A model generated the notes under the pieces. That model did not search any database, had not been told where the DNA came from, and saw only the letters and a program-made list of their open reading frames with translations. Positions 1-33,601 of a stretch of DNA of 33,601 nucleotides are shown in pieces; position 1 is the first letter of the stretch, and every line of letters starts with the position of its first letter. The stretch comes from Candidatus Saccharimonadota bacterium (GTDB lineage: Bacteria > Patescibacteriota > Saccharimonadia > Saccharimonadales > Saccharimonadaceae): contig JAFRJZ010000024.1 of NCBI GenBank assembly GCA_017431945.1, forward strand, positions 1 to 33,601. Direction: 5' to 3'. The position numbers and the translations under genes were made by a program.

Positions 1-318
1 GCTTCTACCAGCGCTACTACCAGCGAGTTCTATACTATGCTTAACAACTATATCTCTACTGGTACTTGGTCTAGCACTTACTGGACTGGCGTCACTACCA
101 CCAACTTTACCAACGCCCCTGTTTCTCTCGTGTTCTCAGGCTACTACTACGAAGGTTTGAGCGACCAGGGCGACTACGGCGTCTGGTGGTCGTCTACTGC
201 CTACGGTAGCTACTACGCGTACCTCTTGGACGCGGATAGCGATGGCTACGTGTACCCGCGCGACGGCAACCTTAAGAGCAACGGCTTCTCTATTAGGTGC
301 CTTATTCCTGGTGTGTAG
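1..318 (+). CDS. DGR target protein 1, C-terminal part of a FISUMP-domain surface protein (5' end outside window)
   Basis: The frame is open from base 1, so this is the 3' end of a longer gene. It encodes about 105 residues ending in SIRCLIPGV and a TAG stop. The WWSST and SIRC motifs, and its close match to the C-terminus of the complete gene at 31946-33370, identify the Fibrobacter succinogenes major paralogous (FISUMP) family. That fold is related to C-type lectin and formylglycine-generating-enzyme-like domains used by DGRs as diversified ligand-binding surfaces. The last two thirds is variable repeat VR1. The protein is probably exported and surface displayed, by analogy with the complete paralogue, whose N-terminus carries a signal peptide; the N-terminus here is not visible. 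It converges on the reverse transcriptase gene. The binding partner cannot be told from sequence. Confidence 0.88.
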   Translation, partial: ASTSATTSEFYTMLNNYISTGTWSSTYWTGVTTTNFTNAPVSLVFSGYYYEGLSDQGDYGVWWSSTAYGSYYAYLLDADSDGYVYPRDGNLKSNGFSIRCLIPGV

Positions 319-349
319 TAGTGGGGTTTGCCTTCTCCCCACTCCTCCC
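114..349 (+). repeat. DGR variable repeat VR1
   Basis: This aligns without gaps to the template repeat at 2614-2849 (offset exactly 2500). Between 114 and 341 I count 26 substitutions, at 142, 155, 161, 172, 175, 181, 182, 202, 206, 211, 214, 223, 224, 229, 235, 241, 247, 253, 262, 265, 266, 271, 272, 278, 286 and 287. All are adenine in TR and become T (12), G (12) or C (2) here. No C, G or T of TR is changed. This adenine-specific pattern is the hallmark of DGR mutagenic retrohoming. The last 54 nt (288-341) are identical to TR and include the coding end and stop, as expected for the initiation-of-mutagenic-homing region. Confidence 0.96.
321..342 (+). other. Hairpin just after the VR1 stop codon
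   Basis: Perfect 6-bp stem (GTGGGG 321-326 with CCCCAC 337-342) and a 10-nt loop, 2 nt after the stop codon. The same hairpin with a 5-bp stem plus G:T follows TR (2821-2842) and VR2 (33373-33394). In the Bordetella phage DGR a hairpin or cruciform just downstream of the VR promotes retrohoming. The same role here is inference. There is no U-tract, so it is not a typical terminator. Confidence 0.55.
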
Positions 350-411
350 TGGCAAGACCCAATGCACTGCTATGACGGGCTGGAAACCATGAGCTCCAGC
401 CTGTCTCCAAG

Positions 412-1581
412 CTACTTTTGTTTGCGTCGCTTGCGACGCAAACCGTTTACCATCAATTCATAATCTGAGAATTGATACTCCCAGCCCAGGCTCTCAAACA
501 CCGCCTGTTCTAATCTGCGAGCGTTGTAACATTTGAGGCGCCCCAAGTATGACACCAGCCCCGCCAAATCCGCCTCCGAGCCGTTCTGGGCTACCGCGCG
601 GGCGTTTTTGCGGAAATTCTTCACCAAGCGCTGGTCTGGGATGATATGATAAGGAGCCAAGCGTACACCCAGAAAGGGAATACCACGACTGAACGGTTGG
701 AGCGAGCATTTTTTCGGGTTCATTTTGAGCTTCATCCCCGCGAGGTAGTCTTTCATCAGCTCAATGTCGCGAAGCAACTGCGTGCGCTGGTCCATCCGCG
801 CCAGGACGATAAAATCATCCACATAGCGCCCGTAGCACTTGTAGCCTAAGTGCATGGTGACAAACCGGTCAAAATCATTAGTGTAAATATTGCTAATCAT
901 CTGGCTACTGTAATTACCAATTGGGAGCCCCACCCCCTCAGGCTGATTAAACAGGCTCTTGTGTTGTGGTAGGTAATTCCAATCGCTCTTCTTACCTCTG
1001 CGAATTGCCTTTTTGCAGGGGTCATCTAGCAATATCTGGTGCCAGAGAAAATCAGCGATACCGTATTCTTCGGTGGTGATTAGGCCTCGCCGAGATTGCC
1101 GGTTGAGCATCCGCATCGCACTTTTTACTAACTCCTGCCGGTCTAGTGAGTAGAAATAATTAGCAAAATCACCCTTAAACACCAAGATGTCCTCCTGAAA
1201 GTTGTTGCTGAGCTTGCGCGCCATCCCGTATATACGCAGTATCGCCTCATCTGTCCCCTTGTTTTTACGACAACTATACGAGTCATAAATCAGTTGGCGG
1301 TCTATAAACTGTTCTACATATTGTGCCAGTAGGTGGTGCGTCACCCTATCGGCAAAATTCGCCGCAAATATCTCTCGCACCACCGGCTTAAAGCAGATAA
1401 ATACGATACTCTTGCCCGGCGTATATTCGCGTGTATTGATGGCTTGCTCCAAGCGTTTTAGATTTTCAAACAAATACATTTCAAACTTATACTCATCTAC
1501 GGTGCTACGCTTGTGGCGCGCCGCTTCCTTATAAGCCCTGAGTAAATCGTGACACAGTTTGTCATTTACGAAGCTAAACAT
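412..1581 (-). CDS. DGR reverse transcriptase
   Basis: RNA-directed DNA polymerase that copies the TR RNA into cDNA, with misincorporation opposite adenine. In the 389-residue product I see the RT palm motifs in order: FKGDFANYF with catalytic Asp138, GLPIGNYSSQ at 218-227 (the motif-4 form typical of DGR RTs), RYVDD with Asp255/Asp256, then MNPKKCSL and GIPFLG (motifs 6-7). There is no maturase or endonuclease domain, and length and architecture fit DGR RTs rather than group II intron RTs. The start is ATG, overlapping the accessory gene's stop by 1 nt (TAATG) with AAGGAG just upstream, so translation is coupled. The C-terminus is basic (RRKRRKQK). The gene lies on the strand opposite to TR and both VRs. 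It looks intact. Confidence 0.95.
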   Translation of the reverse strand: MFSFVNDKLCHDLLRAYKEAARHKRSTVDEYKFEMYLFENLKRLEQAINTREYTPGKSIVFICFKPVVREIFAANFADRVTHHLLAQYVEQFIDRQLIYDSYSCRKNKGTDEAILRIYGMARKLSNNFQEDILVFKGDFANYFYSLDRQELVKSAMRMLNRQSRRGLITTEEYGIADFLWHQILLDDPCKKAIRRGKKSDWNYLPQHKSLFNQPEGVGLPIGNYSSQMISNIYTNDFDRFVTMHLGYKCYGRYVDDFIVLARMDQRTQLLRDIELMKDYLAGMKLKMNPKKCSLQPFSRGIPFLGVRLAPYHIIPDQRLVKNFRKNARAVAQNGSEADLAGLVSYLGRLKCYNARRLEQAVFESLGWEYQFSDYELMVNGLRRKRRKQK

Positions 1582-2375
1582 TACTTAGCTCCTTTTTTAT
1601 TGAGCTGTTTGGTGATTTTTTCTTGGAGGCTAACTAGCTCTTCGGCCGAGTTGGCAATAAATTTCATCGGTGCCTCGTGGGTGTTGAGCAAGAAATGAAG
1701 CCAGTTGAGTAACCAGTCTATATCGCGTTGAGCCTGTTCTAGGTATTCGCGTTCTGACATTTGCTCCTTAGCCATCGCTAGCCACCCCATATGGAGTGCA
1801 AACGCTTTTTTGCCCGCCTCCACCCCGTATAGTTCGCGGATGGCTGGGTTCATCCGGCGGACATGATCAATGATGCGGGTAGATACCAGACGGATATCGG
1901 TGAGGGCGGTGGGTTTTTTGATCTTGGGCTCCAAGTATTTATTAAGTTGCTCGCGCGCAGTTTCTTCCTTGTTGCGCCAGCGATTGATTTCAAGGCTAGA
2001 TACCGCTTGTGGTAGTTTGAATATTTTGATATACTGAGCGTTTTCGGGGTGGCGAGGCTGGATAGGTTTTAGCCCCAGCTCGGTGAGGCGCTGAGCGTAT
2101 TTGGTTTCAAAATCGCCAAACCTTAGTGTTCCCAGCCCAAACTTAGCAAAACTATCGGTATCCTTGCGAAGTGAGCCATGATAGTTAAGTCGGCTGGCGT
2201 AGAGGTTGATAAAAATCAGTGCTGAGTTGCCACCCATCAGGAGCCACTTGGGGTCGCTAGGCGAAGCATAAAAATACAGCTTGTCGTAGTTTTTCTTTTC
2301 TATATCCACTAGTTCGGTTTTGATATTTTTGATTTGGTCGCGCAAGGCTTTGCGACTGAGGTTTGATTTTGTCAT
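1581..2375 (-). CDS. DGR accessory protein (Avd-like C-terminal helices, possible MutS-like N-terminal part)
   Basis: 264 residues, first gene of a two-gene operon with the RT (1-nt overlap). The C-terminal part, about 155-258, is predicted helical, with amphipathic segments (TDIRLVSTRIIDHVRR, QAQRDIDWLLNWLHFLL, EELVSLQEKITKQL). This is the size and position expected of an Avd-type four-helix-bundle accessory protein that binds RT and TR RNA. The N-terminal part, about 25-125, contains FGLGTLRFGDFE (GDF-E at 87-90), loosely resembling the GDFYE motif of MutS mismatch-recognition domains. MutS-like DGR accessory proteins are known from other lineages. Position and operon support the accessory role well. 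The domain assignments are weak visual inferences. An AAGG-containing stretch lies shortly before the ATG. Confidence 0.72.
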   Translation of the reverse strand: MTKSNLSRKALRDQIKNIKTELVDIEKKNYDKLYFYASPSDPKWLLMGGNSALIFINLYASRLNYHGSLRKDTDSFAKFGLGTLRFGDFETKYAQRLTELGLKPIQPRHPENAQYIKIFKLPQAVSSLEINRWRNKEETAREQLNKYLEPKIKKPTALTDIRLVSTRIIDHVRRMNPAIRELYGVEAGKKAFALHMGWLAMAKEQMSEREYLEQAQRDIDWLLNWLHFLLNTHEAPMKFIANSAEELVSLQEKITKQLNKKGAK

Positions 2376-2400
2376 TTTTAGTACCTTCGATTAATTTAGT

Positions 2401-2456
2401 ATTGTATTTCTATTTCATCTCAAAATCTTTATTTTTTAAAGGTTAAGCGATATAAT
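2401..2456. promoter_or_regulatory. Putative divergent promoters for the RT operon (-) and TR RNA (+)
   Basis: On the plus strand a TATAAT lies at 2451-2456, which would start a transcript near 2463, running through the leader into TR. On the minus strand TACAAT (complement of 2401-2406) lies 25 nt before the accessory ATG. Neither has a clear -35 box. The assignment rests on -10 matches and on the need for TR to be transcribed rightward, in the same sense as VR. Confidence 0.45.
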
Positions 2457-2613
2457 GTGAGTAGGGATTGTCAATCTGCTTTGTTGAGCCAGAGCCTCTT
2501 CAAAGCGGAAAAACTAGGGAGGAGTTCAGGAAAGTCCTCGCTTATAGCGTGGCTAATCAGCTTTTGCATCCCGAGGGGTGTTGAAGCATCTAAACTTTCC
2601 TGGGATTTGCGTT
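2457..2613 (+). ncRNA. Structured 5' leader of the DGR template RNA
   Basis: Non-coding stretch between a predicted -10 box and TR. It can form a hairpin from GCTTTG 2478-2483 with CAAAGC 2501-2506. It can also form a larger element closed by a perfect 9-bp pairing, 2527-2535 with 2594-2602, that encloses CCTCG 2536-2540 with CGAGG 2572-2576. The second helix ends only about 12 nt before TR homology begins. DGR template RNAs need flanking RNA for RT/accessory binding and cDNA priming. That this leader does the job is inference from position and pairing. Confidence 0.5.
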
Positions 2614-2868
2614 CGCCCCTGTTTCTCTCGTGTTCTCAGGCAACTACTACGAAGATTTGAACGACCAGGGCAACAACGGCAACTGGTGGTCGTCTACTGC
2701 CAACGATAGCAACAACGCGTACAACTTGAACGCGAATAGCAATGGCAACGTGAACCCGCGCAACAACAACAATAAGAACAACGGCAACTCTATTAGGTGC
2801 CTTATTCCTGGTGTGTAGTAGTGGGGTTTGCCTTCTCCCCATTCCTCCCGCCCTCAATCCCTCAGGAG
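2614..2868 (+). repeat. DGR template repeat TR
   Basis: Donor sequence for mutagenesis. It is gap-free against VR1 (114-349), and 2782-2868 is identical to VR2 33334-33420. The core 2641-2790 is adenine-rich (about 56 A by my count), and read in the VR frame it is dominated by Asn codons (21, nearly all AAC), the codon that gives the widest amino-acid range when its two A positions are randomised. Non-mutable scaffold codons (WWSST, SIRCLIPGV) are kept. The frame is open from 2630 to a TAG at 2818, but it has no ribosome binding site or signal peptide and should be read as template, not gene. It lies divergent to the accessory/RT operon. Confidence 0.96.
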
Positions 2869-2909
2869 CAGAAAAAGCCACTTTTTCTCCCCCTCAACCT
2901 TAATTCTTA

Positions 2910-2918
2910 TGTTATAAT
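2910..2918 (+). promoter_or_regulatory. Extended -10 promoter (TGTTATAAT)
   Basis: TG-T-TATAAT located 24 nt before the ATG at 2943. An AAGGA ribosome binding site lies at 2931-2935. It would drive the membrane protein gene that follows TR. Confidence 0.7.
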
Positions 2919-2942
2919 AGATATATAAGCAAGGAAATTTTT

Positions 2943-3746
2943 ATGGATTCAAAAGAAAATAGTTCTAATTCTAAATGGGATAAGCTATCCGAATTTGACC
3001 CTATCCCCAACGAACAGGCTCCCGTTGCCCCCATGCAGACTGTCGTTGCTACTCCCGCCGTAGAGCCACTACACGCTCCCGAACCTCAGTCTCAGCAGCC
3101 CGTCCCTACTCCACCCCCAGTGGACTATAACAAGCAAATGAAGACCTCTAAAACCATCTCTATCGTCATGGGTATTCTCGCTGCCGTCTTTCTCTGTGTT
3201 GGCGTTGGCGGTGTATTACTCGCTCTTGCTGCTAATAATACTATTAATCAGCAAGACGAGGTTATCTCTACCCAAGAAGAAATCATTGACAAAGTCGCTG
3301 AAGTCATGGATGTTGAAGCCATTAATACTATCGACGATCTCCCCACTCTCGCTCCTACCACTGGCTATATTTATATTAGTGACTGGGGCATTAAGATACA
3401 AGTTCCTGAGGGTATTAACACCGTCAGTTATATTCTTAATGCTAACTATCGCCCCTCCATCTGCTTTAACGCTAACGACGCCGGCCTTCAATACTTGCCT
3501 GACTTTGCCAACATCGCCAAGAATCCTGGCGGTATGGGTTGCCTCACTCGGGTCGCCGTCACCGAGGGTAACGCCGATAGCAACGGCAACAGTTTTGGCG
3601 AACAAGTCTTTACTAGCGACGGCTATAATTATTTCTATACTCTACCCCGCGTTTATAGCACCGAGCCCGCCGACCAAGGCATTGAGAACTCCATTATCAA
3701 CATTATCAAAACCATGCTCACCAAAAATGTCTCCGCATACAAGTAA
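2943..3746 (+). CDS. Hypothetical single-pass membrane protein
   Basis: 267 residues, family not recognised. The N-terminal 65 residues are hydrophilic and rich in Pro, Gln, Ala and Val (APVAPMQ, PQSQQPVPTPPPV). One transmembrane segment follows at about 71-96 (ISIVMGILAAVFLCVGVGGV). The next stretch (INQQDEVISTQEEIIDKVAEVM) suggests a short coiled coil, and the C-terminal 130 residues form a polar, probably extracellular domain with two Cys (RPSICF, GMGCLTR) that could form a disulfide. The topology is probably N-in/C-out from the basic residues before the segment. ATG start with AAGGA 8 nt upstream. It resembles in layout the protein at 15170-16027 (Pro/Ala-rich N-terminus, one membrane segment, polar domain). 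It is separately transcribed from ribonuclease Y. Confidence 0.85.
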   Translation: MDSKENSSNSKWDKLSEFDPIPNEQAPVAPMQTVVATPAVEPLHAPEPQSQQPVPTPPPVDYNKQMKTSKTISIVMGILAAVFLCVGVGGVLLALAANNTINQQDEVISTQEEIIDKVAEVMDVEAINTIDDLPTLAPTTGYIYISDWGIKIQVPEGINTVSYILNANYRPSICFNANDAGLQYLPDFANIAKNPGGMGCLTRVAVTEGNADSNGNSFGEQVFTSDGYNYFYTLPRVYSTEPADQGIENSIINIIKTMLTKNVSAYK

Positions 3747-3751
3747 AAGTG

Positions 3752-3760
3752 TGATATAAT
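3752..3760 (+). promoter_or_regulatory. Extended -10 promoter of rny (TGATATAAT)
   Basis: TG-A-TATAAT, predicting a start near 3767 and a leader of about 70 nt before the ATG at 3839. Confidence 0.7.
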
Positions 3761-3800
3761 AGATACGGAATTTTATTAATTTATAATTATTTGTTAACCC

Positions 3801-3824
3801 GTTGATATAGAGAAAAATATCAAC
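3801..3824 (+). promoter_or_regulatory. Hairpin in the rny 5' leader
   Basis: Perfect 8-bp inverted repeat (GTTGATAT 3801-3808 with ATATCAAC 3817-3824) directly before the purine-rich AGAGGAAT ribosome binding region. It could affect leader stability or ribosome access. Confidence 0.4.
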
Positions 3825-3838
3825 AAGAAAAGAGGAAT

Positions 3839-5356
3839 ATGGAAATAGCTGCAATTATCATCGCCGCTGTCGCGGGTCTTGGTGTAGGTGTTGGTGGGAT
3901 TTTTGCCTACAACAAGCGTAACGAAAACGGTGGCAAAAACAAAGCCGACGATCTCATCCGCAAAGCCAAACACGAGGCTTCTGAGATTGTTTTAAAAGCC
4001 AAAAAAGAAGCTGGCGAAATCAGCGAGAAATCTCGCCATGAAGAGTCTGAGCACCGTCGCGAATGGAAAAAGACTGAGAATCGCCTAGCCGAGCGCGAAA
4101 CTGCTCTTGATAATAAACTCGATCAAATTGAGAAAAAATCCGAAAAACTCGTCAAACAAGAAAAGGAAATTGACGAACTCAAAAACGAGATTCGCGATAT
4201 CCGCACCAAGCAACAAGATAAACTCGAAAAAATCGCTGGCCTCACCAAGCAAGACGCCCGCGACAAACTCATCCAGATGACCGAGCGCGACATCAAGCGC
4301 GACCTTGTCAACCTCGTCGCCAAAGAGCAAAAAGAAATCCAACACGATGTTGATGAAACCGCCCAATCTATCTTGCTTACCGCTATGGAGCGCATGTCTT
4401 CCGAGGTCACTGCCGACCGCACTGTCACCGCTCTCAAACTCCCTGATGATGATATCAAAGGCCGTATTATCGGTAAAGAAGGTCGCAACATTCAGGCTTT
4501 GCAGCGCGCTACTGGTGTTGATATCTTAGTTGATGACACTCCAGGCATGGTGGTTTTGTCTAGTTTTGATCCGGTGCGTCGCCAAGTTGCACGCTACGCT
4601 TTGGAGCGCCTGATGAAAGATGGCCGCATTAACCCTTCGTCTATTGAGTCCGCTGTCCAGAAGGCCGAAAAAGAAATTGAAAAAGAAATCGTCCGCGCCG
4701 GCGAAGACGCCGCTCGCGAGGTCGGCGTTGTTGGCATTCCCCGCGAGATTTTGCATTTGCTCGGCGAACTCAAATTCCGTACCAGTTATGGCCAAAATGT
4801 CCTCTTGCATTCCATTGAGATGGCTCATATCGCCGGCATGATTGCCGAAGAAATCGGCGCCGACAAGCGCATCACTAAGACTGCTACTCTGCTCCACGAT
4901 GTCGGCAAGGCTGTCACTCACAAGATTGAGGGCAAACACGCCGAAATCGGCGCCGAGCTCGCCAAGAAATACGGCATGAGCGACGAAATTGTCCACGCCA
5001 TGGCCGCTCATCATAATGATATTGAGCCTACCACTCCCGAGGCCGTCATTGTCAAGATTGTTGATGCTATCTCGGCCGCTCGCCCGGGCGCTCGCAACAT
5101 CTCTGCCGAGAATTTCGCCGAGCGTATGCGCGACCTTGAAAATATCGCTACCAGCTTCCCCGGTATTGATAAAGCCTTTGCTATCTCGGCTGGTCGCGAA
5201 ATTCGCGTTATCGTTGAGCCTCACCAGATTGATGACCTCTCGGCTCTCAAACTCGCCCGCGACATTGCCAACAAAATTGAAGCTACCATGAGCTACCCCG
5301 GCATCATCAAGGTCAATGTCATCCGCGAGACTCGCGCTATAGAATATGCTAAGTAG
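3839..5356 (+). CDS. rny: Ribonuclease Y
   Basis: Membrane-anchored endoribonuclease that starts mRNA decay. The 505-residue product has the full RNase Y layout: an N-terminal transmembrane helix (about 3-24), a long charged coiled coil (about 30-190, rich in KKEAGEISEK-type repeats), a KH RNA-binding domain with GRIIGKEGRNIQ (about 210-222), and a metal-dependent HD domain with HSIEMAHIAG and the catalytic His353-Asp354 (LLHDVGK), followed by AAHHND. Length matches the family (about 510-520). ATG start with AGAGG upstream, behind a leader of about 70 nt with a hairpin. The next gene overlaps its end by 11 nt, suggesting cotranscription. Confidence 0.97.
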   Translation: MEIAAIIIAAVAGLGVGVGGIFAYNKRNENGGKNKADDLIRKAKHEASEIVLKAKKEAGEISEKSRHEESEHRREWKKTENRLAERETALDNKLDQIEKKSEKLVKQEKEIDELKNEIRDIRTKQQDKLEKIAGLTKQDARDKLIQMTERDIKRDLVNLVAKEQKEIQHDVDETAQSILLTAMERMSSEVTADRTVTALKLPDDDIKGRIIGKEGRNIQALQRATGVDILVDDTPGMVVLSSFDPVRRQVARYALERLMKDGRINPSSIESAVQKAEKEIEKEIVRAGEDAAREVGVVGIPREILHLLGELKFRTSYGQNVLLHSIEMAHIAGMIAEEIGADKRITKTATLLHDVGKAVTHKIEGKHAEIGAELAKKYGMSDEIVHAMAAHHNDIEPTTPEAVIVKIVDAISAARPGARNISAENFAERMRDLENIATSFPGIDKAFAISAGREIRVIVEPHQIDDLSALKLARDIANKIEATMSYPGIIKVNVIRETRAIEYAK

Positions 5357-5915
5357 TGACTTTGCCGAGTGGGTTAATAGTTTCGGCATCTTTGGTCCAT
5401 TAATGTATATTATGGCCCAAATTTTACAAATGGTCATTGCTCCCATTCCCGGCCAAGTCATTACTGCTACTGGCGGTTATCTATTTGGTTGGTGGGGTAT
5501 CCTTTGGACGCTCATCGGCACCGCCATCGGTGGCTTTATCGTTTTTTGGCTTGCGCGCAAATTCGGTCGCCCGCTCATTGAGAAATTCTTCAAAAAATCT
5601 TCCATTAACAAGTTTGAATTTATTTTCAATAAAAACGCTACTTTTATTATTTTTATCATCTTCTTACTCCCTGGCCTCCCTGATGATTTAATTTGTTTTA
5701 TGGCTGGCCTCACCAAAGTTCCTATTAAAACCCTCGTTATTATATTATTATTAGGCCATTTGCCTTCTATCGTTGTCACTAATTACATCGGTGCTGGCCT
5801 CGACGACGCCAATCTCATGCCTGTTGTAATTACTACCATAGTAGTTGTAATTATTTTCGCGCTCTGTATCTGGCAAAAAGAGCGCATCATCAATTTTCTC
5901 TCAAAAACCTCTTGA
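5346..5915 (+). CDS. VTT-domain (DedA/TVP38-like) membrane protein
   Basis: 189 residues with about five hydrophobic segments. The segment after the first helix carries the signature region of VTT/SNARE-associated proteins: APIPGQVITATGGYLFG (about 37-53), then GTAIGGFIVFWLARKFGRP (about 59-77). LLPGLPDDLICFMAGL (about 106-121) matches the second conserved helical hairpin. Members of this family act in membrane homeostasis, including lipid-carrier transport in some bacteria. The substrate here is unknown. The start ATG lies inside the last codons of rny (11-nt overlap), so translation is probably coupled. The stop codon TGA is part of the next gene's -35 box. Confidence 0.88.
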   Translation: MLSSDFAEWVNSFGIFGPLMYIMAQILQMVIAPIPGQVITATGGYLFGWWGILWTLIGTAIGGFIVFWLARKFGRPLIEKFFKKSSINKFEFIFNKNATFIIFIIFLLPGLPDDLICFMAGLTKVPIKTLVIILLLGHLPSIVVTNYIGAGLDDANLMPVVITTIVVVIIFALCIWQKERIINFLSKTS

Positions 5916-5940
5916 CATTTTATGTCTGAGGTCATAAGAT
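5912..5940 (+). promoter_or_regulatory. Sigma-70-type promoter TTGACA-17-TAAGAT
   Basis: Perfect -35 TTGACA at 5912-5917, 17-nt spacer, -10 TAAGAT at 5935-5940, placing the start near 5947. The -35 box overlaps the stop codon of the VTT gene. It drives the small gene at 5970, which has a strong AAAGGAGG site. Confidence 0.75.
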
Positions 5941-5969
5941 AGAAACAGATACTAATTAAAGGAGGAAAT

Positions 5970-6173
5970 ATGGCCTATCAACATACCAATAGTAAAGGAA
6001 TTGTCTACTATCTTCGCAAGATGGATGTCGTACTTCGTGGCGGTAAGCAACAGACTATTTACTTCTTCACCAAGGAAGAAAACGGTGGCAAAGGCACCCC
6101 TTGTGACCTTCCAGCCGATCGTGTCGTCAATGAAAACCCACGCAACGGTTTCTTGACCCTCAAGAAGAAATAA
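5970..6173 (+). CDS. Small basic protein of unknown function
   Basis: 67 residues, highly polar and Lys-rich, ending LKKK. No signal peptide, membrane segment or known motif. Sequence features are two aromatic-rich stretches (IVYYLRKMDVVLRGG, IYFFTKEENGG) and one Cys (TPCDLPADRVV), which suggest a small folded beta-rich cytoplasmic protein. It has its own strong promoter, a near-perfect Shine-Dalgarno (AAAGGAGG, 6-7 nt before ATG) and its own terminator, so it is probably expressed at a high level as a single gene. I believe similar short proteins occur across Saccharibacteria, but I cannot verify that here and do not know a function. Confidence 0.8.
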   Translation: MAYQHTNSKGIVYYLRKMDVVLRGGKQQTIYFFTKEENGGKGTPCDLPADRVVNENPRNGFLTLKKK

Positions 6174-6191
6174 TCATCAATTATGATATTA

Positions 6192-6223
6192 AAATTGCCC
6201 TCGTTTCTCGAGGGTAATTTTTT
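6192..6223 (+). terminator. Rho-independent terminator
   Basis: 12-bp stem with one G:T pair, 6192-6203 with 6209-6220 (core CCCTCG/CGAGGG), 5-nt loop, then T-run to 6223. It ends the small gene and abuts the 3' end of the opposing tRNA-Pro. Confidence 0.9.
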
Positions 6224-6298
6224 GGTCGGGGCGACAGGACTTGAACCTGCGACCTCTGCGTCCCAAACGCAGCGCGCTACCAACTGTGCCACGCCCCG
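6223..6298 (-). tRNA. tRNA-Pro (anticodon TGG)
   Basis: 76 nt with encoded CCA. Acceptor CGGGGCG/CGCCCCG with the C1-G72 pair typical of proline tRNAs. Anticodon stem CTGCG/CGCAG with loop TTTGGGA (TGG). T arm GCAGG-TTCAAGT-CCTGT. It faces the small gene's terminator. No promoter was checked on the minus strand beyond 6300. Confidence 0.95.
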
Positions 6299-6338
6299 TC
6301 TCATAAATTATAGCACACTTTTTATTTTATCTAAATAG

Positions 6339-6347
6339 TGCTATAAT
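6339..6347 (+). promoter_or_regulatory. Extended -10 promoter of ftsH (TGCTATAAT)
   Basis: TG-C-TATAAT located 29 nt before the GTG start at 6377. Ribosome binding site AAGGAG at 6363-6368. Confidence 0.7.
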
Positions 6348-6376
6348 ATATAGATATTATTTAAGGAGTTTTTATC

Positions 6377-8290
6377 GTGCCATCTGCTACCAAAAATCCA
6401 AAATCCAATCAATCTTCTTCCGTTAATAATACATCCCGCACCATAATCTTCACTTTTTTGCTAATTCTTTGCGGTATGGCGGTTTTTGCTCTACTTAATC
6501 AGTCTGCGCCCGCCGAAGAAGTTGCCTTGTCTGATGTCATTGCGCGTGCCAACACCGAAAATAGCGATATTTCTAAGATTACTGTCAAAGGTACCGAACT
6601 TGACATCACTCTAAAAGACCAAGACAAGCCCACTCAAATTTCCCGCAAAGATCCTTCTGGTACTCTCTATGAACAAGGCCTCGTAGACCACTGCGCCGAT
6701 CTCAGTGGCGACGAACTCGCCGATTGTAATTCCAAATACCCCACTATTGAATACGTTGATGCAGTTGATGTCTGGGGCATTGTCCTAGAAATCGCTGTAA
6801 TTTTTCTACCAATTATTGTTATTATTATTTTCTTCCGCTATATGATGGGTCAAGCCCAATCTATGAACAATCAAAACATCGGTTTTGGCAAATCCAAGGC
6901 TCGCCTCTACGGCCCCGACAAGAAAAAGGTCACTTTCAAAGATGTCGCTGGCAACGAATCTGCCAAACAAGACCTCACCGAAATCGTCGATTTTCTCAAA
7001 AATCCTAAGAAATACGAAAAACTCGGTGCCAAGATTCCGCGCGGTGTCCTGCTCGCTGGTGATCCCGGTACTGGTAAAACTTTGATGGCGCGCGCTGTTG
7101 CTGGTGAAGCCAATGTACCATTTTTCAGTATTTCTGGTTCTGAGTTTGCTGAAATGTTTGTCGGCGTTGGCGCTTCGCGCGTCCGCGACCTATTTAGCAA
7201 GGCCAAGAAAAACGCCCCTAGCATTATCTTTATCGACGAAATTGATGCCGTTGCTCACAAGCGTGACGCTCGTGGCGGCGCCGGCAGAGAAGATGAACAG
7301 ACCCTAAATCAAATCCTCGTCGAGATGGACGGTTTTGACAATGATTCTGGCGTCATCGTCATGGCCGCCACCAACCGCGTTGACATGCTTGACAAGGCTT
7401 TGCTTCGCCCCGGCCGTTTTGATCGCCATGTCAATGTTACTTTACCTGAGCGCAAAGACCGCCTCGCCATCCTCAAAGTACACTTTAAAAATAAGCCCAT
7501 CACCGACGATGTTAATCTTGACACTCTCGCCGCCAAGACTGCTGGTTCCTCGGGTGCCGACCTCGCTAATATTGCCAATGAGGCTGCTATCACCGCTGCT
7601 CGTGAAAACCACGACAAAATTACCGCTGGCGATATCACCGAAGCTTTTGAGCGTGTTGCTATCGGCCCCGAACGCAAATCCAAGGCCATGAACGAACAAG
7701 AGCGCAAACTTACCGCTTATCACGAAGCTGGCCACGCCATCGTCGGGCATGTTTTGCCAGATAGCGACCCAGTCCACAAAGTCACCATTATTCCGCGTGG
7801 TCGCACTGGTGGCGTCACTTGGTTCTTGCCACCTGAAGACCGCAATTACAAGAATATTTATGAGCTCAAAGATGTCCTCGCTCGCGCCATGGGCGGTCGT
7901 GTTGCCGAAAAAATCATTTTTGGCAAAGATGCCGTTACTACTGGCGCTGGCTCCGACCTCAAAAATGTCGCCGAACTCGCCAAGGGCATGATTGTTGAAG
8001 AAGGCATGGGCGACAAAACTCGCAACCGCGTCTTCCTCGACCCCGATACTGGCTACTATACCATCACTACCGGTAAGCCCTATTCCGAAAAAACCGCCGA
8101 ACTCATCGACGCCGAAATCAAATCTCTCACCGATGAAGCTGCTACTCGCGCCGAAGCTGTGTTAAAGGCCAACACTGATGTCCTCGATAAACTCGCCACT
8201 GCCCTCCTAGAACACGAAACACTCGAAGAAGCCGAACTCGCTCCGATTCTCAAAGGCGCCACTCTACCTACAGCAGCTAAATTGCATTAA
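6377..8290 (+). CDS. ftsH: ATP-dependent zinc metalloprotease FtsH
   Basis: Membrane-anchored AAA+ protease for quality control of membrane and regulatory proteins. In 637 residues: transmembrane helix 1 at about 22-42, an external segment of about 95 residues, transmembrane helix 2 at about 134-154 ([15 protein letters not shown]), Walker A GDPGTGKT (228-235), Walker [10 protein letters not shown], the AAA second region of homology ([19 protein letters not shown]), and the zinc site HEAGH (449-453). The length is normal. The start is GTG, chosen because AAGGAG sits 8 nt upstream and no in-frame ATG precedes the first helix. Single gene behind its own promoter, followed by a large palindrome. 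Confidence 0.98.
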
Positions 8291-8291
8291 T

Positions 8292-8413
8292 AGGGAAGCA
8301 AATAATAGGTTTTGTGAGCATTTGTTAAGTCAGATTTGAATCAGAAAAATGCCACCCGTAAGGGAGCATTTTTCTGATTCAAGTCGCGAACAAAACCTAT
8401 TATTTGCTTCCCT
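8292..8413. repeat. 122-bp nested palindrome between ftsH and murJ
   Basis: The outer arms are perfect 24-nt inverted repeats (8292-8315 and 8390-8413). The inner arms are perfect 17-nt inverted repeats (8336-8352 and 8366-8382), extendable by three further pairs. The tip reads CCC-GTAA-GGG, a GNRA-type tetraloop if transcribed. There is no terminal T-run, so a simple terminator is unlikely although the hairpin would be very stable. It may be a MITE-like element or a repeated structured RNA. Confidence 0.9.
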
Positions 8414-8418
8414 TACTA

Positions 8419-8427
8419 TGATATAAT
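8419..8427 (+). promoter_or_regulatory. Extended -10 promoter of murJ (TGATATAAT), leaderless
   Basis: TG-A-TATAAT ends 7 nt before the murJ ATG (8435), so the predicted transcript begins at or next to the start codon. No Shine-Dalgarno is visible. Confidence 0.65.
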
Positions 8428-8434
8428 TAAGAAG

Positions 8435-10063
8435 ATGAAAAAGTTCAAATTTAAATCGGTTGTGGCGCTGGCAAATTCCAAGCTTTCCATCAAATCCGCC
8501 GCCGTCATCCTCGCTTGCTCCACTCTCGTCTCCGCTCTTCTCGGCCTGTTTCGCGACCGCCTTTTGAACTCTTACTATCTTGATACTTATCCTACCGGCA
8601 TTGATGCATACACCGCCGCTTTCACTGTGCCCGATTTCATGTTTTTTATTCTTACTTCTGGCGCTTTATCGGTTTCCTTTATTCCCGTTTTTAACCAGCG
8701 CCTTGTCGCCGGCAACAAGAAATCCGCCTGGGAGCTTTCGGCCAGCGTCATTAATTTAATGGCCATACTCACTCTAATCGCTAGTGTCCTTATCATGATT
8801 TTTGCCGATCCGCTCGTTCGTTATGTTATCGGCCCTGGCCTTGATGAATCCGGCACCATTCTTGCTATCAATATGATGCGCGTGATTGCTATCAACCCCT
8901 TCCTCTTTGCTATTGCTACCGTCATTACCTCCATCCAGCAAGCCGTTGGGCGTTTCGTATTTTACGCCCTCGCCCCCGCCCTTTACAATATCGGTATTTT
9001 AATTGGTATCACTTGGTTTACCGACGGCATCAATCTTTTCGGCGTTCAACTTTTCGATGGTGGTATCATGGGCGTCGCGCTTGGCGTTATCCTCGGTGCA
9101 ATTTTACAACTTATCGCTGCCCTCATCGGTCTCTTTGGTCTCAACTTTGATTACGATTTCAAAATTTATTGGAAAAATCGTGGCTTCCGTGATGTTCTCA
9201 AGCTACTGCCTGCGCGCTCGCTTGACCAGGGAATTGATTATATTAATACTATCGTCAATACTAACCTCTCCTCGCGTATGGGTGCAGGAGCTCTGCGCTC
9301 GTTCCAGCAAGCCACCGCACTCCACCAGATGCCAGTCAATCTCGTTGGCACTGCCATCTCTACCGCCTTCTTTCCCAAACTCACCGAAGAGCTTGGCGAA
9401 GGCAAAGAAGATGCTTACAATCGCACTTTTCGCACCGCTCTACGCACCATCATTTGGATTTCACTCCCCATCGCCGTCATCGCCTTCTTTACTCGTGGTT
9501 ATGTAGTCAACTTTATCAAAAACGGTGGCGACCCCCTTATCGCCTCTATTCTCGCTACGCTAGTCTTAGCAATTTTTGCTCGCTCAGTTTTTCAAATTGC
9601 CTCGCGCGGTTTTTATGCTCATCAAGATACCAAGACTCCATTTATCATCAGTATCGTCGCCATCGGTTTTTCAATTTTGCTCGCCGTCGCTTTTACCATT
9701 TTTGGTCTTGGTCCCGAAGGTCTCGGCTGGGCTCAATCCATCGGTGCCATCCTTGAAGTCATTATTCTTATTTTCCTTCTTCAAGTCCGCTCACATGGCA
9801 AACTCTTAAATGCTAGTTTTTGGAGCGCCTTTTTCCGTATGCTATTTGCCAGCGCCATCGCTGGCTGCGTCGCCTATTCAATGACCAAATTTTTCCCGCT
9901 CCTCTCTACCGACGACTCTTTCTTTTCCACCTTCCCTAAGTTCTTCTTTATTGCCATTGTTAGCTGCATTGCCTATTGTATTGCCAGCTATTTTCTCAAT
10001 CTCAAAGAAGTCGCTCCCCTTACCAAGAAACTCAAGAAAATCGTTTTTCGTAACCTCAAATAA
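8435..10063 (+). CDS. murJ: Lipid II flippase MurJ
   Basis: Flips the peptidoglycan precursor lipid II across the cytoplasmic membrane. The 542-residue product is polytopic, with about 14 hydrophobic segments, and has family landmarks: an N-terminal SALLGLFRDRLL segment, DAYTAAFTVPDFMFFILTSG (about 55-74), SVSFIPVFNQR, and QMPVNLVGTAISTAFFPKLTE in the seventh-eighth helix region. Length fits MurJ/MviN (about 510-550). The ATG follows the -10 box by 7 nt with no clear ribosome binding site, suggesting leaderless translation. The next gene, uppP, is also in the lipid-carrier cycle for cell wall synthesis, so the two form a functional pair although uppP has its own promoter. Confidence 0.95.
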   Translation: MKKFKFKSVVALANSKLSIKSAAVILACSTLVSALLGLFRDRLLNSYYLDTYPTGIDAYTAAFTVPDFMFFILTSGALSVSFIPVFNQRLVAGNKKSAWELSASVINLMAILTLIASVLIMIFADPLVRYVIGPGLDESGTILAINMMRVIAINPFLFAIATVITSIQQAVGRFVFYALAPALYNIGILIGITWFTDGINLFGVQLFDGGIMGVALGVILGAILQLIAALIGLFGLNFDYDFKIYWKNRGFRDVLKLLPARSLDQGIDYINTIVNTNLSSRMGAGALRSFQQATALHQMPVNLVGTAISTAFFPKLTEELGEGKEDAYNRTFRTALRTIIWISLPIAVIAFFTRGYVVNFIKNGGDPLIASILATLVLAIFARSVFQIASRGFYAHQDTKTPFIISIVAIGFSILLAVAFTIFGLGPEGLGWAQSIGAILEVIILIFLLQVRSHGKLLNASFWSAFFRMLFASAIAGCVAYSMTKFFPLLSTDDSFFSTFPKFFFIAIVSCIAYCIASYFLNLKEVAPLTKKLKKIVFRNLK

Positions 10064-10065
10064 AA

Positions 10066-10074
10066 TGGTATAAT
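10066..10074 (+). promoter_or_regulatory. Extended -10 promoter of uppP (TGGTATAAT), leaderless
   Basis: TG-G-TATAAT starts just after the murJ stop codon and ends 6 nt before the uppP ATG at 10081. No Shine-Dalgarno between them. Confidence 0.65.
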
Positions 10075-10080
10075 TAGCTT

Positions 10081-10884
10081 ATGGAAATTTGGCAAGCACT
10101 CATCTTAGGCCTCACGCAGGGAATCACCGAATTTTTACCCGTCTCATCCTCTGGCCATCTTGAAGTTTTGCGCGTTATTATGGGGCTTGATGGCGCTAAT
10201 TTTCACTATTTTCTTGAATTTATTAATCTCGGTACCCTGCTCGCTCTCTTAGTCTATTTTAGTAAATACATTATCAAGATTTTCAAAGACATCTTTATTA
10301 AGCACCATTTCAATCTCGCACTCAACATTATTATCACCTGTATCCCGGCCGGCCTAGCTGGGCTCTTGCTCGCTGATTTTATTGAAAATAATGATTTCTT
10401 TGGCAACATCATTACACTCGCTATCGCTCTTGGCGTTGTCGGTATCATCATGGTTTGGATTGACAAGTTACCCCACGCTTCCAAGCTCACTAGCGAAGCT
10501 CACCTCACCAAGCCTCGCGCTCTCATCATTGGCCTCGCTCAAGTTTTCGCTCTCATCCCCGGCGTTTCGCGTCTCGGCTCCACTATTCTCGCTGGGCGTT
10601 TCATGGGTATGGATAACAAGTCCTCTGCCACCTATTCTTTCCTTGTCGCCATCCCTCTGATGTGCGGTGTCTGCCTCAAAATGTTCCTTTCCTCCGACAA
10701 TCGCGCCTATCTTTTTGAAAACCTAGATATCTTACTACTTTCCAATCTTGTCGCCTTCGCCGTTGGTATGCTCGCGATTTTCGGCGCACTTAAATTCTTA
10801 AAACGCGACGGCTCACTCCAAGCCTTTGGCTGGTACCGCATCATCTTTGCGCTCTGTATTTTAATCGTCGTCCTAATTATCTAA
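10081..10884 (+). CDS. uppP: Undecaprenyl-diphosphatase (UppP/BacA)
   Basis: Integral membrane phosphatase that recycles undecaprenyl diphosphate to the monophosphate carrier for peptidoglycan synthesis. It also confers bacitracin tolerance in other bacteria. Both catalytic motifs are present: QGITEFLPVSSSGHLEV (13-29, with Glu17 and His26) and PGVSRLGST (160-168, with Arg164). The rest is hydrophobic with about seven or eight membrane segments. 267 residues is the normal length. It follows murJ by 17 nt, with a -10 box in that gap, so it may be both read through from murJ and made as a leaderless mRNA. Confidence 0.97.
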   Translation: MEIWQALILGLTQGITEFLPVSSSGHLEVLRVIMGLDGANFHYFLEFINLGTLLALLVYFSKYIIKIFKDIFIKHHFNLALNIIITCIPAGLAGLLLADFIENNDFFGNIITLAIALGVVGIIMVWIDKLPHASKLTSEAHLTKPRALIIGLAQVFALIPGVSRLGSTILAGRFMGMDNKSSATYSFLVAIPLMCGVCLKMFLSSDNRAYLFENLDILLLSNLVAFAVGMLAIFGALKFLKRDGSLQAFGWYRIIFALCILIVVLII

Positions 10885-10887
10885 CTC

Positions 10888-10912
10888 CGCCTCTGTCCTA
10901 AGGGCGATTTTT
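10888..10912 (+). terminator. Weak terminator-like hairpin after uppP
   Basis: 4-bp stem CGCC 10888-10891 with GGCG 10903-10906, then a T-run at 10908-10912. Short stem, so only tentative. Confidence 0.35.
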
Positions 10913-10913
10913 G

Positions 10914-10922
10914 TGTTATAAT
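10914..10922 (+). promoter_or_regulatory. Extended -10 promoter of tRNA-Pro (TGTTATAAT)
   Basis: TG-T-TATAAT ending 10 nt before the mature tRNA 5' end at 10933. Confidence 0.7.
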
Positions 10923-10932
10923 ATACAGGTAC

Positions 10933-11008
10933 CTGGGTGTGGCGCAGTTGGTAGCGCGCAGCGTTCGGGACGCTGAGGTCGTCGGTTCAAGTCCGATCAC
11001 CCAGACCA
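10933..11008 (+). tRNA. tRNA-Pro (anticodon CGG)
   Basis: 76 nt with encoded CCA. Acceptor CTGGGTG/CACCCAG with C1-G72. Anticodon stem CAGCG/CGCTG with loop TTCGGGA (CGG). T arm GTCGG-TTCAAGT-CCGAT. Its 3' part is duplicated 75 nt downstream. Confidence 0.95.
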
Positions 11009-11083
11009 AAAAATCGTCGGGAAACCCGACTTGAACCGATACGTCCCAAGGGGTAAACGGTTCAAGTCCGATCACCCAGACCA
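11009..11083 (+). repeat. Partial duplication of the tRNA-Pro(CGG) 3' end
   Basis: 11058-11083 is an identical 26-nt copy of 10983-11008 (T arm, acceptor strand and CCA). Between the tRNA and the copy, 11028-11039 matches the same T arm in reverse orientation, and GTCGGG 11016-11021 pairs with CCCGAC 11025-11030. The inverted and direct T-arm copies can also pair with each other (11030-11038 with 11058-11066). There is no 5' half, so no second functional tRNA. It may be a recombination scar or attachment-site remnant. Confidence 0.8.
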
Positions 11084-11097
11084 TCTAATTAACAATT

Positions 11098-11172
11098 CGG
11101 GGGTTGGCGCAGTGGTAGCGCGCACGTCTGGGGGACGTGAGGTCGCCAGTTCGATCCTGGTACCCCCGACCA
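11098..11172 (+). tRNA. tRNA-Pro (anticodon GGG)
   Basis: 75 nt with encoded CCA. Acceptor CGGGGGT/ACCCCCG with C1-G72. Anticodon stem CACGT/ACGTG with loop CTGGGGG (GGG). T arm GCCAG-TTCGATC-CTGGT. It is probably cotranscribed with the upstream tRNA-Pro, since I see no separate -10 box in the short gap. Confidence 0.95.
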
Positions 11173-11177
11173 GATGA

Positions 11178-11224
11178 GTTTTCGAGTGAAAAAATAAATC
11201 TCATTTATTTTTTTCCGAGAAAAC
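11178..11224 (+). terminator. AT-rich hairpin after tRNA-Pro(GGG)
   Basis: Perfect 11-bp A/T stem (11189-11199 with 11203-11213, 3-nt loop), followed by T residues, and enclosed by a 6-bp outer pairing (11178-11183 with 11219-11224). It probably ends the tRNA transcript. Confidence 0.55.
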
Positions 11225-11235
11225 GAAGATGGAAG

Positions 11236-11350
11236 GATTTTTACGAATGCAATGAGTAAAAATCCTACCATACATTTCTTACGAATGTAATGAGTAAGAA
11301 AATTTACCAGACAGAGTTTTTACGAACGAAGTGAGTAAAAAATCTACCAG
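11236..11350 (+). repeat. Three tandem hairpins with a conserved loop and compensatory stem changes
   Basis: Stems are at 11236-11244/11256-11264 (9 bp), 11275-11282/11294-11301 (8 bp) and 11317-11323/11335-11341 (7 bp). All have an 11-nt loop of the form GAAYGNARTGA, and each is followed by a C/TTACCA(G)-type tail. Stem two changes a T and its partner A to C and G, keeping the pairing. Units are 38-41 nt apart. They precede the ABC exporter operon and may be structured leader RNA or a short palindromic repeat family. The GTG at 11331 lies in the third loop, which argues against using it as the start codon. Confidence 0.75.
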
Positions 11351-11360
11351 TAAGGAATCC

Positions 11361-13112
11361 ATGCTTCATTTATTAAAATATCTAACACCAAAAGACCGTT
11401 TCTTCACCCTCCTCTGCATCGCTCTCGTCGCGGTACAGGTTTTTTTCGATTTACAACTACCCAGCTACACTCAAGAAATCACCGTTTTAGTTAGCAGTGA
11501 GAATAATGATGTCAACCAATATCTTATTGCCGGCGGTAAAATGCTCGGCTGTACTTTGGGCAGCATCACTGCTTCTATCATTGTTGGTTATTTCGCCGCC
11601 AAAGTTGCCGCCAATCTTAGTTTTGGTATTCGCGATCGCGTTTTCAAAAAAATCACCAAGTTCGGACAACGCGAAATTAATAAATTCAGCACCGCCAGCC
11701 TTATTACTAGGACCACCAACGACATCACTCAGGTGCAAATGTTTGTTGCTTCAGCTCTCCAAGTTTTTGTCCGCGCCCCCATTATGGCTGTTTGGGCCAT
11801 TCAAAAAATTCTCGCCAGTAGCCTAACTTTATCTATGTTAGTAGCAGCGGCGGTCATAATTTTACTCACCGTAATTATCATTTTGATGTTGATCATGATA
11901 CCAAAATTCAAAAAAATCCAGCGCCAAATCGACGACGTCAATCGCATTGCTCGCGAGAATCTTACTGGTCTCAAAGTCGTCCGCGCCTTTAATGCCGAAG
12001 CTTACGAAGAAAGAAAGTTTTCCAGAAAGAACACTGCTTTGATGCGTACACAATTATTTACCATGCGTGGTTTGGCCATTCTTTTCCCAGTCATGATTCT
12101 CGTTGAAAGCACTTTGTCACTCATGATTTATTGGGTCGGCGCTAAAGTAGTCAACGATTTACCAATTAGCGAACGCGCCGAATTCTTTGGCGATGTCGTC
12201 GCTTTCAATTCGTATGCTATTTATGTCGTAATGTCATTTATTATGATGATGGTCATCTTAATCATTTTTCCACGCGCTCAAGTTTCCGCCAAACGCATTC
12301 GCGAAGTCTTGGATGAAGATATTGCTCTCAAAGAGGGAAATGACATCAGCGCAGAACCAGCGACTAAGGGCGAACTCGAATTTAGGAATGTCTCCTTCAA
12401 ATACAATGACGATGAAGCTTATTGCATCAAAGATGTTTCTTTCAAAGTTAAACAGGGTCAGACTCTGGCTTTTGTCGGTGCCACTGGCGCTGGTAAATCC
12501 ACTATAGCAAATTTAATCACTCGTCTCAGCGACCCAGATTCTGGCGAAATCCTCCTAGATGGCGTTCCTCTCAAAGATTATAAATTCAAAGAACTCTATC
12601 AAAAAATCACTGCTGTACCACAAAAGTCTACTCTATTTGCCGGCACCGTTCGTAGCAACATTGCTTTTGGCAAGGCCAAAGTCACTTTTTCTGATGACGA
12701 TATCAATAAAGCACTCAAAATTGCTGAGGCTAAATCCTTCGTCGACAAATTAGGCGGCCTCGGTGCCAAAATTACTCAGTCTGGTGCCAATCTTTCTGGC
12801 GGCCAAAAACAGCGCCTCCAAATTGCCCGTGCCGTTATCAGAAAGCCCGAAATTTTGGTTTTTGATGATTCATTTTCGGCACTTGATTATAAAACTGACC
12901 GTAAATTACGCGACAATCTTTCTCGTGAGCTCAAAGACACCACTTGTATAATTGTCGCACAGCGCATAGGTACCATCAAAAACGCCGACCAAATCATCGT
13001 CTTAGATCATGGTCGAGTCGCCGGTGTTGGCACTCACGCTGAACTCATGGAAAAATCCAATCTCTATCACGAAATTGTCCTTACGCAATTAAGTCAAGCG
13101 GAGCTAGACTGA
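11361..13112 (+). CDS. ABC exporter half-transporter, subunit with degenerate ATP site
   Basis: Type IV (multidrug/lipid-type) ABC exporter: a six-helix transmembrane domain (about 1-310) followed by a nucleotide-binding domain with Walker A GATGAGKST, signature LSGGQKQR and Walker B LVFDDS. The residue after the Walker B Asp-Asp is Ser instead of catalytic Glu, and the switch His is Gln (VAQRIGTI). This subunit therefore contributes a degenerate site, as in heterodimeric exporters such as TM287/288 or BmrCD. The ATG at 11361 is preferred over the in-frame GTG at 11331: AAGGA lies just upstream of it and the GTG is inside a repeated hairpin loop. Length 583. Its stop overlaps the partner's start (ATGA). 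Substrate unknown. Confidence 0.93.
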   Translation: MLHLLKYLTPKDRFFTLLCIALVAVQVFFDLQLPSYTQEITVLVSSENNDVNQYLIAGGKMLGCTLGSITASIIVGYFAAKVAANLSFGIRDRVFKKITKFGQREINKFSTASLITRTTNDITQVQMFVASALQVFVRAPIMAVWAIQKILASSLTLSMLVAAAVIILLTVIIILMLIMIPKFKKIQRQIDDVNRIARENLTGLKVVRAFNAEAYEERKFSRKNTALMRTQLFTMRGLAILFPVMILVESTLSLMIYWVGAKVVNDLPISERAEFFGDVVAFNSYAIYVVMSFIMMMVILIIFPRAQVSAKRIREVLDEDIALKEGNDISAEPATKGELEFRNVSFKYNDDEAYCIKDVSFKVKQGQTLAFVGATGAGKSTIANLITRLSDPDSGEILLDGVPLKDYKFKELYQKITAVPQKSTLFAGTVRSNIAFGKAKVTFSDDDINKALKIAEAKSFVDKLGGLGAKITQSGANLSGGQKQRLQIARAVIRKPEILVFDDSFSALDYKTDRKLRDNLSRELKDTTCIIVAQRIGTIKNADQIIVLDHGRVAGVGTHAELMEKSNLYHEIVLTQLSQAELD

Positions 13113-14866
13113 TGGAAACTAAGCCTAAAAATCTCAAAAAAGTCATCACCACTCTGCTTGGTTATTGTCGCAAAGAAAGGTGGTCTTTAGCAGCCGCAAT
13201 CCTTTTAGCTATCGCTAGCGCAATTTTGTTAATCATTGGTCCTAGCAAAATTCAGGAAATTACCGACTATATTTTCGCGGGGCTTTCTAGTAGTATTGAT
13301 CTTGCCGCCATTACTCAAGTCGGCGTCATACTTTTGATAATTTTTCTCATTAGTGCAATCTGTGATTTTATTCAACATTATATGATGGCGACTATCGCCC
13401 AAAAAATTTCTTGGCGCATGCGTCGCGACATCGATCAAAAGATTAACCGCCTGCCACTCAAATATTTCAGCAAGAATTCTTATGGCGATGTGATGTCGCG
13501 CATTACCAATGACGTTGATAGTGTCGGGCAAGGCTTATCGGATAATGTTGCCGAAACCGTTGCCGCAGCCACGCAAGTACTCGGATGCTTAGTGATGATG
13601 ATTATTACTGATTTGCCTCTCGCAAGCGTCACCATTGTCACTACAGTTTTTGGACTATTTATTATGCTCAAAATTCTCAAGCGCTCGCAAAAATATTTCG
13701 CCGCCAGACAAAAAAGCTTAGGCGCGCTCAATGGCTATATTGAAGAAACTTACAGCGGCCATGGCGTAATTCGTGTCTTGCATGCCGAGGAGACTTCGCA
13801 TACCAAGTTTGTCAAATTCAACCAAGCTGTTCGCACTGCCGATTTCAAATCACAATTTCTTTCTGGACTGATGCATCCTGTAATGCATTTTACTGGCAAT
13901 CTTGGTTATGTCGCAGTTTGCGTAGTTGGTGCTATCTTGGTCATCAACGGCCACATTACATTTGGTGTCGTCACAGCCTTTTTGATTTACGTTCGCCTCT
14001 TTTCTCAACCTTTATCGCAGATTGCTCAGGCCATAGCCGTTTTACAATCAGTTGCTGCTGCCACCGAACGGGTTTTTGAATTTCTTGGCGAAGAAGAATT
14101 ATCAAACGACAGTGACAAACTCGCTTCGCTCGATAAAGTGTCTGGTCAAGTAGAATTTAAAAATATTGAATTTGCTTATCCTGATAATCCCAAAGCCGAA
14201 GTTATTCATAATTTTTCCGCCATAGTCAAGCCGGGTCAAAAAGTTGCTATTGTTGGTCCCACTGGCGCCGGCAAGACCACACTAGTCAATTTGCTGATGC
14301 GTTTCTTTGAAGCTTCTGGTGGTGAGATTTTTATTGATGACATTAAAATCACCGACCTTAAACGCTCTGCTGTACATAGTTTATTTGGTATGGTTCTCCA
14401 AGACACTTGGCTCTTTGAAGGTACCGTCCGCGAAAATCTTAAATTCAATTCGCCAGATATCAGCGATGAAAAAATGGTTAAGGTCTGCAAAGCTTGTGGT
14501 ATCGATGATTTTATTCGCAACTTACCCAAAGGCTACGATACCGTTCTTAGCGACCGCACTACATTGAGTGCTGGCGAGAAACAACTTTTCACCATCGCGC
14601 GTGTGATGATTCAAAATCATCCTATGATTATCCTCGACGAAGCCACTTCTAATGTTGATACGCGCACTGAGCTCAAAATCAATAAAGCCATGGACGAATT
14701 AATGGCCAATCGCACTAGCTTTGTAATTGCCCATCGTCTCTCGACCATCAAAAACGCCGATCTCATCTTAGTCTTAAAAGATGGTGACATCATCGAGCAG
14801 GGAACACATGCCCAACTTCTCAAAAAAGGTGGTTTTTACGCCGATATTTATCAAAGTCAGTTTTAG
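13112..14866 (+). CDS. ABC exporter half-transporter, canonical catalytic subunit
   Basis: 584-residue partner of the upstream subunit, with a 1-nt overlap (translational coupling). Six membrane segments span about 20-310. The nucleotide-binding domain has Walker A GPTGAGKTT, a Q-loop VLQDTWLF, a variant signature LSAGEKQL, Walker B MIILDEATSNVD with catalytic Glu, and switch His in VIAHRLSTI. Together the pair supplies one complete and one degenerate ATP site: the degenerate Walker B of the first subunit would face this subunit's non-consensus signature, which is the usual arrangement in asymmetric exporters. The likely role is export of lipid, peptide or drug. The sequence does not say which. 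Confidence 0.94.
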   Translation: METKPKNLKKVITTLLGYCRKERWSLAAAILLAIASAILLIIGPSKIQEITDYIFAGLSSSIDLAAITQVGVILLIIFLISAICDFIQHYMMATIAQKISWRMRRDIDQKINRLPLKYFSKNSYGDVMSRITNDVDSVGQGLSDNVAETVAAATQVLGCLVMMIITDLPLASVTIVTTVFGLFIMLKILKRSQKYFAARQKSLGALNGYIEETYSGHGVIRVLHAEETSHTKFVKFNQAVRTADFKSQFLSGLMHPVMHFTGNLGYVAVCVVGAILVINGHITFGVVTAFLIYVRLFSQPLSQIAQAIAVLQSVAAATERVFEFLGEEELSNDSDKLASLDKVSGQVEFKNIEFAYPDNPKAEVIHNFSAIVKPGQKVAIVGPTGAGKTTLVNLLMRFFEASGGEIFIDDIKITDLKRSAVHSLFGMVLQDTWLFEGTVRENLKFNSPDISDEKMVKVCKACGIDDFIRNLPKGYDTVLSDRTTLSAGEKQLFTIARVMIQNHPMIILDEATSNVDTRTELKINKAMDELMANRTSFVIAHRLSTIKNADLILVLKDGDIIEQGTHAQLLKKGGFYADIYQSQF

Positions 14867-14873
14867 CCCAGTA

Positions 14874-14882
14874 TGTTATAAT
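14874..14882 (+). promoter_or_regulatory. Extended -10 promoter of tRNA-Ile2 (TGTTATAAT)
   Basis: TG-T-TATAAT ending 8 nt before the tRNA 5' end at 14891. Confidence 0.7.
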
Positions 14883-14890
14883 AGAGTAAC

Positions 14891-14966
14891 GGGGGCGTAG
14901 CTCAGTGGTTAGAGCAGTCGGCTCATAACCGATTGGTCGCTGGTTCAAGTCCAGCCGCCCCCACCA
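14891..14966 (+). tRNA. tRNA with anticodon CAT, probably tRNA-Ile2 (lysidine type)
   Basis: 76 nt with encoded CCA. Acceptor GGGGGCG/CGCCCCC, anticodon loop CTCATAA, T arm GCTGG-TTCAAGT-CCAGC. D arm, variable loop and T arm are nearly the same as E. coli tRNA-Ile2 as I remember it, and clearly less like elongator tRNA-Met. The likely identity is therefore Ile, reading AUA after TilS adds lysidine to C34. An elongator Met tRNA remains possible. Confidence 0.85.
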
Positions 14967-14979
14967 AACTTTAAATAAC

Positions 14980-15002
14980 TCGGCATTTTCGCCGATTTTT
15001 TA
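14980..15002 (+). terminator. Rho-independent terminator after tRNA-Ile2
   Basis: TCGGC 14980-14984 pairs with GCCGA 14991-14995, followed by seven T at 14996-15002. The 167 nt from here to the next gene hold nothing I recognise. Confidence 0.8.
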
Positions 15003-15169
15003 GTAGTAGATTTCTGTTAAGTACCTTGCCAACAATAGGGCGCAAAAATTGTGCATTTTTACGACAGAAAACTGCAAAAAACATGCATTTTGTCCCTGTT
15101 AAAAGTCTGTTAATACCCTAAACAATTTGGCCCATAAGAACCTGTCTTTGAATAATTCTCTTATCTCAT

Positions 15170-16027
15170 CTAAAGCTTACTTACGTTTGTGAAAATGTAA
15201 TCTGAGCCTTCTTTTTCAAACGTTAGTTGATATTTAGGCAAATCGTCTTCGTGTTCTCTGAGATAGGTAGCACCGAGATAATTAGAACTATCTCCAGAGA
15301 TTTCTTCATTCCCATTACTTAATGCTATATATTTCTTCCACTCACCACCAGTATAATCATCAAATATATGTATATAAGCAATGTCCGTTGTTAGTTTATT
15401 ATCATCAACAGAATAGTCAAGAATTTCATAAGCATATGTAGATGAATCAACTCCTCCACACCTAGTAATTGAAATATATTTGTTATACTCTGCAGAGTAA
15501 AAAGGCACAAAACACCAGAAGTTTTCTTGGTTCTGAACATTGCTACCAGAGCCGAACAAACTATGGTAAGCGTCATTTATATCGTCGTAGGTAAAACTGT
15601 ATTCATAATCTGCCGTATCACCGCTAGGCGTACCAGCATCTTCGTGGGTTGCGCTGATTTTATCAGCATAGTTAAGACTTTTAAGAGAGAGGTAATACTT
15701 ATATTGTTCAGTTAGACCGTTTTCAAATAGATTATTTTCTGTTGACGTTACATTGTAGTCAAAACTAACATATTTATTAAGTAGATCTTTTACTTGTTTC
15801 AAGCTCAAAGTATCAGAATTGTCGGAAACAGTCGCAGTTTCATCTTTGGGGGCATCGGCTTGACTATCTTTTTGTGAACTCCGCATCATACCATAAACGC
15901 CAAACCCAATACCACAAACAGCCACAATACACGCGATTACCGTAGCAATTTTTAAGCCATTTCCACTTTTTTGTTTATTTTCCGCCATTGGCGCTACTGG
16001 TACGCCAGTATCTGCATTTTGTTCCAC
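15170..16027 (-). CDS. Hypothetical single-pass membrane protein
   Basis: 285 residues, family not recognised. A short cytoplasmic N-terminus with Pro/Val/Ala (GVPVAPMAENK) precedes one transmembrane helix at about 25-47 (IATVIACIVAVCGIGFGVYG). A Ser/Asp/Lys linker (about 50-72) leads to an acidic, Tyr-rich extracellular domain with two Cys (NFWCFV, ITRCGG) that may form a disulfide. The layout resembles the protein at 2943-3746. The start is GTG, chosen because AAAGGAAG lies directly upstream and a TGTTACAAT promoter (complement of 16059-16067) sits about 30 nt before it. A separate minus-strand gene between plus-strand neighbours. Confidence 0.8.
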   Translation of the reverse strand: MEQNADTGVPVAPMAENKQKSGNGLKIATVIACIVAVCGIGFGVYGMMRSSQKDSQADAPKDETATVSDNSDTLSLKQVKDLLNKYVSFDYNVTSTENNLFENGLTEQYKYYLSLKSLNYADKISATHEDAGTPSGDTADYEYSFTYDDINDAYHSLFGSGSNVQNQENFWCFVPFYSAEYNKYISITRCGGVDSSTYAYEILDYSVDDNKLTTDIAYIHIFDDYTGGEWKKYIALSNGNEEISGDSSNYLGATYLREHEDDLPKYQLTFEKEGSDYIFTNVSKL

Positions 16028-16058
16028 TAAACTTCCTTTCTAAAATACTTATGTTTCT

Positions 16059-16067
16059 ATTGTAACA
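16059..16067 (-). promoter_or_regulatory. Extended -10 promoter (TGTTACAAT)
   Basis: TG-T-TACAAT on the minus strand, predicting a leader of about 25 nt with an AAAGGAAG ribosome binding site before the GTG start. Confidence 0.6.
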
Positions 16068-16100
16068 TAATTTAACTTTTCCCGAATATCATCTTTGTAG

Positions 16101-16127
16101 ATTGTTAATGCCTGCCCAATTCGCCCC
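16101..16127 (+). repeat. Intergenic repeat copy 1 (ATTGTTAATG... motif)
   Basis: 27-nt stretch that recurs at 16680-16706 with only three or so differences (ATTGTTAATG-C/T-CT-G/A-CCCAATTC-G/A-CCCC). A weaker resemblance lies at about 15110-15133. Each clear copy precedes a plus-strand promoter, but at different distances from the -10 box. Confidence 0.6.
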
Positions 16128-16145
16128 ATAGCTATTGATATCGAC

Positions 16146-16169
16146 AGTAGATGATCTCTATGATAAAAT
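16146..16169 (+). promoter_or_regulatory. Extended -10 promoter (TGATAAAAT), leaderless gene
   Basis: TG-A-TAAAAT at 16161-16169, with TCGACA 17 nt before the TAAAAT (16141-16146) as a partial -35. The ATG at 16177 begins 7 nt after the -10 box. Confidence 0.55.
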
Positions 16170-16176
16170 ACAGGGG

Positions 16177-16575
16177 ATGAATAATAAAAAAGCCAAGCAA
16201 GGTAGAATTATAATTCCAGGTGGTCGTAAGCCGTGGCCACACGAACTTCGTATTGCAAATATTTTAGCAATGGCTGGACATAATATAGAATTTCTATCAG
16301 AATCAAATACGAGTACTGCCGATATTTTACTGGATGGTATTGAATACGAAATGAAATCTCCGTTTACCAATAAGCCTGATAAATTAGAACGCAATATTAA
16401 GCGTGGGTTGAAGCAGTCCAAAAATATTATTTTCGATTCATCAAGAATAAAAAACATGCGAGACGATAATCTCCGAAGATTTCTAACTAGAAAGGTTAAA
16501 GGGCAGAAACAGATTGGCGAGTTCATTCTTATCACAAAACATGGTCAAATTATTGACATTAAATCACTAATTTGA
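16177..16575 (+). CDS. CdiA-C tRNase-like / PD-(D/E)XK nuclease-fold protein
   Basis: 132 residues, a small stand-alone basic protein. The pattern HEL (Glu23), TADILLDGIEYEMKS (Asp49, then Glu58-x-Lys60), and GLKQSKNIIFD (Gln80) matches the PD-(D/E)XK-type tRNase domain found at the C-terminus of contact-dependent inhibition toxins and in some phage proteins. If so, it would cleave RNA (typically tRNA). No signal peptide, membrane segment or secretion domain is present, and no evident immunity gene is adjacent. The ATG at 16177 is preferred over the upstream in-frame TTG at 16135, because the TTG precedes the predicted promoter -10 box. It ends with its own terminator. The family assignment is from memory of the motif pattern; the function is inference. 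Confidence 0.62.
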   Translation: MNNKKAKQGRIIIPGGRKPWPHELRIANILAMAGHNIEFLSESNTSTADILLDGIEYEMKSPFTNKPDKLERNIKRGLKQSKNIIFDSSRIKNMRDDNLRRFLTRKVKGQKQIGEFILITKHGQIIDIKSLI

Positions 16576-16614
16576 TAAAATTATAAGTAATGAAGTTCTT
16601 GCACGGGGCAGTAT

Positions 16615-16639
16615 GCTCCTACCGCAGGAGCTTCTTTTT
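16615..16639 (+). terminator. Rho-independent terminator
   Basis: GCTCCT 16615-16620 pairs with AGGAGC 16626-16631 around a 5-nt loop, followed by TTCTTTTT. Confidence 0.8.
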
Positions 16640-16679
16640 GTAGTATTCGAGTAATCTGGCTCTACTATCTTCTCTATAA

Positions 16680-16706
16680 ATTGTTAATGTCTACCCAATT
16701 CACCCC
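16680..16706 (+). repeat. Intergenic repeat copy 2 (ATTGTTAATG... motif)
   Basis: Near-identical to 16101-16127. It lies about 15 nt upstream of the -10 box of the amino-acid importer operon, so it overlaps the -35 region there and could be an operator. It could also be a dispersed repeat. Confidence 0.6.
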
Positions 16707-16718
16707 ACCACTGGTTTG

Positions 16719-16727
16719 TGCTATAAT
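16719..16727 (+). promoter_or_regulatory. Extended -10 promoter of the amino-acid ABC operon (TGCTATAAT), leaderless
   Basis: TG-C-TATAAT ends 6 nt before the ATG at 16734. No Shine-Dalgarno is visible. Confidence 0.65.
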
Positions 16728-16733
16728 AAGTTT

Positions 16734-17615
16734 ATGGTTAAAAAGCGGTCTAGCAAGGTTTTGCAGTTTTTTGCTAATTGGTGGCTATTAATATTACTTT
16801 TTATCGGCTTTTCCATCCTTAATACCATTACACTTATCCAAAACATCAAAAGCTATGATTACACAGTCGAGACCAACGCTTTCTTTGCTCCCTTTGAGTA
16901 CTATGATAATCGCCAAATTGTCGGTGTTGATGTCGAAATCATTAATCGCGTCGCTGAGAAATTAGATGCCGATATCGACATCAAAAATGTCGAGTTTGGC
17001 ATGATCATTGATAATGTTGCTAATGGCGTAATTGCTGATGCTGGTGCAGCTGGTCTCACTATTACTCCCGCGCGTGCCGAAAAAGTAGATTTTAGCATCC
17101 CTTATTACACTTCAGTCCAATACGTAATTTTCGATCCTATGAATCCACCGGAAATTAAAAATGATTATATAGTCTGGGATGCTTTAAGCGGTAAAGTCAT
17201 TGGCACTCAGACCGGCAGCACTGGTTATTTATTTACTTCTGACGAAATCGAAGAGGGAGTGCTCAAAGATACCAATACCAAGCTCAAAGGCCTTGATTCA
17301 CATCAGATAGCCGCCGATGCTATCAAGGCTCATATTATTGATTATGCCATCGCCGACGAACTCGCCGCTAAATTTATCGTCGAGAAAAATCCAGGTCTAG
17401 CTGCTTTGCCGCTTTATTATTCCGGCGAAAGTCCCGATGAAGCAGATTATCCCGCCGAAGAATCTTACGCCATCGCTGTCAACAAACAGCGTCCCGAACT
17501 TCTAGAGGCTTTCAATGAAGTCTTGTCTGAAATGTTAATACCAGATGAAGAAGGTAAAACCGAAATGGATAAATTAATATTAAAATATATGGGGCTTTTT
17601 GAGGAGGAGAGCTAA
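16734..17615 (+). CDS. Amino-acid ABC transporter, membrane-anchored substrate-binding protein
   Basis: 293 residues. An N-terminal hydrophobic segment (about 14-36, WWLLILLFIGFSILNTITL) has no lipobox Cys, so it is probably an uncleaved anchor. The rest is a family-3 extracellular solute-binding domain with typical landmarks: FAPFEYYDN near the start, GVDVEIINRVAEKL, GLTITPARAEKVDFSIPYYTS (ligand-site Arg in TPAR) and the hinge region GKVIGTQTGSTGYLF. It delivers a polar amino acid to the permease encoded next. An upstream in-frame GTG at 16716 lies inside the promoter, so ATG 16734 is the start. Stop and next start overlap by 1 nt. Confidence 0.9.
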   Translation: MVKKRSSKVLQFFANWWLLILLFIGFSILNTITLIQNIKSYDYTVETNAFFAPFEYYDNRQIVGVDVEIINRVAEKLDADIDIKNVEFGMIIDNVANGVIADAGAAGLTITPARAEKVDFSIPYYTSVQYVIFDPMNPPEIKNDYIVWDALSGKVIGTQTGSTGYLFTSDEIEEGVLKDTNTKLKGLDSHQIAADAIKAHIIDYAIADELAAKFIVEKNPGLAALPLYYSGESPDEADYPAEESYAIAVNKQRPELLEAFNEVLSEMLIPDEEGKTEMDKLILKYMGLFEEES

Positions 17616-18316
17616 TGTCGGATTTCTTTAATAAAACCATCGAACTATTTACTACACCGCAATATATCGAAGCTATGTTGCACGGCTTTTTGCTTACTTT
17701 ACAAATCGCCTTTTTTGCCATTATTATTGGTCTAATTATTGGTACCGTCGTCGCTTTAGTAGATACCGCCAAAGCTTCAAAATGGATGATGCTACCCAAA
17801 CTTATTTGTAAAATTTATACCACCATCATTCGTGGTACTCCAATGGCTCTGCAATTATTCATTATGTTTTTTGTTATTTTTGCTATCAAAGGTTTTCCAC
17901 AAATTATCATCGCTATTCTCGCCTTTGGCTTCAATTCTGGTGCTTATGTCGCTGAGGTAATTCGTAGCGGTATCCAATCAGTTGATCCCGGTCAAAAAGA
18001 AGCTGGTCTCGCTCTTGGCCTCAAAAACGTCACCATCTTCCGCAAAATTATCGCTCCACAGGCTATCAAAAATATCATCCCCGCCCTGGGCAACGAAATC
18101 ATCACCGTCATCAAAGAGACCGCTATTGTCGGCATGGTCGGCCTCTACGATCTCAACATGGCCGCCAAAGATATTGGTTCTGGCCAAAACATGGCAAGCT
18201 ATATCGTTCCAATGTTTGTGGCTGCACTGTTCTACCTTGCTGTGGTATACTTAATTACATTTGCGATTAAACGCGTCGAAAAAAGATTGCGCAAGAGTGA
18301 TTTGAAAGCGGCTTAA
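17615..18316 (+). CDS. Amino-acid ABC transporter permease (HisMQ/GlnP type)
   Basis: 233 residues with about five membrane segments. It carries the binding-protein-dependent permease signature: TIIRGTPMALQLFIMF, then AYVAEVIRSGIQSVDPGQKEAGLALGL (EAA loop that contacts the ATPase), and IVGMVGLYDLNMAAKDIG. It forms the membrane channel for the binding protein upstream and the ATPase downstream. GAGGAGGA lies directly before the ATG, which overlaps the upstream stop (TAATG). Confidence 0.95.
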   Translation: MSDFFNKTIELFTTPQYIEAMLHGFLLTLQIAFFAIIIGLIIGTVVALVDTAKASKWMMLPKLICKIYTTIIRGTPMALQLFIMFFVIFAIKGFPQIIIAILAFGFNSGAYVAEVIRSGIQSVDPGQKEAGLALGLKNVTIFRKIIAPQAIKNIIPALGNEIITVIKETAIVGMVGLYDLNMAAKDIGSGQNMASYIVPMFVAALFYLAVVYLITFAIKRVEKRLRKSDLKAA

Positions 18317-18326
18317 AGGAGACAAC

Positions 18327-19055
18327 ATGGATAATAAAATCATCAAAATCAAAGATTTAAAAAAAGAATTTGGCAAGAATAAAGTTTTGCGTGGTATTGA
18401 TTTTGCGCTTGACCCAGGCGAGACTGTGGTAGTGCTTGGCCCTTCTGGCTCTGGCAAATCCACTTTTTTGCGCTGCATCAACCGCATGGAAGAACCCACC
18501 GCCGGCGAGATTTATTTCAAAGACACTCTCATCACCGATAAAAACATTCAAAAAATGCGCCAAAAAATCGGCATGGTGTTCCAGCATTTTAATTTAATTT
18601 CTAATCTTAATGTCACGGACAATTTAATCATGGCTCCGGTCACTCTCAAACTAATGAGCGAAGAAAAGGCCGAGCAAAAGGCTCACCACTTGCTCAGACA
18701 TATCGGCTTATCTAGCAAAGCCGAAGCCTACCCCGCTAGTCTTTCTGGTGGCCAAAAACAGCGCATCGCCATCATTCGTGCCATGATGATGGACCCTGAA
18801 GTATTATTATTTGACGAACCTACTTCTGCTCTCGACCCCGAAGCTATCGGCGATGTCCTTAGTCTAATCCGCGAGGTTGACAAGCTCGGTATGACTTTGA
18901 CGATCGTCACTCACGAAATGGGCTTCGCCCGTGAAATTGCCTCTCGTATCGTCTTTATCGACGAAGGCAAAGTCCTCGAAGAGGGCACACCTGAAGCATT
19001 TTTCACTCATCCCAAGACCCCTCGCGTCAAAGAATTTCTCAAAAAAGTGTTATAA
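18327..19055 (+). CDS. Amino-acid ABC transporter ATP-binding protein (GlnQ/HisP type)
   Basis: 242 residues, the standard length for this family. Walker A GPSGSGKST (about 36-44), Q-loop VFQHFNLI, signature LSGGQKQR, Walker B LLFDEPTSALDPE, and switch His in VTHEMGFAREI. It energises the permease upstream. AAGGAGA sits 8 nt before the ATG. The TAA stop is part of the TATAAT box of the next gene, so the cell-division-type gene downstream has a promoter buried in this gene's end. Confidence 0.96.
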   Translation: MDNKIIKIKDLKKEFGKNKVLRGIDFALDPGETVVVLGPSGSGKSTFLRCINRMEEPTAGEIYFKDTLITDKNIQKMRQKIGMVFQHFNLISNLNVTDNLIMAPVTLKLMSEEKAEQKAHHLLRHIGLSSKAEAYPASLSGGQKQRIAIIRAMMMDPEVLLFDEPTSALDPEAIGDVLSLIREVDKLGMTLTIVTHEMGFAREIASRIVFIDEGKVLEEGTPEAFFTHPKTPRVKEFLKKVL

Positions 19056-19056
19056 T
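19048..19056 (+). promoter_or_regulatory. Extended -10 promoter (TGTTATAAT), leaderless gene
   Basis: TG-T-TATAAT overlaps the stop codon of the ATPase gene and ends 7 nt before the ATG at 19064. No Shine-Dalgarno is visible. Confidence 0.65.
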
Positions 19057-19063
19057 ATACATA

Positions 19064-19498
19064 ATGCAAAAGCTTAAAACCAAACTTCGCCAACTCAGTT
19101 ACAAGACTAAATACGATTATCTTACTTTTGATAATATTATTCTGGCTATCGCCGGTGTTCTCTGCCTCGCTTGGACTTGGGGTTCTATCTCTTCTACCTC
19201 GCGCAACTGGGAACTTGCTCAGACGGTCGCCGAACGCCAAAGGGAACTATCGCTCATGCAGTTAGAAAGTGAGACTTTGGAACTTGAGAACGATTATTAC
19301 AAATCTCCTGAATACCAAGAACTCGCCGCTCGTCGCCTTGCCAACAAAAAGCTCCCAGGTGAAAACATGATTTACCTTGCTGAGAATTCCGAATCTGCCA
19401 AGACTAAGCATCAGGCCGAAATTACCACTCCCGCCGAGACGGTCGCCGACGACCGTTCCAATATCGAGCAATGGTTTATTTTCCTCTTTGGCGCCTAA
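19064..19498 (+). CDS. FtsB/DivIC-like septum formation initiator family protein
   Basis: 144 residues: a basic cytoplasmic N-terminus (KLKTKLRQ), one transmembrane helix at about 25-44, then a coiled coil (ETVAERQRELSLMQLE-type heptads, about 52-76) ending in SPEYQELAARRLANKKLPGE. The short membrane anchor, coiled coil and the element close to its end fit FtsB/DivIC divisome proteins, which link early and late division proteins. The 50-residue polar tail is longer than in many members. The start ATG is fixed by the promoter 7 nt upstream. It is separately promoted from the pilus operon that follows. Confidence 0.78.
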   Translation: MQKLKTKLRQLSYKTKYDYLTFDNIILAIAGVLCLAWTWGSISSTSRNWELAQTVAERQRELSLMQLESETLELENDYYKSPEYQELAARRLANKKLPGENMIYLAENSESAKTKHQAEITTPAETVADDRSNIEQWFIFLFGA

Positions 19499-19539
19499 GT
19501 TAAAATAAACATAAAAATCTTCCACATTTGCCAAAATTA

Positions 19540-19548
19540 TGCTACAAT
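19540..19548 (+). promoter_or_regulatory. Extended -10 promoter of the pilin/surface-protein operon (TGCTACAAT)
   Basis: TG-C-TACAAT predicts a leader of about 22 nt before the ATG at 19578. The six genes from 19578 to 26275 are spaced by 9 nt or overlap, so this promoter probably serves all of them. Confidence 0.6.
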
Positions 19549-19577
19549 AAGAATAAGCAAAATGGGATTTTATTTAT

Positions 19578-20369
19578 ATGGCAAAAGAAAATATATCAAA
19601 CAATAATTCTGCGGTGGGAGATTCCTCTAATAACCCCCCTGCCGATTTAAGTTATAAATCACAAAATATCGTCAGTAGCAAATCTCACAAGAAAAAGTCT
19701 GCTGAGTTTGCTAAAGACAAACCGTCTACCGCTGACCACATTCTTCATCGTCTCCACCTAGATAAAATTAGTCATCAAAAACTCATCATCATCGCCGTCG
19801 CCGTTATTGTCGTTTTTGGTTCTGGTATCGCCTTCGGTATCGGTATTCTTATCGACCGCGTCAACAATCAATCTACCGACGAGATAGCCACCGGCGGTTC
19901 TGGCAGTGATAACTACGACCAAGATGATTACACTACTAGCAGTAAAATGACAGACGAACAAGACACCAGTTTTGATGAAATGATAGCAGACATCGAGAAT
20001 CTCAAAAACGAACAAATCACCGCCGCTGAGGCCGAAGCTGACGCCACTAATGATTCTAATAAAAAAGCCGAAGCCTTTTATAAGCGTATCAACCAAATGC
20101 TTGAGCAGGGTGCTGCACAGGTAGCTGGTAGACTAATAGAAGAAGGTGATGCTTATTTTGCTAATGACCCAGCTGGTCTACTAGCGATGTATAAAGGCAT
20201 CAATTACGAGTATTTAGCCTACGAAGGCTCACTTTTGCCGTATTATGAAAAAATCATGCAATTAGCCAAGCAACTTGGCGACGACAAAACCATATCTGAA
20301 TGGCAGGGCAGATATAATGAAGCCAAGACACTTCACGATAATTATCAAGCTGCCGGGGAGGAGGAATAA
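19578..20369 (+). CDS. Single-pass membrane protein, first gene of minor-pilin operon
   Basis: 263 residues. Cytoplasmic region 1-68 is polar and Lys-rich. Transmembrane helix at 69-91 (LIIIAVAVIVVFGSGIAFGI). A Gly/Ser/Asp linker (about 97-120) leads to an acidic helical region (about 125-263) containing tetratricopeptide-like helices (KKAEAFYKRINQMLEQGA, LLPYYEKIMQLAKQLG). I do not recognise a named family. The single-pass topology and the position at the head of the pilin operon suggest a role in assembly or anchoring of the pilus, comparable to inner-membrane assembly proteins, but this is inference. Its stop overlaps the next start (TAATG). Confidence 0.82.
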   Translation: MAKENISNNNSAVGDSSNNPPADLSYKSQNIVSSKSHKKKSAEFAKDKPSTADHILHRLHLDKISHQKLIIIAVAVIVVFGSGIAFGIGILIDRVNNQSTDEIATGGSGSDNYDQDDYTTSSKMTDEQDTSFDEMIADIENLKNEQITAAEAEADATNDSNKKAEAFYKRINQMLEQGAAQVAGRLIEEGDAYFANDPAGLLAMYKGINYEYLAYEGSLLPYYEKIMQLAKQLGDDKTISEWQGRYNEAKTLHDNYQAAGEEE

Positions 20370-22726
20370 TGGAGATTCTATCTATGAACAAAAAACGCAA
20401 ACGTAATCTCAAAGTGCTAATCACGGCATTTTTCAGTATCGCTTTATTAGCTATCGCTGGCACATTTTATTTACAAAGCTTCATTTTAAAAGAAGAATAT
20501 GTTAGCGCCAACACTAAAGTTTCCGTCAAGAATTTAGCCAAAAAGGGTTATCGATGGACGCAGGACGGCAGAAAAGGCGTTGATTTAGCCCACTGTGGCT
20601 TTAGCCAACGCAATAAGACTGGTAGTTTCACATGTAACACCACTGGCAATGCCACTGAACAACGCTGGGCAAACGACATAAAAGTCAAACGCGCCGACTG
20701 GATTCGTAACCACGAAAGCGGCGCTGAGTGCTGGATAGACGGCAAAAAGAGATCCACGAGCTCCCCTTATTTTACCAACAACAGCAAAGTATTGAGTAGC
20801 AAATGTAGTAACATAGATGATAAACTCCACGACGCTATGACTGGCAATAATGGCAACCCTTATGATGGCTGGCATTATCCCACTCTATTCACCTATAGAG
20901 TCACTATAAATGGCGACAGATATCAAGGTTACGGTTATTGTACAAGCGACAATGGCGATGCTACTACAGCAGACTCTAATATTGATAAAGTAAAATATCG
21001 CGTAGTAGAGGTAATCAGCGACGAAACCAAGTCCGATGAGGGTTCTTGTGTAAAGAAAAGAAAAGTCAAAGCCAGGTTACAAGTATACATTATCACTAAA
21101 AGTGGTAAGCAAAATGTCTTGAGTGATTGGCGTAATGATGGCAAATACAAACGCGGTAGCATCGTAGTGACCGCAGAAGAAGAGGTAAATGAATGTGAAG
21201 ATTGTTACAAAAAAGAGCCCGACGAGTCCAAGTGGCCTCAATGTGATGGCTCTAACGGTCCTTGCTGTAAACCCGACAATCCTCCAGGTAACCCTTCTGG
21301 CGGCCCCGGGTCATCCGATTTCTCCGTTAGCATCAACGAAAATCTCCTCTTTGCTGGCGAGGGTGACGTAAACTCTTCATTAACGGTTAAAACAAAGGCT
21401 ACTAAAGATCTCGGCAAACGCACTGGGAGCTACCCGGAAGATTACACAGAAGTCAAAGAAGACACTCACGATGTCTACCTTGTACAATTTGCTATTCCAG
21501 ACGGCAAGAAAGCTGGTGGTGGATTTGGCGCAGCCGATGCTCCAGGCATTTCTGATACTAGTGGATTAATCGGTTTTGTTAACGGTAGAATCGGCGGGAT
21601 CATCAGCGGCGATGGACATAAACAAATTGCATCAATTAATAATATCAAGGGCTCCCAATCTAAAAGCACCTCCGCTAAATCTGTCGCCCCAGACCTCATT
21701 GACAACAAATCTGCAGTTGGCGGTAAATACTGCGTCGCCGCGCTTGAGACCACTACTCACCATGTATATCACCACGATCGTTATCCTGTATATAGAACAG
21801 ATTCAGAGGGCAATAGGGTCTTTGTTAGGTACAGATATGAAATATTTACCACCAACGATTTTGACCCCAAACTCAGTCGCGCCTCCAATGTCGAGTGTCG
21901 TCCTATCGCCAAACGCCCCTACTATCAAGTAGAAAACGCTTCTGCCTTTAGCGCAGGCGATGTCAGTACTTTTGACACTTCCGACAAGCAAGTGGGTTTG
22001 ACTATTACAGGTAATCCAGACAGTAGTAAAAAACGCAAATTTGGTTCCTGGGCTGAATATCTCCTAGTCGTCGATGGCTCTGTCAATAAAGTTACTTCTG
22101 GCGCCGCTCTCGCTAACGGTATTATCGCTGATCCACTTACTATTGCCAACAAAAACGGATTAGGTAATGCCAATGTTGACAGCACTAATTTTGCCGAAGC
22201 TATTACCAACTATTATGCTTATGGTTATGGTAATAGCGAGGTCACTAATATGTCTGGTGGCACTATTTCTGACGTCGGCAACTTCGGTGGTAAACAAGTA
22301 CTCATTAGCAGCGGTGGCGTCACTATAAATGGTAATATTAATGCCGATGGCGGTTCGTTCTCGCCCAATAATGTCACACAACATATTATTATTGTTACCG
22401 ATGGCGATATCAATATCACCAAAGAAGTCAGTCAAATTGATGCCTGGCTCATCGCTCCTAATGGTAATATCAACACTTGTGATGGTGCTAAGCCCGAAGA
22501 TTGTGGTGATCCTCAGCTCGTCATCAACGGTCTTGTCGCCGCTAATAGTATTGATTTCGAGCGTGCCGCTGGCATGGAGACTCGCGGGACGACTGTCAAA
22601 GATAATGACGCCGCCGAAAAAGTTGTCTTCAGCCCTCTATCATATCTCTGGGGATATCAACAATCCGGAGTGCATACTGGTCAGACTGGCACTGTATTTA
22701 TCCGCGAGTTAGCACCAAGACAATAA
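20369..22726 (+). CDS. Large exported protein with C-terminal beta-repeat region, in pilin operon
   Basis: 785 residues, no family recognised. A basic N-terminus (MNKKRKRNLK) precedes one hydrophobic segment (about 17-36), giving an export signal or anchor. The N-terminal extracellular part (about 45-265) has several Cys (CGFSQRN, CNTTG, CWIDGK). A Cys/Pro/Gly-rich linker follows at about 273-312 (CEDCYKKEP, CCKPDNPPGNPSGG). The C-terminal third has repeating short strands such as GGVTINGNINADGG, DGDINITKE, APNGNINTC and LVINGLVAANSIDF, suggesting a beta-helix or bactofilin-like solenoid. It could be a tip adhesin or PilY1-like partner of the minor pilins encoded next, but no such domain is visible. 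The ATG at 20369 has GAGGAGG upstream. An internal ATG at 20384 is possible. Confidence 0.85.
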   Translation: MEILSMNKKRKRNLKVLITAFFSIALLAIAGTFYLQSFILKEEYVSANTKVSVKNLAKKGYRWTQDGRKGVDLAHCGFSQRNKTGSFTCNTTGNATEQRWANDIKVKRADWIRNHESGAECWIDGKKRSTSSPYFTNNSKVLSSKCSNIDDKLHDAMTGNNGNPYDGWHYPTLFTYRVTINGDRYQGYGYCTSDNGDATTADSNIDKVKYRVVEVISDETKSDEGSCVKKRKVKARLQVYIITKSGKQNVLSDWRNDGKYKRGSIVVTAEEEVNECEDCYKKEPDESKWPQCDGSNGPCCKPDNPPGNPSGGPGSSDFSVSINENLLFAGEGDVNSSLTVKTKATKDLGKRTGSYPEDYTEVKEDTHDVYLVQFAIPDGKKAGGGFGAADAPGISDTSGLIGFVNGRIGGIISGDGHKQIASINNIKGSQSKSTSAKSVAPDLIDNKSAVGGKYCVAALETTTHHVYHHDRYPVYRTDSEGNRVFVRYRYEIFTTNDFDPKLSRASNVECRPIAKRPYYQVENASAFSAGDVSTFDTSDKQVGLTITGNPDSSKKRKFGSWAEYLLVVDGSVNKVTSGAALANGIIADPLTIANKNGLGNANVDSTNFAEAITNYYAYGYGNSEVTNMSGGTISDVGNFGGKQVLISSGGVTINGNINADGGSFSPNNVTQHIIIVTDGDINITKEVSQIDAWLIAPNGNINTCDGAKPEDCGDPQLVINGLVAANSIDFERAAGMETRGTTVKDNDAAEKVVFSPLSYLWGYQQSGVHTGQTGTVFIRELAPRQ

Positions 22727-22735
22727 GGGAGTATC

Positions 22736-23527
22736 GTGAATAGCGCCAAAACTCTCAAGTCAAAAAAAGAGCAGCCTCAAGGTTTTACCATTATTGAGGT
22801 CACGCTCTTTTTGGCACTCACCGGTCTTGTTTTGGCTGGTATTATCATGACTTTTTCCAGCGTTAGTCGTCAACGCTATAGTGACTCTGTTCAAAATTTT
22901 GCCGAATATTTACGCGATTTATATTCTCAAACCGAAAACATCCAAAACAATGGCAATAATTGTCAATGCGAAAAAAGCCGCAAAAACACTTGTTGTGGCC
23001 AGGGTAAAACCGCTTTTTATGGCAAGATCGTCACTTTTGACACCAATAGCAAAGATCCCAACGGCCAAACCATCAAATCTTATGATGTCATCGGTAATGC
23101 TCATCTTGGCACCAATCTCGTTGATGACACCAAGCAACTACTGCGAAATGACATCAAAATTAGTTTTATTAGTGGTGATCGAGGCGTAGAATACAAACCA
23201 GTCTGGCAGGCCATCGCTCAACGTCCCGACCGCAAAGTTTTTACAGGAAGTATTCTTATCGTGCGTTCCCCCGATAGTGGCATTATCCATACTTATTATC
23301 GTGATCAAGCTGTCACTCCTAGTAGCGGTGTCAATTTAACCGATTGGCTAAACGGTGCTAATAATACTAGCGACACTAATCTTTGCATTTATTCCGATGA
23401 ATTAGTATCTTCTCGTGGTGAGCGTCGTAATATTCGTATCGCCAAGGACGCCCATAATGCTTCTGGTGTTAAATTAATTGCTAGTAATCTCCCATCATGG
23501 GAAGGGGGTTCAGTATGCGGCAGTTAG
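22736..23527 (+). CDS. Type IV minor pilin-like protein A
   Basis: 263 residues. Class III signal: basic leader, then QG/FTIIEV with Gly before the cleavage site and Glu at +5, followed by a hydrophobic helix (about 17-38). After prepilin peptidase processing this would be assembled into, or prime, a type IV pilus. The rest is polar, with a Cys-rich region (NNCQCEKSRKNTCCGQ, about 80-95) in the position of a pilin variable loop. The start is GTG, with AAGGGAG just upstream, 9 nt after the preceding stop. It overlaps the next gene. Confidence 0.85.
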   Translation: MNSAKTLKSKKEQPQGFTIIEVTLFLALTGLVLAGIIMTFSSVSRQRYSDSVQNFAEYLRDLYSQTENIQNNGNNCQCEKSRKNTCCGQGKTAFYGKIVTFDTNSKDPNGQTIKSYDVIGNAHLGTNLVDDTKQLLRNDIKISFISGDRGVEYKPVWQAIAQRPDRKVFTGSILIVRSPDSGIIHTYYRDQAVTPSSGVNLTDWLNGANNTSDTNLCIYSDELVSSRGERRNIRIAKDAHNASGVKLIASNLPSWEGGSVCGS

Positions 23528-24258
23528 CGAATTCTCGAAATTCTCGACATGGTGATACCTTTGTTGAAGTTTGTTTTGCTCTAGCCATATTTAGCTTTCT
23601 TGCAGTTATTGCTATCAGCTCCATGAATAAGAATCTCGTCAGTGTCCAATCTACCCTCGAATCTGAAGTTACGCGTAGCGAGATTGACGCTCAAACCGAA
23701 GCTATTCGCTTCATTCACGAAGCCTATGTTGGTAGTCTTAGTTCTGGTTATATAAATAATACCTGGACCAACATTACCGAAAATGCTCTAAAGCCAAGCG
23801 AAGCTAGCAATCTTGATAAAATGTGGCCGCCCCAGACTTGTGGTGATATTTATGATAGCAGTAAGAATCCCTACAAAAGCAAAATGATGATTATTAATAC
23901 TCGTGCACTTAGCGAAGACGACGGCAATAGTGTCGTTTCAGCTGGCAACAGTAACGAAATTTTCACAGAAGCTGTTATTATCCCGCGCTTAATTTATAAT
24001 AATCAAGACGACACCGCCCTCAATTCTCTCACTACTGATCCCGATGCTGATCTTTTGTCAAAATCTGAAGGCATTTGGTTTTATGCTGTTGATGGTGGTG
24101 ATTTTTATGATATCTATCTCCAATCTTGTTGGTATGCCACAGAAAGTCCTACACCCCGCACCGTCGATACTGTTTTTCGCCTTTATAACCCTCCGCAACC
24201 AGTTAGTAGCGTCAACCATCATAATAATTTAAATCATGAAACTAGGCAGGCTTGTTAG
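23515..24258 (+). CDS. Type IV minor pilin-like protein B
   Basis: 247 residues. N-terminal motif RHG/DTFVEVCFALAIFSFLAV: Gly before the cleavage site and Glu at +5 of the mature protein, then a hydrophobic helix, so a prepilin. The remainder is polar with two Cys (PPQTCGD, LQSCWYA). The ATG at 23515 is preferred over the ATG at 23497, because GAAGGGGG sits directly before it. The gene overlaps the preceding pilin gene by 13 nt. The missing aromatic at +1 (Asp instead of Phe) is unusual for a class III site, but minor pilins vary. Confidence 0.82.
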   Translation: MRQLANSRNSRHGDTFVEVCFALAIFSFLAVIAISSMNKNLVSVQSTLESEVTRSEIDAQTEAIRFIHEAYVGSLSSGYINNTWTNITENALKPSEASNLDKMWPPQTCGDIYDSSKNPYKSKMMIINTRALSEDDGNSVVSAGNSNEIFTEAVIIPRLIYNNQDDTALNSLTTDPDADLLSKSEGIWFYAVDGGDFYDIYLQSCWYATESPTPRTVDTVFRLYNPPQPVSSVNHHNNLNHETRQAC

Positions 24259-24267
24259 GAGAAATAT

Positions 24268-25089
24268 ATGAAAGATTTTATTGAAAGATTATCAAAGAAA
24301 ACTCTCAAAACCAAATCTGGTTTTACTCTAATTGAATTTTCCATCGCTCTAGCCGTCCTCGCTATATTTCTTATTCTCATCCTGCAGGTTTCTAACAATA
24401 CCATCGCTATTTATCAAAAAGGCCTTGCCACCAAATCTATCAGTACTGCTGGTCGCGATTTGCTCGATGAGCTTTCTCGATCTATTGCTGCTTCACCGAC
24501 CGGTGGACTTAAAGTGCTTTGTGACAAAACTAAAAACCCCGACGATTGCAAAAACGACTCTGACATTCAACTTGGCATAGTTTATCAAATAGTTTACAAT
24601 GGTCAAAATCCAGCCTATGGCATGTTTTGTACTGGCAAGTATTCCTATTTTTGGAATTCTGGTTATGTACTTCAATCTGGTGGCCAAGGCCAACAGGTAA
24701 CCTATAAAAATGGTGCGAGCAATCGTCATGATGCCCTTGTCCGTTTTGAAGATCCAGGCAATGACCTCTGCATTAATTATATGGAAGGCCGAGGTCTTAA
24801 TGTTCCTACTAATAAGGCCCCAGTTGTATTACTCCAAAACGACTCCGATCTCCAAACCGCACTTTACGATTTTACTATTTTCCAGCCCAGTCAAGACGTG
24901 ACCATCTCGCGCATCTTTTACTCTGGCACCTTTGTTCTTGGCACTCTTTCTGGCAATATTAGTAATATCACTGCCTCTAATGATTATTGTCGGGACGAAG
25001 CGATGCGTTCACTTAGTTCCGATCTCGCGTATTGTTCAATTAATAAGTTTAATTTTGCCGCACAGGCGTTAGGAGGACAAAATGATTAA
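24268..25089 (+). CDS. Type IV minor pilin-like protein C
   Basis: 273 residues. Classic prepilin motif SG/FTLIEFSIALAVLAIFLIL (Gly before the site, Phe +1, Glu +5), with a 19-residue basic leader. The polar C-terminal domain has several Cys (VLCDKTKNPDDC, MFCTGK, LCINY), which may form disulfides. TAGGAGA lies upstream of the ATG, 9 nt after the previous stop. The end overlaps the next gene by 8 nt. It is the best candidate for a PilW/PilJ-like minor pilin, judging by N-terminus and order, though I cannot match a subfamily. Confidence 0.87.
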   Translation: MKDFIERLSKKTLKTKSGFTLIEFSIALAVLAIFLILILQVSNNTIAIYQKGLATKSISTAGRDLLDELSRSIAASPTGGLKVLCDKTKNPDDCKNDSDIQLGIVYQIVYNGQNPAYGMFCTGKYSYFWNSGYVLQSGGQGQQVTYKNGASNRHDALVRFEDPGNDLCINYMEGRGLNVPTNKAPVVLLQNDSDLQTALYDFTIFQPSQDVTISRIFYSGTFVLGTLSGNISNITASNDYCRDEAMRSLSSDLAYCSINKFNFAAQALGGQND

Positions 25090-26275
25090 ACATTTTAAAT
25101 ATCAAACTAAAAAAGGCGGTGCTTCAATCTATGTCACGATTTTTATCGCCCTCATTATTAGCATAGTGACGCTCAGCTTTGCTCGCCTTGCTATTTCCGA
25201 GTTGTCAAAATCAGGCGATTACGATCTCAATCAGTCTGCCTATGACTCCGCTCTCGCTGGTGTTGAAGATGCTAGGCTTACTATTTCCTCCTGTCTCCAA
25301 ACCGGCAAGACTCTCGACCAATGTGGTATCACCAGTACTAACCTTGATGATTGTAACGCCTTTCTTAAGAGCCCATATATTGATCGCGACGAGGTAGATG
25401 GCGCCGTCTTTATTGAAGAGAACAGCAACCAATCTGGCGAAACCACCTCTCAAGCCTACACCTGCGTAGTCCTCAACAGCAACCTACCAGATTATCTTGG
25501 TCAAATCAGTTCAGATTATCGCGTGCGCTTAGTACCACTCAAATCAGATAATCTTAACGGCGTTGATAATGTTGTCCTCAGTTGGTATGAAAACTCAGAA
25601 ACTCAATGTCCTAGTGGTAATTGCGATGGCAAATTTGGTAGCAAAGAAAATGCTCCAGTTCCTCCCGTCCTTGCGGTTTCAGTCATTCAAGCCGGCTCTG
25701 ATTTTACTCGCGACAGCTTCAATGACACCAGAAATGGTAAATTTGGCTCTGTAGTGCTTTATCCTAATGGTAATATTGGCAATGACGTTTCTATGGCAGA
25801 AGTATCGGCCGGAGAATTAGTTAGTGCCTTTGACAAAGGTAGCGGCACCAACCAAGCCAAGATTATTGGTTGTCACTCCACCGACACTTACGCCTGTTCT
25901 GTTCGCATCAAACTCCCAAGTGCGTCACGCCACAAGGATACTACTTATCTGGTAGTTGCAATGCCTTATGACAACACTTCTTCTGCCTTTAAAGTTACCC
26001 TCAACGACAGTAGCAACTCTGTTATCAATTTCCGCGATGCTCAAATCGCTGTTGATTCTACCGGTCGTGCTAACGACGTTTACCGTCGTATTGAAGCGCG
26101 TATTGACCCCGTAGATATTTACTATCCATATTCACTCTATGGCGTTGAACTTGCATCGGCTTATGGCAGTGAAGGCGGTATGGACAAAGATTTCTGGGTC
26201 ACTCGCAATTGTTGGATGAGCAAGGGTGGCAGCGTAAGCAGTTGTGATAATAGCGGCACCTCGTATCCGAATTAG
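25082..26275 (+). CDS. PilX-like pilus-associated protein
   Basis: 397 residues. The N-terminus (KKGGASIYVTIFIALIISIVTLSFA, in two short runs KKGGASIYV and TIFIALIISIV) resembles PilX/GspK-type proteins: a GG-A-S start of a hydrophobic helix, with no Glu at +5. The following ARLAISELSKSGDYDLNQSAYDSALAGVEDAR pattern (ELSKSGDY ... AYDSALAGVE) is also typical of these pilus-tip or priming components. The polar C-terminal region has Cys pairs (CPSGNCDG, NCWMSKGGSVSSC). GGAGGAC lies just before the ATG, which is inside the preceding gene's end. It closes the operon, followed by the initiator tRNA promoter. Confidence 0.8.
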   Translation: MIKHFKYQTKKGGASIYVTIFIALIISIVTLSFARLAISELSKSGDYDLNQSAYDSALAGVEDARLTISSCLQTGKTLDQCGITSTNLDDCNAFLKSPYIDRDEVDGAVFIEENSNQSGETTSQAYTCVVLNSNLPDYLGQISSDYRVRLVPLKSDNLNGVDNVVLSWYENSETQCPSGNCDGKFGSKENAPVPPVLAVSVIQAGSDFTRDSFNDTRNGKFGSVVLYPNGNIGNDVSMAEVSAGELVSAFDKGSGTNQAKIIGCHSTDTYACSVRIKLPSASRHKDTTYLVVAMPYDNTSSAFKVTLNDSSNSVINFRDAQIAVDSTGRANDVYRRIEARIDPVDIYYPYSLYGVELASAYGSEGGMDKDFWVTRNCWMSKGGSVSSCDNSGTSYPN

Positions 26276-26278
26276 CTC

Positions 26279-26307
26279 TTGACAAATCCCAGGAGTAGGT
26301 GTATAAT
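26279..26307 (+). promoter_or_regulatory. Consensus promoter of tRNA-fMet, with overlapping inverted repeat
   Basis: Perfect TTGACA (26279-26284), 17-nt spacer, perfect TATAAT (26302-26307). A 9-bp inverted repeat (26296-26304 with 26314-26322) spans the -10 box and ends 3 nt before the tRNA. It may be an operator or a short leader hairpin. This is the strongest promoter in the window, suitable for a stable RNA. Confidence 0.85.
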
Positions 26308-26325
26308 AGAAATATACACCTACAT

Positions 26326-26402
26326 CGCGGGGTAGAGCAGCCTGGTAGCTCGTTTGGCTCATAACCAAAAGGTCGCTGGTTCAAATCCAGCCCCCGCAAC
26401 CA
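26326..26402 (+). tRNA. Initiator tRNA-fMet (anticodon CAT)
   Basis: 77 nt with encoded CCA. Initiator features: C1 opposite A72 (unpaired acceptor end), A11-T24 in the D stem, anticodon loop CTCATAA. The sequence is near E. coli tRNA-fMet. The anticodon stem is TTTGG/CCAAA, so only two of the three GC pairs typical of initiators are present; the outer one is a T-A pair. Confidence 0.96.
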
Positions 26403-26424
26403 CGATTCTAACTAGCTTAGAGTC

Positions 26425-26470
26425 AAAAATAGCTCCACGATTGACCCCCCAGTCGTGGAGCTATTTTTTA
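26425..26470. terminator. Bidirectional terminator
   Basis: Perfect 16-bp inverted repeat (26425-26440 with 26453-26468), 12-nt loop, with T-rich ends on both strands. It serves the tRNA-fMet on the plus strand and the oxidoreductase gene on the minus strand. Confidence 0.93.
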
Positions 26471-26483
26471 TGCCCCGCACCCC

Positions 26484-27689
26484 CTATTTTTTCTTTGCTA
26501 ACTTCTTTGCTGCGGTCTTTACCGCTTCGCCCCAATTTGTCGCCACATGTGGCGTGCTCGCTAATTCTCTTGCCGATAATCCATATCTTACCGCAATTGC
26601 TACTTCTTGGGCTACTAGGTCCGCATCTGGGGTTACTATGGTCGCTCCCACCATCATTCCAGACTTATCAGTTGATAATTTTACTAAACCAATTTTTACC
26701 CCCTGTGCATGTTCCATGCTTGCTAGTGACACCAGGGAACTCCTAATTTTCCTTTTTAGTATACGGGCCTCTTTTTCATTCATTCCCACCTTTGCAATTT
26801 TTGGAAAAGTCTCAGTCACGCGGGTAAACCCGCTATAATTCACCATCGCTTTGCCTCGCTTAATCATATTAGCGGTCACCAGCTTTGCTTCGTAAATCGA
26901 TTTTTCAATTGAATTATCGCCCCCCAGCACGCTACCAGCCGCCCAAATATTCTTATTGCTAGTCAATAGGCTCTTATTCGTCTTAATAAATCCACGATCT
27001 ATCTTCACCCCTGCCTTTTCCAGGCTAATATCAATCGCTGGCTTTGTACCGCCTGCTAGCACTACCGCGTTGACGCGTATAGTATGCATTTTGCCATCCA
27101 ATCTATAAGTCACGGCTTTTTTGCCTTTCTTTTCCTGTACCACTTCCATTACGCGCGCACCAGTCAGCACCCTTATTCGCGAGCGCACTTCAAAACAGTG
27201 TTTCATAAACTGCCCGATTTCTTTATCCTCTTTTGGCAAAATCTGCTTCTGAGCTTCAATAATTATTACCTTCGCGCCCAATCCCGCCAAGTATTGCGCC
27301 GTTTCGCAACCGCACTTGCCCCCACCTATCACTACTACCGTTTCGGGGGGCGTTTGCAATTTATGCACTTCTCGGGGGGTAAAATATGCCACCTCACTCA
27401 GGCCTTTGATTCGGTCGTCTATCAATTCTGTACCAGTCGCGATTAAGAATTTATCTGCCGTCAAGTGGCGATTACCCACCACCACCTCGTGTGGGTTCAC
27501 GAATCTCGCATGCCCATGATAACAAGATACCTTAGCATTTGCCAGCGCTCGCGCCTTTGCTGCCGAGCCTGGTTTATTTTTAAACCCTACCATAGCAGTC
27601 TTAATGCCAGCTTCCGCTGCCATCATCGCGGCCGTTCTGCCAGCCACACCAGTTCCAATTACGATAAATTTAAAATCACGCCTACCCAT
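26484..27689 (-). CDS. FAD/NAD(P)-dependent pyridine nucleotide-disulfide oxidoreductase family protein
   Basis: 401 residues. An N-terminal FAD-binding Rossmann motif (FIVIGTGVAGRTAAMMAAE, about 8-26), the second nucleotide-binding motif (VVVIGGGKCGCETAQYLAGLG), the GGTKPAIDIS and NIWAAGSVLGG (FAD-contact AAGS/GD) segments, and a dimerisation-like C-terminal domain. It lacks the CxxxxC redox-active disulfide found at the N-terminus of lipoamide dehydrogenase and mercuric reductase. It is also shorter than their about 460 residues. It might be an NADH oxidase-type enzyme or a family member with a different acceptor. AAAGGAA precedes the ATG. The upstream membrane gene is 53 nt away on the same strand. 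Substrate unknown. Confidence 0.85.
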   Translation of the reverse strand: MGRRDFKFIVIGTGVAGRTAAMMAAEAGIKTAMVGFKNKPGSAAKARALANAKVSCYHGHARFVNPHEVVVGNRHLTADKFLIATGTELIDDRIKGLSEVAYFTPREVHKLQTPPETVVVIGGGKCGCETAQYLAGLGAKVIIIEAQKQILPKEDKEIGQFMKHCFEVRSRIRVLTGARVMEVVQEKKGKKAVTYRLDGKMHTIRVNAVVLAGGTKPAIDISLEKAGVKIDRGFIKTNKSLLTSNKNIWAAGSVLGGDNSIEKSIYEAKLVTANMIKRGKAMVNYSGFTRVTETFPKIAKVGMNEKEARILKRKIRSSLVSLASMEHAQGVKIGLVKLSTDKSGMMVGATIVTPDADLVAQEVAIAVRYGLSARELASTPHVATNWGEAVKTAAKKLAKKK

Positions 27690-27742
27690 TTTTAATAATT
27701 TCCTTTACCCTATTTTAGCATAGACTTTATCAAATTTCTAGT

Positions 27743-28435
27743 CTAATTTAGTAAATAAAATACCAATATAAACAGCCCTAGCACCAAGAACCCTGCACCC
27801 GACAAAATCTTCAAAAAATTCTTGTGTTTACTGCGCCAATGCTGAATATCGGTAATCGTCTTACCCTTACGCACCAATACTCGCACCAATATCAACGGTA
27901 GCATCGATACTAATGTAAATAGCACAACTGCTAACAACTGCCACTCTGCATGGAGCTCCAATATACTATTACCCGCCACTACAAACAAAATCAGCGAAAA
28001 CGGCAATTCGGCAAAACAGGTCATAATCCCCAGGACAAAGGCCTCGGTATTGCTCTCGGTTGCCCGCGCTCGCGAATCAATAAATCTCGCCACTACCTTT
28101 GGAATCCATAACTCCACCCCCTTGCCCCAACGGTAGTAAAACAACCATACTGCAAATGCCAACGCCGCCAGCAGTATCACCAGTACTAGTAGCCAGATTT
28201 TTTCTAACGCTCCGCCATAGTACCTCAAAAGCATAAATGATACCGTGCAAATACTGACAAATATCATAATTCCGATACCGGCTACATAACTTCCAGCTAG
28301 TGACCGCGTCTTGGCCCGAATGTGTTTTTGGCTGCTGGAATGATACAAAAGTAGCAAACAACCAATGCCGAGTTGCAAACTCGCGTTGATCAACCCTGCT
28401 AATACGATTACTGCTGCAGATATAGCCCAATCCAT
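27743..28435 (-). CDS. Polytopic membrane protein of unknown function
   Basis: 230 residues with about six hydrophobic segments: helix 1 at 4-28, then others near 45-68, 75-98, about 130-155 (FVLGIMTCFAELPFSLILFVVAG), 165-187 and 205-229. The pattern GIMTCFAELPF resembles the small-residue/Pro motifs of LysE- or cytochrome-c-biogenesis-type transporters, but I cannot assign a family. Basic loops mark the cytoplasmic side. The ATG lies only 6 nt after a TGATAAAAT box, with no ribosome binding site. It probably forms an operon with the oxidoreductase 53 nt downstream, which may hint at a shared redox role, though this is only context. Confidence 0.8.
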   Translation of the reverse strand: MDWAISAAVIVLAGLINASLQLGIGCLLLLYHSSSQKHIRAKTRSLAGSYVAGIGIMIFVSICTVSFMLLRYYGGALEKIWLLVLVILLAALAFAVWLFYYRWGKGVELWIPKVVARFIDSRARATESNTEAFVLGIMTCFAELPFSLILFVVAGNSILELHAEWQLLAVVLFTLVSMLPLILVRVLVRKGKTITDIQHWRSKHKNFLKILSGAGFLVLGLFILVFYLLN

Positions 28436-28441
28436 ATTTAT

Positions 28442-28450
28442 ATTTTATCA
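28442..28450 (-). promoter_or_regulatory. Extended -10 promoter (TGATAAAAT), leaderless gene
   Basis: Minus-strand TG-A-TAAAAT, ending 6 nt before the ATG at 28435. The divergent gene's promoter lies in the same 60-nt gap. Confidence 0.6.
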
Positions 28451-28459
28451 TGCTCAAGC

Positions 28460-28488
28460 TTGATTTTCAATTCAATTTTTGCTACACT
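28460..28488 (+). promoter_or_regulatory. Promoter TTGATT-17-TACACT, leaderless gene
   Basis: -35-like TTGATT at 28460-28465, 17-nt spacer, -10-like TACACT at 28483-28488. The ATG at 28496 begins 7 nt later with no Shine-Dalgarno. Confidence 0.55.
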
Positions 28489-28495
28489 CCCGCCC

Positions 28496-29899
28496 ATGAA
28501 AAAAATTATCATTGGCCTCTCTGTCGTGATTGGGCTTTTTATCACAGCGTTGACCCCGCTCGCGACCGCCACTCACCCACCCCAAATCATCATCAACGCT
28601 ATTAATCCTGGCTACACTATCAACGGTCACGCCAATACCGACGAGTTTATTGAGCTCATCAACCTCACCGACGGCCCACTTTCGCTCACTGGACTCTCAC
28701 TCGAATATACCAATAGCAGTGGCAACACCGACCAGCTCTTTGAATTTCCCGAAGGCAGTACCATGATTGGCGAAACTCTACTTCTGCGCCTCGCCAGCTC
28801 TCCCGATGCCACCGACGCCGACCTTGTATATACTAAGACTCTCGCTCTTAGCGCTGGCCCACTCACTCTCACCAATGGTACCGACACTCTCAGCTCTATC
28901 TGCTGGACTGGCAAGGATGGTTGCTACACCAAGTTTAATAGTAAAAACCCCACCTCGCTTGTCTGGAACGAGGAATCCGGTCTTTATGAGCACAGCGAAG
29001 ATTACTACCCCACTTACGACGCCACTAAGCCCGGCTATCAAGCCCCGCCCACCCCCGCCAATACCGACGAAGTTATACAGCCCAAGTGTCGCGGCCTCCA
29101 ATTTTCTGAGGTCCTCTCCTACTACGAGTCCGACCAGTCCGAACAATTCATTGAGATTTATAATCCTTTGGATCACGACATCAATCTCGCCGGTTGCCAA
29201 GTCAAATACAAGAAAAAGTCTTATAACCTTTCTGGTATCATCAGCCCGGACCACTACTCCGCCCGCTTTGCCACCGATTTTCGCCTTACCAAGAACCCTA
29301 CCTCTGCTAACACTATTGAATTAATCGATGTGGACGGCCACAAGATTGACGAGATTACTTATTATAACGGTCAGAAAAAAGCCACCGCCTACGCGTGGTT
29401 TGGTTTTCATGAAAACGGTGAAGAACAATGGCTTCAAACTTACGCCCCCACTCCCGGCTCTGCCAACGATTATCAGCAGTATAAAACTTGCCCCGAGGGC
29501 AAGGTTATCAACGAAGCCACTGGCAACTGCGTCAAGGCCAGCACGCTTGATAGTACTCTCGCCCCTTGCCCAGCAGGGAAATACCGCAATCCTCTCACCG
29601 GCCGTTGCAAATCTCTCGCTAGTACTACTAAGACACTCAAACCCTGTCCCGACGGTTACGAGCGCAATCCCGATACTAACCGCTGTCGCAAAATCAAACA
29701 AAATACGGGGGCCAACTACCCCCTCAGCGCCACCGAGAGCCAAGCTGTCGCTTCTAGCTTTGTGGCTCTCGGTGCGGTACTGATAATTATTATCCTCGCG
29801 CTAGTCTATATCGGCTTTCAATTTCGTTACGAAATTGCCAAGGCTTTTCGCCGACTTACTTGTCTACGACTTCGCCTTCCACCGCGTCGCCGTCCTTAG
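28496..29899 (+). CDS. Surface protein with two lamin-tail domains and Cys repeats
   Basis: 467 residues. Export signal at about 1-24 ([22 protein letters not shown]). Two lamin-tail (LTD) beta-sandwich domains follow: about 25-150 ([24 protein letters not shown]) and about 190-320 ([24 protein letters not shown]). Three 14-residue-type Cys repeats come next, [28 protein letters not shown] and [14 protein letters not shown], then a C-terminal membrane helix and a basic tail ([16 protein letters not shown]). This makes a cell-surface anchored protein, maybe for adhesion or nuclease-linked contacts. The ATG 28496 is chosen over an earlier in-frame one at 28460 that lies inside the promoter. The final 44 nt overlap the end of dnaK on the other strand. 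Confidence 0.85.
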
Positions 29900-31751
29900 C
29901 GTCGTCGCTCTTAGGCGCATCATCTGGGGCTTTCTGTTCGCCACCAGCCTGCTGATACATCTTCGCGCCTATTGGCATAATCTTATCTGACAGTTCTTTG
30001 CCAGCTGCCTCTAATTTATCCTTATCAGCATCGGTATCTTTTAATACTTCTTTTGCTTCCTCTACGGCCTTTTTAATAGTCTCAGCGTCTTCATCCGCAA
30101 TCTTGCCTTTATATTCATCTGGCATTTTCTCGGCCTGATACACCGCATTTTCTAGTTGGTTGCGGGCATCTATCGCCTCACGCTTCTTTTTATCCTCATC
30201 GGCGTGCGCTTCGGCTTCTTTTTGCGCCTTCTCAATATCATCCTTGCTCATATTACCCGAGTTTTGGATGGTAATAGATTGCTCTTTGCCGGTACCCTTA
30301 TCCTTAGCGGTCACATTTAAGATACCGTTCGCGTCTAGGTTAAAGGTCACTTCAATTTGTGGTATACCGCGTGGCGCCGGCGCGATACCGTCTAGGATAA
30401 AGCGTCCTAAGGATTTATTATCATTTGCCATTTCACGCTCACCTTGGAGTACATGAATCTCCACCTGCGGCTGGTTGTCTGAGGCGGTAGAGAACACTTC
30501 GCTCTTAGAGGTCGGGATAGTAGTGTTGCGGTTAATCAACGGTGTACGCACTCCGCCCATGGTTTCAATACCCAGGGTTAATGGCGTCACATCTAGTAGC
30601 AACACATCTTTCACATCACCTTGCAACACTCCGCCTTGAATCGCAGCACCAATCGCCACCACCTCATCTGGGTTTACACCCTGCATCGGGTCTTTGCCAA
30701 AGATTTTCTTGACCTTTTCTACCACCGCTGGCATACGGGTCATACCACCCACCATCACGATTTGATCTACATCACTAGCTTTGAGTTTAGCATCTTTCAG
30801 CGCCTTCTCTACCGGCTCCGCCAAGCGGTCTAGCAGTGGCTCTACTAATTCCTCTAATTTCGCTCTAGTCAAAGTATGTTCAAAATGTTTCGGTCCGTCC
30901 GCATCGGCAGTCAAGAAGGGCAGGTTAATATCGGTTGAAGTTGCCGACGAGAGTTCCTTCTTTGCCTTTTCCGCCTCATCCTTCACCCGTTGCATCGCCG
31001 CCGGGTCATCTTTGATATCCACACCCGACTCTTTCTTAAACTCATCTATCAGGTAGTTGACAATGATATTATCAAAGTCTTCACCACCTAGGTGTGTATC
31101 ACCATTGGTGGATTTCACTTCAAACACGCCATCACCCAGTTCTAGTATAGATACATCAAATGTCCCACCACCCAGGTCAAACACCGCGATTTTTTCATCT
31201 TTGTTATTCTCCAAGCCATAAGCCAAAGCCGCCGCTGTCGGCTCATTGATAATACGCTTCACCTCTAGCCCGGCGATTTTACCGGCATCCTTAGTCGCCT
31301 GGCGCTGCGAATCGTCAAAATACGCCGGCACCGTAATAATCGCCTCGGTCACCTCCTCCCCCAGGAACGCCTCGGCATCTGCCTTGATTTTTGCCAAAAT
31401 CATCGCCGAGATTTCCTCTGGTGTGTATTCCTTGCCATCCATCTCTACGGCTACGCCGTTGCCTTTCTTCACAATTTTATACGGCATGATATCCAGGTCG
31501 CGCTTCACTTCTTTATCTTCATATTTACGGCCAATCAAGCGCTTAATACCATAAATGGTATTTTTTGGATTAGTTACGCGTTGGCGTTGTGCCACTTTAC
31601 CTACTAGGCGCTCACCTTTCTTGGTCACCGCCACCACACTCGGGGTAGTGCGATCACCCTCAGCATTAGTAATCACCTCTGGTTTCCCCGCCACCATATA
31701 GGCAAACGCCGAGTTGGTGGTTCCAAGGTCAATTCCAATAATTTTAGACAT
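29856..31751 (-). CDS. dnaK: Chaperone DnaK (Hsp70)
   Basis: ATP-dependent chaperone for protein folding and stress. 631 residues, normal length. N-terminal ATPase domain: [17 protein letters not shown], the signature [28 protein letters not shown], then the [11 protein letters not shown] linker region, a substrate-binding beta-domain ([17 protein letters not shown]) and a helical lid. C-terminal acidic tail ends EGEVVDK. The ATG at 31751 is chosen from the position of AAGGAG upstream and the N-terminus MSKIIGID. A longer in-frame start would add residues inside the leader. No grpE or dnaJ is next to it. Two CIRCE operators imply HrcA control. Confidence 0.98.
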
Positions 31752-31768
31752 ATTTTTTCTCCTTTCTT

Positions 31769-31795
31769 TTAGCACTCGTTCATAGTGACTGCTAA
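31769..31795 (-). promoter_or_regulatory. CIRCE-like HrcA operator 2, in the dnaK leader
   Basis: TTAGCACTC-N9-GACTGCTAA, one mismatch from the CIRCE consensus, located between the promoter and the dnaK start. It would be in the 5' leader of the mRNA. Confidence 0.8.
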
Positions 31796-31806
31796 TCTAT
31801 ACCCCT

Positions 31807-31835
31807 ATTGTAGCAAATTAGCACTCACTTGTCAA
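31807..31835 (-). promoter_or_regulatory. dnaK promoter (TTGACA-17-TACAAT)
   Basis: Minus strand: -35 TTGACA is the complement of 31830-31835, spacer 17 nt, -10 TACAAT the complement of 31807-31812. The -35 box is inside CIRCE operator 1, so HrcA binding would block RNA polymerase. Confidence 0.88.
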
Positions 31836-31844
31836 GAGTGCTAA
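31818..31844 (-). promoter_or_regulatory. CIRCE HrcA operator 1, upstream of dnaK
   Basis: Perfect TTAGCACTC-N9-GAGTGCTAA. The inverted repeat covers the -35 box of dnaK. It lies 67 nt from the dnaK ATG. Confidence 0.95.
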
Positions 31845-31888
31845 TACCCCTGTTATAACAAAAAACTCTCAAAAATCTCAAAAAGCTC

Positions 31889-31918
31889 TTGCCAACCTTA
31901 CCACAAGCATGATAAAAT
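31889..31918 (+). promoter_or_regulatory. Promoter of the FISUMP target gene 2
   Basis: -35 TTGCCA at 31889-31894, 18-nt spacer, TAAAAT at 31913-31918 preceded by TG. Ribosome binding site GAAAGG at 31935-31940, ATG at 31946. Confidence 0.65.
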
Positions 31919-31945
31919 AGATTTAGAATTAAAAGAAAGGTCACA

Positions 31946-33370
31946 ATGCAGATAAACAGAACCAAAAAAGTTCATGGGGGTTTGATTTCGCTCACCGCTC
32001 TTACTATTCTCGCGGTGTTTTTCATTGCATTTAGTACTCTCAGCATCGGCAAGGTCAACGCCGAATCAGGTAACAGTGAAGCCTCTCTAGATATAGCTGA
32101 TGTTATAGATATTTCTGCTCCTAGCACTACCACTCTCAACTGTACTCCTGGCTCTACCAGTGCCTCTGCTCAGTTATGTACTAGTAGTGCTAATGTTAGT
32201 GTTACTACTAATAACCTTACTGGCTATACTTTATATATGAATGCCACTTCTGGCTCTTCTAATGCTCTTACTAATTCTGCCGTATCTCCTAGTGCTACTA
32301 TTCCCACCCTTACTCAAGCTTACAGCTCTGCTAACTTCCCAGCAAACTATTGGGGCTATACAGGTGGCACTGACAAATCATCTGTATCTGGTGGCTATAA
32401 CTGTGCTAGTAACTATTGTCCTATCCTAGCTTATCAGTCTGCTGAATCCAACTATGCACCAAATCATGTTATTAGAGAAACTTCCGCTCCTGCTACTACT
32501 TCAACTACTAGTATTACTTTTGGTGGTAAAGTGGATATCACTAAACCTTCTGGTACTTATACTACTTCTGTGACCTTTACGGCGGTGGCGAATGCTATAC
32601 CAGCCCCACCTATCACTAATGGTATGAATATGCAAGATATTACTTCAGACAACTGTCTATCTACCCCAACTGATGTTACTTACACCGTAGTAGACACTCG
32701 CGGTGGTGGTACTAACTACACCGTCGCCAAACTCCAAGACGGTAACTGCTGGATGACTCAAAACCTTGCTCTTGGTGACTCTACTGCCATGAACCTCACC
32801 CAAGCTGATTCTAACGTTAGCTCCAGTGGCTTCACTCTCCCAGCTAGCAAAGATGAATGGTCTTATTCTTATGATAATCCGGAATTCTTCGATTATGCTA
32901 GTAAATACCCCTCTCAGCAAGCTGCTAATAAATATGGCAACTACTACAACTGGTCTGCTGCTACTGCTGGCACCAACCCATCCTCTGGTGACTCGCAATA
33001 TGACATCTGCCCTAAGAATTGGCGCCTCCCCTCTGCCTCCACCAGTGCGACCAACAGCGAATTCTACACTATGCTTAATCACTATATCTCTGGCGCTACT
33101 TGGAAAAATACTTATTGGAATGGTAATGTCATCAACACCCAATTTACTAACCCTCCTATTTCTCTCGTGTTCTCGGGCTTCTACCTTGACGACATGGTTA
33201 CTAATGACAACAACGAATACTGGTGGTCATCTACTGTCTACAATAGCAACGATGCCTACGACTTGGCAGTTGAAGATTTGGAAGAGGATGGCGATAGCTA
33301 CGTGAACCCGCGCTACTACGACGATAAGAGCATCGGCAACTCTATTAGGTGCCTTATTCCTGGTGTGTAG
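31946..33370 (+). CDS. DGR target protein 2, secreted FISUMP-domain surface protein
   Basis: 474 residues. Basic N-terminus and hydrophobic signal (about 14-36), with probable cleavage after KVNA. The mature N-terminal half is Ser/Thr/Asn-rich with TTNNLTGYTLYMNATSG-type strands, a repeat-like surface beta domain (about 45-215). The FISUMP domain starts near residue 225 (NGMNMQDITSDNCLS) and carries GNCWMTQNLALG, YGNYYNWSAATAG and CPKNWRLPS. It ends in the diversified C-terminus FSGFYLDDM ... WWSST ... SIRCLIPGV (from about 405). The VR lies in the same protein position as VR1. It would be displayed at the cell surface as the variable ligand-binding face. It has its own promoter. The ligand is unknown. 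Confidence 0.94.
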   Translation: MQINRTKKVHGGLISLTALTILAVFFIAFSTLSIGKVNAESGNSEASLDIADVIDISAPSTTTLNCTPGSTSASAQLCTSSANVSVTTNNLTGYTLYMNATSGSSNALTNSAVSPSATIPTLTQAYSSANFPANYWGYTGGTDKSSVSGGYNCASNYCPILAYQSAESNYAPNHVIRETSAPATTSTTSITFGGKVDITKPSGTYTTSVTFTAVANAIPAPPITNGMNMQDITSDNCLSTPTDVTYTVVDTRGGGTNYTVAKLQDGNCWMTQNLALGDSTAMNLTQADSNVSSSGFTLPASKDEWSYSYDNPEFFDYASKYPSQQAANKYGNYYNWSAATAGTNPSSGDSQYDICPKNWRLPSASTSATNSEFYTMLNHYISGATWKNTYWNGNVINTQFTNPPISLVFSGFYLDDMVTNDNNEYWWSSTVYNSNDAYDLAVEDLEEDGDSYVNPRYYDDKSIGNSIRCLIPGV

Positions 33371-33420
33371 TAGTGGGGTTTGCCTTCTCCCCATTCCTCC
33401 CGCCCTCAATCCCTCAGGAG
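33159..33420 (+). repeat. DGR variable repeat VR2 (remote)
   Basis: The last 87 nt (33334-33420) are identical to TR 2782-2868, including 50 nt after the stop codon. From about 33297 to 33333, all differences from TR lie at TR adenines (TR 2747, 2762, 2765, 2768, 2771, 2778 and 2781). Further 5', differences also fall on non-A bases (for example TR G2744, where VR2 has A), and VR2 is 15 nt longer, in frame. So the 3' part looks templated by this TR, and the 5' part is older or derived from another template. Confidence 0.9.
33373..33394 (+). other. Hairpin after the VR2 stop codon
   Basis: TGGGG pairs with CCCCA around a 10-nt loop, the same element as at 321-342 and after TR. It may mark the homing site. 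The 100 nt that follow, to about 33496, hold nothing I recognise. Confidence 0.5.
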
Positions 33421-33500
33421 TAGAAAAGTCACTCAAAACCCCCATTATTCGCCCTTTCTCATTCAAGCCACTCACAAAAGTTGCCTTCATATCCAACCTG

Positions 33501-33569
33501 TGTTATAATAGAAAGGTATTCGGGAATACCCGCTATCCCCCCTTCCGCAAGGTCGGGGGCACATTTTTT
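33501..33569 (+). promoter_or_regulatory. Promoter and short leader with two hairpins and a T-run at the window end
   Basis: TG-T-TATAAT at 33501-33509. Then a hairpin GGTATT 33515-33520 with AATACC 33525-33530, a second GC-rich hairpin around CCTT-CCGC-AAGG (33537-33559), and T-run 33564-33569. This could be a transcription attenuator for a gene beyond the window, or a small RNA of about 55-60 nt. Confidence 0.45.
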
Positions 33570-33601
33570 ATTTATATAGGCCAAGAAAGGCTTTTTTGAC
33601 A

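Follow-up and report, generated by a model that had tools for sequence, protein, structure and literature searches.

The DGR of Bordetella phage BPP-1 (mtd, avd, TR and brt) carries all its parts, in the order VR, avd, TR, brt, on one strand. The locus described here shares with it the adenine-only transfer from the template repeat (TR) to the variable repeat (VR), a DGR-class reverse transcriptase (RT), an accessory protein with the Avd fold, a TR/VR difference near the 3' end (IMH* in TR, IMH in VR), and an inverted repeat at the VR 3' end. It does not follow the BPP-1 order (VR, avd, TR and RT on one strand): TR is antisense to RT, and the accessory is Avd fused to an extra domain, unlike the Avd of BPP-1. 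The structured RNA of BPP-1 (Sp) lies 3' of TR (PMC12875486), whereas the one found here lies 5' of TR. DGR clade 2 of Roux et al. 2021 is confined to Patescibacteria (PMC8144416) and has in common with the locus the host phylum and a cellular, not viral, location; the main text of that paper mentions neither accessory genes nor cassette orientation. In the G5 cassette type, outnumbered more than 20-fold by the canonical form (PMC6642488), RT is inverted relative to TR/VR, as here. The integration of the cDNA is still incompletely understood (PMC12875486, 2026). The way in which a DGR locates its target, and the reason its own template is never overwritten, are partly open questions.

The window, i.e. 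the whole stretch of DNA analysed (33,601 nt), is an entire contig (C11) of a tiny, gut-associated Saccharibacterium. Because the window is the whole contig, the target gene of VR1 is truncated at base 1, and the assembly is therefore without the 5' part of the DGR's target gene. An initial annotation had suggested a probable Saccharibacteria genome, and the nearest named relatives are indeed Ca. Saccharibacteria from the ruminant gut. A single-sequence search of the genome contigs returned no relative; an alignment-based search found relatives. The same genome holds a second complete DGR, absent from the initial annotation. About 200 DGR cassettes formed the comparison set for the cassette analysis.

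Reverse transcriptase, accessory protein and cassette layout

The two protein-coding parts of the cassette are as follows.

412-1581, minus strand: RT1, reverse transcriptase of 389 aa with IGNYSSQ and YVDD motifs (RVT_1, 1.7e-14; family profile; tree)
1581-2375, minus strand: accessory protein of 264 aa, with a predicted N-terminal alpha/beta domain and C-terminal Avd-like four-helix bundle (AlphaFold; fold matches)

RT1 is a DGR-class enzyme. It carries SQ in motif 4 (IGNYSSQ) and YxDD (YVDD), and its family profile matches the BPP-1 DGR RT structure 8ub7 at 1.7e-49, the next best RT reaching 4e-18. In the tree, RT1 is placed among RTs whose loci carry adenine-only TR/VR pairs, as a long branch within its clade (1.64). 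As a group II intron or retron RT it scored 68 bits with TIGR04416 (cut-off 300), and profile comparison favours DGR. The earlier call of an intact DGR-type RT was thus confirmed in ORF, profile and phylogeny alike.

The accessory gene called in the same annotation is also present as an intact ORF. According to its AlphaFold model (pLDDT 91), the protein joins an N-terminal domain to a four-helix bundle of the Avd kind. The C-terminal bundle matches the Avd chains of 4dwl and 8ub7 with a TM of about 0.7-0.8, depending on the target; this likeness is one of fold only, with no match by sequence. A structure search matched the N-terminal domain to no known fold, and the idea that it resembles MutS domain I was therefore abandoned. 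By sequence, the accessory matched Utp12 and GGA1 below the cut-off, and these hits were rejected as coiled-coil noise.

RT and accessory lie on the minus strand, and TR and VR1 on the plus strand, as originally described. The view that this layout is unusual stands only in part. Opposite strands are usual in the Saccharibacterial clade, with TR antisense to RT in 61 of 68 loci and in 30 of 31 further loci, but a TR that lies divergently upstream of the accessory is rare, found only in the window and in L176. The inverted RT, rare in the survey of PMC6642488, is here the usual arrangement across a clade.

Repeats and target gene

The repeats and the genes that carry their variable copies were located as follows.

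2614-2849, plus strand: TR, template repeat, with IMH* at its 3' end (T2842), from comparison with VR1
114-349, plus strand: VR1, variable repeat, 89% identical to TR, with TR adenines making up 26 of 27 differences
320-343, plus strand: inverted repeat AGTGGGG..CCCCACT near the VR1 3' end, 7 bp in VR1 and 5 bp in TR
1-318, plus strand: 3' part of the target gene of VR1 (FISUMP), encoding the C-terminal 105 aa and truncated by the start of the contig (ORF; PF09603, TIGR02145)
31946-33370, plus strand: full-length FISUMP paralogue of 474 aa with a signal-peptide-like N terminus and a diverged VR copy (TIGR02145, 1.1e-10)
33155-33401, plus strand: VR2, with 21 adenine and 18 non-adenine differences from TR, plus indels

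Direct comparison of VR1 (114-349) with TR (2614-2849) gave 27 mismatches in 236 positions, of which 26 fall on adenines of TR (12 A>T, 12 A>G and 2 A>C). The initial annotation had reported that all 26 substitutions within 228 compared positions fall on TR adenines. The recount agrees, with all 26 among the 63 adenines of that stretch (hypergeometric p 3e-17); when the alignment was run, the single non-adenine change, T>C at 342/2842, proved to lie outside the 228 positions and 3' of the stop codon. The mutated adenines occupy codon position 1 (17) and codon position 2 (9), and TR contains 18 AAC codons.

The change at 342/2842 distinguishes the IMH of VR1 (C342) from the IMH* of TR (T2842), and similar VR/TR differences of 1-2 bases, 4-9 nt from the repeat end, occur at most loci. 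It is because of T2842 that the inverted repeat is shorter in TR. The perfect 7-bp repeat of VR1 is predicted to form a hairpin, and across 61 loci hairpins are stronger in the VR 3' flanks, at a mean of -8.5 kcal/mol, than in the TR flanks, at -4.8 kcal/mol (p 1.6e-5).

The 105-aa target fragment matches FISUMP weakly (Pfam PF09603, E 0.002; NCBIfam TIGR02145, E 0.003), and the full-length paralogue passes the NCBIfam cut-off only. VR2, which overlaps this paralogue, has the TR-type base together with the 3' flank of TR itself, and for this reason is probably not a current acceptor. Further clean VRs were found elsewhere in the genome, namely C9 (24 adenine and 0 non-adenine differences) and C23 (28 and 0); three VRs are free of any non-adenine change over 198-228 nt. 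The clean pattern of VR1, C9 and C23 fits a DGR that may recently have been active.

The RNA 5' of TR and its complementarity to VR

Four elements are relevant to the region upstream of TR.

2451-2456, plus strand: TATAAT, a possible -10 box of the TR RNA (sequence)
2516-2525, plus strand: AGGGAGGAGT, predicted guide, the complement of 341-350 and for the most part single-stranded in the RNA fold prediction
2527-2602, plus strand: three-way-junction RNA, with P1 at 2527-2535/2594-2602, P2 at 2536-2552 and P3 at 2560-2587 with a CGAG loop (covariation, model matches)
341-350, plus strand: ACTCCTCCCT, predicted guide-binding site in the IMH of VR1, including C342; 10-nt complement of 2516-2525

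The conserved three-way-junction RNA just 5' of TR is new and absent from Rfam, a search of which had no hit across 2400-2900 at E values up to 1. In the alignment used (A4, trimmed to the P1 ends), 88% of cells are paired, 14 of 19 pairs show changes on both sides, and covariation is 0.59, against 0.22 in shuffled and at most 0.19 in slid alignments. RNA model R1, run at E up to 1 on 827 kb, returned 15 matches, all adjoining TR and five of them outside the seed; it had no match in 554 kb of DGR loci that were for the most part canonical and not from Saccharibacteria. The genome-wide matches of a successor model that were traced to the RT list (G361, G257, G270 and G295) each lie beside an RT. 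No sigma-70 promoter passed in a scan before TR, and none was a full match. The 3' end of TR is 93 nt from the next gene. Neither the structured RNA nor the leader-VR complementarity described below was part of the initial annotation.

Across loci, a segment of 7-14 nt (10 nt here) directly 5' of the three-way junction, usually abutting the P1 arm in the listed loci, is complementary to the VR 3' end. This was first spotted by eye and tested afterwards, after loci with VR within 300 nt of TR had been taken out. Same-sense leader/VR matches were set aside, as they stem from loci with VR less than 300 nt from TR. The leader matches its own VR end over 8.55 nt, compared with 6.05 (sd 0.13) in permuted loci (z 18.8), and the control against the VR middle gave z 1.2. 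The signal was repeated in 21 new loci (z 8.7), where match length gave VR no advantage over TR (8 vs 8) and counts for the GAA flank motif fell short of significance (7 vs 2). Matches to the TR ends are also above chance (z 9.2 and 7.3). In a neutral test on 74 loci (discovery and replicate pooled), pairing was scored at the first VR/TR difference: the leader followed VR in 23 cases, TR in 1 and neither in 1, with 1.3, 1.0 and 1.6 expected from permutation. In L179, L205, L185 and L180 the pairing extends 4-7 nt beyond the repeat into the VR-only flank. About one third of the loci have no clear guide, and complementarity 3' of TR (the Sp side) is weak.

In this genome, the predicted site is kept in VR1 and C27 and not in TR, where the counterpart of ACTCCTCCCT reads ATTCCTCCCG. 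C27 has the site, yet many non-adenine differences. Three adenine-only VRs (C9, C23 and C21) are without it and would thus need another route, such as recombination. A search for the VR1 IMH in IMG/VR found no occurrence.

Among 104 canonical DGRs, the upstream region matches VR positions -2 to +14 with z 8.3, less strongly than in the clade. The 60 viral members gave z 9.2 for VR and z 2.8 for TR, and in the 44 cellular members the TR match is stronger than the VR match. Perfect matches of 13-17 nt occur in L442, L408, L375, L423, L365 and L373, and in L261 one guide matches two VRs whose flanks otherwise differ. The 9-nt match in BPP-1, AATCAGGTG, which lies in avd, is by itself within chance.

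A proposed guide in the template RNA

The leader segment is proposed to act as an RNA guide, picking the target while leaving the template untouched. In the favoured reading, with a probability of about 0.72, this Saccharibacterial DGR rewrites the C-terminal FISUMP domain carried by surface proteins, and a guide in the TR RNA places the cDNA at VR1 and spares TR. The TR-strand RNA would begin with a leader, made up of hairpin, guide and three-way junction, and continue into TR; by analogy with BPP-1, RT1 and the Avd-fusion protein may bind it. RT1 copies TR with errors at adenines, as the adenine-only pattern shows. The guide would then anneal to the coding strand where VR1 ends on its 3' side, placing the cDNA at that point. 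TR would escape because of the guide mismatch at 2842 and the absence of the VR flank. RNA:DNA pairing would thereby set both target choice and transfer direction, and the VR-end hairpin may be a second cue.

An ordinary DGR with no guide is unlikely. In that reading VR/TR homology and the 3' hairpin would choose the target, the way they do in BPP-1, and the leader would serve only to bind the complex of RT and accessory. The stronger hairpins of VR 3' flanks, seen also in VR1, and the use of IMH and hairpin by BPP-1 (PMC3240598) agree with it, but it leaves the locus-specific complementarity, found in both sets of loci, and the 23:1 preference for VR unexplained. The same preference weighs against a segment that pairs with TR's own 3' end (IMH*) and closes the RNA for priming, the VR match being a by-product of TR/VR similarity. 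Such pairing could account for the above-chance matches to TR ends and for the stronger TR match in cellular canonical DGRs, but not for pairing that runs into VR-only flank, and is very unlikely.

The segment may instead act on the target mRNA, as an antisense element for regulation or for finding the locus during transcription. Since the VR coding strand has the mRNA sequence, the complementarity data fit mRNA and DNA alike; against an mRNA role, which appears quite unlikely, there is the weak evidence that the site coincides precisely with the retrohoming boundary, in most cases beyond the stop codon, and that it matches the IMH/IMH* difference, which suggests a function in transfer. That the element has decayed and the adenine-only pattern is a relic is very unlikely: the long branch of RT1 and the many non-adenine differences in VR2 and C27 would suit decay, but both ORFs, RT and accessory, are intact, the structure of the RNA has been preserved, and three VRs have no non-adenine change.

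The guide proposed for this locus may have a wider counterpart. DGRs in general could be RNA-guided, with a short sequence 5' of TR that is complementary to the target at and beyond the VR end, mismatched to the template, and selects both target and direction; this extension is tentative, at somewhat less than even odds.

If the proposal is true, a guide in the template RNA would answer target finding and template sparing with one element. Target choice would become predictable from sequence, the question itself would be open to testing by compensatory mutations in an E. coli reporter that already exists, and if DGRs are generally guided, a changed guide and flank would redirect a DGR. Other additions from the clade are a reversed template, an accessory with fused Avd, and a structured RNA placed on the opposite side of TR. 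Members of the clade live on other cells and may use variable surface proteins for that way of life.

The repeat pair and its cassette

The diversity-generating retroelement (DGR) of the window comprises the following features:
114-349, + strand, variable repeat VR1
412-1581, - strand, reverse transcriptase RT1
1581-2375, - strand, accessory gene (Avd fusion)
2516-2525, proposed guide segment
2527-2602, leader RNA (three-way junction), 5' of the TR
2614-2849, + strand, template repeat TR
33155-33401, diverged repeat copy VR2

The pattern of transfer from TR to VR1 is adenine-only. Direct comparison of the 236-bp repeats revealed 27 differences, 26 of them at TR adenines; across the 228 positions compared in the initial annotation, which had claimed exclusively adenine changes, no other change was found (p = 3e-17). 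The sole non-adenine difference, T2842 to C342, is located downstream of the stop codon. The window is the complete contig C11 of a 728-kb genome (27 contigs, 97.6% complete), and its left end truncates the VR1 target gene. VR2 has the TR's base and the TR's 3' flank and is probably not an acceptor. This flank, GCCCTCAATCCCTCAGGAG, is common to the TR (2850-2870) and VR2 (33402-33421), indicating that the TR and the VR2 gene end are related by duplication or exchange.

RT and accessory are, as had been proposed, intact ORFs on the minus strand. The RT belongs to the DGR class: the BPP-1 RT structure was by far the best match to its family profile. A quick tree, in which RT1 is a long branch, places RT1, RT2 of a second DGR in the genome and other RTs with large accessories in a single 34-member clade (SH-aLRT 99) nested within the canonical DGR RTs. 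The accessory was modelled (pLDDT 91) as an alpha/beta domain at the N terminus followed by a bundle of helices at the C terminus. An Avd fold is present in this bundle, which matches Avd structures 4dwl and 8ub7 (TM-scores by target of about 0.7-0.8; lowest Foldseek E 0.05, with a probability close to 1.0) and also viral Avd-like proteins by fold. The N-terminal domain modelled alone (pLDDT 95) gave no PDB match in the fold search.

An RT of this type occurs in 133 of the 394 genomes of the family, and the closest named relatives are Ca. Saccharibacteria from the ruminant gut. Most of the comparison loci, 60 chosen by place and 80 named, contain TR/VR pairs with adenine-biased differences. 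The layout had been called unusual, which holds for the divergent upstream TR but not for its antisense orientation: in 61 of 68 Saccharibacterial loci (some present in both collections) the TR is antisense to the RT, nearly always tail to tail with it, and the accessory (240-380 aa) usually abuts or overlaps the RT. Other phyla mostly show the canonical one-strand layout VR, avd, TR, RT. Among the loci, the window is the single case of a TR divergent upstream of the accessory combined with a VR at the tail of the RT; an upstream antisense TR was found elsewhere only in locus L176. Canonical-type DGRs were also seen in other genera of the same family (L199 and L201, the latter with VR, TR and RT on one strand), so two or more DGR lineages exist in the phylum.

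Leader RNA and its complementarity to the VR

Many TRs are preceded, on their own strand, by a conserved three-way junction made up of P1 (AGAANN/NNUUCU), P2, and P3 with a CAAG/UACG-like closing loop. In a seed of 10 sequences, 88% of the cells are paired. Changes on both sides occur in 14 of the 19 pairs, where shuffles predict 7; the signal vanished when the partners were slid, and RNAalifold recovered P1 and P3 unaided. Model R1 found 15 matches at E up to 1 in 827 kb, all just 5' of a TR and five of them non-seed, and none in 554 kb of DGR loci, most of them from outside the Saccharibacteria. In the source genome, model R2 found the leaders of TR1 and TR2 (the second template), plus one weak match; in 147 genomes of the genus it gave 18 matches at E 0.01 or better, and those compared with RT positions (G361, G257, G270, G295) adjoin RTs. 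As about a tenth of these genomes matched, R2 covers part of the leader diversity. The leader had no Rfam match.

P1 is immediately preceded on its 5' side by a stretch that complements the VR 3' end. That of the window, AGGGAGGAGT (2516-2525), can pair with ACTCCTCCCT (341-350); the TR has ATTCCTCCCG there. This complementarity was first spotted by eye and tested afterwards, mainly on 53 loci free of overlap between leader and VR. It is locus-specific: the longest exact complement to the locus's own VR end averaged 8.55 nt, where swapped leaders gave 6.05 (sd 0.13; z 18.8), and the same test on the VR middle and distant flank gave no signal. Complements of at least 8 nt occur at the same place in 31 loci (about 4 expected by estimate), and six loci have 13-14 nt, partly extending past the repeat into VR-only flank.

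The complementarity follows the VR, not the TR. The match to the VR is longer in 26 of the 31 loci; a replicate of 21 new loci reproduced the leader-VR signal (z 8.7), and match length there did not favour VR over TR (8 vs 8). A neutral test was anchored on bases common to VR and TR and scored the leader's partner at the first difference; across 74 loci it gave VR 23, TR 1 and neither 1, against 1.3, 1.0 and 1.6 with swapped leaders. The difference between the VR-end (IMH) and TR-end (IMH*) sequences is thus placed where the TR would be spared, and T2842/C342, the sole non-adenine change, proved to matter. A GAA motif follows the VR in 31 of the 53 loci and the TR in 3 (p = 4e-9); the replicate showed a trend in the same direction that was not significant.

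Other copies in the genome

A search with the TR as query found further copies, and contig C7 holds a complete second DGR (L016:2982-5698) with TR2, RT2 (400 aa), accessory 2 (311 aa) and a VR in a FISUMP gene, which differs from TR2 at 20 adenines and no other base over 189 nt. Further VRs are:
C9, L013:1-220, adenine-only, without IMH/hairpin end (24 differences from TR)
C23, L014:1-218, adenine-only, without IMH/hairpin end (28 differences from TR)
C21, L018:120-300, adenine-only, without IMH/hairpin end (22 differences from TR2)
C2, L017:88-261
C1, L019, right end

VR1 and contig C27 keep the guide site and have the flank GGCAAGAC in common. The site is absent from C9, C23 and C21 although these are adenine-only, so the guide model must invoke recombination from an acceptor or a second route; their missing IMH/hairpin end, together with the internal position of the variable domain in C21, where a second FISUMP domain comes after it, suggests recombination between target genes. 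The C1 and C2 VRs have 13 non-adenine differences from TR2 in common, and 22 of their 27 mutual differences fall at TR2 adenines. This pattern points to a third template, apparently one that the assembly lacks.

The opening 141 bases of C9 and C23, which take in the mutated half of the VR, are identical; 17 differences follow, each at a TR adenine, and the two are either duplicated loci or population variants. They have sequence in common as far as CCTAAATCCCCCA and diverge beyond it. An IS3-like transposase gene (L014:402-1862) lies close downstream of the C23 VR. Many contigs overlap at their ends by exactly 141 bases, an assembler k-mer overlap, and the forks C9/C23, C7/C21 and C1/C2 lie inside VRs or just before them, indicating that VR-bearing genes break the assembly. 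It is interrupted at FISUMP genes and at repeats of insertion-like and cell-surface type.

Two small proteins (window 16135-16575 and L015:365-802), one adjoining a FISUMP gene, have similar C-terminal halves (EIKSP..K..I.K.LKQS.NIIID) and look like a nuclease-fold domain. A series of prepilin-like genes (22736-26275; N termini GFTIIEV, GFTLIEF) is probably a pseudopilus or pilus locus.

Canonical DGRs and the proposed role of the guide

Complementarity to VR positions -2 to +14 was also seen upstream of the TR in a set of 104 canonical DGRs, 60 of them viral (z 8.3; viral loci, VR 9.2 vs TR 2.8). Matches are perfect up to 17 nt, and many lie 100-150 nt before the TR; at L261, two VRs separated by 7 kb have different flanks and both contain the complement of one guide. 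The neutral base test gave 6:2:2 in a small sample, cellular loci matched the TR as strongly as the VR or more so, and several multi-VR phage loci had no clear guide; generality across DGRs is thus a lead, not a result. In three canonical loci (L263, L376, L434), sequence upstream of the TR is perfectly complementary over 14-15 nt to the stretch 5-30 nt after the TR, probably forming an avd-spacer duplex.

The structure of the leader is conserved in many of the Saccharibacterial loci. RT and accessory may bind this leader, and the guide segment would pair with the target DNA during retrohoming and so spare the TR.
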